Source of the DNA: a virus
IMG/VR virus record: IMGVR_UViG_3300033984_000379
Coordinates: 1-64,000 of that record
Reading direction: 5' to 3' (one strand)
DNA: 64,000 bases
Below the pieces are notes generated by a model. That model was not told the DNA's origin, did no database searches, and saw nothing but the letters and a program-made list of their open reading frames with translations. Within the stretch, counting starts at the first letter, position 1, and the number at the start of each line of letters is the position of its first letter. This document shows positions 1-64,000 of this stretch, piece by piece. The position numbers were made by a program, and so were the translations under genes.

Positions 1-126
1 AAAGAACTAGTAAATAAAAATGAAACACCTGAAATCAGAACAAAGAAAATCTATGTTCCTTTAGAAGGTGATTATTCTATGTGGGTTGAAGAAAATGAAT
101 TAATCATTGAAGAACCTATAGTGTAA
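1..126 (+). CDS. 3' end of an unidentified protein
   Basis: The frame is open from base 1 and stops with TAA at 124-126, giving the last 41 residues of a protein whose start lies outside the window. The tail is acidic (VEENELIIEEPIV at the C terminus). No family can be assigned. It is followed at once by a GC-rich hairpin, so it probably ends a transcription unit. Confidence 0.6.
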   Translation, partial: KELVNKNETPEIRTKKIYVPLEGDYSMWVEENELIIEEPIV

Positions 127-136
127 TATATTTATT

Positions 137-165
137 AATACCCCCAATTAAGGTTGGGGGTTATT
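137..165 (+). terminator. Hairpin terminator after the first gene
   Basis: CCCCCAA at 141-147 pairs with TTGGGGG at 154-160 around a six-base loop, with further A-T pairing on both sides. It sits 10-40 bases after the preceding stop codon. The downstream T tract is weak (TTATT), so it may be an imperfect intrinsic terminator. Confidence 0.6.
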
Positions 166-195
166 GATTATAAACTTTAATAAAAATAAAAAAAT

Positions 196-975
196 ATGGC
201 AATAATAAACGGAAAAGGAGCTTGGGGCGTTAGAAGAACACCAGTGGCTAGTAATGGCGTTATAACATCTGGTCTGATATTGAATTTAGATGCTGGTAGT
301 GCAAATTCATATGTAAGTGGTTCAGCCACTTGGAATGATATCTCAGGTTATGGGAATAACGGAACATTAATAAATGGCCCTACTTTCAGTAGTGTGAATG
401 GTGGATACATTAGGTGTGATGGTTTTGATGATTATATTTCAATACCAAGTACTTCTCAATTCAAATTTGGTAGTGGTAATTTTACTGTTGAGTATTGGTT
501 TAGAAAATTAGATACTACTATTTGGTGGGATAACCTTTGGGGTCCAAATGCTTGGAATACTGGTTCTTCACCTGGAACAAATGAATGGTCTTTAGGTATA
601 GGGAATGGTGGTAATACTGGTGAAGGAAATTATTTTAGTTTTGGTGTTGAAGTTGGAACAACCGCATATGGGACTGGTGAATCTGCAACACCATTAAACT
701 TAAATACTTGGTATCAATTAGTTGGTGTAAGAGAAGGTGGTAATTTAAAAGTGTATCTAAACTCAGCCTTAAATATGAGTACAAACCCTGTTGGTTTTAC
801 ATCATCTTCAGTTATTAATAATGTGCCAGCAAGAACAATTAGATTAGGTAATTCTGGATTGAATCGCTTTTATACTAATGTTGATAATTCTCAACTTAGA
901 ATATATAATAAAGCACTTTCAAGTGCAGAAGTCCTACAAAACTATAACACAACAAAAACAAGATACGGATTATAA
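196..975 (+). CDS. LamG-like jelly-roll (lectin/adhesin) protein
   Basis: 259 residues. From about residue 25 the sequence has the hallmarks of LamG/concanavalin-like domains (Laminin_G_3 type): LILNLDAG, WNDISGYGNNGTL, then YISIP and FTVEYWFR strands, and a late QLRIYNKALSSAEV motif typical of the end of the fold. Such domains bind carbohydrate; in tailed phages they occur on fibres or virion decorations. The start ATG follows an A-rich stretch. The stop overlaps the next start by one base, which suggests translational coupling. It lies next to four sugar-transferase-like genes. The fold is clear; the role as receptor-binding or decoration protein is inferred. Confidence 0.75.
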   Translation: MAIINGKGAWGVRRTPVASNGVITSGLILNLDAGSANSYVSGSATWNDISGYGNNGTLINGPTFSSVNGGYIRCDGFDDYISIPSTSQFKFGSGNFTVEYWFRKLDTTIWWDNLWGPNAWNTGSSPGTNEWSLGIGNGGNTGEGNYFSFGVEVGTTAYGTGESATPLNLNTWYQLVGVREGGNLKVYLNSALNMSTNPVGFTSSSVINNVPARTIRLGNSGLNRFYTNVDNSQLRIYNKALSSAEVLQNYNTTKTRYGL

Positions 976-1244
976 TGGAAGAAACAACAATTTACGAAAA
1001 CAGAAACTTTATGATATTCAATGTATCAGAATTGATTAATATTGATTTTACTCAAGTATTAGAAACATCACAAGATACGGTAAGAAAATCAGTAGATGAA
1101 ACCAAAACATTCGTTAAATGGGATGGTGAAATAACACCAACATCAGTTGATAGTTTAACAACTAAAGAAGGTCCTTACACATATCTAGAGATGGTAGATA
1201 TATTATCTCAACATGAATGGTCATCAAATGATGGTATGGTATAA
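975..1244 (+). CDS. Hypothetical protein coupled to the LamG gene
   Basis: 89 residues, acidic, with no family recognised. Its ATG (975-977) shares a base with the stop of the LamG gene, so the two are probably co-translated. Coupling to an adhesin suggests a fibre accessory or assembly role, but nothing in the sequence proves it. A strong intrinsic terminator follows after 17 bases. Confidence 0.6.
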   Translation: MEETTIYENRNFMIFNVSELINIDFTQVLETSQDTVRKSVDETKTFVKWDGEITPTSVDSLTTKEGPYTYLEMVDILSQHEWSSNDGMV

Positions 1245-1261
1245 TATTAACTAATAAAACT

Positions 1262-1296
1262 AAAAACCCTATGTAAAAGTAGGGTTTTTTTATTTA
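1262..1296 (+). terminator. Intrinsic terminator after the LamG operon
   Basis: AAAAACCCTA (1262-1271) pairs with TAGGGTTTTT from 1280, around the loop TGTAAAAG, and runs into a T tract. It is a classical rho-independent terminator for the two-gene unit upstream. Confidence 0.85.
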
Positions 1297-1305
1297 TAAA
1301 ACTTT

Positions 1306-1357
1306 ACTTTTAATAAAAAAACATTATAAATAACCATACTATTTTTTTATTAAAAGT
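1306..1357. repeat. 16-bp perfect inverted repeat
   Basis: ACTTTTAATAAAAAAA at 1306-1321 is repeated as its exact reverse complement at 1342-1357, with a 20-base spacer that contains TATAAATA (1325-1332). It lies between the LamG terminator and the first DUF2827 gene. A third partial copy (TTTTTATTAAAAATA) follows. It could be an operator, a second terminator, or low-complexity AT sequence. Confidence 0.5.
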
Positions 1358-1403
1358 CATTTTTATTAAAAATAAAGATATTTAATATTAACTAATATAA
1401 TTT

Positions 1404-2603
1404 ATGGAAAACATTAAAATAGGTATTACTATTACAATCTTAACTCAAGAAGATTCTATATGGACTAATGGGATTAAACTAAATACTTTAATGTTTACTA
1501 CTTTATTAAAAAAATCACTAAAAAACTATCAAGTCTGTTTATTAAACTCCACGGATTTAGATTTATCAATAAAGAAACCTAAATTTTTACAAGGTGTTGA
1601 TGTTTATAAATTTGAGGATAAATACGAAGAAATGGATTTAATAATCACTATGGGTGCTCAAGTACACGAGAAATACTTAAAACATTTCAGGTCATTACCG
1701 AACAAAAGAGTTGTTGCGTATAAATGTGGTAATAATTACATTGTACATACAGAAAATGTGTTATTTAAACCGAGTATAGATAGTCCATTCCAGTATGAAA
1801 CAGAATTAGATGAAATATGGTATGTTCCCCAACAACACGAAACAAATTGTGGGTATTATCAGACCTTACATAGAACCAGGACCTTAATTGTTCCTTTTGT
1901 TTGGCATCAATCTTATTTAATTGATACCATTGTTGATATTGAGAAGGAGTTTGTTCAAGGGAAGTTTAAGAAAGGGTTTAAGTATGATAGAACAAAAGAG
2001 AAGAAGGTTATTGGGACTATGGAACCAAATCTAAATATTGTGAAATATTGTTTAATACCAACAATGATTGTTGAGGAATCATATAGAACAGAAATTGGTA
2101 AAAATAAGATTGAGAAAATGATGATAACTAATTCTGAAAACATATCAAAACATAAAGAGTTTTTATCAATCATAAAAACTTTTGATTTACATGCCGATGG
2201 TAAGATAAGTGCTGATGCTAGATATCAAACTTCTTATATGGTAAGTCAGTATTTGGATGTTGTTGTATGCCACCAATTACTAAACCCTTTGAATTACATC
2301 TATTTGGATGTTGCATATATGGGTTATCCGGTATTACATAACGCACCTATGTGTAAAGACTTGGGTTATTATTATGAGGGTAGTGATACGAAAGATGGTG
2401 CAAAACAATTGAATTGGATATTGGAGAACCACGACAATCATATTGATGAGTATAATGAAAAGAATAAAAAAGCTCTATGGAGGTATTCAGTTAATAACCC
2501 TGAATTGGTCGCAACATATGACAAATTAATCTATAATTTATTCAACGGAGGAAACCACGAATTAATTTATGATGAAACAACAAATTTATATAAAAATTTG
2601 TAA
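1404..2603 (+). CDS. DUF2827-family glycosyltransferase-like protein, copy 1
   Basis: 399 residues. It matches the DUF2827 pattern from memory: an N-terminal IGITI...SIWTNGIKLN segment, a middle DLIITMGAQ and VVAYKCGNNY, then DEIWYVPQQHE with GYYQTLHR and IVPFVWH. DUF2827 proteins are found in bacterial surface-polysaccharide loci and are thought to be GT-B-like transferases; the substrate is unknown. The adjacent gene is a full-length paralog, and 56 consecutive residues (encoded at 2268-2435) are identical between the two. The product probably modifies phage or host surface glycans. Confidence 0.65.
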   Translation: MENIKIGITITILTQEDSIWTNGIKLNTLMFTTLLKKSLKNYQVCLLNSTDLDLSIKKPKFLQGVDVYKFEDKYEEMDLIITMGAQVHEKYLKHFRSLPNKRVVAYKCGNNYIVHTENVLFKPSIDSPFQYETELDEIWYVPQQHETNCGYYQTLHRTRTLIVPFVWHQSYLIDTIVDIEKEFVQGKFKKGFKYDRTKEKKVIGTMEPNLNIVKYCLIPTMIVEESYRTEIGKNKIEKMMITNSENISKHKEFLSIIKTFDLHADGKISADARYQTSYMVSQYLDVVVCHQLLNPLNYIYLDVAYMGYPVLHNAPMCKDLGYYYEGSDTKDGAKQLNWILENHDNHIDEYNEKNKKALWRYSVNNPELVATYDKLIYNLFNGGNHELIYDETTNLYKNL

Positions 2604-2623
2604 TAATTAATATAATTATTGAT

Positions 2624-3814
2624 ATGGAAAAGTTAAAAATTGGAATAACCATAGGATTAAAATCAAATACGGAATCTATTTGGACTAACGGAATTAAACT
2701 AAACATATTAATTCTATTAAAGTTATTAAAAAAATCTCAAAAAAATTACGAGGTTTGTTTATTAAACACGATGAAGGTTGACTTTACGGACAAACCGGAT
2801 TATCTAAAGAACATTGATATTCATTATATTGATGATAAGTATAAAGAAATTGACTTGATGATTGTAATGGGTTCTCAAGTTACAGCAAAAATACTTCAGG
2901 ACTTCAAGAGTATGGAGAACAAGAAGATAGTATCATATAAGTGTGGAAACAATTATATATTGGCTATGGAAGATATCTTATTCAAGGAAAATCCCCCAGG
3001 ATTGAGTCAATATGAAACTGAATTTGACGAGGTATGGTATATACCTCAACAACACGAGACCAATCAGGGTTATTACCATACTTTATATAGAGCTAATTCA
3101 CTTATTGTACCATTTTTATGGCATCAGGAATACCTTTTATCGGCTTTGGTTGATATTGAGAGAGGTTATCAAGGTAAGAAATTCGCTAAAGGTTATGCTT
3201 ACAATCCGAATAAGGAAAAGAAGATGTTGGGAGTTATGGAACCGAACTTGAATGTTGTTAAGTTTTGTTTATTACCTATTATGATAGCCGAGGAATCGTA
3301 TAGGACCGATATAGGGAAAGAAAAGATACATAAGATGATGATAAGTAATTCTGAAAATTTGGTTAAACACAACGGATTTATGTCATTATTAAAGTCATTT
3401 GATATGTATAAAGATAATAAATTAACTTCAGAGAAAAGATATCAAACGGCATATGTTGTAAGTCAGTATATGGATATTTTGATATGTCATCAATTATTGA
3501 ACCCGTTAAACTACATCTATTTGGATGTTGCTTATATGGGTTACCCTGTATTACATAATGCTCCAATGTGTAAAGACCTTGGTTATTATTATGAGGGTAG
3601 TGATACAAAAGATGGTGCAAAACAATTAAACTGGATACTAGAAAATCACGATAAAAATCTTGATGAATATAATAAAAGAAATGATAAAGTGTTGTGGAGA
3701 TACTCTGCTGATAACCCAAAATTAATTGAAACTTATGATATGTTAATTCATAATTTATTTAATGGTGGAAATCACGGATTGGAGTATGATGAAACAACTA
3801 ATTTATATAAATAA
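2624..3814 (+). CDS. DUF2827-family glycosyltransferase-like protein, copy 2
   Basis: 396 residues and a tandem paralog of the previous gene, 20 bases downstream. It has the same DUF2827 landmarks: SIWTNGIKLN, MIVMGSQ, DEVWYIPQQHE, IVPFLWHQ and EPNLNVVKFCLLP. The N-terminal half has diverged, but codons 3485-3652 encode 56 residues identical to copy 1, so the C-terminal block is either strongly constrained or homogenised by gene conversion. The two copies may act on different sugars or acceptors. The family call is moderately sure; the function is inferred. Confidence 0.65.
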   Translation: MEKLKIGITIGLKSNTESIWTNGIKLNILILLKLLKKSQKNYEVCLLNTMKVDFTDKPDYLKNIDIHYIDDKYKEIDLMIVMGSQVTAKILQDFKSMENKKIVSYKCGNNYILAMEDILFKENPPGLSQYETEFDEVWYIPQQHETNQGYYHTLYRANSLIVPFLWHQEYLLSALVDIERGYQGKKFAKGYAYNPNKEKKMLGVMEPNLNVVKFCLLPIMIAEESYRTDIGKEKIHKMMISNSENLVKHNGFMSLLKSFDMYKDNKLTSEKRYQTAYVVSQYMDILICHQLLNPLNYIYLDVAYMGYPVLHNAPMCKDLGYYYEGSDTKDGAKQLNWILENHDKNLDEYNKRNDKVLWRYSADNPKLIETYDMLIHNLFNGGNHGLEYDETTNLYK

Positions 3815-3819
3815 GACTG

Positions 3820-3848
3820 GAGACTTATAATTTACATTTATAAGTCCT
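3820..3848. terminator. Bidirectional hairpin between convergent genes
   Basis: GACTTATAA (3822-3830) pairs with TTATAAGTC (3838-3846) around a seven-base loop. It lies in the 39-base gap between the plus-strand DUF2827 gene and the minus-strand J-domain gene, so it can serve both directions. The stem is A-T rich and therefore weak. Confidence 0.55.
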
Positions 3849-3853
3849 AAAAC

Positions 3854-4471
3854 TTATTTTTTATATTGTTTATAATTAATCTCAACGAAGTCGTTAATTA
3901 ATCTTTCCTTTTCGGTTTCATCATTGGAGTGAACCCATTTCCATATAAATGAGGTCTCAATACCTTTAAGAGATTGTTTTTTATGGTCAATCAAGGTGGT
4001 TAATACATTGATATCATCTTCACCCAAATCAAGGATGATATTTAATTTATTTGAGATGAAATATAACTCAAATAAGTCGTAATTATCATAAGCAACTTTT
4101 GCCTCAATATATAATGTTGTTAATTTTTCATCATCAACTTTATCAGGGTGAGTTAGTTTAGCAATATCCCTAAATATCTTCTTAACCTTATCTTTTGTTG
4201 CCTTACTTACAATATCAGGATTAACAATCGGGTCCTTCTTTATCTTTTCCTGTTCTTCACTTTGTTCGCGACTTTCCTCTTGTTTTTCTTCTTGTTTTTC
4301 ACTTTCTTCAGGTTCAACAACTTCAGGTAATTCTATCTTACCATTAACTAAATTTAAGAAATCTTTTTGGTATGTGTTAACAACCTCTTTTTTATATTGG
4401 TCGTCTAACATAAGGAAAGTGTATTCTTGGACTAGTCTTTGGATTTGTAGATTTTTTAGAGATGTGTTCAA
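3854..4471 (-). CDS. J-domain (DnaJ-like) protein
   Basis: 205 residues. A highly charged Glu/Lys/Gln linker (about residues 50-80) is followed by KVKKIFRDIAKLTHPDKV (about 96-113), a J-domain helix II plus the diagnostic HPD loop, then an aromatic-rich segment (YIEAKVAYDNYDLFELYFI) that fits helix III. J-domains stimulate the ATPase of Hsp70/DnaK chaperones, so this phage protein could recruit host DnaK. There is no Cys-rich zinc region, so it is a minimal type III J protein. It is transcribed divergently from the glycosyltransferase gene, with TATTTATA 13 bases upstream of its start. Confidence 0.7.
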   Translation of the reverse strand: MNTSLKNLQIQRLVQEYTFLMLDDQYKKEVVNTYQKDFLNLVNGKIELPEVVEPEESEKQEEKQEESREQSEEQEKIKKDPIVNPDIVSKATKDKVKKIFRDIAKLTHPDKVDDEKLTTLYIEAKVAYDNYDLFELYFISNKLNIILDLGEDDINVLTTLIDHKKQSLKGIETSFIWKWVHSNDETEKERLINDFVEINYKQYKK

Positions 4472-4484
4472 AATATTGTTTACC

Positions 4485-4492
4485 TATAAATA
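4485..4492 (-). promoter_or_regulatory. TATTTATA promoter-like motif for the J-domain gene
   Basis: On the minus strand this reads TATTTATA, 13 bases upstream of the J-domain start. It is one copy of a motif found in front of many genes in this window. Confidence 0.45.
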
Positions 4493-4535
4493 TTGTTTTT
4501 TTCGTAATATCTTGTATTTTTTATATAAAAATATA

Positions 4536-5786
4536 ATGGATAAAATCTTCATACAAATAGCCTCATATAGAGACCCCCAACTTAATCCAACAATTAAAAG
4601 TTGTATTGATAACGCAAAACACCCTGAAAATTTGGTGTTTGGGATATGTAATCAATATCATCCGGAAGATGAGTTTAACATTGACGAATATAAAAATGAT
4701 GAACGATTTAGGGTTGTTGATGTTCTATATTCTGATAGTTTAGGTACTTGTTGGGCTAGAAATACTTTACAACAAAGATATAGTGGTGAAACATATACAT
4801 TACAAATTGATTCCCATATGCGTTTTGTGGAAAATTGGGACGATGAAATTATTAAAATGTATAATCAACTTTTAGATAAAGGTATTGAAAAACCCTTATT
4901 AACTGGTTATGTATCATCATTTAATCCAAACAACGACCCTAATGAGAGAATTAACGACCCTTGGGAAATGGTTTTTGACCGGTTTATACCCGAAGGAACC
5001 GTATTTACACTCCCTCAAACAATTCCTAATTGGAAAAACTTAACTGAACCAATACCTACAAGATTTTATTCGGCACACTTTTGTTTTGTATCCGGTGATT
5101 TTGTTGAACAAGTTCCTCACGACCCACATTTATATTTCCATTCTGAAGAAATGTCAATTGCGGTAAGAGCTTATACTCATGGATATAATCTTTATCATCC
5201 ACATAGAATTATTTGTTGGCATGAATATACTAGAAACGGAAGAGTACGTTGTTGGGATGATGATAAAGATTGGGGTAGAAAGAATGAAGCGTCACATTTA
5301 AGAAATAGAAAACTATTCTCAATGGATGGGGAAGTTTATAACCCGGAAGAATTTGGAATTTATGGATTTGGTTCAGAAAGAACACTAAAAGATTATGAAA
5401 GATATTCAGGTCTTTTATTCTCAAAACGCGCAGTTCAACAATATACATTAGATAAGAAATATCCCCCAAACCCACAAGTCTTTGAGACGGAGGAAGAATG
5501 GTTAGATAGTTACGCATCAATCTTTAGACATTGCATTGATGTTCACTTTAATTTAGTTCCGGAGACAGATTATGATTTTTGGGCGGTTACATTTCACGAT
5601 GAAAAGGATGAAACATTATATAGACGAGATGCTGATGTTAATGAGATTAATATGATGAAAAAAGACCCAGATGGGTATTGTAAAATATGGAGACAATTCC
5701 AAACCGCACATAAACCGAAGTATTGGGTTGTATGGCCTCATAGTCAATCAAAAGGTTGGGGTGAAAGAATAACGGGGAATTTATAA
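4536..5786 (+). CDS. GlcNAc-transferase-like glycosyltransferase (Skp1 GnT family)
   Basis: 416 residues from the ATG at 4536. A longer upstream frame (to 4374) is hydrophobic junk overlapping the J-domain gene, whereas MDKIFIQIASYRDPQL is the normal start of this family. It resembles the GlcNAc transferase family (PF11397) by IASYRDPQL near the N terminus, NLVFGICNQ, the DSH metal-binding variant of DXD in LQIDSHMRF, and FVSGDF with a following SEEMSIAVRAYTHG. Such enzymes transfer a sugar from UDP-GlcNAc to protein acceptors. It probably belongs to a virion or surface glycosylation set with its neighbours; only 8 bases separate it from the next gene. Confidence 0.75.
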   Translation: MDKIFIQIASYRDPQLNPTIKSCIDNAKHPENLVFGICNQYHPEDEFNIDEYKNDERFRVVDVLYSDSLGTCWARNTLQQRYSGETYTLQIDSHMRFVENWDDEIIKMYNQLLDKGIEKPLLTGYVSSFNPNNDPNERINDPWEMVFDRFIPEGTVFTLPQTIPNWKNLTEPIPTRFYSAHFCFVSGDFVEQVPHDPHLYFHSEEMSIAVRAYTHGYNLYHPHRIICWHEYTRNGRVRCWDDDKDWGRKNEASHLRNRKLFSMDGEVYNPEEFGIYGFGSERTLKDYERYSGLLFSKRAVQQYTLDKKYPPNPQVFETEEEWLDSYASIFRHCIDVHFNLVPETDYDFWAVTFHDEKDETLYRRDADVNEINMMKKDPDGYCKIWRQFQTAHKPKYWVVWPHSQSKGWGERITGNL

Positions 5787-5794
5787 TTGAAAAT

Positions 5795-6586
5795 ATGGAA
5801 ATAAAAAAAACAGTAATAGTTACAGCACTTTTTGATATTGGTAGAGATAAATGGGATAGTTATGGACTTTCATATCACACTTATTGTTGGTGGATGAGAA
5901 GTTTATTATGTCTTGATACTACAATGATTATTTATACTGAAGATAGGTTTAATGAAGAGATTATTAAGTATAGAAAAGAAGTTGACCCATTATTGAAAAA
6001 TACTACAATAATTTTACAACCAATAAATGAATTAGATGCTTATAAGATATTTTATACACCATTAAAGACTTTAATGGAAAGTAATGACTTTAATAAGTTA
6101 ATACAGTTCAAAGTACCTGAAATGACTAAACCATTATATAATGTTGTCAATTTTAGTAAATTATTTTATATTTTAGATTCTTACCGTAAGAATATATATG
6201 ATGCTGATTTATATATTTGGGCTGACGCGGGGGTTATTAGGGAAGATAACCCATATAAAAATAAAAAATGGCCAAATTTAGATTTGATTAATAAACTTGA
6301 TAATACTAAAGTTACTTTTTTCTGTCATCACGATTATGTGTCAGTTAAGGATTATAAATCACATACCCTATCTCAAAGTAGGTTTATTCAAGGAGGTTCT
6401 TTTTTTATCCCAAAACAATGTATTGAATCGGTTTGTGACAGGTTTAAAACAATTGCTTTAGAATGTATTCAAAATGGATATATTGGCAGTGATGAAAAAG
6501 TTTTAGATTTTGTTTATTTAGATAATCCCACCTCATTTAATTTAATTAAGTGTGGTTGGAGGGAGTATATTGATTTGTTCATTTAG
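5795..6586 (+). CDS. HtrL/YibB-like putative glycosyltransferase
   Basis: 263 residues. The start, VIVTALFDIGRDKWD, and the later MIIYTEDRF, KLFYILDSYR, LYIWADAGV and RFIQGGSFFIP match the layout of HtrL/YibB/WlaTC proteins of bacterial polysaccharide loci. The family is poorly characterised and is considered a GT-A-like transferase. WADAG takes the place of the usual DXD-like site. It follows the GlcNAc-transferase gene by 8 bases, so the two are probably one transcription unit. Family assignment is from memory of motifs. Confidence 0.6.
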   Translation: MEIKKTVIVTALFDIGRDKWDSYGLSYHTYCWWMRSLLCLDTTMIIYTEDRFNEEIIKYRKEVDPLLKNTTIILQPINELDAYKIFYTPLKTLMESNDFNKLIQFKVPEMTKPLYNVVNFSKLFYILDSYRKNIYDADLYIWADAGVIREDNPYKNKKWPNLDLINKLDNTKVTFFCHHDYVSVKDYKSHTLSQSRFIQGGSFFIPKQCIESVCDRFKTIALECIQNGYIGSDEKVLDFVYLDNPTSFNLIKCGWREYIDLFI

Positions 6587-6613
6587 GGGTTACTATTTTT
6601 TTAGAATTCAAGG

Positions 6614-6621
6614 TATTTATA
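6614..6621 (+). promoter_or_regulatory. TATTTATA promoter-like motif
   Basis: TATTTATA followed by TATAAAA, 14 bases before the ATG at 6636. It is the same context seen before the sheath and 42.7-kb genes. Confidence 0.5.
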
Positions 6622-6635
6622 TATAAAAAAAGACG

Positions 6636-7055
6636 ATGAATTTTGACATTAAGAAAAATGCTACATTGCCAGTTTTGAAGCTTGCTGTGGTGAAAGACGG
6701 GAGAAGTGATTATAATAATTTTATGAAACAAATTGAGGTTTCATCAATATTCTTCTCAATGATTGACACCGAAACCGGTATTCCTAAAATTATGTCAAGA
6801 CCAGCGTCATTTGTTGAGAAAACTCAAACAGACCCAGATGCTAACCCTGAATATTATATCTATTATCAATTTACCAATAAAGATACCAATAAAGTTGGTC
6901 AATATGAAGGACAATTTATGTTGAAAAATGATGATGGTACTTTAATATTACCTATTAGGGAAAAACTTATTATTAATATTCACGAATCGTTCATTGCTGA
7001 TGATTTACCTTATAATAGTTGTTATACTTCAGAATTCCCTTGTTGTACACCATAA
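6636..7055 (+). CDS. Putative virion protein of unknown family
   Basis: 139 residues. It opens with FDIKKNATLPVLKLAVVKDG, then SSIFFSMIDTETGIPKI, YYIYYQFTN and YEGQFMLKNDDGTLILPIREKL. This alternation of short beta strands and the 'kind of polynomial input' layout resembles baseplate-upper-protein (BppU N-terminal) type domains, but no firm match can be claimed. A TATTTATA motif precedes it and a leader-peptide gene follows 10 bases after its stop. Confidence 0.5.
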   Translation: MNFDIKKNATLPVLKLAVVKDGRSDYNNFMKQIEVSSIFFSMIDTETGIPKIMSRPASFVEKTQTDPDANPEYYIYYQFTNKDTNKVGQYEGQFMLKNDDGTLILPIREKLIINIHESFIADDLPYNSCYTSEFPCCTP

Positions 7056-7065
7056 AAAAGATATT

Positions 7066-7689
7066 ATGAAAATTATAATTACAGAAAGTAAAATATATAA
7101 CTTAGCGAAAAAACAATTAACCAAGAGATTTGGTAACTTAACACCTGTTGAGTATGACAGCTATCCGAATAGACTTTTTTATGTTGATGAAAAAGGAAAT
7201 ATTTATTTTGAACTTACTGATTGGAATGATGAAGTTTTTGTTGATTATTATACAATTTGGAGTTTTTTGGAAAATGTGTTTCAATTAGAACACAAACAAA
7301 TTCAACAACTTACAAAAGAATGGATTGAAGAATTTTACAATTTGGAGGTTGGGGAGATTAAAATGTTAATTGGTAAGACATCATCACGATGGATTAATTT
7401 TACAAGAAAATATAAACATAACCTTGCAAAACAAGAATTAACCAATAGATTTGGTAATTTGACACCGGTTCAAGATAGTCCTATTTGGGTACTTTATGTT
7501 GATAAAAATAAAAAACCATATTTAGGTTTTAATGAGGAGACAGGTTATGCAAATTACGATTATTCAATTTTGGAATTTTTAGAAAATAATTTTCAGTTTA
7601 GTGGTAGTGATAATGAAAGAATTATTGCAAGTTGGATGGAAAAACAATATAATTTAGACTTAAAAGACATTTCTTTAAATTTTTTATAA
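7066..7689 (+). CDS. MKIIITE-leader protein with an internal duplication
   Basis: 207 residues from the ATG at 7066; a longer frame to 6994 overlaps the previous gene and lacks the shared leader, so it is rejected. It begins MKIIITESKIYNL, the leader shared with the genes at 18575, 18990 and 19378. The body is two repeats, each starting with a LTxRFGNLTPV motif (about residues 17-27 and 125-135) and ending with WxExxYNLxxxxI. Function is unknown. The I-T-E/S junction fits the T4 prohead-protease rule (L/I-x-E), so the leader may be a capsid-targeting sequence; this is inference. Confidence 0.65.
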   Translation: MKIIITESKIYNLAKKQLTKRFGNLTPVEYDSYPNRLFYVDEKGNIYFELTDWNDEVFVDYYTIWSFLENVFQLEHKQIQQLTKEWIEEFYNLEVGEIKMLIGKTSSRWINFTRKYKHNLAKQELTNRFGNLTPVQDSPIWVLYVDKNKKPYLGFNEETGYANYDYSILEFLENNFQFSGSDNERIIASWMEKQYNLDLKDISLNFL

Positions 7690-7695
7690 TTTTTT

Positions 7696-7740
7696 TTTGA
7701 TAATTGAAATATTAGTTATATCTTTGACTTGTTGAAATGA
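7696..7740 (+). promoter_or_regulatory. Bacteroidota-type promoter P1
   Basis: TTTG at 7696-7699, a 19-base spacer, then TATCTTTG at 7719-7726. This fits the Bacteroidota primary-sigma consensus TTTG-N19-TAnnTTTG. The 22 bases from 7719 to 7740 are repeated exactly at 7811-7832. It lies 92 bases upstream of P2, with only AT-rich sequence between. Confidence 0.75.
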
Positions 7741-7787
7741 AGGAAACAATATCTGAAAAAAAAAATAAATATTTTTCCCTAAAAAGT

Positions 7788-7832
7788 TTTGATAATTAAA
7801 ATAAAAATAATATCTTTGACTTGTTGAAATGA
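7788..7832 (+). promoter_or_regulatory. Bacteroidota-type promoter P2 for the tandem RNAs
   Basis: TTTG at 7788-7791, a 19-base spacer, then TATCTTTG at 7811-7818, a perfect match to TTTG-N19-TAnnTTTG. Transcription should begin around 7823-7826 and run straight into the first structured RNA. The sequence and spacing match P1, so the promoter has been duplicated. Confidence 0.8.
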
Positions 7833-8025
7833 TTAAGGGTTTGCGGTTTCCCTAATAAAAAATCGTGCGGAACTTATACTTCTGCGGTAACTTAGAATGA
7901 GGATGATGTCCGAATACGTCTTAGGATGGTGGTTACCAGCTTCCCCATATACAGCTGAATGGGCGGTTATTAACAGCCGATAAATATACGGTTAGGTATA
8001 AAAGGGGACTTCGGTCTCCTTTTTT
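7832..8025 (+). ncRNA. Structured RNA, copy A
   Basis: A non-coding unit of about 190 bases with a promoter in front and a terminator behind. Predicted helices: 7867-7872 with 7880-7885 (GCGGAA/TTCTGC); 7886-7891 with 7932-7937 (GGTAAC/GTTACC), closing a conserved 40-base internal domain; 7944-7948 with 7959-7963 (CCCAT/ATGGG); and 7964-7968 with 7975-7979 around a conserved ATTAAC loop. Copy B keeps these helices through paired base changes. It is not a tRNA, tmRNA or other RNA I recognise. Its job is unknown; a decoy, packaging RNA or regulator are all possible. Confidence 0.8.
8000..8025 (+). terminator. Intrinsic terminator of RNA copy A
   Basis: AAAAGGGGAC and GTCTCCTTTT pair around a TTCG tetraloop, followed by T residues. 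It is a textbook rho-independent terminator. Confidence 0.85.
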
Positions 8026-8031
8026 AGACAT

Positions 8032-8223
8032 AAAGGGTTTACGGTTTCCTTAATAAAGAATCGGGTGAAACTTATAGTTTTACGGTAACTTAGAATGAGG
8101 ATGATGTCCGAATACATCTTAGGATGGTGGTTACCAGTTCTCCCGTATAAAACTTAACGGGCGTTTATTAACAAACGAGAAACATACGGTTAGGTAAAAA
8201 GAGAGACTTTGGTCTCTTTTTTT
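8032..8223 (+). ncRNA. Structured RNA, copy B
   Basis: A second copy 198 bases downstream of copy A. Helices: 8065-8070 with 8078-8083 (GTGAAA/TTTTAC); GGTAAC with GTTACC; 8142-8146 with 8157-8161 (CCCGT/ACGGG); 8162-8166 with 8173-8177 (CGTTT/AAACG) around the same ATTAAC loop. Compared with copy A, the first, third and fourth helices change on both strands and keep pairing, which is direct evidence of selection on structure. The central domain is almost invariant (one difference in more than 50 bases). It has no promoter of its own, so it depends on P2 read-through or processing. Confidence 0.8.
8196..8223 (+). terminator. Intrinsic terminator of RNA copy B
   Basis: AAAGAGAGAC pairs with GTCTCTTTTT around a TTTG loop, followed by T residues. 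It ends 3 bases before the stop codon of the convergent minus-strand gene. The stem sequence differs from that of copy A but the shape is kept. Confidence 0.85.
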
Positions 8224-8225
8224 AG

Positions 8226-8867
8226 TTATATAAGGTCTTTAACTTTATAACTTCCTTTTAATTGTGGTGTATCAAAAAATGATACCCCTTTAATTTGTGT
8301 GATAAAATTAACTTTATATTTATTTTTATCAAATCTATATACCTCAACAATTTCTTGATAATTGTTTTTAGTTAATAATAAATTTCTACCTTGACCTAAT
8401 CTCCAATCTTTAGCGTTTTTTATAAATTTTACGATTGTACTTAAGTTATTAATAAATAAGTCAATACCTTCATAAGTGTCAGGGTTTAAGATTCTACTAT
8501 TATGAAATTTACCTGGAAGTCCAGTCAATGGGTTTAATGGTGCGTAGTCAGGTTCTGAATTACGGAGTAATCTTTGTTTCCAGTGATTTGTTAGATTGAT
8601 ATCAAACATAATCTCACAACTTACTTGTCCATTTTTATTTGGCTGTATATATTCATCAGGACAAATCCATTTATTACCATTACTACTCCAATTATAAAAT
8701 GAATTAACTTTTAAAGTTAATTCTGAATTTAATCTATTAGGGACATTAACGGTTGACTTACCCTCAATTAATAGTTGGTTAATAAAGTTTTCGTGAAGAA
8801 CAACTTCTTGTATCGTCATTTCACTTTCAAGTGACTCCCGTAATATTTTTCTAATTAAATCTTTCAT
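8226..8867 (-). CDS. Hypothetical protein with a leader-like N terminus
   Basis: 213 residues, no family recognised. It starts MKDLIRKILRESLESEMT, a short basic-amphipathic N terminus containing L-R-E/S, which fits the T4 prohead protease cleavage rule. The remainder is a mixed alpha/beta domain with several Trp residues and no visible catalytic motif. It converges on the tandem RNAs, its stop lying 3 bases from their last terminator. TATTTATA lies 6 bases upstream of its start. Confidence 0.55.
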   Translation of the reverse strand: MKDLIRKILRESLESEMTIQEVVLHENFINQLLIEGKSTVNVPNRLNSELTLKVNSFYNWSSNGNKWICPDEYIQPNKNGQVSCEIMFDINLTNHWKQRLLRNSEPDYAPLNPLTGLPGKFHNSRILNPDTYEGIDLFINNLSTIVKFIKNAKDWRLGQGRNLLLTKNNYQEIVEVYRFDKNKYKVNFITQIKGVSFFDTPQLKGSYKVKDLI

Positions 8868-8873
8868 ATCATT

Positions 8874-8881
8874 TATAAATA
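8874..8881 (-). promoter_or_regulatory. TATTTATA promoter-like motif
   Basis: Minus-strand TATTTATA, 6 bases upstream of the start at 8867. Confidence 0.5.
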
Positions 8882-8899
8882 TTACTTATCCCCAAAAAA

Positions 8900-8928
8900 T
8901 TGACAAATCATATCAAATATCTTATCAT
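8900..8928 (+). promoter_or_regulatory. TTGACA-N17-TATCAT promoter of the DNA polymerase gene
   Basis: TTGACA at 8900-8905 and TATCAT at 8923-8928 are separated by 17 bases. TATCATTG is also one base away from the Bacteroidota element TAnnTTTG. The expected start point is near 8935, about 57 bases before the polymerase ATG. It differs from the TATTTATA class, so it is probably an early or middle promoter read by host RNA polymerase. Confidence 0.6.
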
Positions 8929-8956
8929 TGATATGAACAAGACAAACCTCATCAAC

Positions 8957-8995
8957 ATGGGAGCTAATAAGTCATCTAAAACAATTTTATTATGA
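8957..8995 (+). other. Possible 12-codon leader ORF overlapping the polymerase start
   Basis: ATG at 8957 opens a frame reading MGANKSSKTILL and ending in TGA at 8993-8995, which overlaps the polymerase ATG as ATGA. If translated it would couple to, and could regulate, polymerase synthesis. It is too short to be sure of; a chance frame is possible. Confidence 0.25.
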
Positions 8996-11703
8996 TATCA
9001 CAAGAAGACATTGAGAAATTCCTACAAGGGAATGACGACGAAAAATATATTGTATCGGTTGAATACGACTACACCACTGATGCTATCTACAAAGTTATTG
9101 AAGACCCCATTAAAGGTAAATTTATTAAAAAAGACACATTCACCCCATTCTGTTGGGTTGGAGACCTTAGAGGTGTTAATTTTTACCAAGGGTCAAAAGA
9201 CTTACAAAAAGCCGCAATGACCAAATACGGAATTATGATTATCAAACTTGAAACAAGTGGTAACGAACGACTTGAGAACGGATTGAAATTTATGGTTAAA
9301 GCCATGAAAGGATACCGGGCGTTAGTCCAATTCTTCCGTGATGGAAACCTTGACCCTTGGGGTGAATCCGCAAAAGATAAATTATTAATCCTTCCCCCAG
9401 TTGAACAATACCTAATCTCAAAAGAAAAAAGGTTATTCAAGGGGTTTGCAGAATACAATGATATTACCAGACTTGTTTATGACTTGGAGACCACATCTTT
9501 GGAACCAAAGGATGGAAGAATATTCATGATTGGAATCAAAACAAATAAAGGTTACCAAAAGGTTATTGAATGTTCAAATATTGATGAAGAAAGAAAAGGA
9601 CTTGTTGAGTTCTTTAATATCATTGATGAACTTAAACCAAGTATCATCGGTGGATACAATTCAGCGAACTTTGACTGGTTTTGGATATTTGAAAGATGTA
9701 AAGCTCTTAACCTTGATATTAAAAAGATTAGTAAATCACTTAACCCAAAAAAACCAATCGGGCAAAAAGATGGTATGTTAAAACTTGCCAATGAAGTTGA
9801 AAGGTTCAACCAAGTAACTCTTTGGGGGTATAATGTTATTGATATCATTCACTCCGTTAGACGAGCTCAAGCCATTAACTCCGGAATCAAATCCGCAGGT
9901 CTGAAATATATTACACAATACATCAAAGCAGAAGCTCCTGACCGAGTATATATTGACCACACAGAAATCGGGTCAATGTATGCCAAAAAAGAAGAGTATT
10001 GGTTAAACCTAACAAATGGTAAATATAAAAAAGCTGATAACCCAACATTTGATAATTTAGATACCAGATTCCCCGGGACTTACACCAAAGTGACAGGTGA
10101 TAATATCGTGGAAAGATATCTTGACGATGACTTAGAAGAAACCCTTCTTGTGGATGATGAATTCAATCAAGGGACTTTTCTACTCGCAACAATGGTTCCA
10201 ACCACATACGAAAGAGTATCCACAATGGGTACCGCAACACTATGGAAAACTATTATGCTCGCGTGGTCATACAAATACAATTTAGCCATACCACAGAAAG
10301 AAGAAAAACAAGACTTCGTGGGGGGATTGTCAAGACTATTAAAAGTGGGTTACTCTAAAGATGTGTTAAAACTGGATTACTCATCCCTGTATCCTGCCAT
10401 ACAACTAGTTCATAATGTATTCCCTGAATGTGACGTAACTAACGCAATGAAAAGTATGTTGGGGTATTTCAGAAACTCCCGTATCACTTACAAAAATTTA
10501 GCAAAAGAGTTCTATGAAACAGATAAGAAAAAATCATTAACATACGATAGAAAGCAGCTTCCTATTAAGGTGTTCATTAACTCCCTATTTGGAGCGTTAT
10601 CAGCACCTCATGTATTTCCTTGGGGTGAGATGAAAAGTGGGGAACAGATTACCTGCACAGGTCGTCAATATCTCCGTCAGATGTTGAAGTTTTTTATGAA
10701 CCGGGGGTATACTGCCCTAGTTTGCGACACAGATGGTATGAACTTTAGCCTTCCTGAGGAAGGTGTTGAAGATAGAAAATATATTGGAAAAGGTATTAAT
10801 TGGTTAGTGAAAGAGGGCAAAGAATATACTGGTTATAACGCGGATGTTGCGGAATTCAATGATGTCTTTATGAAATCTGTCATGGGTTTAGATTGCGACG
10901 GAACATGGGACTCTTGTATTAATTTGGCGAGAAAGAACTATGCGACAATGGAAAGTGATGGGAAAATTAAACTTACCGGTAATACAATTAAGTCAAAAAA
11001 GTTACCTCTATATATTGAGGTGTTTTTAGATAAAGGTGTTAGATACTTACTTGAGGGTAAAGGACAAGAATTTATTGAATATTATTATGAATATATTCAG
11101 ATTATCTTTGATATGAAAATACCGTTAAAACAAATTGCTCAAAGAGCTAAAGTTAAATTGAGTTTAGACGATTACAATAAACGAAGTACTCAAAGAACAA
11201 AAGGTGGTGCGTTTATGTCCAAAATGGCACATATGGAACTAGCTTTAAAACATAAATTAAAAGTATCGTTAGGTGATGTTATATCTTATGTTAATAACGG
11301 AACTAGAGCTTCACATGGTGATGTACAAAAGAAAGGTGATACAGTTCAGTTAAATTGTTATATGTTAGATGTCGCTGAACTTGAAAACAATCCTGATATG
11401 AGTGGGGAATATAATATTCCAAGAGCTATAGCGACTTTCAATAAAAGAATTCAACCATTGTTAGTTGTGTTCAAGGAAGAAGTTAGAAAAGGGTTACTCG
11501 TTACCGACCCTGAACAAAGAGGATTTTTCACTAAAGACCAATGTCAAATGATTAATGGTATGCCTTTCAAGGAAAGTGACCAAGATACAATTGAGGATTT
11601 GTTAACATTGTCTGAAGGTGAAATTAAATATTGGGATAAAGTTGGTATTGACCCTAACTACATCTACGAATTAGCGGAACCAGGATGGGAAGAATTTATG
11701 TAA
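8992..11703 (+). CDS. Family B DNA polymerase (T4 gp43-like)
   Basis: 903 residues, the size of T4 gp43 (898). A 3'-5' exonuclease domain begins with VYDLETTSL (about residue 162; catalytic Asp-x-Glu). The polymerase domain shows motif A, LDYSSLYP (about 461-468), motif B in KVFINSLFGALS (about 525-536), and motif C as CDTDG (about 578-582). It copies the phage genome with proofreading. Its promoter is of the TTGACA type rather than TATTTATA. It is followed by a mobile RHH + HNH pair. The missing partners (clamp, loader, primase) must lie outside the window. Confidence 0.95.
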   Translation: MISQEDIEKFLQGNDDEKYIVSVEYDYTTDAIYKVIEDPIKGKFIKKDTFTPFCWVGDLRGVNFYQGSKDLQKAAMTKYGIMIIKLETSGNERLENGLKFMVKAMKGYRALVQFFRDGNLDPWGESAKDKLLILPPVEQYLISKEKRLFKGFAEYNDITRLVYDLETTSLEPKDGRIFMIGIKTNKGYQKVIECSNIDEERKGLVEFFNIIDELKPSIIGGYNSANFDWFWIFERCKALNLDIKKISKSLNPKKPIGQKDGMLKLANEVERFNQVTLWGYNVIDIIHSVRRAQAINSGIKSAGLKYITQYIKAEAPDRVYIDHTEIGSMYAKKEEYWLNLTNGKYKKADNPTFDNLDTRFPGTYTKVTGDNIVERYLDDDLEETLLVDDEFNQGTFLLATMVPTTYERVSTMGTATLWKTIMLAWSYKYNLAIPQKEEKQDFVGGLSRLLKVGYSKDVLKLDYSSLYPAIQLVHNVFPECDVTNAMKSMLGYFRNSRITYKNLAKEFYETDKKKSLTYDRKQLPIKVFINSLFGALSAPHVFPWGEMKSGEQITCTGRQYLRQMLKFFMNRGYTALVCDTDGMNFSLPEEGVEDRKYIGKGINWLVKEGKEYTGYNADVAEFNDVFMKSVMGLDCDGTWDSCINLARKNYATMESDGKIKLTGNTIKSKKLPLYIEVFLDKGVRYLLEGKGQEFIEYYYEYIQIIFDMKIPLKQIAQRAKVKLSLDDYNKRSTQRTKGGAFMSKMAHMELALKHKLKVSLGDVISYVNNGTRASHGDVQKKGDTVQLNCYMLDVAELENNPDMSGEYNIPRAIATFNKRIQPLLVVFKEEVRKGLLVTDPEQRGFFTKDQCQMINGMPFKESDQDTIEDLLTLSEGEIKYWDKVGIDPNYIYELAEPGWEEFM

Positions 11704-11744
11704 AAAAAAAATAATAAAAGTTAGAATTTTACTAAAAAGATAGA

Positions 11745-11752
11745 TATTTATA
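11745..11752 (+). promoter_or_regulatory. TATTTATA promoter-like motif for the RHH + HNH pair
   Basis: TATTTATA ends 3 bases before the ATG of the RHH gene, so a transcript from it would have almost no leader. The second RHH + HNH pair carries the same motif at 45642. Confidence 0.5.
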
Positions 11753-11755
11753 TAT

Positions 11756-11911
11756 ATGGGACGACCTAAAAAAGAGGAAAAAGATAAGAAAATTAAAGTT
11801 GGTATTTGTTTAGACAGAACTCTATATAACACTATGATGGAAAATGGTGGAAAGGTCTCTCGTATAATAGAAAATATAATAAGAGAGTATTATGGAAACA
11901 AAGATTTGTAG
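11756..11911 (+). CDS. Small ribbon-helix-helix-type DNA-binding protein
   Basis: 51 residues: MGRPKK start, a basic segment, the strand KIKVGICLD, then helices around LYNTMMENG and KVSRIIENIIREYY. This is the strand-helix-helix order of Arc/MetJ-type repressors. The gene overlaps the following HNH gene by 20 bases in another frame. A similar 50-residue protein precedes the other HNH gene (45654), so the pair is a repeating unit. It may repress the endonuclease or help it choose DNA sites; this is inferred. Confidence 0.65.
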   Translation: MGRPKKEEKDKKIKVGICLDRTLYNTMMENGGKVSRIIENIIREYYGNKDL

Positions 11912-12611
11912 TAAGTGTAAAGAAGAAAAAAATGTGTGTGACTTTTATGTTGACCCTAACAATCAAAAATATCGGGCTTCGTGTAAAGTATGTTTCTATT
12001 TAACCCTTAAAAAACATAGGGATGGTAATAAAACTAAAATAAAAGAATATGCTAAAAATTATAGATTAGTTAACAAAGATGATATTAAAGAAAAAGGTAA
12101 AATTTATCGTGAAACAAACAAAGAAAGGGTGAAATTAAACCAAATAAAAAATTCTAAAACATATTATTTGAAAAATCGTGAAGTTATGATTGAAAAAAGT
12201 CGAAAATTTCGTGAGAATAATCCAAATTATTCTTTTGAATATAGAGAAAAAAATCCGAATTATAGTAATGATTATCAAAAAAATAGAAAAAAATATGATT
12301 TTATCTTTAAAATCTCACATAATATGAGAGTAAGAATGTCAATTTTTCTGAAATCAAAAAATATTACGAAGAAAAATAAAACCTTTGAAATTATTGGTTG
12401 TTCACCTAAATTTCTTAAAGAACATATTGAGAAACAATTTACTGAAGGTATGTCTTGGGATTTGATGGGTCAACATATTCACATTGACCATATTATACCT
12501 CTAGCGTCAGCAAATACTGAGGAAGAAATATATAAATTGTGTCATTATACTAATTTACAACCACTGTGGGGTCCTGACAACCTAAGTAAAGGTGCGAAAA
12601 TTATAACATAA
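11892..12611 (+). CDS. HNH homing endonuclease, copy 1
   Basis: 239 residues. An N-terminal zinc finger (CSKCKEEK...CKVC) is followed by a long charged helical linker and a C-terminal nuclease domain with IIGCSPKFLKEHIEKQF, the HNH core HIDHIIPLASA, and NLQPLW. This layout is typical of free-standing phage HNH endonucleases that spread by cutting phage genomes lacking them. It closely resembles the gene at 45796, especially over the last 75 residues. It sits directly after the DNA polymerase gene, a common homing target. Confidence 0.85.
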   Translation: METKICSKCKEEKNVCDFYVDPNNQKYRASCKVCFYLTLKKHRDGNKTKIKEYAKNYRLVNKDDIKEKGKIYRETNKERVKLNQIKNSKTYYLKNREVMIEKSRKFRENNPNYSFEYREKNPNYSNDYQKNRKKYDFIFKISHNMRVRMSIFLKSKNITKKNKTFEIIGCSPKFLKEHIEKQFTEGMSWDLMGQHIHIDHIIPLASANTEEEIYKLCHYTNLQPLWGPDNLSKGAKIIT

Positions 12612-12630
12612 AAGTATTACCTTTTGTCGT

Positions 12631-12661
12631 AAGATAGACCCCATTTTTTAGGGTTTATCTT
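12631..12661. terminator. Hairpin after the HNH gene
   Basis: AAGATA-CCC (12631-12641) pairs with GGG-TATCTT (12651-12661) around an AT-rich loop. It lies 20 bases after the HNH stop. There is no strong T tract, so it may be a weak terminator or a protective 3' hairpin. Confidence 0.4.
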
Positions 12662-12680
12662 TAAACGATTAGTAATAAAA

Positions 12681-12704
12681 AAAAGGTGTCAATTGACACC
12701 TTTT
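12681..12704. terminator. Bidirectional terminator
   Basis: AAAAGGTGTC and GACACCTTTT form a perfect stem around AATT. It lies between the plus-strand HNH gene and the 3' end of the minus-strand gene cluster, and T tracts exist in both directions, so it can stop both convergent transcripts. Confidence 0.85.
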
Positions 12705-12709
12705 ATATT

Positions 12710-13060
12710 TTATTCTAATTTTAATCCGTCACTGGATGAAATATACCAAATATTTTCAACTAAATAGAATTCAACACAAGCTCCTTTATCAATCAATATT
12801 TCATCGTATAGTTCATCAATTTTATTATTATCTGGAACGATTGTAACTTTAGTTAATGCTTTAATAAAGATATGATTAGTTGTTTTAGAGTTTAATAGTA
12901 TTTCACAACTATCTATATTTTTTATTACAATAAAAGTCTCACCATTTGTTGAATAGTTACTTTCAGATATCACTTTTCTTAGTTCAGGTGTTGTGGTCAT
13001 ATTTAAAAATTGTTTTTCTCCAATAAGTTTTCTCATAATTTTTTTATTAATATTTCTCAT
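12710..13060 (-). CDS. Putative small virion protein
   Basis: 116 residues. The N terminus (MRNINKKIMRKLIGEKQFL) is basic and helical; the rest is short beta strands ending ACVEFYLVENIWYISSSDGL, which resembles the last strands of phage fibre or decoration proteins (a Trp-x-x-x-SSDGL ending). V-I-S-E/S near residue 34 could be a prohead-protease site. It lies 6 bases downstream of the gp13-like gene. Function is not recognised. Confidence 0.5.
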   Translation of the reverse strand: MRNINKKIMRKLIGEKQFLNMTTTPELRKVISESNYSTNGETFIVIKNIDSCEILLNSKTTNHIFIKALTKVTIVPDNNKIDELYDEILIDKGACVEFYLVENIWYISSSDGLKLE

Positions 13061-13066
13061 AATTTT

Positions 13067-14182
13067 TTAGATTACATAGATTTGTCTTGGCATAGCACGG
13101 AATTTTAGTTGTTTATTTAGATTTTCCGCTAATAATGCTTCTTTCTCCATAACTTTTTCAGGACGAAGACGCTCCAATCGTAATTTCAATTCCTCTTCAA
13201 GTTTAGTTTGTTCATCTTTACCTTCAGTTAATAAACTTTGATAATCCATAGTTAATTCAGAATCCGGTGTTTTGATAGCTCCGCTAAATTTACCTCTTAC
13301 TCTACCTAAAGTCTGTTTAACATATGCTGTAAACCATCTACGAACCCATACTTGAGCTGGGTTATTAAGTTCAGACCAAGCTACTTCTGCGATTGGTACA
13401 TCAGATGGTAACTTAACAATTTCAGGATTATTTTTTAAACAAGCATCTCTATCTGCAGGACCAACATCATAGTACCAATAGTGTACTTTTCCACGCATTA
13501 ATGTTCCATTTCCGAAGTCAAATTTACCCCCAGGTGTATTCATTAAGTGTATGGCTTTTTTACCATCAGGAAGAGCTGTAACGCGGTATGTAAGGTCACC
13601 ACCAATTATTCTTCGTTGTATATTAATTTCTTGCATTCTAAGAAGCATATCAAAGGCTGGCATCATAAAGTACGACCCTGACATACCCATTTGGGCAAAT
13701 CCGGCACTACCACCAAGACCTGCTCCACCCATTCCTCCAAAAGACCAAGGGTCAAAGATAAGGTTATTAAGTGATGATGGTGTAAACCAAAGTAGTTCGT
13801 TTAATTCTCTATTTGCGGGAATTTCGTAAATTTGTTGGTTTTCTTGTAGTTGTATGAAATCTTTTTTAAGAACATCATCACCACCGGCTTGAAGACCTAC
13901 GATTTTTGAGTATGCGTAAGTGTATCTTGTTTCATAATCTAAACTTTTAGTTATGAAGGCTTTGGATAATGATTGTGTATCAAGGTTTAGATTATTAAGG
14001 GCGGTCCATTGAGATTCAATTAACCAATCTTGAACGAATTGGGAGTAATCACCGATAGATAATTCTAATAAACTATCCATCATTTCGTCTTCAATTTCAA
14101 TTGAACGAACTGGTGCTCCTAATAAGTGTTTAATTCTTGTGTATAACTTACTTCTTTCGGGTTCTTGAATTATTATTGACAT
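13067..14182 (-). CDS. Neck protein (T4 gp13-like)
   Basis: 371 residues. The N terminus, IKHLLGAPVRSIEIEDEMMD followed by a helical DYSQFVQDWL, matches the gp13 pattern LGAPV-x-I-x-x-D-x-x. Further landmarks are a strand-rich IYEIPANRELNELLWF segment and the C-terminal WVRRWFTAYVKQTLGRVRGKF with an acidic helical tail, as in gp13 homologs of T4-like cyanophages. A Gly/Met-rich loop (about residues 145-170) is an insertion. gp13 with gp14 closes the head and accepts the tail. Here it is on the opposite strand from gp14- and gp15-like genes, which is unusual. Confidence 0.55.
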   Translation of the reverse strand: MSIIIQEPERSKLYTRIKHLLGAPVRSIEIEDEMMDSLLELSIGDYSQFVQDWLIESQWTALNNLNLDTQSLSKAFITKSLDYETRYTYAYSKIVGLQAGGDDVLKKDFIQLQENQQIYEIPANRELNELLWFTPSSLNNLIFDPWSFGGMGGAGLGGSAGFAQMGMSGSYFMMPAFDMLLRMQEINIQRRIIGGDLTYRVTALPDGKKAIHLMNTPGGKFDFGNGTLMRGKVHYWYYDVGPADRDACLKNNPEIVKLPSDVPIAEVAWSELNNPAQVWVRRWFTAYVKQTLGRVRGKFSGAIKTPDSELTMDYQSLLTEGKDEQTKLEEELKLRLERLRPEKVMEKEALLAENLNKQLKFRAMPRQIYVI

Positions 14183-14194
14183 AATGATATTTTA

Positions 14195-15325
14195 TTAATA
14201 AATATCGTTAAGTTCATAAATAATTTTTTCTCTTTGAGTAGGTTTAATTTTTATTGGTGTTAAGATTGGACTATTAGGTGTGTATTTATAAGCGAGAACA
14301 TCACTACCTTGTTTAATTCTGTATCTTATAGCTAGTCTATGTTCACTAGAACCTCTTTGTCCTGCGTTAGACCAATACAATTCAATATCTTCAATATTAA
14401 TAATTGTGTAGTTATCCAATATAATACCTGATAAATTTTTCTTAATTTTTTCTAAAAAGTCTGTATGATTTTCATTAATCCAAACAAAAATATCGTCAAT
14501 GATATGATTATAAAGGTTAATGTATTCGGGTTTTAATTTACCTAATTCACCTTGTTTAAATATTGAGAAAAATTCTGATAAATAACTATCTGCTGCAAAG
14601 TTTATTTTTTTAACTTCAAATAGTTCTCCCTCATTAAATATTTTTCTACCATTCTCTAAAGTTAAATTTTTAATACTTTTTAAATCGGCTTTAATTGGAG
14701 GTGTTTCTAAAATAGAAGCTTCAATACATTTTTTAATATTGGTAATTATTGATTCATAAGTTTCATCACCACTTTGTATTAATTTTATTAAATCAAAAAA
14801 ACTTTCTTTAGTTTCTAAATCGCATTTATATTTTAATTCTAATTTAGTTCTATAAGGTATAAAAACATCTCCAACAAAACTATCTTCGTATTCGGAATAT
14901 TCTTTATTACGAACAGATTTTAGGATGTTTTCTAAATCATCTTCATTAGTAGTGTCATCTAAATTTTTTAAATTCTGACGTGTTTTAGTATTATTAAATT
15001 TTGGGTCGTTGATAAAATCCGAAATAGTGTTTAGGTAAGATACGGTATTACTACTGTTTAAAGAAAGATTAATAATTTTAGGTAAGATACCTGATTTTTT
15101 CCAAGTAAAAAAATTAAATAAGTTTTCAACACTTTTATTTAACGATGTTAATTCGTCACCTTTTATCTTTTTACTAAAATCATATAATTTACAATAAGGT
15201 GTATCTGTATTATTTTTAGTTTTTTTACATAATGAATAAATATAGTTTAATGGTTCATCAGGGAATAGACTTCCCTGATTTGCTATTAATCTTTTATATT
15301 GTGATTGACTTATTAAAACTTTCAT
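14195..15325 (-). CDS. Hypothetical leader-bearing protein
   Basis: 376 residues, no family recognised. It starts MKVLISQSQYKRLI, a variant of the MKIIITE leader (MK + three hydrophobic residues + S/T + E/Q). The body is Lys/Asn-rich and mostly helical, with a beta-rich C terminus. TATTTATT on the minus strand lies 4 bases upstream (15330-15337). The absence of a Glu at the expected cleavage position makes processing less certain here. It may be a structural or injected protein. Confidence 0.5.
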   Translation of the reverse strand: MKVLISQSQYKRLIANQGSLFPDEPLNYIYSLCKKTKNNTDTPYCKLYDFSKKIKGDELTSLNKSVENLFNFFTWKKSGILPKIINLSLNSSNTVSYLNTISDFINDPKFNNTKTRQNLKNLDDTTNEDDLENILKSVRNKEYSEYEDSFVGDVFIPYRTKLELKYKCDLETKESFFDLIKLIQSGDETYESIITNIKKCIEASILETPPIKADLKSIKNLTLENGRKIFNEGELFEVKKINFAADSYLSEFFSIFKQGELGKLKPEYINLYNHIIDDIFVWINENHTDFLEKIKKNLSGIILDNYTIINIEDIELYWSNAGQRGSSEHRLAIRYRIKQGSDVLAYKYTPNSPILTPIKIKPTQREKIIYELNDIY

Positions 15326-15337
15326 AATAAATAAATA

Positions 15338-16216
15338 TTATGTAATATCAAATTTTCTATCCTTTTTATTAAATACATAATTACCATCAACAATTTTTGT
15401 GTTTTGGTTGTCAAATATTAATATATTTTTACCACCATTACTAAATTTAGAAAAAATCATTAAATCTGTGTAATAAGGTTTAACATTAGCGGTATTATAT
15501 ATAGTAATGGTGTCATCTTCTTCATTATATTGACTTCTACCGAAAGGTTTTATTTGTGCGGTATACGTCTTAGGGTATATGGTTAATTCACAATCAACAC
15601 CTTTAAGAGCGTCTTTATCATTACCTATTTCTGCTACGCTTACAACATTTTCATCTTTAAATATTTGTTTTAACACTTTTATTGTGTCATCTTCTGTTTT
15701 AGCTCCAGTTCCGGTTGTTCTACTAGTTATTTTAATTATTTTGTTAAAAGTTGACGAATTTGGGTTAAAAATTCTAGTTTTATATTCGTCAATAACATTA
15801 AGGAATTTTTTAGTTTGTTCAATTTGTTCTTTTGGTGTCACACCCAATATTTGTATTTCAGGTCTTGACTGACTTCTTAACACTTTATTAACATCATTTA
15901 ATAAAACACAAAAACAACTATAATTTGTATTAATAAAATTAAGACCGGAACGACCTTTTTTCTCTAAATCATAAATACCGGATAATTGTCCAGGTCCATA
16001 TTGATTTGCTTGATAATAGTTGTCCGGAAAAACTTCCATTAACATTCTATCAATTTCATTCGTAAACATTTTTTTAACTTGTGGGTTTGAGTTGAAAACA
16101 AAACGAAATTTTTCATCTAATTCTCTGCTACATTTTTCGGATGAATTATCACCGGCGGTTGAATTATATTTAATTTGTTCTGTAATATTTTGGGCTTTAG
16201 CTTCTATAATTTTCAT
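15338..16216 (-). CDS. Leader-bearing protein with a PD-(D/E)XK-like nuclease motif
   Basis: 292 residues. It starts MKIIEAKAQNITEQ, a variant of the leader with I-I-E/A, a good fit to the T4 prohead-protease rule. In the C-terminal half TEDDTIKVLKQIF is followed by LKGVDCELTIY and TAQIKPF: the spacing of a conserved acidic residue, G-V-D, and Q-x-K fits the PD-(D/E)XK nuclease core (with Gln in place of Glu). It could be a nuclease packaged in the head and injected with the DNA. Both parts of that idea are inferred from motifs only. Confidence 0.45.
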   Translation of the reverse strand: MKIIEAKAQNITEQIKYNSTAGDNSSEKCSRELDEKFRFVFNSNPQVKKMFTNEIDRMLMEVFPDNYYQANQYGPGQLSGIYDLEKKGRSGLNFINTNYSCFCVLLNDVNKVLRSQSRPEIQILGVTPKEQIEQTKKFLNVIDEYKTRIFNPNSSTFNKIIKITSRTTGTGAKTEDDTIKVLKQIFKDENVVSVAEIGNDKDALKGVDCELTIYPKTYTAQIKPFGRSQYNEEDDTITIYNTANVKPYYTDLMIFSKFSNGGKNILIFDNQNTKIVDGNYVFNKKDRKFDIT

Positions 16217-16241
16217 AATAATTTTTATTTTAATAAATAGT

Positions 16242-18002
16242 TTATCTTAACGAATTAATTTTGTTCATCATATTTGCGATGATATCGCCTTTATCTATAT
16301 TATCACCCATTACGGTGTCAATAACATTCTTTTTATTTGATAACATGTCGTAAATTACACCCTCAATACTGTTGTCAAAAATCGGGTAGTACACTGATAC
16401 GGAGTTTTTCTGACCATATCTATAAGACCTATCTTCGGCTTGTTGATGATGCGCTGGAACAAAGGATAAGTCATTCATTATAACCGCTTCTCCAGCTGTT
16501 AGTGTTATTCCAGCTCCAGCAGCAATTAAATTCCCAACAAAAACTTTAATCTTATCATTATTCTGAAATTCATCAACCGCGTATTGTCTTTTTGGGTTGG
16601 AACAACTTCCGTCCAAATATACAGATTGTTTTCCAAAGTGTTCATGTATTTTTTGTAAAACTCCGGTAAAGTTGGTAAAGATAATAACTTTTTTATCTTG
16701 GTCAATAATATTTTGTGCTAATTCTATCGTATGTTTTATTTTTTCTTCGGCAATAACTTGTCTTACCTTCATTAACATACTGAATTGTACGGTTAATGAA
16801 CTTGATTCCTCTTTTTTCTTATCATACCAATCATAATACTCACCCATTAAACCCATATATTGTTTTGAGTTTAATCTCAAATAAACTGGTGTTATGATTT
16901 TATCTGGTAAATCTAAAACTTCGGTTTTTAATCTTCTTAAAAATTGTCTTGAGGTTCTGTCTCTTAATTCCTCTAAATTTGATGCTCCGGTTACATTCCA
17001 TATTTTACGATTTCCAGCTTTGAATTGGTATCCTTGGCAATATCTAATAGCGTAAGCCATCCAGTTTTGAGCGACAGGACTTTCTATCAATGAGAGTAAA
17101 TTAAAATAGTTCATTGGACGAGAAGTCATTGGTGTTCCGGTTAATAACCAAAGGTATTTACTCTGTTTTACAAAACTATTAACTAATTTAGTTCTTTGAG
17201 CTTGACCATTAGAAATATAATGAGCTTCGTCTATTATTATTAAGTCAAAGCTAGCTTTTGTTATTAAAGAATTCTCAATATCTTTTAAATCATAAAAGTT
17301 TTTAAGGATATCATAATTAATGATTACAAAATCGTGTTCAGTTGAAAAGTTTTTACCTTCACAAATATATACACTTCTATCCGAATAATTTTCAATTTCT
17401 CGTTGCCAATTTATTTTTAATGATGCGGGACAAATAATTAATATTTTTTTAACATTAACCTCTAAAGCTGCGATAACCGCTGAGGTCGTTTTTCCTACAC
17501 CCATGTCGTCTGCTAATATAAACCTTTTTGTTCCTGATAGTTTCTCAATTGCGAGTTTTTGATGGTCAAGTGGTGGTCTATGTGAATACTTAGAATAATC
17601 AATTACAATTTCTTCGGTTGTGTGGGTTTTTAATAACGCACCCTTTGGTAACCAAAAGTCGTGAATGGTCTCACCTGACAATATTTTACCCCAAATATGA
17701 TAAGCCTTATCTTTCTCAACAAGTAATTTTTCAACCCAAACTTGTTCGGGTATTTTAACAAGTAATTTTTCGTCGGCTAATTTTTTACCGAAGTAAGGGT
17801 CTAAGTCAACCCATTTTTTAGCGACTTTAGGGGTTACTTCGTGATAATTAATTATATATTCTGATTGAGAACGAGTTGGAAAGAATTTTTTATTATTTTC
17901 CTTTTGGGTTTTCATTTTAAGAATATGGTTATTTGCTCCCGAATAGGTTTCAAGTATTTCCAACGCTCGTTGTTCTAATAATGGAGTATTTGTATTTTCC
18001 AA
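16242..18002 (-). CDS. SNF2-type DEAD/DEAH helicase
   Basis: 586 residues. Motifs in order: DDMGVGKTT Walker A (about 165-173), IIIDEAH (255-261), LLTGTPM (motif III), and C-terminal FTNFTG, VFVGNLIAAGAGITLT and QAEDRSYRYGQ (motif VI). The last is diagnostic of the SNF2/SMARCAL1-like group rather than T4 UvsW. Such enzymes anneal or remodel DNA or strip proteins from it. The frame opens with TTG, since no ATG lies upstream; MKTQKENN about 30 residues in is a possible alternative start. It heads the minus-strand cluster and is transcribed away from the gp14-like gene. Confidence 0.85.
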   Translation of the reverse strand: MENTNTPLLEQRALEILETYSGANNHILKMKTQKENNKKFFPTRSQSEYIINYHEVTPKVAKKWVDLDPYFGKKLADEKLLVKIPEQVWVEKLLVEKDKAYHIWGKILSGETIHDFWLPKGALLKTHTTEEIVIDYSKYSHRPPLDHQKLAIEKLSGTKRFILADDMGVGKTTSAVIAALEVNVKKILIICPASLKINWQREIENYSDRSVYICEGKNFSTEHDFVIINYDILKNFYDLKDIENSLITKASFDLIIIDEAHYISNGQAQRTKLVNSFVKQSKYLWLLTGTPMTSRPMNYFNLLSLIESPVAQNWMAYAIRYCQGYQFKAGNRKIWNVTGASNLEELRDRTSRQFLRRLKTEVLDLPDKIITPVYLRLNSKQYMGLMGEYYDWYDKKKEESSSLTVQFSMLMKVRQVIAEEKIKHTIELAQNIIDQDKKVIIFTNFTGVLQKIHEHFGKQSVYLDGSCSNPKRQYAVDEFQNNDKIKVFVGNLIAAGAGITLTAGEAVIMNDLSFVPAHHQQAEDRSYRYGQKNSVSVYYPIFDNSIEGVIYDMLSNKKNVIDTVMGDNIDKGDIIANMMNKINSLR

Positions 18003-18039
18003 AGTTATAATTTTAATTAAAAAATAAGTAATAAATGGA

Positions 18040-18047
18040 TATTTATA
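18040..18047 (+). promoter_or_regulatory. TATTTATA promoter-like motif
   Basis: TATTTATA followed by AATAAA, 15 bases before the ATG at 18063. Confidence 0.5.
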
Positions 18048-18062
18048 AATAAAAAATTAATT

Positions 18063-18578
18063 ATGTCAAACAATAAAATGCCTATTTCTAGAATTGGTAA
18101 ATTTTTTGGTGAGGAAGACTATAATTTGGAGCTTTCATTTGGTGAGGAATACTTGTATAATGATATGAACTTTACTTTAGTTCTTTATCGTGTTGATAAG
18201 TTAAAAACCAAAAAGGATGATGTCTATGGTGAAGCGGTATCTGACGCGATAACATTTCTACCTCCTGTTGAGTTTAAAGGACTAGTTCAAGTAATGGTAC
18301 CAGAGAATAAATATTTGGGAACATCTAAAATAGGTCAATTTGAACCAGGAAATTTACGAGTTTCAGTGTATCAAAGACATTTGGATGAGTTAGAGGTTGA
18401 AATTAATTATGGTGATTATATTGGTTATATGGAGAGTGAGACAGTTATGAGATATTATGTTGTAAACAATGATGGTCGTGTAACTTCAGATAATAAACAC
18501 ACTTATGGTGGGTACAAAGCGTTTTATAGAACAATAATGGCATCACCGGTTACTAATGATGAATTCAGAGGATTATGA
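18063..18578 (+). CDS. Putative neck protein (gp14-like)
   Basis: 171 residues, beta-rich. VDKLKTKKDDVYGEAVSD with a following FLPPVEFKGLVQV resembles the gp14 neck segment of T4-like phages (a 'D-x-L/V-F/Y-G-E' turn before a beta sheet), and INYGDYIGYMESETVMRYYVV fits the next strands. It lies upstream of the gp15-like and sheath genes, where a neck gene is expected. It is shorter than T4 gp14 (256 residues). The stop overlaps the next start (ATGA). Moderately sure that it is virion; gp14 identity is tentative. Confidence 0.45.
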   Translation: MSNNKMPISRIGKFFGEEDYNLELSFGEEYLYNDMNFTLVLYRVDKLKTKKDDVYGEAVSDAITFLPPVEFKGLVQVMVPENKYLGTSKIGQFEPGNLRVSVYQRHLDELEVEINYGDYIGYMESETVMRYYVVNNDGRVTSDNKHTYGGYKAFYRTIMASPVTNDEFRGL

Positions 18579-18958
18579 AAATTATAATAACAGAAAACAA
18601 ATTATTTAACTCCATTTATGGTTATTTGGAAAAAACATTCATTGAGGAGGACGAATTACATTGGACGTATGCTGAAGATTTAAGTGACGAATATGGTAAC
18701 GAGGATGAAAATCTTATAATTTTTTATAGAGGTGATTGGGAAGGTGAAGACTTTAGTGATATAGTTTTTGCTTATTACGCTAAAGATTATTTTGATGATA
18801 GTCCAGCTAATTCTCATAATAGAAGTCAAGCTCCAATGTTAATGGTTACGAAATATTACGACCTTAATGATATGTTTGCTCAGCATTGGATTGAACCTAT
18901 GAAAAAGTGGTTTGAGGGTAAATTTAATTTACCTGTTAAAAGTATAACATCTTACTAA
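18575..18958 (+). CDS. MKIIITE-leader protein, paralog 1
   Basis: 127 residues, acidic and rich in aromatic residues. It begins MKIIITENKLFNSI and ends MKKWFEGKFNLPVKSI. Its start overlaps the stop of the gp14-like gene (ATGA), so it is translationally coupled to a neck gene. The gene at 18990 is a close paralog with the same ends and a more variable middle. No enzymatic motif is visible. The leader could target it to the capsid as an internal protein; the coupling supports virion-related expression. Confidence 0.6.
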   Translation: MKIIITENKLFNSIYGYLEKTFIEEDELHWTYAEDLSDEYGNEDENLIIFYRGDWEGEDFSDIVFAYYAKDYFDDSPANSHNRSQAPMLMVTKYYDLNDMFAQHWIEPMKKWFEGKFNLPVKSITSY

Positions 18959-18989
18959 CTAAAATATAAAAATATAAAAATATAAAAAT

Positions 18990-19373
18990 ATGAAAATAAT
19001 TATTACAGAGAATAAGTTATTTAATTCCATTACAAAGTATTTGGAAAATACCTACAATTCTGAAGATGATTTAAACTGGGTGTATGACGAATTGTATGAT
19101 TATGTGAATGATGTATATGATGACCCAATCAATGAAAATATAAGACTTTATTTTAATGGTTGGCTTGAAGGTGACCATAGTAATGTAATTTTCGCATATT
19201 ATGATAAAGATTATTGGGATGATGCACCATCAAGAGCTGAAGCGCCAAAGTTAGTTGTTATGGAATATGATGAACTTACTGAAATGTTTAGTGAATATTG
19301 GAAAGAACCAATGAAAAAATGGTTTGAGGAAAAATTTGGTTTACCGGTAACTTCTGTTACACGAGATGTGTAA
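18990..19373 (+). CDS. MKIIITE-leader protein, paralog 2
   Basis: 127 residues, the tandem paralog of the previous gene. It begins MKIIITENKLFNSI and ends MKKWFEEKFGLPVTSV, with shared central motifs FAYY-x-KDY and APxLxVxxY. The leader codons differ from those of paralog 1 at several third positions while the peptide is unchanged. Short ATATAAAAATATAAAAATAT repeats at about 18963-18990 separate the two. Function is unknown. Confidence 0.6.
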   Translation: MKIIITENKLFNSITKYLENTYNSEDDLNWVYDELYDYVNDVYDDPINENIRLYFNGWLEGDHSNVIFAYYDKDYWDDAPSRAEAPKLVVMEYDELTEMFSEYWKEPMKKWFEEKFGLPVTSVTRDV

Positions 19374-19377
19374 AAAT

Positions 19378-19467
19378 ATGAAAATCATAATAACTGAAAT
19401 ACAAAAAAGATTACTTGAAAATATAAACAAAACAAGGGTTATTTGTTATAATTGTGGTTGGTTATGA
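19378..19467 (+). CDS. 29-residue MKIIITE leader with a truncated zinc-knuckle
   Basis: The frame reads MKIIITEIQKRLLENINKT and then ICYNCGWL before TGA. It contains the full leader and the first half of a Cys-x-x-Cys zinc ribbon, but stops where a second Cys pair would be expected. From memory, related phage proteins continue past C-x-N-C-G-W to another C-x-x-C. The TGA overlaps the start of the next gene (ATGA). It is probably a decayed or recently shortened member of the leader family. Confidence 0.45.
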   Translation: MKIIITEIQKRLLENINKTRVICYNCGWL

Positions 19468-19862
19468 TAATGAATAATGAGGATAACCATATAGACAAAA
19501 AAGTAATGGTTTATTATAACTTAAATAAACACACATTTTCAGTTACTTATAAAAATATACTAATTACATACGCAGATTATATTAAATTAACGGATGTTGA
19601 ATTTAGAGTTAGACCGGGAGGTAGAGAAAGAGTATTAAAAGAAAAAAGAAAAAATGTTCACGCATTTGTAATCGGAACACTAAAGGAATATTGTAAATAC
19701 CCTTGTGAGAGTTTACCAAATGACATAAATGACGACATTGTTACCTACGACCCTTACAAGTATAATTCTTATGTGATGAAAGACACCGAAGAACCAATAT
19801 ACAATTCCGATGAGGTTGAGATGATAAATTCAAGAAACAAAATATTTATAACAAAACGATAA
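19464..19862 (+). CDS. Conserved hypothetical phage protein
   Basis: 132 residues counting from the ATG at 19464, which overlaps the previous stop; the ATG at 19470 is an alternative. The frame can be extended back to a TTG at 19452, but that overlaps the leader ORF and is less likely. KVMVYYNLNKHTFSVTYKN followed by ADYIKLTDVEFRVRPGG and EKRKNVHAFVIG is a pattern I associate with a small, uncharacterised protein recurring in phage genomes. No function is assigned. It ends 1 base before the gp15-like gene. Confidence 0.55.
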   Translation: MIMNNEDNHIDKKVMVYYNLNKHTFSVTYKNILITYADYIKLTDVEFRVRPGGRERVLKEKRKNVHAFVIGTLKEYCKYPCESLPNDINDDIVTYDPYKYNSYVMKDTEEPIYNSDEVEMINSRNKIFITKR

Positions 19863-19863
19863 A

Positions 19864-20901
19864 ATGCCATTACCTAAAAAAAATAAAAAACATATTCCTT
19901 TAACTTATACTAAAACTCTATACCCTAGACGACAAGAATTAGTTGATAAGATAAATGAACACGGAACTTATTTACCTAAATCAATACTACACGCCGATTT
20001 AGATGGGGGTTTTTTGTCATTTGTTAAAAATGAATTGAAAACGGTTGTAGATGGAAAAACCATTCCTATGGTTGATATTTTAATGACTACTCAAAATTGG
20101 TCTCAATTTACTGAAACTTGGGATTTTCAAAATATAGATAAAAATGTTGAACCACCACTTATAACTGTGGTTAGAATTCCTGAAGTTAAATTTGGTACAA
20201 ACCCAGCTTTACTATACAACATACCAAATAGAAAACAATATTTCTACGCGCAAGTGCCAACTTGGGATGGTCAACGACAAGGCATGGATATCTATAAAAT
20301 CCCACAACCAGTTCCTGTTGATATTTCTTACACTGTTAAAATTATTTGTAATAGGATGCGAGAATTAAATGAGTTTAATAAGAATATTATTGAGACATTT
20401 GCTTCAAGACAAGCGTACACAACAATTAAAGGTCATTACATACCAATTATTATGGGTAATATTTCTGACGAATCTGTTATGGATATTGAAAAGAGAAAGT
20501 ATTACATTCAAAGTTACGAATTTACCGTTTTAGGATTTCTTATTGATGAAAATGAATTTGAGGTTTCTCCGGCAATAACAAGAGTATTACAAGTTGTTGA
20601 GTTTGATACTAAAATTAAAAAAAGGAGTGTTAAACCAAAGGATGTGCAATCAACCACATTTTCAATTTTTACATATCCTATTGGTGTTGTAACTTTTACA
20701 CAAGTATTTAATTATACTACAAATATTACTTTGGGTGATTTATTGAATATTAATAGTTTTAATGTGTATATTAATGGTTATTTTTATGGTTCAGATTTAT
20801 CTGAAATATTAATTAATACAAATGACTCATTAAAGATAGACATTATTAAAAAAGATGTTAATAAAGAAAGTACTATTAAATTAAATAATGTGTTAATTTA
20901 A
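19864..20901 (+). CDS. Tail completion / sheath terminator (gp15-like)
   Basis: 345 residues. The order of landmarks fits T4-like gp15: an early DGKTIPMVDI segment, a PLITVVRIPEVK strand, YFYAQVPTWDG, then PVPVDISYTVKIICNRMREL and the late DIEKRKYYIQSYEFTVLGFLID. The position just upstream of the tail sheath also fits. gp15 caps the finished tail and joins it to the neck. About 100 extra C-terminal residues (after about residue 240) form a beta-rich domain absent from T4 gp15. Confidence 0.55.
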   Translation: MPLPKKNKKHIPLTYTKTLYPRRQELVDKINEHGTYLPKSILHADLDGGFLSFVKNELKTVVDGKTIPMVDILMTTQNWSQFTETWDFQNIDKNVEPPLITVVRIPEVKFGTNPALLYNIPNRKQYFYAQVPTWDGQRQGMDIYKIPQPVPVDISYTVKIICNRMRELNEFNKNIIETFASRQAYTTIKGHYIPIIMGNISDESVMDIEKRKYYIQSYEFTVLGFLIDENEFEVSPAITRVLQVVEFDTKIKKRSVKPKDVQSTTFSIFTYPIGVVTFTQVFNYTTNITLGDLLNINSFNVYINGYFYGSDLSEILINTNDSLKIDIIKKDVNKESTIKLNNVLI

Positions 20902-21062
20902 TTTTCACCATAGATATCTTTTTTATCTTTACAAGTTTCAATAATTAAATTTTCTAAAAACTTGTAAATTTTAATACCTCTCTTTTCACAATATAGTTTT
21001 AATATATTATGAGCATCTTCCGATATTTTTAAGTTTTTTATTTTTTTATTATTTTCTTCCAT
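20898..21062 (-). CDS. Small RHH-type DNA-binding protein, antisense to the late operon
   Basis: 54 residues from the ATG at 21062: MEENNKKIKNLKISEDAHN, then a Leu-rich helix (ILKLYCEKRG) and KIYKFLENLIIETC. This resembles a ribbon-helix-helix or ParD-like fold (strand NLKIS plus two helices). Longer starts at 21080 and 21170 add a hydrophobic tail that looks untranslated. The 3' end overlaps the gp15-like gene by 4 bases. It may regulate late genes; this is inferred from fold and position. Confidence 0.5.
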   Translation of the reverse strand: MEENNKKIKNLKISEDAHNILKLYCEKRGIKIYKFLENLIIETCKDKKDIYGEN

Positions 21063-21196
21063 AGTATATAAATACTTCATAATTAAAAATAAGTGAGATA
21101 AAGTATTGATTTTATAAAGGTAGAAAAAAGGTAGAAAAAAGTATCCTAAATTATAAATTCTTTGTTGCAAGTAAAGTGTTTTGGTTTTTTTTGTAA

Positions 21197-21204
21197 TATT
21201 TATA
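21197..21204 (+). promoter_or_regulatory. TATTTATA promoter-like motif of the sheath gene
   Basis: TATTTATA followed by TATAAAA, 37 bases before the ATG at 21242. The sheath is a classic late gene, which supports reading this motif as the late promoter element. Confidence 0.55.
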
Positions 21205-21241
21205 TATAAAATAAATTATTAACTAAAAAAAAAACAAACTA

Positions 21242-24200
21242 ATGGCAACAAACAGTAAAGTATTTGTATCTCCTGGAGTATACACATCTGAAGTTGATTT
21301 AAGTTTCGTAGCTCAGAGTGTAGGTGTTACTACATTGGGTATTGTTGGTGAAACTCTAAAGGGACCAGCATTTGAACCTATCTTTATACGAAATTTTGAC
21401 GAATTTTCAGCGTTTTTTGGAGGAACATCTCCAGAAAAATTCATCAACACCCAAATACCAAAGTACGAGGCGTCTTATATTGCAAAATCTTATTTGCAAC
21501 AATCTAATCAATTATTTGTGACTAGAGTATTAGGTTTATCTGGGTATGATGCGGGTCCTTCTTGGACAATAACAACAGTTGCTAATGTTGACCCAACAAC
21601 AATTCATTTTGAATGTTCGGGAAATACAACTGTAAATTGTAATGTTGCTTGTACAGCTTACACTAAAACATTAATTTCTGTTAACTTTACAGGGTGTACC
21701 GGTAACATTGACAGTATTGGTTTCACATCAAATTTCCCATCTGAAATTTCTGGTAAGTTAAATTCAACTTATGAGTTGTTTAATGGTAGTACTTCAGTTA
21801 TTAATACTAATTTAAAATCTCAAATTTTTGATATTATTAATACTCCAAGTACTTCAGCAACATCTATATATTATTTTGGAGCAATTTCATCTGAAGATTA
21901 TAATTCATCGTTAACATCTGGTTATACTTCACCTGTAAATGTTTTTGGTGTGGATAATGTTGATGGTGGGTTAATTAATTATTCCGCACCACAAAATGAT
22001 ACTTGGTATTATTCTTTATTTGATAATGTTGGTAATACGGTATATAGTGGTAGTTCATTCTATACTACTATTAGTAAATTTGTACAAACATCTCAATCAT
22101 CAAATTGTGCATCATTCTTTAATTTTAGTATTTCAGGAACTGCTGGAAGTATCAATTACAATAATAATACTATTGATGTTGTATTACCTTATTCAGGTTT
22201 TTCAGGAACTTCATTATCGGCTTTAACACCTGTATTCAGTGCTTGTACTTCAGATGTGAAAGTTAGTGGTGTTACTCAAGTAAGTAATGTAACTACTAAT
22301 AACTTCACTGGAACTTGTCTAACTTATGTTTTACGTTCATCGGATTCTGCGGTTACAACAAATTGGAATGTTTGTGTTACAGTTCAAGACCCTTGTGCTC
22401 CGGTAACACCAAATAATTCAGGTACTAATAATACAGGGACTATTCAAACTTGTTATTCAGGTACAGTTACAGGTTATACTTACACATTTGATGGAACATC
22501 TTACTCTGACTATGATGAGTTAGTTTTAGCGACATTACGTTCTAGAGGTATTGCGACATATTCAACAGATAACGGACCGGTTTATGAGGTGTCAGGTTTA
22601 ACTAAGGTATCTTTAAATGTTACTGGTGCTACTTATTCTGGTGCAACTAAAAATCCTTTTAACACTTTTGGTATTAATGTGACTAATAAAGATGGTAATG
22701 TGTTTTTCTTTGAAACTTCATTCAGTAATGCTGACCCTAAATATATTAGTAAAGTATTTGGTACTACTAACTTCTCTAAACCAAGAACTACTGTTCCATT
22801 GTTTGTTGAAGAAGACTTTAAAACATTATTAAATTATGGTTATAGAAAAGGATACATTAGAGGTATTAATAGTCAATTAACGGCTTTAAATAGTGCTAAA
22901 TTAGACAATACTGGAACATCAATTGCTTGGTATTTAGAAAAGTATCAATCACCAACATCTCCTTGGTTAGTTTCAGAATTGAGAGGTAATAAAGTTTATG
23001 ACTTATTCAAATTTACAACAATTGCTGATGGTGATGCTGCAAATACTGAAGTTAAAATATCTATTGCTAACATCTCATTTAATAACGGAACTTTTGATGT
23101 ACTTGTAAGAGACTTCTTTGATACAGATAATAACCCTGTGGTTATTGAAAAATTCACTAATTGTAATATGAATCCTAATGATAACGCATTCGTTGCGAAA
23201 AAAATAGGTACTGTTGATGGTGAATATGAATTGAATTCTAAATATGTTATGATTGAAATTAATGAGGACGCACCAATTGACGCACTTCCTTGTGGTTTCT
23301 TAGGTTATAACTATAGAGAATATGCTGGTGTTCGTTCACCTTTCCCAGTTGTTAAAAGTAAATACGATTATCCTGGTGAAGTAATTTATAACCCACCTTT
23401 CGGTATCTCTTCAGGTGATGATAACTCAACAAAAAGTGGTGGTGATAATGTTCGTAGAACTTATTTAGGACTTTCTGATACTATTGGTATTGATTCTAGT
23501 TTCTTTGGTTATAAAGGTAAACAATCACCTTTGAATATCGCTTGTGATACAACAGGTGACGATTGGTCTTTCAGAACAAAAGGATTCCACATGGATAAAA
23601 ACGCGAGTGGTATTACAATTCCTAATACATTCTCAACTAGTGGAACTCCAGCATTCTTTGTTGGTAGTGCAGATTTTACATCTGACCCAACTTCAGAATC
23701 TAATCCATATTACAGATTATACGCTCGTAAATTCTCATTGTTAGTTCAAGGAGGTTTTGACGGATGGGATATCTATAGAGAATCAAGAACAAATTCAGAT
23801 AGATTTGCTATTGGAAAAACTGGTTATTTAAATGGTGCAAGTGCTAGTTGTTCAACTAAATATCCTTCAGCTACAGGTTGGGGTGCATTTAAACAAATTA
23901 CTGTTGGAGACAATAGTCAAGATTGGGCTAATACAGATTATTACGCTTATTTATTAGGTCAAAGAACTTTCTCTAATCCTGAATCGGTAAATATTAATAT
24001 ATTTGTAACACCAGGTATTGATTATGTAAATAATTCTAATTTGGTTGAAGATGCGATTGAAATGATTGAGTTTAATAGAGCTGACTCATTGTATATTGCA
24101 ACAACACCAGATTATAATATGTTTGTACCATCAGTAGGTGAATCAACTGATTTAATTTACCCACAAGAAGCGGTAGATAACTTAGACCAAACAGGTATTG

Positions 24201-24823
24201 ACTCTAACTACACTGCAACTTACTATCCTTGGGTATTAACTAGAGATAGTGTTAATAACACTCAAATCTATTTACCACCAACAGCGGAAGTAACAAGAAA
24301 CTTAGCTTTAACTGATAACATCGCATTCCCTTGGTTTGCGGCAGCCGGTTATACAAGAGGTATTGTTAATGCTGTTAAAGCGAGAAAGAAACTTACTCAA
24401 GAAGATAGAGATACACTTTATAATGGTAGAATCAACCCTATCGCAACCTTCTCTGACGTTGGAACTGTAATTTGGGGTAATAAAACATTACAAGTTAAAC
24501 AATCAGCTCTTGACAGAATTAATGTTAGAAGATTATTGTTACAAGCGAGAAAATTAATTTCTGCTGTGTCTGTAAGATTGTTATTTGAACAAAATGACCA
24601 AAAAGTAAGACAAGATTTCTTAGATGCGGTTAACCCTATTTTAGATGCTATCAGAAGAGATAGAGGTCTTTATGATTTCCGAGTATCGGTTTCTTCAGAC
24701 GCTGCTGATTTAGATAGAAATCAAATGACAGGTAAGATTTACATCAAACCAACTAAATCTTTAGAATTCATTGATATTACATTCTACATTACTCCAACTG
24801 GAGCGTCTTTTGAGAATATTTAA
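21242..24823 (+). CDS. Tail sheath protein (gp18-like) with an Ig-like insertion
   Basis: 1193 residues, against 659 in T4 gp18. The N terminus (VFVSPGVYTSEVDLS...VGVTTLGIVGETLKGPAFEP) and the C terminus (LFEQNDQKVRQDF and LYDFRVSVSSDAADLDRN) are clear contractile-sheath signatures. Between about residues 116 and 500 is a Thr/Ser/Asn-rich insertion with many Cys residues; about 289-385 resembles a bacterial Ig-like/DUF5018 domain (TIDVVLPYSGFSG, LTPVFSACTSDVKVSG and LTYVLRSSDSAVTTNW). Insertions in gp18-like proteins are placed on the tail surface, so this may form an exposed coat. A terminator follows. Confidence 0.95.
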   Translation: MATNSKVFVSPGVYTSEVDLSFVAQSVGVTTLGIVGETLKGPAFEPIFIRNFDEFSAFFGGTSPEKFINTQIPKYEASYIAKSYLQQSNQLFVTRVLGLSGYDAGPSWTITTVANVDPTTIHFECSGNTTVNCNVACTAYTKTLISVNFTGCTGNIDSIGFTSNFPSEISGKLNSTYELFNGSTSVINTNLKSQIFDIINTPSTSATSIYYFGAISSEDYNSSLTSGYTSPVNVFGVDNVDGGLINYSAPQNDTWYYSLFDNVGNTVYSGSSFYTTISKFVQTSQSSNCASFFNFSISGTAGSINYNNNTIDVVLPYSGFSGTSLSALTPVFSACTSDVKVSGVTQVSNVTTNNFTGTCLTYVLRSSDSAVTTNWNVCVTVQDPCAPVTPNNSGTNNTGTIQTCYSGTVTGYTYTFDGTSYSDYDELVLATLRSRGIATYSTDNGPVYEVSGLTKVSLNVTGATYSGATKNPFNTFGINVTNKDGNVFFFETSFSNADPKYISKVFGTTNFSKPRTTVPLFVEEDFKTLLNYGYRKGYIRGINSQLTALNSAKLDNTGTSIAWYLEKYQSPTSPWLVSELRGNKVYDLFKFTTIADGDAANTEVKISIANISFNNGTFDVLVRDFFDTDNNPVVIEKFTNCNMNPNDNAFVAKKIGTVDGEYELNSKYVMIEINEDAPIDALPCGFLGYNYREYAGVRSPFPVVKSKYDYPGEVIYNPPFGISSGDDNSTKSGGDNVRRTYLGLSDTIGIDSSFFGYKGKQSPLNIACDTTGDDWSFRTKGFHMDKNASGITIPNTFSTSGTPAFFVGSADFTSDPTSESNPYYRLYARKFSLLVQGGFDGWDIYRESRTNSDRFAIGKTGYLNGASASCSTKYPSATGWGAFKQITVGDNSQDWANTDYYAYLLGQRTFSNPESVNINIFVTPGIDYVNNSNLVEDAIEMIEFNRADSLYIATTPDYNMFVPSVGESTDLIYPQEAVDNLDQTGIDSNYTATYYPWVLTRDSVNNTQIYLPPTAEVTRNLALTDNIAFPWFAAAGYTRGIVNAVKARKKLTQEDRDTLYNGRINPIATFSDVGTVIWGNKTLQVKQSALDRINVRRLLLQARKLISAVSVRLLFEQNDQKVRQDFLDAVNPILDAIRRDRGLYDFRVSVSSDAADLDRNQMTGKIYIKPTKSLEFIDITFYITPTGASFENI

Positions 24824-24845
24824 TAGACTTAATAGATTTTTTTAT

Positions 24846-24876
24846 AAAAAACCCTCTTTAATCGGAGGGTTTTTTT
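24846..24876 (+). terminator. Intrinsic terminator after the sheath gene
   Basis: AAAAAACCCTC pairs with GGAGGGTTTTTT around TTTAATC, followed by more T residues. It separates sheath transcription from the HAD-like gene, which has its own TATTTATA. Confidence 0.85.
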
Positions 24877-24886
24877 ATTTACTGTA

Positions 24887-24894
24887 TATTTATA
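24887..24894 (+). promoter_or_regulatory. TATTTATA promoter-like motif
   Basis: TATTTATA ends 3 bases before the ATG at 24898, immediately after the sheath terminator. Confidence 0.5.
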
Positions 24895-24897
24895 AGT

Positions 24898-25719
24898 ATG
24901 AGACTTAAAAACAAATTAAAAGAGGGTATTGATGATTATGGAACTCCTGATATGAAGTATTATGCTTTTGATTGGGATGATAACATTGTTACAATGCCAA
25001 CAAAAATCATTCTTAAAGATGAGGATGGTGATGAAGTGGGGATGTCAACACAAGATTTCGCTGAATATAGAACTGAAGTTGGAAAAGAACCTTTTGAATA
25101 TCAAGGTCATACTATAGTAGGTTTTGCAGAATTACCTTTTAGAAATTTTACAGTAACTGGAGATAAAGATTTCATTATTGACGCTATGTTAGCTAAAATA
25201 GGACCAGCTTGGCCTGATTTTGTTGAGGCAATTAATAATGGTTCAATATTCTCAATAGTTACTGCTAGAGGTCATACACCTTCGGTATTAAAAGAAGCGT
25301 GTTATAATTATATAGTGTCAAATTTTAACGGAATTGATTCTAACGAATTAGTTAGAAATTTAGAAAAATATAGACATTTAGCTGACGAAGAACAACTATC
25401 TAAACGAGAAATGATTAAAGAATATTTGGATTTATGTAAATTTTATCCTGTGACTTATGGTGAAGGTTCAGCGACTAATCCGGAAGAAGGAAAAATTAAA
25501 GCATTAAAAGAATTTATTTCTTATGTTAAAGAAGTGTCTAATTCATTACAAAAGAAAGCTTTATTAAAAAATAAAATAAGTAATCACTTTTTACCAACTA
25601 TTGGATTTTCAGATGATGATATTAGAAATGTTGAAACAGTTAAAAAACATTTTGAGAAAGAACCTGATAATATTTTAAAAACATATTTAACATCAACAGG
25701 AACTAAAAAAGAATATTAA
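24898..25719 (+). CDS. HAD-superfamily phosphatase-like protein
   Basis: 273 residues. YYAFDWDDNIV (about 21-31) supplies the Asp-x-Asp nucleophile pair, IVTARGHT (about 119-126) the motif II Thr, and IGFSDDDIRNV (about 234-244) the motif IV acidic pair. A middle segment (PAWPDFVEAINNG) fits the cap. HAD enzymes remove phosphate from sugars, nucleotides or proteins; the substrate is unknown. The N terminus MRLKNKLKEGIDDYG has L-K-E/G, a good prohead-protease-type site. Its location between sheath and tube is not part of the T4 plan. Confidence 0.7.
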   Translation: MRLKNKLKEGIDDYGTPDMKYYAFDWDDNIVTMPTKIILKDEDGDEVGMSTQDFAEYRTEVGKEPFEYQGHTIVGFAELPFRNFTVTGDKDFIIDAMLAKIGPAWPDFVEAINNGSIFSIVTARGHTPSVLKEACYNYIVSNFNGIDSNELVRNLEKYRHLADEEQLSKREMIKEYLDLCKFYPVTYGEGSATNPEEGKIKALKEFISYVKEVSNSLQKKALLKNKISNHFLPTIGFSDDDIRNVETVKKHFEKEPDNILKTYLTSTGTKKEY

Positions 25720-25793
25720 TTAATAAATTAGATATTTAATATATAGTATTGAACTAAAAAAAGTAAATATACGAAATAAAAAACATTTTAAGA

Positions 25794-25801
25794 TATTTAT
25801 A
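25794..25801 (+). promoter_or_regulatory. TATTTATA promoter-like motif of the tail tube gene
   Basis: TATTTATA, 35 bases before the ATG at 25837. Confidence 0.5.
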
Positions 25802-25836
25802 GTAAATAATAAAATAAAAACTAACAAAAAAATATT

Positions 25837-26325
25837 ATGGCGGATTTATTAATGAAAATGCCGGTTCCTTACGAACCAAAAAGACAAAATAGGTTTATAA
25901 TGAGATTTCCATCAACATTGGGAATTAACGAATGGTTCGTTGAAACTGCTGCAAGACCACACATCACTATTAATTCAACGGAGGTTCAATTTTTAAATAC
26001 ATCAACTTATGTTGCGGGTAGATTTACATGGTCACCAATTACTGTTAAATTTAGAGACCCGATTGGTCCTTCTGCTTCACAAGCGTTAATGGAATGGGTT
26101 CGTTTATGTGCTGAATCAGTAACAGGTCGTATGGGTTACGCTGCAGGATACAAGAAAAATATTGACCTTGAGATGTTAGACCCAACTGGTGTTGTTGTTG
26201 AAAAATGGATACTTGAAGGTTCTTGGTTAATGGATGTTAACTTTGATTCATTAGGGTACGGTGCCGACCAATTAGCGTCAATCACTGCTCAAATCCGTAT
26301 GGATAGATGTATATTAGTTTACTAA
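25837..26325 (+). CDS. Tail tube protein (gp19-like)
   Basis: 162 residues, exactly the size expected of T4 gp19 (163). MPVPYEPKRQNRFIMRFPSTL at the start, FRDPIGPSASQALMEWVRL in the middle and WLMDVNFDSLGYGADQLASI near the end are strong tail-tube signatures. Copies stack into the inner tube through which DNA passes. It is followed by a homing endonuclease that separates it from the chaperone and tape-measure genes. Confidence 0.95.
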   Translation: MADLLMKMPVPYEPKRQNRFIMRFPSTLGINEWFVETAARPHITINSTEVQFLNTSTYVAGRFTWSPITVKFRDPIGPSASQALMEWVRLCAESVTGRMGYAAGYKKNIDLEMLDPTGVVVEKWILEGSWLMDVNFDSLGYGADQLASITAQIRMDRCILVY

Positions 26326-26364
26326 AAAAATACATAACCTTTACAACCAAATAAAAAATCTATA

Positions 26365-26372
26365 TATTTATC
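26365..26372 (+). promoter_or_regulatory. TATTTATC promoter-like motif
   Basis: A one-base variant of TATTTATA, 20 bases before the ATG at 26393. Confidence 0.35.
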
Positions 26373-26392
26373 ATATAATAATATGATGGTAT

Positions 26393-27973
26393 ATGGATTT
26401 TTCTTTTTTTACAACCGATAACAAATCAGGGTATAAAACCACGGAAAAGTGGTTATCTAAAAATTACCCCCAAGTTTACAACTCAATTATTGAGTATACT
26501 ACTAAATTAGACCTTGAGATGTCTTTTAAGGAGAAAATATGGTTTTATTATAATAAGTTAACGGAGAGACCTAAATGTTTAACCTGTGGGAGTGATATTT
26601 CTTTTAGAAATAGATTTGACAAACCATATGGGGATTTTTGTTCATTAATTTGTATTAACGACAATAAGGGTGAGATGATGAAACGACAAAGTAAAACCTT
26701 CCAACAAAAATACGGTGTTGATTTTTACCCTAAACATAATGACTTTGTTAAAAAACAAAAAGAGACTAAATTATTAAAATATGGTGATGAAAATTTTAAT
26801 AATGTTGAAAAAAGTAAAATAACTAGACTTGAGAAATATGGTGATGAGAATTACAATAATATTGACAAAACCAAAAAAACTTGTTTAGAATTATATGGTG
26901 ATGAAAATTACAGTAAGAGTAATCATTATAAAAATAAAATTAATGAAACTTTTAAGAGTTTATATCCGGATGTTAATTTTATTGATATAAAAAAAGAAAA
27001 AGTTGTTATAACTTGTGTTAATTGTGGAAAAAATAGTGAGTTTTCTAAACAACTTTTATATGAAAGACATAAAAGGGGTTATGACATATGTGTTGAGTGT
27101 AACCCTATAGGGTTTTCAAGTAGAAGTGGATATGAGAATGAAATATGTGATTTTTTAGATAGTCTCAATGTGAATTACGAAACAAATAAAAAAATTACAA
27201 ATAAAAGAACTGAAATTGATATTTTTTTACCGGAATATAACTTGGGTATTGAAATGAATGGTGTTTATTGGCATAATGAATTATTTAAGACTATGGGTTA
27301 TCATCTACAAAAGACTAATGAATGTAATGAGATTGGGATTAAATTAATTCATATTTTTGAGGATGAATGGTTATATAAACAAGATATTGTAAAATCTATT
27401 TTATTGAGTAAATTAAATAAAATACCAAATAGACTTTATGGTAGAAAGTGTGAAATAAAAGAAATTACTTCTAAAGAATCAAAAATATTTTTAGAGAATA
27501 ACCATATTCAAGGGAATGTTAATTCTAAAGTTAAAATTGGTTTATTTTACGAATCCCAATTAGTATCATTAATGACATTCTCTAAAGGGCGAATTTTAAT
27601 GGGCGGTAAAGATACTGAATGGGAACTAAACAGATTTTGTAATTTGACTAATCATAATATTATTGGTGCGGCGTCCAGGTTAATGAGTTTTTTTGTGAAA
27701 AATTACAACCCAAATAAAGTTGTTTCTTATTCCGATATTAGAATTTTTGATGGGAGTATGTATAAGAAATTAAACTTTCAGTATGTGTCAAAATCAAAAC
27801 CTAACTATTGGTATGTTATAAATGGTATTAGACGACATAGATTTGGATTTAGGAAATCAATATTAATTAAAGATGGTTATGATAAAAACATGACTGAAAA
27901 ACAAATAATGTTAGATAGGAAAATTTACAGAATATATGATTGTGGTAATATTAGATGGGAATTTAATATTTAA
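26393..27973 (+). CDS. Free-standing homing endonuclease (Vsr-like / EDxHD type)
   Basis: 526 residues. An N-terminal zinc motif (CLTCG...CSLIC) is followed by three KYGDENxxN repeats (about residues 125-180; the usual DNA-reading repeats of T4-type homing enzymes) and a second Cys cluster (CVNCG...CVEC). The catalytic region has TEIDIFLPEYNLGIEMNG with VYWH and later LIHIFEDEW, the Vsr/EDxHD layout. The C-terminal third is a GNAT-like or accessory domain. The gene interrupts the tail operon between tube and chaperone, as expected of a mobile element. Confidence 0.7.
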   Translation: MDFSFFTTDNKSGYKTTEKWLSKNYPQVYNSIIEYTTKLDLEMSFKEKIWFYYNKLTERPKCLTCGSDISFRNRFDKPYGDFCSLICINDNKGEMMKRQSKTFQQKYGVDFYPKHNDFVKKQKETKLLKYGDENFNNVEKSKITRLEKYGDENYNNIDKTKKTCLELYGDENYSKSNHYKNKINETFKSLYPDVNFIDIKKEKVVITCVNCGKNSEFSKQLLYERHKRGYDICVECNPIGFSSRSGYENEICDFLDSLNVNYETNKKITNKRTEIDIFLPEYNLGIEMNGVYWHNELFKTMGYHLQKTNECNEIGIKLIHIFEDEWLYKQDIVKSILLSKLNKIPNRLYGRKCEIKEITSKESKIFLENNHIQGNVNSKVKIGLFYESQLVSLMTFSKGRILMGGKDTEWELNRFCNLTNHNIIGAASRLMSFFVKNYNPNKVVSYSDIRIFDGSMYKKLNFQYVSKSKPNYWYVINGIRRHRFGFRKSILIKDGYDKNMTEKQIMLDRKIYRIYDCGNIRWEFNI

Positions 27974-28022
27974 TCTTTATTAAAAACAAAAATAAACTAT
28001 TTTATAATAAAAACTATTTTAT

Positions 28023-28781
28023 ATGGAACAAGAAACGATAAAAGCTGCGACGGAGAATTTTAATTTACCTCATGATGTGGTAACATTACCTACTGGTGGT
28101 ATTTTTTACAAATCAAAGAAAAAATCAGTTAAAGTTGGTTATTTAACCGCAGCTGATGAAAATTTTTTAATTAATGCTTTAACCGGTGATAAAGATAATA
28201 TTGTAATGACTTTATTAAGAAGTAAGTTATACGAACATGATTTACGACCTGAAGAACTAATGGATGGTGATGTTGAAGCTATTCTACTTTTTTTACGAAA
28301 TACTTCTTTTGGTCCTGAATACAATATGAGTTTAGTTGACCCAAAAAACGGTAAAAAATTTGACGCTAGTATTATGCTAGATGAGTTAAACATAAAAAAG
28401 AGTGAGGTAAATCCTAATGAGGATGGACATTTTGTAACTAAATTACCTAGAAGTGGGGCTTCGGTTAAATTACGACCTATGACTTTTGCGGAAACAGTTG
28501 AAATTGAAAAAATGGTTAGTCAATATCCTGCGGGTAGAGTTGCACCAACCGTTACTTGGAGGTTGCAAAAACAAATTGTTGAATTAGATGGTTCAACTGA
28601 TAAAGGTACAATTGCTATGTTTATAGATACGATGCCGATTATGGATTCTAAATATATTCGTAAATTTATTAACAATAACCAACCTTCGTTAGATTTAACG
28701 AAAAGTGTAATCGCCCCATCAGGAGAATTGGTATCTTTAGAGATAACCTTTGGGGTTGAGTTTTTTCGGCCTTTCTTCTAA
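28023..28781 (+). CDS. Tail assembly chaperone / gp26-like protein, short form
   Basis: 252 residues. LPHDVVTLPTGGIFY near the start, VKVGYLTAADENFL, and LRPMTFAETVEIEKM fit T4-like gp26. It lies directly upstream of the tape measure gene, where long-tailed phages keep a chaperone pair linked by a frameshift. The zero frame ends ...EFFRPFF; just before it TTT-TTT-CGG (28761-28769) allows a +1 slip into a downstream frame of 52 codons. The two forms would bind the tape measure during tube assembly. Confidence 0.7.
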   Translation: MEQETIKAATENFNLPHDVVTLPTGGIFYKSKKKSVKVGYLTAADENFLINALTGDKDNIVMTLLRSKLYEHDLRPEELMDGDVEAILLFLRNTSFGPEYNMSLVDPKNGKKFDASIMLDELNIKKSEVNPNEDGHFVTKLPRSGASVKLRPMTFAETVEIEKMVSQYPAGRVAPTVTWRLQKQIVELDGSTDKGTIAMFIDTMPIMDSKYIRKFINNNQPSLDLTKSVIAPSGELVSLEITFGVEFFRPFF

Positions 28782-28926
28782 TTACCGACAACTTTTAATT
28801 GAAGAATATTATGCGATGTCTAAATTTATGGGTATAAGTTATGGTGATTTCAATACTATACCAACATATATGAGGAAATACTTATTAACTAGAATAACTG
28901 AAGATAATAGTCCAAAAGAGTCTTAA
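28768..28926 (+). CDS. Frameshift extension of the tail chaperone
   Basis: The +1 frame from GGC at 28768 to TAA at 28924-28926 reads GLSSNYRQLLIEEYYAMSKF and goes on through GISYGDFNTIPTYMRKYLL, with 52 codons and no ATG until residue 17. The 'YG-DFNTIPTYMRKY' segment resembles the C-terminal part of T4-like gp26/gp51-type proteins (x-x-MP-x-x-x-R-x-x). The upstream +1 frame is closed by TAA at 28744-28746, so the shift must happen after it. Independent initiation at the ATG inside (28816) is an alternative. Confidence 0.6.
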   Translation, partial: GLSSNYRQLLIEEYYAMSKFMGISYGDFNTIPTYMRKYLLTRITEDNSPKES

Positions 28927-28980
28927 AAACCTCTATTTGGACTATTTATTTTATAATAACTAATGTAAAAAAAATACAGT

Positions 28981-30939
28981 ATGGCTTCTAAAAAAGACGA
29001 AGGATTATTAGCTTCAATTAATCAAACATTAAATGAATTAGTTACAGCTGTTGGTACAAATATTGACCCGGGTCGTATAAAGGAAATAATGTTTGAAGTT
29101 GACGAAGGCGCTCATCAAGTATTAAAAACTTTTGGACAAGGTCGTGAAATGATTCAAGGGTTAAAACAATCAATGACTGGTGCTGTTGACGCTGTTAAGT
29201 TATTAGGTGGTGGTTGGTCTGACATTCTTAATATTCAAGATGGTATTTCTAGAGATTTAAATAGAAATATTGTTTTAAGTAAAGATTCTTATGAAAGTCT
29301 TTACGCTACTAGTGAGGTTGCCGGAGTGAGCGCTCAGAATATGGTAACATCATTTAAAGATGCTGGTATATCGGCTTATCACGCATCAAGTGAAATGGGT
29401 AAAGTTGTTAATATTGCCAGAGAAATTGGTGTTAATGCTCAAGATGTGTCTAGTAAAGTACTTAATAATATGGACGCCCTTAACAAATATAATTTTGAAG
29501 GTGGTGTTCAGGGATTGGCTAAAATGGCAGCTCAAGCTAGTATGTTAAGAATTGAGATGTCACAAACTTTAAGTTTTGCTGAAAAAGTTTTTGACCCAGA
29601 AGGAGCTATTGAAACTGCTGCGGCACTACAAAGGCTAGGTGTTGCTCAAAGTGATTTATTAGACCCGTTAAGATTAATGGATTTATCTCAAAATGACCCT
29701 GCTGAATTACAAAATCAAATCGTTCAAATGACTCAGCAATTTGTTAAACTAAATGACGCTGGTAATTTTGAGATTATGAAAGGTAGTAAAAGACAGTTGA
29801 GAGAAATTGCTCAAGCGATGAATATACCTTATGAGACATTAACTAAAATGGCGTTAGGTAGTGCGGAACTTGAAGACAAGATGAAAAAAATTAGGTTTCC
29901 TCCTTTGACTTTAGATGAAAATCAAAAAACATTGATTGCTAATATGGCGGAAATGAAAGATGGTACTTATAAAATAGAGGTTGGTGGTGAAACTAAAAGT
30001 GTTTCTGAATTAAACGAAAAAGATTTAGATTTACTTAAAAAAGTTGGTGAACCAAAAACTATGGAAGAATTGGCTAAAGACCAATTAACCACTTTAGAGG
30101 ATATTGCGGCAGGTATAAATTTTTTAGCTGATAAGGGTGGTTATGTTGCTGCTGGTTCTAAATTAGGAACTGCGGCTTTAGAAACTGGTAGAAAAGCTGG
30201 TAGAGTAATACCAAGGGTAGTTCCAAAAGATTTATCAATATCCAATTTAACTAAAGGTCTTAATGAAAAAACCAAAGAAATTAATACGGTAATTACTGGA
30301 TTAGGTAATAATACAATGTCTGTTTCAACGGCTATTGGTAGTTTAGGTAAAATTCTTACTGACGGTGGTAAATTTATTGAAGACAATATAAATAAAACTT
30401 TCGGTAATTTAAGTAAGGAAGTAAGTAATGTTGTTACTCTTGATGAGGTTAAAGACTTTTTTAAAAATATGACTGATGCGGTTGAAAAAAGATTACCGAC
30501 AAATAATGCGGCTACTACTCAAAGTAATATAATTAATAATAACGATTTGAGTAGGGGTTTAAATACTAATAATATTAATCCAACATCAGACTCTATTAGA
30601 CCCCAAGAACAAAGTGTGGTACCTGCAACAACACCTTCTATTGCTCCGATAACATATAATAATGAATCATTAAGAAATTTAACTAGTAATAAAAACGAAG
30701 TTGTATCTCAAGACCAAAATATAAAAACAACTACGGATATTAATCTTAATCATACAATTAATATTACTGCTCCACCAGGTGTTGACACACAACAACTTGT
30801 TTTTGACCTTAAAAATGATACTAAATTTAAAGAAGGTGTGATAACGGCAATTGCTGCAGGAATGACAAATAACGGTTTAACGGCCTCTAGCAGTAACCCC
30901 CAACAAAGAATGAATTCATTTATGAATCCTAAAGTATAA
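28981..30939 (+). CDS. Tail tape measure protein (gp29-like)
   Basis: 652 residues (T4 gp29 is 590). It is largely helical, with regular Ala/Gly-rich stretches (EMSQTLSFAEKVFD, LAKMAAQASML) and a central Gly-rich hydrophobic section (KGGYVAAGSKLGTAALETG), as in tape measures that insert into membranes during injection. The C terminus is Asn/Thr-rich. It follows the chaperone pair and precedes the baseplate proteins, exactly where a tape measure belongs. The family similarity is by position and composition rather than by motif. Confidence 0.7.
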   Translation: MASKKDEGLLASINQTLNELVTAVGTNIDPGRIKEIMFEVDEGAHQVLKTFGQGREMIQGLKQSMTGAVDAVKLLGGGWSDILNIQDGISRDLNRNIVLSKDSYESLYATSEVAGVSAQNMVTSFKDAGISAYHASSEMGKVVNIAREIGVNAQDVSSKVLNNMDALNKYNFEGGVQGLAKMAAQASMLRIEMSQTLSFAEKVFDPEGAIETAAALQRLGVAQSDLLDPLRLMDLSQNDPAELQNQIVQMTQQFVKLNDAGNFEIMKGSKRQLREIAQAMNIPYETLTKMALGSAELEDKMKKIRFPPLTLDENQKTLIANMAEMKDGTYKIEVGGETKSVSELNEKDLDLLKKVGEPKTMEELAKDQLTTLEDIAAGINFLADKGGYVAAGSKLGTAALETGRKAGRVIPRVVPKDLSISNLTKGLNEKTKEINTVITGLGNNTMSVSTAIGSLGKILTDGGKFIEDNINKTFGNLSKEVSNVVTLDEVKDFFKNMTDAVEKRLPTNNAATTQSNIINNNDLSRGLNTNNINPTSDSIRPQEQSVVPATTPSIAPITYNNESLRNLTSNKNEVVSQDQNIKTTTDINLNHTINITAPPGVDTQQLVFDLKNDTKFKEGVITAIAAGMTNNGLTASSSNPQQRMNSFMNPKV

Positions 30940-30959
30940 GTAAAAATTTATAATCAATC

Positions 30960-30967
30960 TATTTATA
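30960..30967 (+). promoter_or_regulatory. TATTTATA promoter-like motif
   Basis: TATTTATA, 15 bases before the ATG at 30983. Confidence 0.45.
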
Positions 30968-30982
30968 ATAAAATAAAAATAC

Positions 30983-33900
30983 ATGTCAAATAGTTTCCTA
31001 TCATTTACATCATCATCATCGTTTAGAAATAGTCTTATGGCTAAAAACTTGGCACCGTATAATGTCCAAGGGGTTTATAGTCCACAAGTTAGTAATTTAA
31101 CCTATGAAACGATTTTAGGTGATTCTCAAGTTATTGATTCACCTAATAATTTGATAGCTGAAGACCCTTATGTTAAAATTTTATACCCATTAAATGAGTA
31201 CGGACCAACTGGAGGTTATAACCCAAATATACTATTTAATGGTCCTTTATTACCTGTAACACCAAATCAAGGTCCTTATGCTCCTACACAGAGTGATGTT
31301 TTGACGGGTAATGATGTTTATTTAAATAAAGATAGGTTTTCACCATATATTAATAATATATTTACTCCGGATGGGGGGTATAGAAATATATTTGATGTTG
31401 TTACAAATTCATTTACATATCATTATGCGTCTTTATACGGTACTAACTTCGTTGCTTCTTCATATTCTCCGATATCAATATTATTATCAAATGACCCTAC
31501 AGGTAGTAATGGTTTATTATCCCAAGATTCTTATATTGCTAGAATTGGTGCTTTAAGGTTAAATGAGTTATTTAAAGATAGAATTAATAATGAAATTTTT
31601 AAAAACACAGTTGGTAGAGTTAACTTAAACGCGTTACAAGACCCATTTGAGATAAGTTTATTATTAACTGGACAACAACCATTAATTTATAAAAATTGGA
31701 AAATTACAGTACCAGAAAACCCTATATTTTCGGTTGCGGATTTCGCAACTAGATTAGCTGGGGCTTATTGGCCTGTGTCATTAATTCCGGGTGATTATTT
31801 TGAGGATAATACTTTAAATGGTCAAACAAAACAAACTTCAGCTGCGTTAAATGTTGTTAATCAATTAACAGGTGGCTTTTTAGGTCCTATATTAAATAAA
31901 AGGAGAAATCCTTCTGAAATATTTTTATCTAATACGGGTAACGGACAAAGGTCTGCTTTATTCGCTAATATTGATTATAATAAATACCAACCAAGTTATA
32001 ACAAAACATTCGGTGGTTTATTGGGTATTGGACAAGCTCTTGTTAATTTGGCAATTAATTTAATTAACCCAAGTAACGGAACATTAGTTGGTGGTTATTA
32101 TGTTGGTAGTAGAAATGCTGAACCATCGGTGATTACTTCACCGGCTAATCAAGTACCTGTTGATTCATTTGGAAAACAATTACAAACACCTGTTTATGGT
32201 CCTTCAGAATTGGGTATTCTATATGAAGGTAATGAAGGTAAACTTAATTTTGGTTTAGGTGGTAAAAACAATACTGAAAACACTTCTGGTGGTTTGGTAT
32301 GGACATCACCTAAATATAAATCAAATGCTGGATTTCACGCAACACCTGGAGGTGGTTCAGGAAGTATGGATGGTGGGTTTAATGACATATCAGCAACTTA
32401 CACTAGAGATGAATCAACTAATGTTGACTTTAAGGAAGGGTCAATTTTAGACCAAACTCAAAGACTTATTAATTCAGCTGACAATGTATCAGGTATTAAT
32501 AGATTAAAACATGTTGGTAATGCGATGAATCAAGTTAGTAAAGTATTCCACGATGGGTATAAAGAAATTACTAAAGGTTCTAAAGTTGTGTCATATACTA
32601 AAAATACAACAGGTGAAGAAAAAGGTATTGAATATTGTAGAGTTTTTACTAAAGATAATCCATATTTGACATATAATGATTTACAAAAATCTGATGGTAT
32701 TACTACAACTGGTAGACAATTTACTAATTCAGTTTTAGATAACACATATAATTTAAATATAGCTCCACTTAGAGGTGAGGGGTCAACTAATATACAAAAA
32801 AACTCGGAAAATAAATTGGTTGCTAAAAAATATATGTTTTCAATTGAGAATTTGGCGTGGAGAACATCTAGTAGACCTGGGTTTAGAGTTGAGGATTTAC
32901 CAGTATGTGAACAAGGACCAAATGGTGGTCGGGTTATGTGGTTTCCACCATATGGTTTAACATTCTCAGATAGTAGTACTGCAAATTGGAATTCTACATC
33001 ATTTTTAGGTAGACCTGAGCCTATGTTTACCTATAAAGATACTAAACGAAGTGGTAGTTTAAGTTGGAAAATTATTGTTGATAGTCCTTCAGTTATGAAT
33101 CTTATTGTTGAAGAACAATTAAAAGGTAAAAACAAAGAAAAAATTGATTCAATATTAGACTCTTTTTTTGCGGGTTGTGCGAAATATGATATATATGATT
33201 TAGCTCAAAAATTTAATCAAATCCCTATGAATCAATTATATGATTTTCAGGAAGCTTTAAGTGACCCTAAAATTACTAAAGAACAATACGAGGCGATTTT
33301 TAAGGAAATTCCAACGGGTGGAGATGCTAATACTAATCAAACACAGGCTAAAGACGCTACAATTACAAAATTGGAGGATGGTTATATTGGTGTGGGTTAT
33401 TATTTTGATAATGACATACCTGACCCTAATTCAAGAGCAACAACATCATCAGTTAGTTTTGAGACTACCTATGCCGCATATACTAGTGCTAATAATATTG
33501 AAACATATCAAAAAACATCTGAAGGTGCTTTTAATAGTGGTCTGTCGTATTGTAAAACAAATCCTGGTTATTGTGAAAATCAAACAAAAGTAACTGAATT
33601 TTTTGATAATATTGTTAAAGATAACTATGAAAAATTGTCAAAAGAGTTTATAACTGACTTATTTAATGTTTTAAAAGAAAAAAAAGGTAAAGTAACTATT
33701 AATTTAATAGGTTCTGCATCTTCATCGGCAAATCCTGATTATAATATTAATTTGTCTAAAAGACGTATAGATTCGGTTACAAAATTTATGAAAGATGTTA
33801 AAGTTGGGGATGATTCTTTAACTCAATTTTTTGATGACAAAACTTTAATTATTTCTGATAAGCCTATGGGTGAGGGTGCTGAAGTCAATGTAAAACCATT

Positions 33901-35959
33901 AGGTAAGAATGGTTCAGGTCAAGAAGTAGATTGTTCAAAAAATCAATTAAGTGGTTCTGGTAAAGTAAAAGATTCTATCGCTGATAAATTTTCAGTAACG
34001 GCGATGGCTTGTAGACGAGTTGTTATTAAATCTATAGTGGTTGTACCGACTGTAGTTACACCATTACCAACACCAATACCAAATGTTATTACCGACCCTG
34101 TTGTCGCGACAATTACACCACCAACTCCAGACCCGTTGAGTGCTAGAAAAAAAGGGATTAGTAAGAAAATTATAAGAACCTTATTGACAGAATGTAATTA
34201 TTTTGATGTTATTAAAGATAAAGACCCGATGGTTTATGATTCAATTAGGGAAAAAGTTAAATATTTTAACCCTGCGTTTCACTCTATGACACCTGAAGGT
34301 TTAAATAGTCGTTTAACATTTTTAAATCAATGTGTTAGACCTGGTGAAACCATACCGGTTATAGATTCCGATGGTAAACCAAAACATAATGACGCATTAA
34401 ATACATCATTTGGTTCAGCACCGGTATTAATATTAAGAATTGGTGATTTTTTCAATACTAAAATAATACCAAACAATGTATCATTTACTTATGACCCATT
34501 AGTTTTAGATATGAACCCTGAAGGTATTGGAGTACAACCTATGATTGCTAATGTTACTTTAACTTTTGATATTATTGGAGGAATGGGATTGGCAAAACCT
34601 GTAGAAGAGTTACAGAACGCTTTATCGTTTAATTATTATGGTAATACTGAAATATATGATGAAAGAGCTACAGCGACTGAAGATGTGTCTAAATTAGATG
34701 CTAAATTCGCTGCGGAATTTTATGAAACTCCCCCAACTCCAAAAATTGAAAATAAAATTACTAATGACGCCGGTAGTACTATTGGTACTATAATAACAAC
34801 TATACCTGTTACTAACGGACAAACCGGTGAAATCTCGTATCTCACTATTATGGATAAATTATTGAATAGTTCTAAAGAATATTATACCAATATTCCAAAT
34901 CAAATGGAATCAAGTATAAAGGCTTATAATTATGGTATTTGGCAATTAGTTACTCAAGATAGAAATTATACTAAAGGTGTGTTAGGTGATGTTAATGGTA
35001 GTGATAAAATAAGTGATGTTCTTATTTATGGAAAACCTAAAGAGGATGTTGAAACAAAAATAAATTCGTTATTTACCGAATTTATTAAAGATGTTGAAAA
35101 ACCTAAAGATAGTAATAATAATTTCATTATCAAAAATTTAGCAAAATATAAAGATTTAACAGAATCCGATATTAATAATGTAATTCTTAATTTCGTTAAA
35201 TATATACAAGATTTTAAGAATGATTTTAGTCCTGGTATCTTTAATATTACAAATACTATTGTGGAACAAGAACAAAATATGAATATTATTTTTAATAAAC
35301 TTAATTTCATTACTAGTAAGTCAGATGGTAAAATAATAGATAATCAAAATAGAATATATAATATCGCTGGAACAACTGAGGTAAGTCCTCAAAGTACAAA
35401 TGTTGTTGATACATATGCTGAATTATGGGCTGATTATAGTGAAGTTGGTAAAAAATTAATTGAGTTTAATTCTATAATGGTAGATAATAAAGTTATTACT
35501 GATAAATATACTGAACCGGGAGGTTTTACACCTGAAACTAATGTGTTATCTTTAATTGAAGATAGACGAATGTTTATGGTCATGGCTAGAGTGTTTGAGG
35601 ATAAAAATAAATTGAAGGACTTTCAAGATAAAATCATTTCAGGCGAGGTGTTAAAAGTTAAAAAATTATCGTTTTTAAAACGAAAATTTAATAGTATATG
35701 TGATGACTTTAGAGATATTGTTAAGGACGAATTAAAGGCTGAAGAAAAGTTAATTGTTGGTGTAAAAAAACTTGATAGATATAAAAAATTCTTAGATAAA
35801 TCAACTTATGTTAAAGGTAAAATGAGAAAGTTTACTTATACTACAGTTCCTGATGATACTAAAATTGCTTTACAGACGAAAATGTTAACAGAATTATACT
35901 CAACTAAAAATAGTAATGATGATAAAACAACCTTTAATGGTAAGGTTCAATTTAATTAA
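30983..35959 (+). CDS. Giant baseplate protein with an OmpA-like domain
   Basis: 1658 residues. SSTANWNSTSFLGRPEP and YKDTKRSGSLSWKIIVDS (about 670-700) resemble the tube-initiator domain of gp54/gp48-like baseplate proteins, and a late NVSFTYDPLVLDMNPEGIGV (about 1165-1190) with a following QPMIANVTLTFDIIGG is shared with phage hub proteins. Between them, about 800-1015, GVGYYFDND, VTINLIGSASSSANPDYNIN and LSKRRIDSVTKF form an OmpA-like peptidoglycan-binding domain. It probably links tube and baseplate and may grip the cell wall. It follows the tape measure gene. Confidence 0.65.
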   Translation: MSNSFLSFTSSSSFRNSLMAKNLAPYNVQGVYSPQVSNLTYETILGDSQVIDSPNNLIAEDPYVKILYPLNEYGPTGGYNPNILFNGPLLPVTPNQGPYAPTQSDVLTGNDVYLNKDRFSPYINNIFTPDGGYRNIFDVVTNSFTYHYASLYGTNFVASSYSPISILLSNDPTGSNGLLSQDSYIARIGALRLNELFKDRINNEIFKNTVGRVNLNALQDPFEISLLLTGQQPLIYKNWKITVPENPIFSVADFATRLAGAYWPVSLIPGDYFEDNTLNGQTKQTSAALNVVNQLTGGFLGPILNKRRNPSEIFLSNTGNGQRSALFANIDYNKYQPSYNKTFGGLLGIGQALVNLAINLINPSNGTLVGGYYVGSRNAEPSVITSPANQVPVDSFGKQLQTPVYGPSELGILYEGNEGKLNFGLGGKNNTENTSGGLVWTSPKYKSNAGFHATPGGGSGSMDGGFNDISATYTRDESTNVDFKEGSILDQTQRLINSADNVSGINRLKHVGNAMNQVSKVFHDGYKEITKGSKVVSYTKNTTGEEKGIEYCRVFTKDNPYLTYNDLQKSDGITTTGRQFTNSVLDNTYNLNIAPLRGEGSTNIQKNSENKLVAKKYMFSIENLAWRTSSRPGFRVEDLPVCEQGPNGGRVMWFPPYGLTFSDSSTANWNSTSFLGRPEPMFTYKDTKRSGSLSWKIIVDSPSVMNLIVEEQLKGKNKEKIDSILDSFFAGCAKYDIYDLAQKFNQIPMNQLYDFQEALSDPKITKEQYEAIFKEIPTGGDANTNQTQAKDATITKLEDGYIGVGYYFDNDIPDPNSRATTSSVSFETTYAAYTSANNIETYQKTSEGAFNSGLSYCKTNPGYCENQTKVTEFFDNIVKDNYEKLSKEFITDLFNVLKEKKGKVTINLIGSASSSANPDYNINLSKRRIDSVTKFMKDVKVGDDSLTQFFDDKTLIISDKPMGEGAEVNVKPLGKNGSGQEVDCSKNQLSGSGKVKDSIADKFSVTAMACRRVVIKSIVVVPTVVTPLPTPIPNVITDPVVATITPPTPDPLSARKKGISKKIIRTLLTECNYFDVIKDKDPMVYDSIREKVKYFNPAFHSMTPEGLNSRLTFLNQCVRPGETIPVIDSDGKPKHNDALNTSFGSAPVLILRIGDFFNTKIIPNNVSFTYDPLVLDMNPEGIGVQPMIANVTLTFDIIGGMGLAKPVEELQNALSFNYYGNTEIYDERATATEDVSKLDAKFAAEFYETPPTPKIENKITNDAGSTIGTIITTIPVTNGQTGEISYLTIMDKLLNSSKEYYTNIPNQMESSIKAYNYGIWQLVTQDRNYTKGVLGDVNGSDKISDVLIYGKPKEDVETKINSLFTEFIKDVEKPKDSNNNFIIKNLAKYKDLTESDINNVILNFVKYIQDFKNDFSPGIFNITNTIVEQEQNMNIIFNKLNFITSKSDGKIIDNQNRIYNIAGTTEVSPQSTNVVDTYAELWADYSEVGKKLIEFNSIMVDNKVITDKYTEPGGFTPETNVLSLIEDRRMFMVMARVFEDKNKLKDFQDKIISGEVLKVKKLSFLKRKFNSICDDFRDIVKDELKAEEKLIVGVKKLDRYKKFLDKSTYVKGKMRKFTYTTVPDDTKIALQTKMLTELYSTKNSNDDKTTFNGKVQFN

Positions 35960-35961
35960 AC

Positions 35962-36288
35962 ATGGGTAAAAAACAATATTATAACAGATATAACGATTTT
36001 ATTATTGACGGGAAACAAACTGTTTTTCCGTATGTGTCAATTCCAGGTAAAAGTTCGGATAAAAAGTATATTTATCGTGTTGGTCAGTCAAGATTAGATA
36101 AAATATCACAACAATATTATGGTTCACCATTTTTTGGGTGGTTAATATTACAAAGTAATCCTATTTACGGTGGTGAAGAATGGACTATTCCAGATGGGAG
36201 TGTTTTGACAGTTCCATTTCCTTTAGTTGCGTCAATACAAGATTACAATAATGAGTTAGATAATTATTTTTATTATTATGGTAGGTAG
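35962..36288 (+). CDS. Baseplate wedge protein (gp53-like, LysM-like)
   Basis: 108 residues. YRVGQSRLDKISQQYYGSPF then WLILQSNPIYGGEEWTIPDG and LTVPFP follow the gp53/LysM-like pattern ('D-x-I-A-x-x-x-Y-G' ... 'N-x-x' ... 'IPxGxxLxVP'). In T4, gp53 joins neighbouring wedges around the hub. The gene is 2 bases after the previous stop and overlaps the next start by 11 bases, so it is tightly coupled to two giant baseplate genes. Confidence 0.7.
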   Translation: MGKKQYYNRYNDFIIDGKQTVFPYVSIPGKSSDKKYIYRVGQSRLDKISQQYYGSPFFGWLILQSNPIYGGEEWTIPDGSVLTVPFPLVASIQDYNNELDNYFYYYGR

Positions 36289-39200
36289 TTCGGAAAATAT
36301 ATTAGTTGAGTTTGATTACAATAATATTACAATTATTGACCCTAATAAAGTTATTGATAGTGATGGAAAAGTAAAAGAACGAAATGTTAAGATGGAGGAT
36401 TTAGTAATGTATGCTAATTTAGAATGTAAATTAGTACCAAGAACTAAATTAATTTATGGTATTTCAAATAACAATGATGTACAAAACATTTCTATTGCTA
36501 ATATTAACTTCTTAAATCAAGGTGGTAAAACTTTATTAGATAATTCATATACTGATGAGTTAACCGGTAAAGGTGTTTTGCAAGGATTAGGTGTCAATCA
36601 AGTAAAACAAGATAAGATAAGTACATCTGATAAACCAGATGATTATTTTATAAAACAAACTTTAATGTCTAATGGTAAGGTTGGTGCTGTTGATAATGGG
36701 TTATTAGGTATTACATCAATAAATATTAATCAAGGGATGGATTTCCTACCTTCAATTTCGGTGACTTTAGAAGATATTAAAGGGCGAGCGATGTTTGAAG
36801 CGGGTGACAATTCACCTTATGCGGCATTTTTCAATTTACCATATCCTATGTTTACATTAACAATTAAAGGTTATTATGGTAAAGCTGTTAAATTATCTTT
36901 AATGTTACAAACATTTACATCTAGATATGATAATGTTAATGGTAATTTTAAAATTGACTTAAAGTTTTATACCTATAAATATACAATGTTAAGTGAGGTA
37001 ACTATGGCAGCATTATTAGCCACACCTCATATGTATCAATCTAGGTTAAAAATAAGTACTAAAACAACAACTGGAGCTGTTAACCCAACAGAACCTACAA
37101 AGGATGTTGTGGTTGAACGAGGATTTCAAAAGATAAAAGAAGTTTATAGTGAGTATAAATCAAAAGGTTTAATACCTGACGATTTTCCTGAAATTACTTT
37201 AGTTCAATTAAGAAATAATATTGAAAATTTTATTAAAAACATATTAGATTCATTTACTAAACAAAATTTAGACCCGTTAAGTTATATTGAAGAATATCAA
37301 GAGTCATTACGTAAATATGGTGGTGAGGTTTTTTTATATGGTGGGACAGATTCGTGGTTTGGAGAATATATGGACCAAGAAAATTTTTTTATAAAAAAGG
37401 ATGGTTCTAAATTATATACTTTTAAAACAGAGTTTCAAACAGGTCAAAAAAATACTGACGCTATTAGTAAACTAAATGGTATTATTAAGAAATATAATGA
37501 ATTATTAAAAAATGATAAAACATTAGGTGAAAATGGTAGTTATACTATTGATGGTAAAGTAATATCATCTAAAGTAAGTTTTGATATTGCCTATGGAACT
37601 TTTACTAAAGATATTAGAGAAGTTGATATAAATTTACTTGAAACTTATTTATTAAGGACAAAAACAAAAAGTGTTACTGAAGATAGTGTTGAATTTAAAG
37701 CGTTTGTTCTTAAATTACAGACTGATAATTATTTAAATAATATCAGGATTAGAGATGCGATGGGAAATAAACAAACTGGTTTTCAGTGGTTTGCTTTTGA
37801 AGGTAAAGATAATTTTGAGGGTGTATTAAATAAAATTTCTAAAGTCGCTGGTGATTTTACAGAACAAATACAAAATGAATTAACCAAAGCTTTATCTACT
37901 TTATTACAGAGTAAAGCTAATGGTATTGGGTTTGTCCCAACAATTAGAAATGTTCTTGCTGTTGTTTTTGCAAGTGGTGAGGGGTTTTTAAGATTGATGG
38001 ATGATGTTCACACACAAGCTTGGGAATTAAGAAATAATGACACTAGAAAAAATGTTATTTTTGACACAACAATAGCTAACGCTTCACAAGATAATTTAAC
38101 ATCGGGTGATGTTAAAAATCAACCTGTATTCCCTTGGCCACAAATGATTGTTGGTACTAGTGGTGAAGATGGGTCTGAAAAATATACAATTACTTATCCT
38201 GGTGATAAGGAAGTTATAAATAAAACTAAAGCTTATTTATCACATATTTGGCCTGAAGTTGAATTCCTTGAAGAATTTGTCCGTGGTTATACTGAAAGAG
38301 ATAGTGACCCTACACCTTCAACACCTAAAAATAATGAATTAAATGATATTCAAAGAGTTTCATTTACCCCTATTGAATTTCCGGTTGACAATTCTGTTTA
38401 TGGTAATAAAGAGGAAGTTAAATTTTTTTATGAAATATTTGAAAGAATGTTTATGACCTCTAATTATTCTGGTTTAATTAGAAGTAGTGAGGACACAACA
38501 GATACGGATGTTATTACGAGTATTATTGCAGAAGGGGAAAACATTAATTTAACAAAAAGTTTATCAGATGAAAATCCGTTTTTGATTAAAAAATTAAAGG
38601 AATTTAATTTAAGTTCAGGTAATTTTGAGGTTTTATTAAGACATATCTCAAATGATGGGACTGGGAATAGTTGGCAAAATTTTATAAGAGGTATTTTTAA
38701 CACATCATATATTAAAAATAAAGTAAATAATTCAAGTTTTACTTTTATAGATAAAAATGTGTTTACAAATAGTAATGTTACTCAACCCTTAATATCTTTA
38801 GCTTCTGAAGATAAGATGGTTAATTTTATTTCTGAAAAAACAACGACTAATTCATATAATTTTACAGATTTATACCCTTTTACTGATTTACAGTGGGATA
38901 AAAGTAATTTATCTAATGGGTCGTCTATTGGTAGTGTTGAACAAACATTCAATACCACTAATGTATTAGTTTATAATACTAATGTAAAAACAATTAGTAA
39001 TTTTAAACAAATAACGGATACTGATGTAAAAAGACCTATAACTAACTTTTTATTTAAAGATGTTAAAACACCTCAATATACTGAAGACATATATAATGGT
39101 GTTGTTAATAATATTAATAATTTAAATAGTTTCTATTCAAGTAGATATTACAATACTCAATTACCGACAGAAGGTAATTTAAGATATTTTAATTACAGTG

Positions 39201-42200
39201 GTGGTGTGTCGGCAAATCAGACAGTATCTATCCTTAATACACCATATTTTATTAATTCAATACAACAGGGTGTTAATAATTATTTATTAGATGTTGAGTA
39301 TCCTTATAAGTCAGCGGCTTATTTATTCATTAATAGTTTACCTTTAGCTACTTTAAGAGAAAAATATAAAACATATGAAAATGAATCATCAAATGATTTA
39401 GATTATATTTTCGCAACATTAAAGAAATTTGGTGCAATACATAAATTACCTTACGCTTGGGTATTAAAGATTGGTTCAATATGGCATAGATATAAAACAT
39501 ATGTTAATACTAATGTTGATATTATTGATACTTCTTGGTCAGGTTTTAGTTATACTAAAAACTTTTCACCTATAGCTAATTCTCCGGAGACAAATTATTC
39601 GTTAAATTTCAATAATGGGTTTTATGATATTGTTTTAGAGAAAAACACTACATTAGGTACTGAAGTTTCAACAGTTATTAATACAGGATTTTATCCTAAA
39701 TTAATAAATGATTTTAATATTTTTTATCAAGGGTTTGAAGTTTATACTGGTTATACTAATTCTGACATTCAGAATGGATTCAATTCTGGGGTTACATTAA
39801 ATTATGTACCATCAGCAATTATTGATTCAAAAGAAGGGTTTGATAGTAAAAATAAAGGTAGAGATTTAAGAATTGTACCTTGGTCTGTTTTTGTTAATAC
39901 TAGAGATGGTATTTCATCATTTATTATGCCATCACAAGGGTCGTTAATTAATCAAACTAAAAACGAATGTTTCACTAATGAAGGTAAGTTAGAGTTTGAA
40001 GTTACTGGTAATACCGCAATGTATAACGGTTCGGTTCGTTTATTTTGGTCAGCGCCTAATTATGGTTACTTTGATGTTAATAAGGTTGTTAAACCATTAC
40101 CGCATCAATATATGAAAAATGTTTCACCAACATCATATTCTGTATTTGGATTTTCAGTTTCAACACAAGAAAATTATTCAATTAATGGTCAAAGTAGTGG
40201 ATACACTTCTATGAATGAGATTTTTTCTGTATTTGAAAAAGATATATTAGATAAGTTTGAAACGGAATTTTTAGATTTTTCTAAATCAATATATGATTAT
40301 CAAAGTACGGACATTTCAAATACTGATAGTAATTCCGAAAAATCATTTAAGAATTTTCAGATGTTGATGAGAGATTTAATGAAAGTCCCTAAAAGTAAAG
40401 GTATTGACGGTAAAGAAATCATTACTGATATGCAAAAACAACAGATAACGAGTCTTAGTAATGGGTTGAATCAATTTTTAAATTATGATGTAGTTTTCAA
40501 ATATGGTAATCCTGCTAATTTTGATAAAAGGTTATTCTATAGTTTTTCAAGTCCTAAAATTACTAACCCATATACTTGGGATAAGTATTCAATAACAACA
40601 CCAAATACTTTACCAACTAGTGGTGGAAGTGTTACTTTATTACAATCTAAAACTAATTCTCCTGATGTTTGGAAAACTTTGGAAACTTATGTTGGGTTTT
40701 CAGATGTTAGTGGTCTTACTTATAGTAATAACGGTTCTTGTATTACTGATTTTTTTGTTGATTGTAATGTAGCGTTTAATACTGAAAATATAATTAATTT
40801 AGCACCAATTATTAAAATATATGCGACTCAAAAATTAAAAGATAAAACTTTAAATTATTCTAAATTTATAAAATTAATGGATAATTATATTTTATCGGTT
40901 AAGAACTTCCAAGATAAAACCTTTAATAATTTAATGATTAGATTACGACAATCATTACCTGATGTTGGTAATGCTTCTAAACCTAATTTTGAAACTGTTT
41001 TAGAAGGTACTCAAACTAAAGTTGAATTATGGGAATCGTTTAAAGCTATTAATGATAAATGGATTTCCGGTGGAGATTTTAAAACTAAAACATTATTTGA
41101 GGATGTGTTATTATTGGATAGAGCTAGTAGAAATGTAGGTAACGAGATTTTAATTGATGTTTATAAATTAAAGGACTTATTGACAAATATACCTGAAAAA
41201 GTGAGTATGTTAAGTTTTGTTCAGACTATATTGGTTGAGAATAATTTTGTTGTTATGAATTTACCATCCTATGTTAATTTTTATGGTGTTCAAGACGCGG
41301 TAAAAAATCCAATACCAAAAGCTGAAGGGACTTTAGATTTTGCAAATACAATGTTTGGTGCGTTTATGAATGTTGATTATAGAGAATCTTCGGCTAAATT
41401 AGTTTGTTTTTACGCAAGTAAACCAAGTGAACATGTTGAAATGAAAAACAATGTTGATTATAGATTCAAAAATGATGCGTTTGACTTAAGAAAAAATGAC
41501 AATCCATTAGTTGAGAATCAAATGGGTAAAAATGATTGGGATAAGTCAAATAAAGTTGTTGGGTTTAATGTTGACATTGGTCCTCAAAATCAATCTATAT
41601 TCTATGGTTTCCAAGTTGACCAAAACCCTGGTTTAGCCACAGCAGAATCTTTAGAAGTTTTAAATCAAATGGCTAATTTATACGGCAATCGTGGAGGTGC
41701 AAGTCAAAATGTGTCATTATATAATTTATATAAAAACAGAAGTTATACTTGTACAGTTTCTATGATGGGTAATGCTATGATACAACCGACAATGTATTTC
41801 AATTTAAGACATGTCCCTATGTTTAGTGGCCCTTATTTAATTCAAAAAGTTACTCACGCTATAAATCCAGGTAGTTTTGAAACCATTATAACGGGTATAA
41901 GACAACCAACAGCGTCATTACCTAAAATAAATGATTATATTCAATCATTAAAAACTAACTTATTGAAAACTATTATTGATAAAAATAAACAAGATAGAAA
42001 AAATAAAGAGGAGTCTATTAAATCAAATAGTAAAGGTGATGTTATAAAACAAAAAGCGGATACATATAATGATGCTATGAATAAGGGTGGAAATACTTCA
42101 GCTTCAGTTGCTAATTGTTATCCAGCTAATACTGGGGGAACTCAAAATATTGGGTATAGTGAATATGTTGTTGTTACAGCACCTAAAAGTACTAAAGAAA

Positions 42201-42655
42201 GTTTTAAAACAATTGCTGATTTAATTAGTTCTAAAACTTCAGATAAAAAATTACGATACATTATTTTCACTACATTACATTTGGCTTCTGGAACTTTACA
42301 ACAATTTGAAAGTAATGAAAACAATTTTGCGGGTATTAAACTAAATGAATATTGGGGTGATGGAAGTAATAGTTATTTAAAAGGAAACCAATATTATTGT
42401 TCTGCGGGTAATCAACCATTCGCATTATTTAATACACCTACAGACAATATTAATTTTTTAATTAGTAGATGGTCAAAAAGAGTTGGTAATATTAAAAGTA
42501 TTACTAAAGAAGAATTAACTAAATTTTGGATTATAAATGAGGATGCAACTCAAAAACTTCCTAATGTTTATTCTACTATGGATAAGACACAATTAACTAA
42601 TATTGAAAATGAAGTACAAAAAGCTATTGATGTTGCATACACTTTTTTCAGATAA
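36278..42655 (+). CDS. Giant baseplate hub protein with a C-terminal cell-wall hydrolase-like domain
   Basis: 2125 residues, one of the largest genes here. An N-terminal beta-rich region (SPYAAFFNLPYPMFTLTIKG, LQTFTSRYDNVNGNF) and a late SYTCTVSMMGNAMIQPTMYF with QKVTHAINPGSFET at about 1830-1875 match phage hub proteins of the gp27/gpD family. After a charged linker (about 1900-1940), the last 140 residues contain FESNENNFAGI, then an EYWGDG, a Cys, and a LFNTPTDNINFLISRW segment, resembling lysozyme/glucosaminidase-type hydrolases. It would combine hub and the gp5-type lysozyme in one chain. The N-terminal two thirds are unassigned. Confidence 0.6.
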   Translation: MVGSSENILVEFDYNNITIIDPNKVIDSDGKVKERNVKMEDLVMYANLECKLVPRTKLIYGISNNNDVQNISIANINFLNQGGKTLLDNSYTDELTGKGVLQGLGVNQVKQDKISTSDKPDDYFIKQTLMSNGKVGAVDNGLLGITSININQGMDFLPSISVTLEDIKGRAMFEAGDNSPYAAFFNLPYPMFTLTIKGYYGKAVKLSLMLQTFTSRYDNVNGNFKIDLKFYTYKYTMLSEVTMAALLATPHMYQSRLKISTKTTTGAVNPTEPTKDVVVERGFQKIKEVYSEYKSKGLIPDDFPEITLVQLRNNIENFIKNILDSFTKQNLDPLSYIEEYQESLRKYGGEVFLYGGTDSWFGEYMDQENFFIKKDGSKLYTFKTEFQTGQKNTDAISKLNGIIKKYNELLKNDKTLGENGSYTIDGKVISSKVSFDIAYGTFTKDIREVDINLLETYLLRTKTKSVTEDSVEFKAFVLKLQTDNYLNNIRIRDAMGNKQTGFQWFAFEGKDNFEGVLNKISKVAGDFTEQIQNELTKALSTLLQSKANGIGFVPTIRNVLAVVFASGEGFLRLMDDVHTQAWELRNNDTRKNVIFDTTIANASQDNLTSGDVKNQPVFPWPQMIVGTSGEDGSEKYTITYPGDKEVINKTKAYLSHIWPEVEFLEEFVRGYTERDSDPTPSTPKNNELNDIQRVSFTPIEFPVDNSVYGNKEEVKFFYEIFERMFMTSNYSGLIRSSEDTTDTDVITSIIAEGENINLTKSLSDENPFLIKKLKEFNLSSGNFEVLLRHISNDGTGNSWQNFIRGIFNTSYIKNKVNNSSFTFIDKNVFTNSNVTQPLISLASEDKMVNFISEKTTTNSYNFTDLYPFTDLQWDKSNLSNGSSIGSVEQTFNTTNVLVYNTNVKTISNFKQITDTDVKRPITNFLFKDVKTPQYTEDIYNGVVNNINNLNSFYSSRYYNTQLPTEGNLRYFNYSGGVSANQTVSILNTPYFINSIQQGVNNYLLDVEYPYKSAAYLFINSLPLATLREKYKTYENESSNDLDYIFATLKKFGAIHKLPYAWVLKIGSIWHRYKTYVNTNVDIIDTSWSGFSYTKNFSPIANSPETNYSLNFNNGFYDIVLEKNTTLGTEVSTVINTGFYPKLINDFNIFYQGFEVYTGYTNSDIQNGFNSGVTLNYVPSAIIDSKEGFDSKNKGRDLRIVPWSVFVNTRDGISSFIMPSQGSLINQTKNECFTNEGKLEFEVTGNTAMYNGSVRLFWSAPNYGYFDVNKVVKPLPHQYMKNVSPTSYSVFGFSVSTQENYSINGQSSGYTSMNEIFSVFEKDILDKFETEFLDFSKSIYDYQSTDISNTDSNSEKSFKNFQMLMRDLMKVPKSKGIDGKEIITDMQKQQITSLSNGLNQFLNYDVVFKYGNPANFDKRLFYSFSSPKITNPYTWDKYSITTPNTLPTSGGSVTLLQSKTNSPDVWKTLETYVGFSDVSGLTYSNNGSCITDFFVDCNVAFNTENIINLAPIIKIYATQKLKDKTLNYSKFIKLMDNYILSVKNFQDKTFNNLMIRLRQSLPDVGNASKPNFETVLEGTQTKVELWESFKAINDKWISGGDFKTKTLFEDVLLLDRASRNVGNEILIDVYKLKDLLTNIPEKVSMLSFVQTILVENNFVVMNLPSYVNFYGVQDAVKNPIPKAEGTLDFANTMFGAFMNVDYRESSAKLVCFYASKPSEHVEMKNNVDYRFKNDAFDLRKNDNPLVENQMGKNDWDKSNKVVGFNVDIGPQNQSIFYGFQVDQNPGLATAESLEVLNQMANLYGNRGGASQNVSLYNLYKNRSYTCTVSMMGNAMIQPTMYFNLRHVPMFSGPYLIQKVTHAINPGSFETIITGIRQPTASLPKINDYIQSLKTNLLKTIIDKNKQDRKNKEESIKSNSKGDVIKQKADTYNDAMNKGGNTSASVANCYPANTGGTQNIGYSEYVVVTAPKSTKESFKTIADLISSKTSDKKLRYIIFTTLHLASGTLQQFESNENNFAGIKLNEYWGDGSNSYLKGNQYYCSAGNQPFALFNTPTDNINFLISRWSKRVGNIKSITKEELTKFWIINEDATQKLPNVYSTMDKTQLTNIENEVQKAIDVAYTFFR

Positions 42656-42659
42656 CGCA

Positions 42660-42667
42660 TATTTATA
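42660..42667 (+). promoter_or_regulatory. TATTTATA promoter-like motif
   Basis: TATTTATA followed by TATAAAA, 15 bases before the ATG at 42683. Confidence 0.5.
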
Positions 42668-42682
42668 TATAAAACACACATT

Positions 42683-42907
42683 ATGAGTACAAAATTAATA
42701 TTAGATAATTATTTAGGTAAAAATACCAGACATTCAGAAAAAGATTTGGGTAATGGTTCTAAACAGGTATGTGATTTAGACACAGGAGATTGTTATACTA
42801 TCAGAATGAAAGATGGTTTAATTGAAAGAGTTGATAACACTTTAAATACAAATAAAAAAATCCAAGTTGAAACTTTAACTGGTGTAAAACAATTATTAAA
42901 CGGATAA
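42683..42907 (+). CDS. Hypothetical protein
   Basis: 74 residues, no family recognised. A basic, Asn-rich beta-type protein with one Cys pair (CDLDTGDC). It is 3 bases before the next gene, so they are probably translated together. It may be a small virion or head protein by context. Confidence 0.5.
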   Translation: MSTKLILDNYLGKNTRHSEKDLGNGSKQVCDLDTGDCYTIRMKDGLIERVDNTLNTNKKIQVETLTGVKQLLNG

Positions 42908-42910
42908 ATT

Positions 42911-43576
42911 ATGAAAAAAATTGACGAAAAGATATTAGAAGAAATTGCTAGATATAATTCAATTAATTCTTATATTACAGAACAGGAAACGGCTTTACCC
43001 CCAGTTCCAGGTGAAGAAGAATTAGCTTTACCACCGGCTCCGGGTATGGAAGGTGTTCCACCTGTTGACCCTAATTTAGCTCCTGCGGCACCTGCGGCTC
43101 CTGAAACGGCTGCTGTTGATGTTGCGACTGACCCAGATGTAGAAAAAGTTGAAGGTGATGGGACTGAAGAAGGTACAACAGAAGAAATGGACATTACTGA
43201 TTTAGTTAAGTCTCAAAAAAATATTGAGAGTAAACAGGAAGAGTTCTTTAATACTTTGTTTAATCATTTGAATGATTTAGATAGTAAATTAGGTGAAATG
43301 GATAACATTGTTAATACATTGAATAATTTAGAAGCTAAAATTGAAAAACTTAGACCTAAAACTGCTGAAGAAAAATTAGAATTAAGAAGTTTAGATTCTG
43401 GTCCATATACGACTAAGTTATCTGATTTCTTTAATGACAAACAAGATGATTTTGAGAAAACTGGTAAAGAGTATGTTTTAACGACAGATGAGGTTCAAGA
43501 TTATTCACCAACTGAGATAAAAAAAACTTTTAGAAACTTTGGAGATGAGACTAACTCATTTACAAACATAAGATAA
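42911..43576 (+). CDS. Acidic Pro/Ala-rich coiled-coil protein, possible head core protein
   Basis: 221 residues. A basic N-terminal helix containing I-T-E/Q at 22-24 (and I-D-E, I-L-E earlier) is followed by a Pro/Ala/Glu-rich low-complexity stretch (about 27-85) and a long heptad-type helix (NIESKQEEFFNTLFNHLNDL then LEAKIEKL). Acidic, helical proteins with prohead-protease sites are typical of scaffold or internal core proteins. That role is inferred. A terminator follows 4 bases after the stop. Confidence 0.5.
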   Translation: MKKIDEKILEEIARYNSINSYITEQETALPPVPGEEELALPPAPGMEGVPPVDPNLAPAAPAAPETAAVDVATDPDVEKVEGDGTEEGTTEEMDITDLVKSQKNIESKQEEFFNTLFNHLNDLDSKLGEMDNIVNTLNNLEAKIEKLRPKTAEEKLELRSLDSGPYTTKLSDFFNDKQDDFEKTGKEYVLTTDEVQDYSPTEIKKTFRNFGDETNSFTNIR

Positions 43577-43580
43577 ATAT

Positions 43581-43606
43581 AACGACCTTCGGGTCGTTTT
43601 TTTTTT
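43581..43606 (+). terminator. Intrinsic terminator with a UUCG tetraloop
   Basis: AACGACC (43581-43587) and GGTCGTT (43592-43598) pair around TTCG, followed by ten T residues. It ends the baseplate transcription unit before the replication genes. Confidence 0.9.
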
Positions 43607-43615
43607 ACATATAAT

Positions 43616-43644
43616 TTGACTAACTAGATTTCTTCGCTTATACT
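43616..43644 (+). promoter_or_regulatory. TTGACT-N17-TATACT promoter of the ssDNA-binding protein gene
   Basis: TTGACT at 43616-43621 and TATACT at 43639-43644 with a 17-base spacer. It lies directly after a terminator and 30 bases before the gp32-like ATG. It is of the same class as the DNA polymerase promoter, and unlike the TATTTATA motif of late genes. Confidence 0.65.
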
Positions 43645-43673
43645 TATCTAAACAATTAAAACTTATATAATTT

Positions 43674-44534
43674 ATGGCGACAACAAACAATTCATTAGAT
43701 GCTGTATTAGCACAGTACGAGAAATCAAAACAAGGTGGTTCTTCAACGACAAACAAAATGTCACAAGAAGACAGAATGAAAAAATACTTTGCGGCAATTC
43801 TAACCGACAAAGAAACACAAGGACAAAGAAGAGTAAGAATCTTACCTACTACAGATGGAACTTCACCATTTAAGGAAGTATGGTATCACGAGATTCAGGT
43901 TGATGGAAAATTCCAAAAATTCTATGACCCGGGTAAAAACGATAATGAGCGTTCACCTTTGAATGAGGTTTACGAAGATTTGCGTTCAACTGGAAAAGAG
44001 TCTGACAAAAAATTAGCGTCAACTTACCAATCAAGAAAATTTTACATTGTTAAAGTTATTGACAGAGATAACGAAGCTGACGGACCTAAATTTTGGAGAT
44101 TCAAGGACAATTACAAGAATGATGGTATCTTGGATAAAATCATCCCAATTTGGAGAAACAAAGGTGATATTACTGACGCTGACACAGGTCGTGATTTGAT
44201 TTTAGAATTAACTAAAGCTAAAACCCCTAAAGGAGCTCTATATACAGTTATTCAAACAATTATGCACGATGACCCAGCTCCTTTGAGTGATGACAAAGAA
44301 GTTTCAGATTCTTGGGTAAACGACCCAACTACTTGGAACGATGTTTACGCTAAAAAACCTTTGGAATATTTGGAAGCGATTGCTGTTGGTGAAACACCTC
44401 GTTGGGACAGTGATAAAGGTGGTTATGTTTACGGTGATAGTACTTCAGGTGAAGCATCTTTTGGTGGAACAACTAAAAAAGAAGTTCTTGACCCCCAATT
44501 ACACGATGAACCGGCTGATGATATGCCTTTCTAA
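43674..44534 (+). CDS. Single-stranded DNA-binding protein (gp32-like)
   Basis: 286 residues (T4 gp32 is 301). A basic Ser/Thr-rich N terminus is followed by an OB-like core with RVRILPTTDG and FKEVWYHEIQ, then FWRFKDNYKN and GRDLILELTKAKTP, and an acidic tail ending DDMPF, as in SSBs that recruit partner proteins. The Cys residues of the T4 zinc finger are missing. It coats single-stranded DNA during replication and recombination and leads a replication operon with UvsX. Confidence 0.85.
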   Translation: MATTNNSLDAVLAQYEKSKQGGSSTTNKMSQEDRMKKYFAAILTDKETQGQRRVRILPTTDGTSPFKEVWYHEIQVDGKFQKFYDPGKNDNERSPLNEVYEDLRSTGKESDKKLASTYQSRKFYIVKVIDRDNEADGPKFWRFKDNYKNDGILDKIIPIWRNKGDITDADTGRDLILELTKAKTPKGALYTVIQTIMHDDPAPLSDDKEVSDSWVNDPTTWNDVYAKKPLEYLEAIAVGETPRWDSDKGGYVYGDSTSGEASFGGTTKKEVLDPQLHDEPADDMPF

Positions 44535-44546
44535 AAATTAATTACT

Positions 44547-44579
44547 ACATAGACTCTGAGTTAATCTTGGGGTCTATGT
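44547..44579 (+). promoter_or_regulatory. Hairpin between gp32 and uvsX genes
   Basis: ACATAGAC (44547-44554) pairs exactly with GTCTATGT (44572-44579). There is no T tract, so it is more likely an RNA processing or stability element, or attenuator, than a terminator. It lies 22 bases before the uvsX-like ATG. Confidence 0.45.
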
Positions 44580-44601
44580 ATTATAACTAAAACACTAACA
44601 A

Positions 44602-45600
44602 ATGGCGATAAAGAAAAAAACATTCTCACTGGATGATATTAAGGGTAAATTCTCTACAAAAACTAAATATAAAGCGGAGAGTTATTATAACTGTGGTGAA
44701 GCTTTTTATGAAGCTTGTGGGATACCAGGTCCGGTAATGGGGGGTATTAATATGATGTTGGGTCATAGTAATAGTTCAAAAACTACAGCAATGATTTTAG
44801 CTGCGGTAGATGCTCAAAAACGAGGTGACTTACCTGTGTTTATTATTACCGAAAAGAAATGGTCATGGTCTCATGCTGTTGAATTGGGTTTACAAGCAGA
44901 ACAAGATGCTGATGGAAATTGGGATGGTCAATTTATCTTTAATGATAGTTTTGATTATATTGAACAAGCAACAGACTTTATTAATTCTGTTTTGGACACA
45001 CAAGAAGCGGGGGACATTCCATATAATCTTTTATTCTTATGGGATTCTGTAGGGTCTATACCATGTAAGATGACCTTTGAGGGTAAAGGTGGAAAGATGC
45101 ACAACGCGTCAGCTCTTTCAGATAAGATAGGTATGGGAATCCATTCAAGAATATCAAAATCAAAAAAAGAGGACTATCCGTATTATAATACAATGGTTGT
45201 TATTAACCAACCTTGGGTAGATTTACCGGATTCGCCTTTTGGTCAACCGGAAATTAAAGCGAAAGGTGGGGAGGCGTTATGGTTAGCGTCAAGTATTGTA
45301 TTCTTATTTGGTAATCAAAAGAAATCAGGTATTAATCATATTACAGCGACTAAAAACAATAGAACAGTATCTTATGCTATTAGAACTAAAGTATCAATAC
45401 TGAAAAATCATGTTAATGGAATAGCTTTTAAGGATGGTAAAATTATTGCTGTACCACAAGGCTATATTAAAGATGATAAAGTAGCGATTGATAAATACAA
45501 AAAAGAATATTCAGGATATTGGAGTAAAATCTTAGGGGGTGAAGGCGAAATCTCCTTCAAGGAAGACACATTGAGTGGTCTTGAACCGGAAGAGGATTAA
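44602..45600 (+). CDS. RecA-like recombinase (T4 UvsX-like)
   Basis: 332 residues. The P-loop is GHSNSSKT (54-61), with Ser where most RecA proteins have Gly, as in the atypical P-loop of T4 UvsX. LLFLWDSVGSI (about 142-152) is the Walker B strand, and SYAIRTKVSILKNH is in the C-terminal part. It forms filaments on ssDNA and drives strand exchange and recombination-dependent replication. Next to gp32-like and helicase genes. A mobile RHH + HNH pair follows. Confidence 0.9.
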   Translation: MAIKKKTFSLDDIKGKFSTKTKYKAESYYNCGEAFYEACGIPGPVMGGINMMLGHSNSSKTTAMILAAVDAQKRGDLPVFIITEKKWSWSHAVELGLQAEQDADGNWDGQFIFNDSFDYIEQATDFINSVLDTQEAGDIPYNLLFLWDSVGSIPCKMTFEGKGGKMHNASALSDKIGMGIHSRISKSKKEDYPYYNTMVVINQPWVDLPDSPFGQPEIKAKGGEALWLASSIVFLFGNQKKSGINHITATKNNRTVSYAIRTKVSILKNHVNGIAFKDGKIIAVPQGYIKDDKVAIDKYKKEYSGYWSKILGGEGEISFKEDTLSGLEPEED

Positions 45601-45641
45601 AAAAAAATTGATACTATTACTACTTTTTAGTATTTTTATGA

Positions 45642-45649
45642 TATTTATA
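45642..45649 (+). promoter_or_regulatory. TATTTATA promoter-like motif for the second RHH + HNH pair
   Basis: TATTTATA ends 4 bases before the RHH start, nearly the same placement as in the first pair at 11745. It is the only TATTTATA inside the replication cluster apart from a variant before the helicase. Confidence 0.5.
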
Positions 45650-45653
45650 TAAT

Positions 45654-45806
45654 ATGGGAAGACTTAAAATTGATGACGACAAAAAAAAAGTGAAAGTTTC
45701 TGTGGCTATTGACCCTGAACTACCACAATACTTTAAAGATAGGTCTATTAATTTATCTTCCCTTGTTAATAAATTATTAAAAGAATATATTAAAGATGGA
45801 AACTAA
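45654..45806 (+). CDS. Small ribbon-helix-helix-type DNA-binding protein, copy 2
   Basis: 50 residues: MGRLKIDDDKKKVKVSVAID, then a helix around LPQYFKDRS and a second helix, LSSLVNKLLKEYI. The strand VKVSVAID and helix order fit an RHH fold. It overlaps the HNH start by 11 bases. Similar in size, start (MGR), layout and position to the protein at 11756, so both belong to one mobile two-gene module. Confidence 0.65.
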   Translation: MGRLKIDDDKKKVKVSVAIDPELPQYFKDRSINLSSLVNKLLKEYIKDGN

Positions 45807-46524
45807 AGTTTGTATTAAATGTCATTTGGATAAAGAATTATCTAATTTTAGAAAACGTAAAGACTCTAAAGATGGTTTTAGAGGTGAATGTAAAGAATGT
45901 TCTTATTTATTTTGGAAAAATTATAGGGATAATAATCTTGAAATTCTGAAAGAAAAGAAAAAAAAACAATACATTGATACTAAAGAAAAAACATTATTAA
46001 GGGTTAAAAAATATCGAGAAAGAAATATTACTATTATTAGAGAAAAAGATAGAGAAAGGTCCAAAGAAACACGTAAAAAAGAACCGAATAAGTATAAAAT
46101 ATATTATGATAAAAATAAGGAAGATATTTTACGTTATAAAAAAATATGGGCTGAAAAAAATAAAGAAGTTATTAAAGTTAAAAAAAATCATTATAACACT
46201 TTAAGATTAAAAAACGATTTAATTTTTCGTTTAAGACATACTATGAGGTCTAGACTTCGTTCATTTCTTAAAACTCGTAATATTACAAAAAAAAATAAAA
46301 CTTTTGATATTGTAGGTTGTTCTCCGGAATTTCTTAAAGAACATTTAGAGTCTCAATTTGTTGAAGGTATGGCCTGGGATAACAGAAAGGAATGGCATAT
46401 TGACCATATCATTCCATTATCTTCAGCAAAAACAGAAGAAGACATTTACAAGTTATGTCATTACACTAATCTCCAACCATTATGGGCTGAAGATAATATA
46501 AAAAAGAGTAACAAAATATTATAG
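45796..46524 (+). CDS. HNH homing endonuclease, copy 2
   Basis: 242 residues. N-terminal zinc finger (CIKCHLDK...CKEC), basic helical linker and C-terminal domain with IVGCSPEFLKEHLESQF, HIDHIIPLSSAKTEEDIYKL and NLQPLW. The last 75 residues closely match the gene at 11892. It stands between the uvsX- and FEN-like genes, interrupting the replication operon. The next gene starts with a GTG only 10 bases downstream. Confidence 0.85.
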   Translation: METKVCIKCHLDKELSNFRKRKDSKDGFRGECKECSYLFWKNYRDNNLEILKEKKKKQYIDTKEKTLLRVKKYRERNITIIREKDRERSKETRKKEPNKYKIYYDKNKEDILRYKKIWAEKNKEVIKVKKNHYNTLRLKNDLIFRLRHTMRSRLRSFLKTRNITKKNKTFDIVGCSPEFLKEHLESQFVEGMAWDNRKEWHIDHIIPLSSAKTEEDIYKLCHYTNLQPLWAEDNIKKSNKIL

Positions 46525-46533
46525 TAACAATCG

Positions 46534-47571
46534 GTGAAAAATTCACCACAAAACAAAAGAAAAGTGACCAAAACACTTCTTATTGATGGTAATAATTTAC
46601 TGAAGATTGGGGTTAAGGGGGTTAAAGACTTCTTCCACAAGGGTAAACATGTTGGGGGAACTTGGCATTTTATCAACACATTACGACGATTCGTTGATGA
46701 ACAAAACTTTGATAAAGTTGTTGTTATGTGGGATGGTAATGATAGTTCTTTAGCTCGTAAATTAATCTACCCCCAATACAAATCAAATCGAAACTTGGAT
46801 ATTAACCAAGAACAAGAAAATTCATTCACGGAACAGAAAGACCGGGTAAAACAATACCTGGAGGAAGGTTTTATTCGTCAAATAATTGTGGATAACAATG
46901 AAGCTGATGATTTGATTGCGTATTATTGTCAAATATCTGAAGATGAACATAAGACAATATTCTCCGGTGATAAGGATTTAACTCAATTAATTTCGGATAA
47001 GGTATCACTATATTCTCCATCAACTAAGATAACTTATAAAAATGGTGATAAGATAAAAATATACCATTATGACATTCCACATAGTAATATGATAACTTAT
47101 AAGATATTGGCTGGTGATAAGTCTGATAATATTGATGGAATCTATTACTTGGGTGAGAAAACTTTAATGAAAATATTCCCTGAATTATTTGACTCCGAGG
47201 TAAAAATTGCCGATATTCTTAAAAAGGCGGAAACCCTATTAAAGGAGGATAAAGACAACAAGGCTTTACAGAATTTATTATCGGGTAAAACAAAAAGTGG
47301 GATTTATGGTGAAGAATATTTTTTTATTAACGAAAAAATCATAAATTTGTCCAATCCAATAATAACCGATGAGGCTAAAGAATTGGTTGAGTTGTATTAT
47401 AAAGAAAGTTTAGACCCGGATGGTCGGGGATATAAGAATTTTATTAAAATGATGATGGAAGACGGGTTCTTCAAGTTTTTACCGAAAGGTGATGATGCTT
47501 GGGTAAATTTTGTCAAACCATTTCTAAAATTAACCAGAAAAGAAAAGAGAAACCACAAACAAATTAAATAA
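46534..47571 (+). CDS. 5'-3' exonuclease / RNase H (FEN-like)
   Basis: 345 residues. TLLIDGNNLL, VVMWDGNDSS with YPQYKSNR, VDNNEADDLIAYYC, FSGDKDLTQLI and LAGDKSDNIDGI supply the acidic metal sites of the PIN/FEN nucleases (T4 RNase H type). It removes RNA primers and flaps on the lagging strand. The predicted start is GTG (46534); a second GTG 30 bases on is also possible. The unusual start may reflect the HNH insertion just upstream having replaced the original leader. Confidence 0.85.
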   Translation: MKNSPQNKRKVTKTLLIDGNNLLKIGVKGVKDFFHKGKHVGGTWHFINTLRRFVDEQNFDKVVVMWDGNDSSLARKLIYPQYKSNRNLDINQEQENSFTEQKDRVKQYLEEGFIRQIIVDNNEADDLIAYYCQISEDEHKTIFSGDKDLTQLISDKVSLYSPSTKITYKNGDKIKIYHYDIPHSNMITYKILAGDKSDNIDGIYYLGEKTLMKIFPELFDSEVKIADILKKAETLLKEDKDNKALQNLLSGKTKSGIYGEEYFFINEKIINLSNPIITDEAKELVELYYKESLDPDGRGYKNFIKMMMEDGFFKFLPKGDDAWVNFVKPFLKLTRKEKRNHKQIK

Positions 47572-47588
47572 TTAATAAATAAACAAAA

Positions 47589-48041
47589 ATGAAAGACCAA
47601 GAATCAGTAAAATTAGAATTTTTAATGACCGTTAACGATAACATTATCGTACAAAGATTTTTTAATGTTAGAGACTTCAATCCGGAGGCTAAATCTTCAG
47701 TTGATTTGTATAATATTCTTTATGATTTTAAGATTGATATTGAGGACCAATTGAAGGTTAAAACCACAAATTACATGCTTGATAATATGTATGATATTAT
47801 CCATAACCCTAACATTTTGGAAACATCAGTTATTGAAGGTCCGGAGTATTTTAACATCTACATCAAACAAGGCGATGTGACAATTTGTCATAGACAGGTG
47901 GATGCGAAAATATACCCGCCTAAGATTAGATACACTGTAGATGTCCGTCCTTACTTGAAAAGTTTACTAAACTCTTTGACTGACACTTTTTCATCTCAAG
48001 AATTAAATTTTGAATATGCTGATGTTCTTTTGAAACGATAA
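47589..48041 (+). CDS. Hypothetical protein in the replication operon
   Basis: 150 residues, no family recognised. Beta-rich start (VKLEFLMTVNDNIIVQRFFNV) followed by a helical segment and a beta-rich end (IRYTVDVRPYLKSLLNSL). It lies between the FEN-like and helicase genes, where T4-like phages carry replication accessory proteins, so a helicase-loading or polymerase-partner role is possible but not shown. Confidence 0.55.
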   Translation: MKDQESVKLEFLMTVNDNIIVQRFFNVRDFNPEAKSSVDLYNILYDFKIDIEDQLKVKTTNYMLDNMYDIIHNPNILETSVIEGPEYFNIYIKQGDVTICHRQVDAKIYPPKIRYTVDVRPYLKSLLNSLTDTFSSQELNFEYADVLLKR

Positions 48042-48049
48042 TATTTATC
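48042..48049 (+). promoter_or_regulatory. TATTTATC promoter-like motif
   Basis: One-base variant of TATTTATA, 19 bases before the helicase ATG. It partly overlaps the end of the preceding reading frame. Confidence 0.35.
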
Positions 48050-48068
48050 AATAACTAAAAGAAACATT

Positions 48069-49445
48069 ATGTCATCTAAAAAGAATTTTGATTATCTGGG
48101 AAGTACATTTCAGATACAGTTGTTAAACCAAATTATTATTGATAAAGAATTCTCAAGGTCAATAATAGATGTTATTGAGGCAAACTATTTTGAGAATAAG
48201 TATTTTAAACTAATCATTCAGATGATTAAGGAGTACTACGTCAAATATGAACACATGCCTACTTTTGACACTTTAGAACAGATTACTAAATCTGAACTAC
48301 AACAAGAAATGGCAGCTAAAATTGTGATTGATACAATCACTAAAATTAAAGAGTGCTCTGTTGAAGGCGGAGAATTTGTACAAGAAAAAGCGATGAAGTT
48401 TTGTAAACAACAAGAACTTCAAAAGGTTATGAGTAAGGCTCAAAAAATTATTGATGGTGGTGAATTTGAGAATTACGATACCGTTGAACAATTAGTTAGA
48501 ACAGCGTTACAGGTTGGGGAAAGAGAAGATGGTATGTCTGATGTTTTTTACAATTTAGATGATGTTTTAAACGAAGATTATAGACATCCAATACCAATGG
48601 GTATTCCTGGTATAGATAGACTCTTAAAAGGGGGTTTAGCCAAAGGTGAAATTGGGGTTATCTTGGCGCCAACTGGTGTGGGTAAATCAACATTGTTGAC
48701 TAAAATCGCTAATCATTCATTCAATTTGGGTTATAATGTTATTCAAATATTTTTTGAGGACAATCCTAAAATTATTCAAAGAAAACACATAACATTATGG
48801 ACTAAAATCCATCCTGATGATTTGACTGAAAGAAAAGAAGAAGCGATGGCTAAAGTTAGGGAAGTTGAAAGTACTATGACTAATAAGTTAATTCTTAAAA
48901 AACTTCCGTCTGATACGGTAACTATGTTACAAATAAAGAATCAGATTAGAAAGATTATTGCTGATGGTGTTAAAATTGATATGGTTTTATTGGATTATAT
49001 TGATTGTGTTGTTCCGGACAGAAATTTAGGTGATGAGTGGAAGTCTGAAGGGTCAGTAATGAGAGGTTTTGAATCAATGTGTCACGAATTAGATTTAGTT
49101 GGTTGGACTGCGACACAAGGAAATAGGTCAAGTATTTCATCTGATGTTGTAACCACAGACCAAATGGGTGGGTCAATTAAGAAAGCTCAAGTGGGTCACG
49201 TTATTATTTCTGTTGCTAAATCATTACAACAAAAAGAGATGAAACTAGCTACAATGGCGATAACAAAGTCTCGTATTGGTGATGATGGTGTTGTATTTGA
49301 GAATTGTAAATTTGATAATGGAACATTAGAAATTGATACCGAAAGTTCTGTAACATTCTTAGGTTTAGAAGAACAAACTGAAGAAAGAAATAGACAAAGA
49401 ATTAAAGACTTGGTTGAAAAACGAAAATTAAACACTAAAAACTAA
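48069..49445 (+). CDS. Replicative DNA helicase (T4 gp41 / DnaB-like)
   Basis: 458 residues (T4 gp41 is 475). LAPTGVGKSTLLTKIA (about 199-214) is the Walker A site, and IDMVLLDYIDCV (about 302-313) the Walker B strand. Around it lie MGIPGIDRLLKGGLAKGEI, GWTATQGNRSS and ISVAKSLQQKE, all RecA-fold helicase features. The N-terminal half is helical and mediates ring assembly. It unwinds DNA ahead of the polymerase. A primase partner is not in the window. Confidence 0.9.
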   Translation: MSSKKNFDYLGSTFQIQLLNQIIIDKEFSRSIIDVIEANYFENKYFKLIIQMIKEYYVKYEHMPTFDTLEQITKSELQQEMAAKIVIDTITKIKECSVEGGEFVQEKAMKFCKQQELQKVMSKAQKIIDGGEFENYDTVEQLVRTALQVGEREDGMSDVFYNLDDVLNEDYRHPIPMGIPGIDRLLKGGLAKGEIGVILAPTGVGKSTLLTKIANHSFNLGYNVIQIFFEDNPKIIQRKHITLWTKIHPDDLTERKEEAMAKVREVESTMTNKLILKKLPSDTVTMLQIKNQIRKIIADGVKIDMVLLDYIDCVVPDRNLGDEWKSEGSVMRGFESMCHELDLVGWTATQGNRSSISSDVVTTDQMGGSIKKAQVGHVIISVAKSLQQKEMKLATMAITKSRIGDDGVVFENCKFDNGTLEIDTESSVTFLGLEEQTEERNRQRIKDLVEKRKLNTKN

Positions 49446-49457
49446 AATATAAGTAAA

Positions 49458-50405
49458 ATGGAAAAAATATTACAAGAGAATAAAGACCGATTTGTTATAT
49501 TTCCTATTCAACATAAAGATATTTGGGAATATTATACACAACACCAAGCTGCTTTTTGGACTGCGGAAGAAATTGATTTAACTGATGATATTAGAGATTG
49601 GGAAAATTTAACAGATAATGAAAAATATTTCATTAAAAATGTTTTATCATTCTTTGCTGCGTCAGATGGTATTGTTAATGAAAACTTGGCAGAAAACTTT
49701 TTAAAAGAAGTCCAATATCCGGAAGCAAAATTTTTTTATGGGTTTCAAATAATGATGGAAAATATACATTCTTTAACGTATTCTTTATTGATAGATACTT
49801 ATATATCTAACTCGGAGGAAAAGGATGAGTGTTTCCACGCGATTGATAGATTACCTGCTGTTCAAAAGAAAGCTGCATGGGCGTTAGATTGGATTAAAGA
49901 CACTACCTTTGAAGAAAGGTTAATAGCTTTTGCTGCTGTAGAAGGTATATTCTTTTCAGGTTCGTTTTGTGCAATATTTTGGATGAAATCAAGAGGTATT
50001 ATGCCTGGATTATGTTCTGCAAATAGTCTTATTTTTAAGGATGAAAACTTACATTGTGACTTTGCAATTCATTTGTTGAATAACCACATTGAGAACAAAC
50101 CGACTGAAAAAAGAATTAAAGAAATTTTATTATCAGCGTTAGATATTGAAAAAGAGTTTATTACTGAATCTTTGCCCGTATCTTTAATAGGTATGAACCA
50201 TAACTTGATGAAACAATATTTAGAATTTGTTACTGACGGACTTTTAGTGAAATTCGGATGTAAAAAACAATTCAATGTTGAACAACCATTCAAATTTATG
50301 GAACAGATAGCTATTGAAACTAAAGGAAACTTTTTTGAAGGTAGAACACTTGAATATCAAAAAGCGAAATTGAATGAAACGCTATCATTTACTGACGATT
50401 TTTAA
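49458..50405 (+). CDS. nrdB: Class I ribonucleotide reductase, small subunit
   Basis: 315 residues. Iron ligands by pattern: Asp40 (in EEIDLTDD), Glu101 and His104 (in MMENIHS), then a Glu in [12 protein letters not shown] and Glu/His in DENLHCDFA. The radical Tyr is Tyr108 in [15 protein letters not shown], the arrangement seen in eukaryotic-type R2 proteins. It stores the tyrosyl radical used to make deoxyribonucleotides. It ends 21 bases before the large-subunit gene. Confidence 0.95.
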
Positions 50406-50426
50406 TAAAAAAATATATAAATTACT

Positions 50427-52826
50427 ATGTCATTAAAGATAAAGAAAAGAAGTGGGGATGAAGTTGCCTTTAATCCCCAAAAAATTTACGGTCGTATTAA
50501 GAAAGCCTCAAAAGGACTGAATGTTAATTCTGATGAAATATTCATCAAAGTAATTACTTCAGTTCCTACTGAAGGTAACATTACGACTAAAGAGTTGGAT
50601 AAGTTAATATACGAGATTGCTGCGTCATATACTGGAAGTCATCACGATTATTCAAGGTTAGCGTCATCAGTTGCGATATCATCTTACCATAAAGACAGTT
50701 ATGATAGTTTTGGTAATACTATGACAACACTACATAGTGAAGGTGTTATTCACGACAAATTAATTGAGACTATTGAAAATTATGGTTCTGAAAATATTGA
50801 AAAATTATTAAACCACAATAACGATTATAATTTTGATTATTTTGCTTGGAAAGCATTACAAGAAATGTATTTGTTAAAGTTACCAAATGGACAAGCTATT
50901 GAAAGACCTCAACATATGTATATGAGGATAGCTCTTTGGGTTACAGATTCTTTTGAAGAAGCTACAGAGTATTATCAATCATTGTCTGAACAAAGAATCT
51001 CAAAAGCAACACCTATTATGATTAATTCTGGGACTTTAATTCCCCAATTAGCATCTTGTGTGTTACATTATAATGACGCTGATTCAAGAAAAGGGTTATT
51101 GAATACATTGAATGATATTTCAACATATTCATCTGATGCTGCGGGTATTGGGTTATGTATGTCAAACCAAAGAAGTAAAGAAAGTCGTATTACAACATCT
51201 GGTGGTTTTGCTGGAGGTTTATTAAAATATCTGAAAATTGTTAATGAGTCTTTAAGATTTTTTAATCAACAAGGTAGAAGACCTGGTAGTGCTGCGATTT
51301 ATTTAGAACCTTGGCACAAAGATATCTATGATTTGTTAGATATTAAGAAAAACACTGGGAAAGATGAGTTAAGAGCTAGAGATTTATTCACCGCTTTATG
51401 GATTCCAGATAACTTTATGAGAGCCGTTAAAAATAACGAGGATTGGTATTTGTTTTGTCCTAATGATATTAAGAAAGCTGGTGTTAAAGCTCTACAAGAG
51501 TGTTATGGTGATGAATACGAAACTAATTATCGTAAAGCGGTTGAATTAGGTATTGGTAAGAAAACGAAAGCGACTGAAATTTGGAATAAGATTATTGAAT
51601 CTCAAGTTGAAACTGGTGTTCCGTATTTATGTTCAAAAGATAGTGCTAATAGAAAAACCAACCATCAAAACATTGGGGTAATTAAACAATCAAATTTGTG
51701 TAATGAGATTTACCAATATACCGATGAAAAAACTACAGCAATCTGTACTTTATCATCAATGGTCTTGAAAAATTTCATTATTGACGGAAAATTTGACTTT
51801 AACTTACTATATACTGAAGTTAGAAAGGTTACCAGAACTTTAAACAAAGTTATTAACATTAATAGTTATTCAACTTCTAAAGGGGAAAAAGGTGGTTTAG
51901 AACAAAGAGCTATTGCTATTGGTACTCAAGGATTAGCGGATGTTTTTTATATTTTAGATTATATTTTCACATCTGAAGAAGCGAGAGTATTGAATAAACA
52001 GATTTTTGAGACAATTTATTTTGCTGCGATTACGGAAAGTAATGACTTATGTAAAAATGGTAAATATGAACCATATAACTTCTTTGAAGGGTCACCAATG
52101 TCTAATGGAGTATTCCAATTTGATATGTGGGGTGTTGACCAATCTGATTTGATGTGGGATTGGAGTTCATTAAAAGAAAGTGTTAAAGAATTTGGAATTT
52201 GTAATTCTTTATTTACAGCACAAATGCCTGTTGCGTCGTCAGCTAAAATAACAGGTTCATTTGAAATGACTGAACCGGCACATTCTGCGTTATTTAACAG
52301 ACGTGTTGTTGGAGGTGAGATTTTAATTGTTAACAAGTATTTGATTAATGATTTTGAGAAATTAGGTATTTGGTCTGAAGAATTGAAAAATGATATTATT
52401 GTTGATGGTGGTTCTATCCAACACATTAATTTCAATAAATATTTAGATTCTGAAGATAAAAATTATCTTAAAAAACTTAAAAGAACTGAACATTTAATTG
52501 CGAAGTATAAAACAATTTGGGAGATATCACAAAGAGAATTAATTGATATGGCGGCTGAAAGAGCTCCGTTCATTGACCAATCACAATCAATGAACATTTA
52601 TATGGCAAATCCAACCTTATCAAAAATATCTTCGTCACATTTTCACTCTTGGGATAAAGGATTAAAAACATTATGTTATTATGTGAGAACTCAAGCCATA
52701 TCAACGGGTGCTAAACATTTAGCGATTGATATGTCTAAAATGAGTAATCCTATTGAGAAACCTAATGTTACTATAAATAACAAACCACAAGAATCTGAAT
52801 TTGAGTGTTTTGGTTGTTCTTCATAA
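50427..52826 (+). CDS. nrdA: Class I ribonucleotide reductase, large subunit
   Basis: 799 residues. An N-terminal ATP-cone (KKRSGDEVAFNPQKIYGRI) precedes the catalytic barrel: LASCVLHY supplies one active-site Cys, NLCNEI the radical Cys and Glu, and the C-terminal CFGC the redox-active pair that takes electrons from thioredoxin or glutaredoxin. TQGLADVFY and MPVASSAKITGSFE are further conserved blocks. With NrdB it reduces ribonucleotides for phage DNA synthesis. A terminator follows the gene. Confidence 0.95.
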   Translation: MSLKIKKRSGDEVAFNPQKIYGRIKKASKGLNVNSDEIFIKVITSVPTEGNITTKELDKLIYEIAASYTGSHHDYSRLASSVAISSYHKDSYDSFGNTMTTLHSEGVIHDKLIETIENYGSENIEKLLNHNNDYNFDYFAWKALQEMYLLKLPNGQAIERPQHMYMRIALWVTDSFEEATEYYQSLSEQRISKATPIMINSGTLIPQLASCVLHYNDADSRKGLLNTLNDISTYSSDAAGIGLCMSNQRSKESRITTSGGFAGGLLKYLKIVNESLRFFNQQGRRPGSAAIYLEPWHKDIYDLLDIKKNTGKDELRARDLFTALWIPDNFMRAVKNNEDWYLFCPNDIKKAGVKALQECYGDEYETNYRKAVELGIGKKTKATEIWNKIIESQVETGVPYLCSKDSANRKTNHQNIGVIKQSNLCNEIYQYTDEKTTAICTLSSMVLKNFIIDGKFDFNLLYTEVRKVTRTLNKVININSYSTSKGEKGGLEQRAIAIGTQGLADVFYILDYIFTSEEARVLNKQIFETIYFAAITESNDLCKNGKYEPYNFFEGSPMSNGVFQFDMWGVDQSDLMWDWSSLKESVKEFGICNSLFTAQMPVASSAKITGSFEMTEPAHSALFNRRVVGGEILIVNKYLINDFEKLGIWSEELKNDIIVDGGSIQHINFNKYLDSEDKNYLKKLKRTEHLIAKYKTIWEISQRELIDMAAERAPFIDQSQSMNIYMANPTLSKISSSHFHSWDKGLKTLCYYVRTQAISTGAKHLAIDMSKMSNPIEKPNVTINNKPQESEFECFGCSS

Positions 52827-52833
52827 AGAAATA

Positions 52834-52867
52834 GAAAAAAATCACGACAATGTTCGTGATTTTTTCT
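52834..52867 (+). terminator. Intrinsic terminator after nrdA
   Basis: AAAAAATCACGA pairs with TCGTGATTTTTT around CAATGT, followed by CTTT. It ends the replication and nucleotide unit before the wedge genes. Confidence 0.85.
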
Positions 52868-52875
52868 TTATACGA

Positions 52876-52883
52876 TATTTATA
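52876..52883 (+). promoter_or_regulatory. TATTTATA promoter-like motif of the wedge operon
   Basis: TATTTATA ends 3 bases before the ATG of the gp25-like gene, right after a terminator. Confidence 0.55.
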
Positions 52884-52886
52884 ATT

Positions 52887-53345
52887 ATGGCAGACGGATA
52901 TACATATGGTTTAACATTTCCTTTTAGGGATTCTTTTGATGGTAAATACTTGAGTTTAACAAGTTATAGTGACGAAGAAATTAGGTCGGAATTAATACAC
53001 CTTTTACTAACAAGAAAAGGTACGAGATATTATTTACCTGATTTTGGAACTAGATTATACGAATTTATTTTTGAACCATTAGATGGTCCAACATTTTCAG
53101 ATATTGATGCTGAAATACGAGATTCGGTTAATGAATATTTACCGGGTTTAACTATAACTAATATAAGTATTAATCCGGCATCGGAAGGTGATGAAGATAA
53201 AGGTTCTTATATTGGTGATAATAACGAAAGAATATTTAGAGTACCTGGTATGGCAGCTAAAGAACATACCGCTAAAGTTAAAATAGATTATAAAGTTACT
53301 GACGATGTATTTAGAGGTGGTGATTTTGTAATAATTAATATATAA
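52887..53345 (+). CDS. Baseplate wedge protein (gp25-like)
   Basis: 152 residues. YGLTFPFRDSFDGKYLSLT, then LLTRKGTRYYLPDFGTRLYEFIFEP and SDIDAEIRDSVNEYLPGLTI, the classic GPW_gp25 layout, including the conserved R-x-Y-x-P-D-F-G-T-R-L. In T4 and in type VI secretion the protein starts sheath assembly at the baseplate. It is 5 bases before the gp6-like gene. Confidence 0.9.
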   Translation: MADGYTYGLTFPFRDSFDGKYLSLTSYSDEEIRSELIHLLLTRKGTRYYLPDFGTRLYEFIFEPLDGPTFSDIDAEIRDSVNEYLPGLTITNISINPASEGDEDKGSYIGDNNERIFRVPGMAAKEHTAKVKIDYKVTDDVFRGGDFVIINI

Positions 53346-53350
53346 GAAAT

Positions 53351-55189
53351 ATGGCTAATAAAAAAATATCCTATACAACAAGAGATTTTCAATCTCTTAG
53401 AACTGAATTAATAAATTTCACAAGAAGTTATTATCCTGAATTAATTGATAGTTTTAATGATGCTTCAGTATTTTCAGTATTATTAGATTTGAACGCTGCC
53501 GTTGCGGATAACTTACATTTCAATATTGATAGAAGTATTCAGGAAACGGTTTTGCAATACGCTCAACAAAAATCATCAATATATAATATCGCCAAAACTT
53601 ATGGATTAAAAATACCGGGACAAAGACCATCGGTTGCTTTAGTTGACTTTTCAATTACAGTTCCGGCTTATGGTGATAAAGAAGACTTAAGATATTGTGG
53701 TATTTTAAGAAGAGGGTCTCAAGCCAGTGGTGCTGGACAAGTATTTGAAACTGTCTATGATATTGATTTCGCGTCACCAATAAACGCTGAAGGATATCCA
53801 AATAGATTAAAAATACCTAATTTTGATTCTAATAATACATTATTAAATTACACTATTGTTAAACGAGAAACTGTTGTTAATGGTGTTACAAAAGTATTTA
53901 AAAGAACTATCACAGCTAATGATATTAAACCATTTTTTGAGTTATTTTTACCAGACAAAAATGTTTTAGGAGTTACAAGTGTTATTTTAAAAGATGGAAC
54001 TCAATATAGTAATGTTCCGTCAATGCAGGAATTTTTAGGTTTAGATAATAGATGGTATGAAGTTAAAGCTTTAATTGAGGATAGAGTATTTGTTGAAGAC
54101 CCTACAAAAGTTTCAGATAGTCCAGGTATTAAAGTAGGTAAGTATGTGTCAACATCTGATAAATTTATAACTGAATTCACTCCGGAAGGTTTCTTTAAAA
54201 TGACTTTTGGTGGTGGTAACCAATCCGCCGATGAACAATTAAGGGAGTTTGCTAGAGATGGATTTAAATTAGATTTATATAAGTATTCAAATAACCTTGC
54301 TTTAGGTAGTTCATTAAAAGCTAATTCAACTTTATTTATTCAATATAGAGTCGGTGGTGGAACTGGAAGTAATTTAGGTATAAATGTCATAACTCAATTA
54401 GGTAATATTGACTTTTTTGTTAATGGACCTTCAGACTCAATTAATACTAGTGTTGTTAACTCCTTGAGATGTAATAATGTTACCGCGGCGATAGGTGGTG
54501 CTAACTACCCAACAACCGAAGAAGTTAGAAATTTAGTGTCTTATAACTTTTCAGCTCAAAATAGAGCTGTAACTGTTAATGATTACGATTCTATTATTAG
54601 AACAATGCCTTCACAATTTGGTGCTCCAGCTAAAGTTGCCATTACCGAAGAAAATAATAAGATTAAAATACAAATGCTTTCTTATGATGAGAATGGTACT
54701 CTTACAGAAATTGTTTCAAACACATTGAAAAACAATCTTGCAAATTACCTATCTAATTATCGTATGATTAATGATTACATATCTATTGAAACTGCTAATG
54801 TGATTGATTTAGGGGTTAATATTGATGTGGTATTAGATAATAGTCAAAACCAAGGTATTGTTATCTCTAAAATTATTAATATTATTTCAGACTATTTTAA
54901 TCCATCCAATAGAGGTATGGGTGAGAATGTATTTGTTTCCGAAATTAGACGACTAATTCAAAGTGAAAATGGGGTAATTGCTATTTCAGATATTCAGTTT
55001 TTTAATAAAATTGGGGGTCAATATTCATCATCTCAAACATCTCAAAGATACTTGGATTCAGAAACTAAACAAATTGAATTAATTGACGATACTATTTTTG
55101 CTGAACCAAAACAAACTTATCAAATTAGATACCCTAATAAAGATATTAATGTTAGAGTTAAAAATCTAAAAACCACTAATTTCACATAG
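53351..55189 (+). CDS. Baseplate wedge protein (gp6-like)
   Basis: 612 residues (T4 gp6 is 660). ISYTTRDFQSLRTELINFTR and FNDASVFSVLLDLNAAVADN at the start, then PTTEEVRNLVSYNFSAQNRA and VNDYDSIIRTMPSQFGAP near 395-430, match gp6/Baseplate_J-like proteins. gp6 forms the ring that holds the wedge dome together. It follows gp25, as in T4. Confidence 0.9.
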   Translation: MANKKISYTTRDFQSLRTELINFTRSYYPELIDSFNDASVFSVLLDLNAAVADNLHFNIDRSIQETVLQYAQQKSSIYNIAKTYGLKIPGQRPSVALVDFSITVPAYGDKEDLRYCGILRRGSQASGAGQVFETVYDIDFASPINAEGYPNRLKIPNFDSNNTLLNYTIVKRETVVNGVTKVFKRTITANDIKPFFELFLPDKNVLGVTSVILKDGTQYSNVPSMQEFLGLDNRWYEVKALIEDRVFVEDPTKVSDSPGIKVGKYVSTSDKFITEFTPEGFFKMTFGGGNQSADEQLREFARDGFKLDLYKYSNNLALGSSLKANSTLFIQYRVGGGTGSNLGINVITQLGNIDFFVNGPSDSINTSVVNSLRCNNVTAAIGGANYPTTEEVRNLVSYNFSAQNRAVTVNDYDSIIRTMPSQFGAPAKVAITEENNKIKIQMLSYDENGTLTEIVSNTLKNNLANYLSNYRMINDYISIETANVIDLGVNIDVVLDNSQNQGIVISKIINIISDYFNPSNRGMGENVFVSEIRRLIQSENGVIAISDIQFFNKIGGQYSSSQTSQRYLDSETKQIELIDDTIFAEPKQTYQIRYPNKDINVRVKNLKTTNFT

Positions 55190-55263
55190 TAATTTATTTT
55201 TTAATATTCTTGCTTATTTTTATAAAATAACATATTAACTATTTATTAAAAAAAAGTAATAGA

Positions 55264-58200
55264 ATGTCAAATTCATATAGAATAAGAACCAAACCTGGTG
55301 TTGATGAATCAATAAATATTTTAATTGACCAAGAGTTTGAATATTTAGAGATTTTATCTTTAAAATTACTGCAAAGTCAAATATATACAAGACAATGTTC
55401 TGATTATGGGGTTGTTGTAGGTCGTGTTAGTGTTAATAATGGTTTTGGTTTACCAAATGCTAAAGTATCTGTTTTTATTCCTTTAGACACGACTGATGAA
55501 GCTGACCCTGTAATCTCTGAACTATATCCATACAAAACATTAACAGAATTAAATGATGATGGGTATAGATATAATTTACTACCTTACAAACCTTCACATA
55601 GTGGACATGTACCTACGGGTACATTTTTTGATAGACTTGATGTCTTAATAGACCCAACTTTAATTGAGGTTTATGATAAATACTACAAATATACCACCGT
55701 AACTAATTCAAGTGGAGATTATATGATATTTGGTATCCCAACGGGAAGTCAAACTATTGTTATGGATGTTGATTTATCAGATATTGGGGAATTTTCATTA
55801 TCACCTCAAGATTTAATACGAATGGGCGCTGCGACATCTAATCAAGTTGCTGGAACAAAATTTAAAGCGTCTACTAATTTACGAGAATTACCACAATTAA
55901 TTACAATTAACAAAACAATTGATGTTAGTCCGTTATGGGGTGAACCAGGATTATGTAATTTAGGTATAACAAGAACTGATTTTGATTTATCTGGAGAAGC
56001 TAATATTGATATTAGACCTACAGCTATATTTATGGGGTCAATCATTTCAACAAATGATAATGATTCTATAAAGGCTGGTTGTACTGTTAGAAGTAATGGG
56101 GGTTATTTATGTGATATGATTACTGGTCCAGGTGAAATTTTAGCAATTAGACAAACCATATATCAAGATTCTTATGGTAGACCAATTTTGGAAACTGTTG
56201 ATTTAGATGAGGGTGGTCAAGTTATTGATGAGAATGGAACTTGGATGGTTGATGTCCCAATGAATTTGGATTATGTTGTAACTAACGAATTTGGTGAACA
56301 AGTTATTTCTGACGACCCTAAAAGAGGTATTCCGACTAGAGGTAAATACCGATTTAAAGTTAAATGGAATCAATCTCCTTCATTGTCTGAAAGTGTAAAA
56401 AGAGGTTATTTTTTAGTTCCTAATATTAGAGAATATGGATGGTCGGGTACTAGTAAAGACGACCCGTTTTTTATTAAAGATATTTCAACAGAGTATAGTA
56501 GTTATCAGTTAGCTATGAAATCATATTCATTTAGTTTAGATTGGTCGGATTATGGTTATACAGGTTCTTCTTTGAATAGTAACGCTGTTATTGGTAGGCA
56601 AATGATTCAAGATGCTATAGATTGTAAAGATACTTTCTATGATATGAAATATAATAAAGTCTATACTGTGTCCCAATTACTTGATAAGTATAGAAAAGGC
56701 TATAGTAATGATAGATTTATTGGTGTTAAAAATATTTTAGACAATAGTTGTCAGAGTGAAAATTATAAATTCCCAACAAATGATTCTAATCTGAGGTTAG
56801 ATATTATATTTATATTATTTTCATTATTAATGATGGTTTTCAGACCTATTTTGTATGTTCTTGTATTAGTAATGCACATATTATTCTTTATTTTAGAGTT
56901 ACTTAAATCTTATTTAGTTTATGGCCTTGTTGGATGGGCTGCTTTTGCTGCTTACAATGCGTTTACCGCGGCTAGTGTTTCCGCGCCAGCTTTTGGTTTA
57001 ACAGCAACAAATATTGCTGCGGGAGTTGCTTATCTTACTTTAGGTGTTATGTTAGTTTTTGTTAGAGATGAGTTAAAAAAAATAGATTTAAATGGTATTA
57101 ATTTACCTTTATTAACTTATCCTGATTGTGATATGTGTGATTGTGATGCAACAGGTGCAACACCAGGTAATGCCCCTGGAAATAGTAAAGTTTTAGCTAA
57201 TAAAAACAGAAGAATTCCATGTAGTACAATTACTTCAGATTTAACACCTATGAATGTTTTAATGTCAAATATTCAAATTTCACAACTAGGTACACCAATA
57301 TATGACTATCCATTTTTTGATGACGAATCGTATAAAACAGTTGCTTTTATGCAAATTTTTGCGGGTAAACAATATGTTGATAGAGCAGATGTTAGTATTG
57401 GAACCTCAAGTTTAGTTACAGCAAAATATTCAATCACTGATAGTAGTGGTAATGATAAAAACTATACTGATTATTTTTTCACTTCAAGTTTAACTTTAGC
57501 CGAAAGAATTAATTTGTTTAACACTAAAGCGAAATATTTCGACAATAGTCCAAATAACCCTGGTGGTGGTGTTAATAGAATTAGAACAACTTTCGGAATT
57601 AATTCTAATCCGGGAAAATCTCACCTTGATAATACTATTGTTATTATTGGTGATATTAATAGTTTAAGTAATTATATACCAGGTCAATTAATTAGTTTCC
57701 AAAATCCAAATTTATCTAAAGATTTAAACACTACAAATGCTATAGCTAATCAATATGGTAATAATGCAATTACTGGAACTTCAGCTACAACTACGACGAT
57801 TACGGTTAATTTCGCAAAAACAGATGGTTCAGGTAATAGTGGTGTTACATATAATAATATTGTTCAAACTGGTGATAGCGTGTATCATAAATTCCCTATT
57901 GATATGGAATATTTCCAAGTAATTACTGGTATGACTTATGATAGTTTTTCGGCTAATTGTTCTAATGATATTGTCAATTCTTTAAACAACAGGTTTCTGA
58001 ATAATAATATGAGGGTTATTGAAATTACTGGTCAACATAGTGGTGAGGATAATTGTCAAGAAGTTCATATGGTGTCACCAATAACTAAAGTTGATGATTA
58101 TAAAAATTTATCAGTAATTATTTTAAATAGAGGTGTTGACCCATATTCTTCTAAAATTGATGTTCAGTATGATTTAAGTGTTCTATTTGGTAAAAATTTT

Positions 58201-60420
58201 GGAGATGTTAATTCTATTGTGAAAGGTAATTATCGTATGAATATACCTGTTAATGGTAAGTTCTTAAATGTCAGTCATAACAAAACAAATTTAGTTACTA
58301 ATACGGCAATTGATACTTACTCTAACCAATCTTTATATTTTAATTCTTTTTATTATACGCCAAGTAATCAGTTTAGTGCATTTACATCGGATTTACATAG
58401 TTATTATTCAGCCTTAGATAGAAGTAATGGAAACTTCCAACCCTCAGGAAATAATTCTAATAAATTAAAAAATGTTTCTTATACTACTGGTGTTAATAGT
58501 ATTAATGGTGTTTCTGTTAAGTTTCAAAATACTTGTACTATTGACCCATATATTAAAGTTAGTGCGTATGGTTGTTTTAATTATCATTTTACGGGTAATA
58601 CAACAACAAGTGATAGGAATAGAGGTTATTTTCCATCTGAAATTATTGAAGGTGGGTCTATGGAATGGATTGATGGTACACCACCACCAAGACTTTCTTG
58701 TAGTGGTTATGGCTGTTATATAAACCCTGTTAATAAAATAAGAGCCATATATTTTTCACCAATATATAATACTACCGGAAATACTTTAACTTATAATCGT
58801 GGTTCAGGTACAACTACGAATCAAATAGTTATGAGGTCTGATAGATTACCATCATCAACAGTTGTGGATGAAACTAATTGTAATGGTTTTTTACTACAGA
58901 AAAACAGAAATTTTCAGATATATAATATACCTGATACCGGTATTGTTGGTATTGTTTTAACAGGGTCAACTTTACCATCAATGACTGCTGGTGTTGCTGA
59001 TAATACTGCGGATAATAAAACTAGTAAAATACTTGAGTCAACCTCTTGTGGTGGGTCAGTTCCATTAGCTTGTTATGTTAATGATGGTAATGGTAATGTT
59101 ACAATAAGTGATAGTGATAGTTGTAGAACTTATAATAGTGAAAAAATATTTAGTAATGGATGTTATATTCTTGTTACAACAGTGTTTTTATCATTACTCA
59201 AAGATTGGGGTTTATTAACAGAATGGATTTCAAGAACTAGTATTAATTTTGGTGCCTGTAGAAATGTTTGGTCACATACATTTTCAAATAATTGGGTTAA
59301 TGGAACATTATACGCTTATTCATTTAATGATGATGTAACATATAATAGTCTAAATAAACCAAGTAGTGATTATTGTAGAGATACCTTAATATTACATACT
59401 ACTAATAATTTTTATTATAGAAGTTCACCTTATGACGCTAAAAATGGTTGGTTTATAGGTAAATATAGAAATGAAAGTGGTGTTATAGAAATTCTTGGTC
59501 CGTATGGTGATAATTTTAATAATTTACAAAATCCTACAACTATTATGGATTTAGGACCTAGAAATAATTATTTACAAGAATTAGTTATGTCGGATGAATT
59601 TGATGGGTATGTCGCTAATAGATTAAATAGTTCAACATATGGAGATGTTACCGAAATATTAAATATTCTGATTTTAAGTAGGCTGATGAATAAAAAATTT
59701 ATTGATAAGATGTTACAAATTTTTGTAGGGTCTAATATTTTAGCTTATTTTAGTAGAACTAAAAATAAAGTTGATGGGGATTATTCACAATTAATTTCAA
59801 TTAATTCTGAATTAGGTGTTTCACCTTTTCAAGCATCTAATTATCCGGATAATCCACCACCAATGCAAAGTCCAATATACATTAGTGGGTTTGAAGATAC
59901 TAATTCAGTTATAGGTATTTTCTTTTCTTCAGATACTCGTATTAGAGATTTTATAACACCAAAAAGAACTGTTATAAATTCACAATTACCGGTTGGGAAT
60001 AATTGTGCTTTTAATAACTTTTCAGTTTTTAGTCAAGAAGTTCCATTTTATCAATGGACTATTGAGGGTAACAAAACAATTTTTGGTAATGAAGATAATA
60101 GTTGGAATACAAATCCGATTTATGGTAAAAGTTTCTTTTCTTTTCATTATCAATCTTTAGATAGGTTAGATAGTAATTCAAGGTATTTTAGACCAACAAA
60201 TATAAGTAAGAGTGAATATACTAAAGGTTATATTTATGCGGTTAGTGGTAATGGTTCTATTGATGAAAGTTATGTTAATTGGTCTCAAAACACACCTAAC
60301 AAACCAAAATCAATAACAACTGGAGCTCCATTTTATTTTTATTTTGGTTTGAAAAAAGGTAAATCTGCTTACGATAGATTTACAACTAAATGGGTTGACA
60401 CAACAACAATAGTTGATTAA
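55264..60420 (+). CDS. Giant baseplate wedge protein (gp7 position) with membrane-type helices
   Basis: 1718 residues, against 1032 in T4 gp7. N-terminal VVVGRVSVNNGFGLPNAKVS with a following SGDYMIFGIPTGSQ (about 50-170) is a carboxypeptidase-regulatory-like Ig domain. At about 510-600 lie several very hydrophobic segments (IIFILFSLLMMVFRPILYVL, MHILFFILELLKSYLVYGLV, IAAGVAYLTLGVMLVFV), which look like transmembrane helices, followed by a Cys cluster (DCDMCDCD) that may bind metal. The C-terminal 1000 residues are Asn/Thr/Ser-rich beta structure. The gp7 equivalence rests on gene order only. Confidence 0.6.
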   Translation: MSNSYRIRTKPGVDESINILIDQEFEYLEILSLKLLQSQIYTRQCSDYGVVVGRVSVNNGFGLPNAKVSVFIPLDTTDEADPVISELYPYKTLTELNDDGYRYNLLPYKPSHSGHVPTGTFFDRLDVLIDPTLIEVYDKYYKYTTVTNSSGDYMIFGIPTGSQTIVMDVDLSDIGEFSLSPQDLIRMGAATSNQVAGTKFKASTNLRELPQLITINKTIDVSPLWGEPGLCNLGITRTDFDLSGEANIDIRPTAIFMGSIISTNDNDSIKAGCTVRSNGGYLCDMITGPGEILAIRQTIYQDSYGRPILETVDLDEGGQVIDENGTWMVDVPMNLDYVVTNEFGEQVISDDPKRGIPTRGKYRFKVKWNQSPSLSESVKRGYFLVPNIREYGWSGTSKDDPFFIKDISTEYSSYQLAMKSYSFSLDWSDYGYTGSSLNSNAVIGRQMIQDAIDCKDTFYDMKYNKVYTVSQLLDKYRKGYSNDRFIGVKNILDNSCQSENYKFPTNDSNLRLDIIFILFSLLMMVFRPILYVLVLVMHILFFILELLKSYLVYGLVGWAAFAAYNAFTAASVSAPAFGLTATNIAAGVAYLTLGVMLVFVRDELKKIDLNGINLPLLTYPDCDMCDCDATGATPGNAPGNSKVLANKNRRIPCSTITSDLTPMNVLMSNIQISQLGTPIYDYPFFDDESYKTVAFMQIFAGKQYVDRADVSIGTSSLVTAKYSITDSSGNDKNYTDYFFTSSLTLAERINLFNTKAKYFDNSPNNPGGGVNRIRTTFGINSNPGKSHLDNTIVIIGDINSLSNYIPGQLISFQNPNLSKDLNTTNAIANQYGNNAITGTSATTTTITVNFAKTDGSGNSGVTYNNIVQTGDSVYHKFPIDMEYFQVITGMTYDSFSANCSNDIVNSLNNRFLNNNMRVIEITGQHSGEDNCQEVHMVSPITKVDDYKNLSVIILNRGVDPYSSKIDVQYDLSVLFGKNFGDVNSIVKGNYRMNIPVNGKFLNVSHNKTNLVTNTAIDTYSNQSLYFNSFYYTPSNQFSAFTSDLHSYYSALDRSNGNFQPSGNNSNKLKNVSYTTGVNSINGVSVKFQNTCTIDPYIKVSAYGCFNYHFTGNTTTSDRNRGYFPSEIIEGGSMEWIDGTPPPRLSCSGYGCYINPVNKIRAIYFSPIYNTTGNTLTYNRGSGTTTNQIVMRSDRLPSSTVVDETNCNGFLLQKNRNFQIYNIPDTGIVGIVLTGSTLPSMTAGVADNTADNKTSKILESTSCGGSVPLACYVNDGNGNVTISDSDSCRTYNSEKIFSNGCYILVTTVFLSLLKDWGLLTEWISRTSINFGACRNVWSHTFSNNWVNGTLYAYSFNDDVTYNSLNKPSSDYCRDTLILHTTNNFYYRSSPYDAKNGWFIGKYRNESGVIEILGPYGDNFNNLQNPTTIMDLGPRNNYLQELVMSDEFDGYVANRLNSSTYGDVTEILNILILSRLMNKKFIDKMLQIFVGSNILAYFSRTKNKVDGDYSQLISINSELGVSPFQASNYPDNPPPMQSPIYISGFEDTNSVIGIFFSSDTRIRDFITPKRTVINSQLPVGNNCAFNNFSVFSQEVPFYQWTIEGNKTIFGNEDNSWNTNPIYGKSFFSFHYQSLDRLDSNSRYFRPTNISKSEYTKGYIYAVSGNGSIDESYVNWSQNTPNKPKSITTGAPFYFYFGLKKGKSAYDRFTTKWVDTTTIVD

Positions 60421-60422
60421 TT

Positions 60423-62231
60423 ATGAGTAATAGAATAGATTATAGAGTTATATTAGGGTCTTTGAGATATAAATCAGCGTCAAATACTGATTTTATGTTT
60501 CAAGTCCCTCTTATTCAAACATCAAAACAAAATATTGAATATGATAAAAATATTGATGTTGATTTAGCACAAGTATATGATAATGAACGACAAAAGTCTG
60601 ATATTTTTAGACCTACTTGTAAATTCTCAATATTATTTAAGAATTCATACACTGGCAGTACAAATTATGTCCCATTAGAAAATAATCTTCAATATGTTAA
60701 TGAAGAAAGTTTAGCGTCATTATCTTGTGTTGACCAAAATCCTGATAATATTAGATGGGAAGGTTTTTTACAATATAATGAATTTGATTTTATTAGGAAC
60801 GATTATAATATACCTGGATATACTACACCACCTAATAATCATATAGATTTTATTTCTAAAAGTGCGTCAACATATAATTGGAATTTTTATATGACATATC
60901 CTTTTGAGAATGTTTATAATAAAAAATTACAATGTATTGAGGGTATTACTAATGAAACTTTAGATTGGGTTGCTAAAGATGGTATACCTTTTATTATTGA
61001 GAATAAAACTAATAACGGAAACAATATAATATCGTTTATTTGTCCTGTCAAACATGGACTAAATGATGGTGACGCGGTAAAATTAAATTTTTCATACAAT
61101 AATATTGATACTTTTTTAGTATATTCATTAGGAAATGATGCTTCTGGTAGTGAAAGTTTTATCTTTAATATATATGATGTAGGTTTTACTGGAACAACTT
61201 TTAATAATAAAAAAGAAGGTACATTTAAACGAATTATAAATATTGATAGTCCTACCGATACAACGTCCATTTATTATGTTAGGAGACATAAAGTATTAAC
61301 AAATACGACTGATAATGTATTAGTTAACGCAGGATTTGAACAGAATATATTTGGGACTAAAAAAAAATATGAGAGTGGTAGTTACACCCCTAATAAATTA
61401 TCTAGAGTCTCTATTAAAGAGGGGTCACAATCTTACACATTATCATTCAATTCAGATATTCAGATTAATCCAATTAGAGATAATTTGAAGAGACCTATTA
61501 CTGAATTATTTTTTACTGTTGTTTGGAAAGGGTTTTTTGGATATACTTTTGGTAGGTCAGGTTCTTCAGGGTTATATAAAATGAAACAAGGATTTGGTTT
61601 TAATTTACCTTTAGACCCAATAACTAAATTACCGACAAATTGGTGGAAAGATAGTAATAATGATTCTAATACTAATTTTACGTTATCAACTTATAATACA
61701 CCTTTAGGTATTAACTCCAATGGTCAGAAAATTAATTTTACGTATGTTAATACTTTAAATGTCGGAGATACATTAGATGGTGATTTCTGTGAATGGAATT
61801 CCTATGAACAAAAAGAAAGAGTTATTTCTAATTTATATCATAAATTAACTCACAATCCTGAAGTTTTTGACACAGGTTTAGTAAAACCATTAAATACTAT
61901 TTCTGATAAAAATAATCCATTTGGTTATTATTATCAACCTCATCATAGTTTGACGATTAGAAAATATTCTAGTTATATTGAGGAAGGGGATAAAAAAAAT
62001 GTTATAGACATACCTGATTACTCGTATTTTTCAACAACAAAAAACTTGTTTATTTGGAGGGATATTTATACTTATGGTTTTATTGACGCTGAAAAAATTG
62101 GTGTTAATTATCCATTTTTAAATGGTGTTCATTATCCTTATAGAGATATTAATTTTAGAATAATACCTGAAGGGACTAATTATAAAGAGAATACAATAAT
62201 AGCTGAACCAACAATAGACGATTGTGAATAA
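60423..62231 (+). CDS. Large virion protein of the baseplate region
   Basis: 602 residues, no family recognised. It is beta-rich, with many aromatic residues; N-terminal YRVILGSLRYKSASNTDF and VPLIQTSKQNIEYDKNID suggest an edge-strand domain. It follows the gp7-position gene by 2 bases and overlaps the next by 8, so it is part of the wedge operon, perhaps in the gp8 or gp10 position. Function by context only. Confidence 0.55.
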   Translation: MSNRIDYRVILGSLRYKSASNTDFMFQVPLIQTSKQNIEYDKNIDVDLAQVYDNERQKSDIFRPTCKFSILFKNSYTGSTNYVPLENNLQYVNEESLASLSCVDQNPDNIRWEGFLQYNEFDFIRNDYNIPGYTTPPNNHIDFISKSASTYNWNFYMTYPFENVYNKKLQCIEGITNETLDWVAKDGIPFIIENKTNNGNNIISFICPVKHGLNDGDAVKLNFSYNNIDTFLVYSLGNDASGSESFIFNIYDVGFTGTTFNNKKEGTFKRIINIDSPTDTTSIYYVRRHKVLTNTTDNVLVNAGFEQNIFGTKKKYESGSYTPNKLSRVSIKEGSQSYTLSFNSDIQINPIRDNLKRPITELFFTVVWKGFFGYTFGRSGSSGLYKMKQGFGFNLPLDPITKLPTNWWKDSNNDSNTNFTLSTYNTPLGINSNGQKINFTYVNTLNVGDTLDGDFCEWNSYEQKERVISNLYHKLTHNPEVFDTGLVKPLNTISDKNNPFGYYYQPHHSLTIRKYSSYIEEGDKKNVIDIPDYSYFSTTKNLFIWRDIYTYGFIDAEKIGVNYPFLNGVHYPYRDINFRIIPEGTNYKENTIIAEPTIDDCE

Positions 62232-63021
62232 TAAATTTACTTTTACATTACCGGAAAACGACAAATATATTAATTTACCTGTTGAAATCAAGTGGGATTT
62301 TAATGGTAAGGAAGATAGTATTGAATTATATGAAGAAGATGTTGTTAAAGAAATTATTGGTATTGCGGAAGATTTCGAAGTCTTAAGATTTTCTCACGCT
62401 TCTTATAGTAGTGATACTAAAACAGATGTAAAATACAATTTCCATTTTTATAGTGGTGATACGACAAATATATCAGCTTCAACGGCGAGTAATTGGGTGT
62501 GTAGTTATATTCCGGAAGGTTTTACTAAATCCGAAGTTTATTATTATTCAAAACCATTCACGAAATCATTTTTTAAATTAGATTTTTACGATACAAATAA
62601 TCCAAAATCACAAACTAATTATTTCACGGTTATTATACCCGTTCAACAAGGTAATACTGAAAGTGTTAGTCTTACACCATATAAACCTAATGTTAATATT
62701 CGTATTCCATCATACAATTTAGATTATGTTGGTGATAAAGAAGGGTTTTTCTTATATTGGTTAAGAAAAAAACAATTTATTGATTTAAACACTTTTTATA
62801 TGACAGCTAAATTTTTTGATGGTAGATTAGGTGTTTATGTTAAAATGATGACAGAACCACAATCAACTTTAACTCAAAAATTTACATTTGAAGGTAGTAA
62901 ATATTTTTATCGTAAAGTAGTTTTAGATTACGAAACTAAAGAATATAAAATATATGATAACTTAGGTACTAGAATTGGAACTGATAGTCCCATAAAATGG
63001 TATGAATATATAAATCCTTAA
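62224..63021 (+). CDS. Putative baseplate or fibre protein
   Basis: 265 residues from a GTG start that overlaps the previous gene by 8 bases (GTGAATAA arrangement). It is rich in Tyr, Thr and Ser, with repeated short beta strands and no enzymatic motifs. Its position in the wedge operon suggests a virion part. The family is not recognised. Confidence 0.5.
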   Translation: MNNKFTFTLPENDKYINLPVEIKWDFNGKEDSIELYEEDVVKEIIGIAEDFEVLRFSHASYSSDTKTDVKYNFHFYSGDTTNISASTASNWVCSYIPEGFTKSEVYYYSKPFTKSFFKLDFYDTNNPKSQTNYFTVIIPVQQGNTESVSLTPYKPNVNIRIPSYNLDYVGDKEGFFLYWLRKKQFIDLNTFYMTAKFFDGRLGVYVKMMTEPQSTLTQKFTFEGSKYFYRKVVLDYETKEYKIYDNLGTRIGTDSPIKWYEYINP

Positions 63022-63024
63022 TTT

Positions 63025-64000
63025 ATGGAAGATAGAAATTATTATATTAAAATTTCACCTGAATTTATAAGTGGGGATATTTTTAAAACAAAATATTTAG
63101 ACCCTTATACTGATAATATTGAAATACCGTTTTGTTGTGACATAACAACAAGTGCGGTTACTAAATATTATACAGGTGACACCTATGTTTATTCATCAAT
63201 GACTGATGTATTATCAGGAGGAACAGGAGGGACATCACTATTAACGGGTTTAACTATTCCTATATTTTTAACTGAAACCGCTGTTGATGTTGGTTATTAT
63301 TCGGTTTTTGACGGAATGTTATTACAAAAAGAGACGATGACAAATTTCTTGTTCTCGGCAACAACTGGTAGTCCTTACACTTATTACTTTTATAACACTT
63401 CAGATGTTGAGTTTAAGAAATATTTGGAGTTTTCATCCTACTATGTAGATTGGGGTGATGGCCATAGTTCACCTGTGACCTCAACAGCACCTAATTATTA
63501 TTCACACACTTATTTTAGTGGTGGTAACTATACTATTAGTATGTCCGGTATGAGCCCTTGGGGTTCAAATGTGGTAAAGAAAACAATTACAGTACCATAT
63601 AGTGGTATTACAGCGACAGACCCTAAAGGAACCGCTTATTTCACTCCGGCTGGTGGTAATTGGTCAGGAACATCATTAATGTATGATTATATTTTTAGTG
63701 GTGATGAAAGTTGTGATACTTATTTAACTAACGATTATACCTTCACTACAACACCATTTTTAGTTACGGGTTATACTAAATCATCATTAAATGATTTACA
63801 AGTGTATGGTAAATCATCTGAATTAGTTGATGGTAAATTTAGATTAAATACTCAAATTACTGGAACTACAGGTATTGTTGGGACATATTATGGAAAATCT
63901 AATGATGGGTTATATACCAGCTATTCAATTAATGGAATGGATTACTATGATTATAATGATGGTACAACATTGTTTGCTGTTTACTCGTCTGGGATAACTC
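63025..64000 (+). CDS. Large virion protein with a PKD-like domain (3' end beyond the window)
   Basis: The ATG at 63025 opens a frame that stays open for 325 codons to the end of the window. The start MEDRNYYIKISPEFISGDIF is followed by a Gly/Thr-rich region and YYVDWGDGHSSPVTSTA with a later YFSGGNYTISMSG, a PKD/Ig-like domain (conserved WGDG turn). PKD domains on fibres or baseplates mediate protein or sugar contacts. It overlaps nothing and lies 3 bases after the previous stop, so it belongs to the same operon. Confidence 0.6.
   Translation, partial: MEDRNYYIKISPEFISGDIFKTKYLDPYTDNIEIPFCCDITTSAVTKYYTGDTYVYSSMTDVLSGGTGGTSLLTGLTIPIFLTETAVDVGYYSVFDGMLLQKETMTNFLFSATTGSPYTYYFYNTSDVEFKKYLEFSSYYVDWGDGHSSPVTSTAPNYYSHTYFSGGNYTISMSGMSPWGSNVVKKTITVPYSGITATDPKGTAYFTPAGGNWSGTSLMYDYIFSGDESCDTYLTNDYTFTTTPFLVTGYTKSSLNDLQVYGKSSELVDGKFRLNTQITGTTGIVGTYYGKSNDGLYTSYSINGMDYYDYNDGTTLFAVYSSGIT

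Follow-up and report, generated by a model that had tools for sequence, protein, structure and literature searches.

What might a large phage make from two adjacent, similar stretches of DNA that hold no long reading frame and each end in an intrinsic terminator, and what could the product do? The stretch of DNA analysed here, referred to as the window, comprises 64,000 nucleotides of a virus record of 109,405 bases. Its polymerase, helicase, and tail-sheath genes match phage families, and we read the phage as T4-like.

Tandem units, promoter signals, and relatives of the RNA

The tandem copies 198 bases apart, each closed by a terminator, that an earlier note had described from the sequence are borne out: the units occupy 7832-8029 and 8030-8227, measure 198 nt each, and align at 84% identity with a start-to-start spacing of 198. 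The claim in the same note that there is no reading frame is correct for long frames and incorrect for short ones, four of which are present (28 codons at 7897-7983 and 20 codons at 8095-8157 on the + strand; 32 and 41 codons on the - strand). The two + strand frames share their start, and the aligned frame in the relative L003 ends after nine codons. The features of the transcription unit are as follows.

7695-7740, + strand: upstream copy of the promoter region, an 89% repeat of 7787-7832, with TATCTTTG at 7719-7726 fitting TAnnTTTG (PMC7366714)
7787-7832, + strand: promoter region directly before copy 1, with TATCTTTG at 7811-7818; the box is kept in relatives
7832-8025, + strand: RNA copy 1, its 5' end placed by inference; core model R3 matches 7886-7966 with 80.2 bits (an R3 training sequence)
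8000-8025, + strand: copy 1 terminator, an inverted repeat followed by a T run, read directly
8030-8223, + strand: RNA copy 2; R3 matches 8084-8164 with 85.6 bits (also an R3 training sequence)
8196-8223, + strand: copy 2 terminator, read directly

The -7 consensus of Bacteroidota is given as TAnnTTTG in PMC7366714. The promoter region is duplicated at 92-base spacing (7695-7832), and a TAnnTTTG box, nearly always TATCTTTG, stands ahead of the RNA in relatives with upstream sequence covered, second tandem copies excepted; L005 carries TACCTTTG, and L006 and L243 begin at the edge of the sequence covered. Between 7601 and 8300 the + strand holds no further TAnnTTTG, and none precedes copy 2, which must therefore use read-through or another promoter, or be silent; probably it relies on read-through or is silent. 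The host-type promoter before copy 1 suggests that the RNA is probably made early in infection. The gene upstream of the RNA (7069-7689) has an internal duplication, 7072-7149 against 7393-7470 at 74%. Elsewhere in the window, tandem DUF2827 genes (1404-2603 and 2624-3814) precede one gene for a GlcNAc-type glycosyltransferase and one of the HtrL_YibB kind.

Rfam 15 was searched with the whole window and no family reached its gathering threshold; a relaxed scan of 7690-8300 returned seven matches, the best at E 0.47, and the relaxed results for the window, L160, and L115 all lie below gathering scores. Eleven relative loci yielded tRNAs only, in L270. The earlier note had known no family that matches, and in Rfam none does, for the window or for the RNA of its relatives. 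Nor was such an RNA found described in the literature on structured RNAs of phages and Bacteroidetes, as covered by titles and abstract openings, with subscription journals and preprints outside that search. Judged by these comparisons, the RNA is a family unlisted in Rfam with a conserved core.

Merging near-identical copies left 15 representative RNA sequences, drawn from IMG/VR contigs and one Flavobacterium chromosome. They fall into type I (w1, w2, L003, L123, L181, L253, L182, L198, L243, L270) and type II (L160, L192, L195, L115, L103). A 20-base core pattern found four IMG/VR contigs (L003-L006), of which L004 carries one RNA copy and L005 and L006 carry two; the single copy of L003, 88% identical, belongs to another T4-like phage and adjoins a gene with a weak late sigma factor match. 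Among polymerase loci, where the best 80 of 269 relatives were kept, covariance model R1 picked out, in L123-L126, a distantly related RNA that lies upstream of polymerase (49.7 bits). Model R2, patterns, and neighbour-protein searches added L103, L114/L115, L160, L181, L182, L192, L195, L198/L241, and L243, and the RNA is present in 9 of the best 80 polymerase loci (L054, L055, L103, L114, L115, L123-L126). Nine type I members went into the core model R3, with which 76 of the 80 polymerase loci were searched. Six type II loci outside its training (L103, L114, L115, L160, L192, L195) score at E 0.00045 to 0.006; R3 is weak on type II, its matches to three of the six spanning about half the model. 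The search of whole records can miss members, as R1 is silent on G026 and G027 yet matches their loci L123 and L125.

A 282-kb phage record, G004, is nearly identical to the window around the RNA and carries three copies. The third, L270 (G004:197000-201000), is divergent, with its core at about 1988-2084; it sits among phage tRNA genes (1090-1255, 2603-3721). Against named phages, blastn of the window RNA aligned only about 28-41 bases around the copy 1 terminator in the best 20 of 39 records, and the L270 RNA, the L253 RNA, and the window partner protein (described below) had no matches there. The window polymerase reaches about 25% identity or less in the phage-record collection (best 12 of 17 records matched), which suggests a phage group with no close relative in the collection searched.

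Several classes of match were discarded. The 16-mer GATGATGTCCGAATAC (window 7901-7916) matched 49 stretches, of which only L003-L006 were RNA loci on reading; it also encodes DDVRI in a phage protein gene (L009, L019, L020, L028, L043, L051), which we judged a coincidence. Core-pattern matches (28 and 53 stretches) were sorted by eye, and those without promoter box and RNA context were dropped, as were a Paraburkholderia match (L254) and an R3 match at G007:41474, both inside open reading frames. Weak R1 and R2 matches, mostly at terminators, were ignored.

One relative is chromosomal. Flavobacterium aciduliphilum DSM 25663 (NZ_QLSZ01000003.1, 119107-119360; L253) carries an RNA that matches the L181 RNA at 87% identity along about 250 bases. 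Searches of this genome found no partner and no relative of the phage polymerase, the latter search having no positive control. Within about 20 kb of L253 lie genes matching the PADLOC models E2, JAB, and WYL, a DprA/SLOG-like gene, and a Sir2 gene. Among 398 genomes of the genus, R3 with strict filters matched two, DSM 25663 and another that looks coding (G303, dropped because the core pattern is absent and, by eye, the match is coding). At the sensitivity of the R3 search, few bacteria carry the RNA, and Flavobacterium is a plausible host of these phages.

A covarying core with a predicted pseudoknot

By folding energy, copy 1 is unremarkable (z -0.83) and copy 2 does somewhat better (z -2.22); a structured RNA would not be proved by energy alone. 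The three helices that the earlier note had seen to change on both strands are all present: GCGGAA/TTCTGC against GTGAAA/TTTTAC, CCCAT/ATGGG against CCCGT/ACGGG, and CGGTT/AGCCG against CGTTT/AAACG. The pseudoknot, the promoter box, and the convergent partner gene are additions to that account. The elements of the fold lie as follows in the window.

7867-7885, + strand: copy 1 helix P2, GCGGAA/TTCTGC, with both-side change at 2 of 6 pairs in near relatives
7886-7937, + strand: copy 1 P3 (GGTAACT/GGTTACC) around P3a (CGTC 7917-7920 / GATG 7925-7928)
7938-7963, + strand: copy 1 predicted H-type pseudoknot, AGCT 7938-7941 / AGCT 7953-7956, interleaved with P4, CCCAT 7944-7948 / ATGGG 7959-7963
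7964-7979, + strand: copy 1 hairpin P5, CGGTT-ATTAAC-AGCCG, with both-side change at 1 of 5 pairs in near relatives
8084-8135, + strand: copy 2 P3 with P3a (CATC 8115-8118 / GATG 8123-8126)
8136-8161, + strand: copy 2 predicted pseudoknot, AGTT 8136-8139 / AACT 8151-8154, with P4, CCCGT 8142-8146 / ACGGG 8157-8161

From 5' to 3', the core consists of the first side of P3, a loop near GAAAA, a small variable hairpin, GAAUA, P3a (CRUC, four loop letters, GAYG), GGUG, the other side of P3, and the H-type pseudoknot, in which four letters ahead of P4 pair with four letters of the P4 loop. The pseudoknot pair takes the forms AGCT/AGCT, AGTT/AACT, GGCT/AGCC, GGGT/ACCC, and AGGT/GCCT, with AGGA/TCCT in type II; the P4 stem varies as CCCAT/ATGGG, CCCGT/ACGGG, CTGGT/ACCAG, CTTAC/GTAAG, and CTTGG/CCAAG. 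An alternative helix, AGGATG/CGTCTT, used in models R1 and R2, was replaced by CRUC/GAUG once distant relatives had been seen; CRUC-tetraloop-GAUG also renders the central hairpin better than the drawings of the folding programs.

The compensatory change that the earlier note had taken as evidence proved mixed among eight near relatives and firmer when distant ones were included. In the near relatives, both-side change occurs at 6 of 51 pairs, a count reached by 90 of 500 shuffles, and the covariation score (0.204) exceeds all 500 shuffles. In the wider alignment A8 (nine members, aligned with MAFFT by sequence only, with no fitting to structure), 91.2% of 171 cells pair and the covariation that the note had proposed looking for is seen: both-side change affects 11 of the 20 pairs, against a mean of 6.2 after shuffling, and 2 of 500 shuffles attain that count. 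The covariation score is 0.481 against 0.252 after shuffling, with none of the 500 reaching it, and a slid structure gives at most 0.253; the number of further pair types is unremarkable (157 of 500 shuffles reach it). An alignment of distant relatives fitted to the structure provides a second line of covariation support.

By element, both-side changes in A8 fall in P4 (5/5), P3 (4/7), and the pseudoknot (2/4), with none in P3a (0/4). With strands set by eye, a choice that favours pairing, and type II strands outside the counts, P3a pairs in 36 of 36 cells, the pseudoknot in 36 of 36, P4 in 43 of 45, and P3 in 58 of 63. When strands are mixed between members, pairing falls to 63% in P4, 68% in the pseudoknot, and 71% in P3, and stays at 100% in P3a. 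All 20 positions pair in L270, which was used in no model, again with strands set by eye. The invariant letters of A8 lie mostly in and around the P3 internal loop (GAAAA / AAUAC / GAUGGUG). The computations show the RNA family and its fold, and the proposal that a structured RNA is selected here for its shape finds support in the covariation among relatives and the absence of an Rfam match.

A convergent partner gene linked to the RNA

The 3' end of the tandem RNA faces that of a gene on the other strand, the two ends lying a few bases apart (8223 and 8226).

8226-8867, - strand: convergent partner gene, 213 aa, with leader MKDLIRKILRE plus body, a weakly RelE/RegB-like predicted fold, and a TATTTAT box just before the start codon

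We found 11 partner loci with the window-type body and 9 with a different body at the same position. The RNA core lies on the opposite strand in all 20, roughly 150-350 nt from the partner 3' end; the 20 represent about ten lineages, many being near-identical. The partner is also present at L198, L241, and L243, which were found through the RNA. R3 matched 12 of 32 phage records, 11 after G007 was dropped for its open reading frame. A full-length partner occurs in 10 of the 11 RNA-positive records (G001 being the exception) and in 0 of the 21 others, a biased count in that many records are fragments and 7 of the 10 partner-positive ones had been found through the RNA or the partner; G007, among the 21, matches the partner's leader end only. 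The linkage of RNA and partner gene is shown by computation. The RNA occurs without an adjacent partner in L003, in L270, the third copy of G004, and in the Flavobacterium chromosome. RNA without partner and never partner without RNA is the pattern that an antidote would show, in what is a small sample.

Database searches with the partner gave little: nine partner proteins had no Pfam match at or above cut-off, eight type I partners had none in PADLOC, PHROGs returned nothing better than E 0.011 for the partner proteins, and sequence searches of solved structures returned nothing credible. The AlphaFold2 model of the type I partner (pLDDT 82.5, pTM 0.80) gave T4 RegB as the top row in VIA-align (Z 4.7, rmsd 4.0, 113 aligned), followed mainly by RelE, HigB, ParE, and CdiA-CT at about Z 3-4, with none at Z 5 or above. 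Foldseek reached a best E of 0.54 in PDB and 0.016 among viral models, the latter to an unnamed protein. Such weak structural scores could reflect a common arrangement; the model weakly suggests a RelE/RegB-like ribonuclease fold for the type I partner. RegB itself is described as structurally like the toxins RelE and YoeB (PMC3014915). Invariant residues in the type I partner are H95, R99, R102, T190, Q191, K193, and G194, a set that would suit an enzyme, and the first six are candidate catalytic residues. The type II partner model was unusable (pLDDT 39).

Only the first 27 residues align between the type I and type II partner families (A6, A7; P 9e-8), the leader common to both being M-x-x-L-I-x-x-I-L-x-E. 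We rejected the leader as an RNA-specific feature, as the same leader heads unrelated genes. Other phage genes that bear it are G037:183747-183812, the only one of the five listed here to be read in context, G007:26197-26430, G038:168799-168918, G012:218423-218542, and G040:10956-11051; in G007 a further leader-bearing gene lies at the dropped R3 match. Possibly the leader is a capsid targeting signal of this phage group. A TATTTAT box stands just before 13 of 13 partner starts, and boxes of this kind (three variants) occur within 25 bases of 14 of the 44 window genes, the partner included; another of the 14 has a head-tail adaptor match. We take the box to be a late promoter because of its likeness to the T4 late box, and the partner gene is possibly expressed late through it. 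We infer, with reason, that the partner may be packaged in the head.

RNA and partner body change together at two shared sites. When L182 is compared with L192, the 100 bases ahead of the start of the partner match at 95%, the leader at 91%, and the promoter region of the RNA at 82%. The partner bodies, at 46%, are no closer than shuffled sequence (mean 45%), and the RNAs reach 56% (shuffled maximum 50%); the next 300 bases beyond the promoter region are only 49% identical. Both loci lie between related genes on either side, L192 having one extra gene on the RNA side (by eye). Between L181 and L160, identity is 88% before the partner start, 89% in the leader, and 75% in the promoter region, with 46% in the partner body and 41% in the RNA; it is 75% beyond the promoter region, and both loci stand between polymerase and a 125-aa gene. 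At different sites, L160 and L192 share 94% of the RNA and 78% of the partner body. Across the 13 pairs examined, RNA type always equals partner type. Both could be moved without a functional tie by recombination between the leader and the RNA promoter, which are conserved, and since such exchange would also yield joint change, this pattern supports a functional tie without proving it. In L181, HNH-like free-standing nuclease genes (3015-3725 and 5598-6182, by sequence inspection) flank the RNA-partner cassette.

Possible roles of the RNA and its partner

We tentatively favour, at rather less than even confidence, a reading in which the pseudoknotted RNA binds and restrains the protein of the convergent, leader-bearing RelE/RegB-like gene. 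The two RNA copies would be made early from the host-type promoter before copy 1, and the partner protein late, with a short leader, an arrangement reminiscent of the internal head proteins of T4. The core of the RNA, with its P3 internal loop and pseudoknot, would bind and restrain the partner, as pseudoknotted antitoxin RNAs do ToxN, so that the phage could make and package the enzyme and survive its injection with its own messages spared. A bolder version of this reading, which we consider rather unlikely, is a toxin and RNA-antidote cassette of new layout, in which a late RelE/RegB-fold ribonuclease would be packaged, injected, and restrained by an early RNA, RNA and body would be exchanged together, and orphan RNAs, whether of other phages or of the Flavobacterium chromosome, would serve as immunity against the injected enzyme.

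The nearest known arrangement is the type III toxin-antitoxin system, whose toxin families are ToxN, CptN, and TenpN. In that arrangement a pseudoknotted ToxI occludes the ToxN active site, and a tandem array of short repeats with a terminator lies directly upstream of the toxin gene (PMC5086642). As in ToxIN and CptIN, an H-type pseudoknot RNA, here predicted, is genetically tied to a possible endoribonuclease. In the present loci, however, the genes converge, with the RNA on the opposite strand in 20 of 20 partner loci and seemingly different promoters; the RNA, some 195 nt long, is built on a core of several helices and not on arrayed short repeats; and the partner yielded no ToxN match, although a distant kinship may exist. 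On the grounds of layout and the missing ToxN match, membership of type III was dropped.

Elements of the favoured reading have separate counterparts in T4. RegB heads the structural matches to the type I partner model, weakly at Z 4.7, but there is no sequence family match, and the partner has a leader and possibly a late box; RegB cuts are reported within 45 s of infection (PMC3014915). The internal, injected proteins of T4 share a leader ahead of very diverse bodies (PMC3012670), as the partners here share a short N-terminal leader before variable ones; unlike at the present loci, no paired RNA is mentioned alongside the capsid targeting sequence in the part of that source on which we draw. 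Among comparable phage RNAs are the stable RNAs C and D of T4. The L270 copy, placed among phage tRNA genes, resembles them in location; no tRNA gene was found in the window.

The main rival to the partner-antidote reading, since the RNA also occurs without a partner, is that the RNA targets a host protein, serving as its decoy or inhibitor, and that the convergent gene is no more than a frequent neighbour; the target could be RNA polymerase, a ribonuclease of the host, or a defence toxin. We regard this as doubtful but serious. The clustering of invariant letters at the predicted P3 internal loop is what a protein-binding site would lead one to expect, and the host-type promoter, the three copies in G004, and the copies without a partner all suit such a role. 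There is also a precedent in phage PhiTE, whose escape mutants suppress the host toxin ToxN by means of a pseudo-ToxI RNA that they express (PMC5449768). Like that RNA, the present one is phage-made, structured, and could neutralise an RNase; pseudo-ToxI, however, mimics a host antitoxin repeat, and in Rfam scans no host RNA was found that the present one mimics. Against the decoy stand the RNA at 20 of 20 partner loci and the joint change of RNA and partner types.

Joint change would carry less weight if the RNA were a base-pairing regulator of phage or host mRNAs that moved with the partner through recombining conserved flanks, and the changed stretch does have conserved ends able to recombine (leader 89-91%, promoter region 75-82%). 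The conserved letters, however, lie in a compact folded core and not in an open seed, and we hold this role to be unlikely. Control of the convergent gene's expression through the shared 3' region or transcriptional interference is more improbable again: the 3' ends at 8223 and 8226 would allow it, but it would not require a conserved covarying core, and the RNA is also found without the gene.

That the RNA is the mRNA of a short peptide is very improbable. The type II RNAs L160, L192, L195, and L103 do hold an open reading frame starting MSKK and containing NPNTSKDG, and the window copies hold short frames starting MRMMSEY. Yet the window type and type II do not have the same frame, which is closed in L181 and L253 and ends early in L003 and in L115, there at the tetraloop (all by eye), and the compensatory changes fit helices. 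A packaging RNA, a role offered by the earlier note and one for which the phi29 packaging RNA of similar size is the model, is most improbable. Such an RNA would be required for packaging and so should be present in all relatives, whereas the RNA occurs in 11 of 32 phage records and 21 are without a match, in a set with many fragments and no record known to be complete. A further copy belongs to a Flavobacterium chromosome that gave no phage polymerase match, in a search that had no positive control.

Found with a usually convergent partner gene in large T4-like phages of water bacteria, the RNA hints, through the modelled fold of that partner, at control or neutralisation of a candidate RNA-cutting enzyme. 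In our view, lytic phages offer few structured noncoding RNAs, and these rarely have a partner that can be put to the test. The family described here combines a well-supported fold with a candidate protein partner, provides natural cassettes for comparison, and includes a copy in the named Flavobacterium strain DSM 25663. It would connect the RNA biology of phages with ribonucleases under RNA control and with head proteins that are injected, all within a large phage group.
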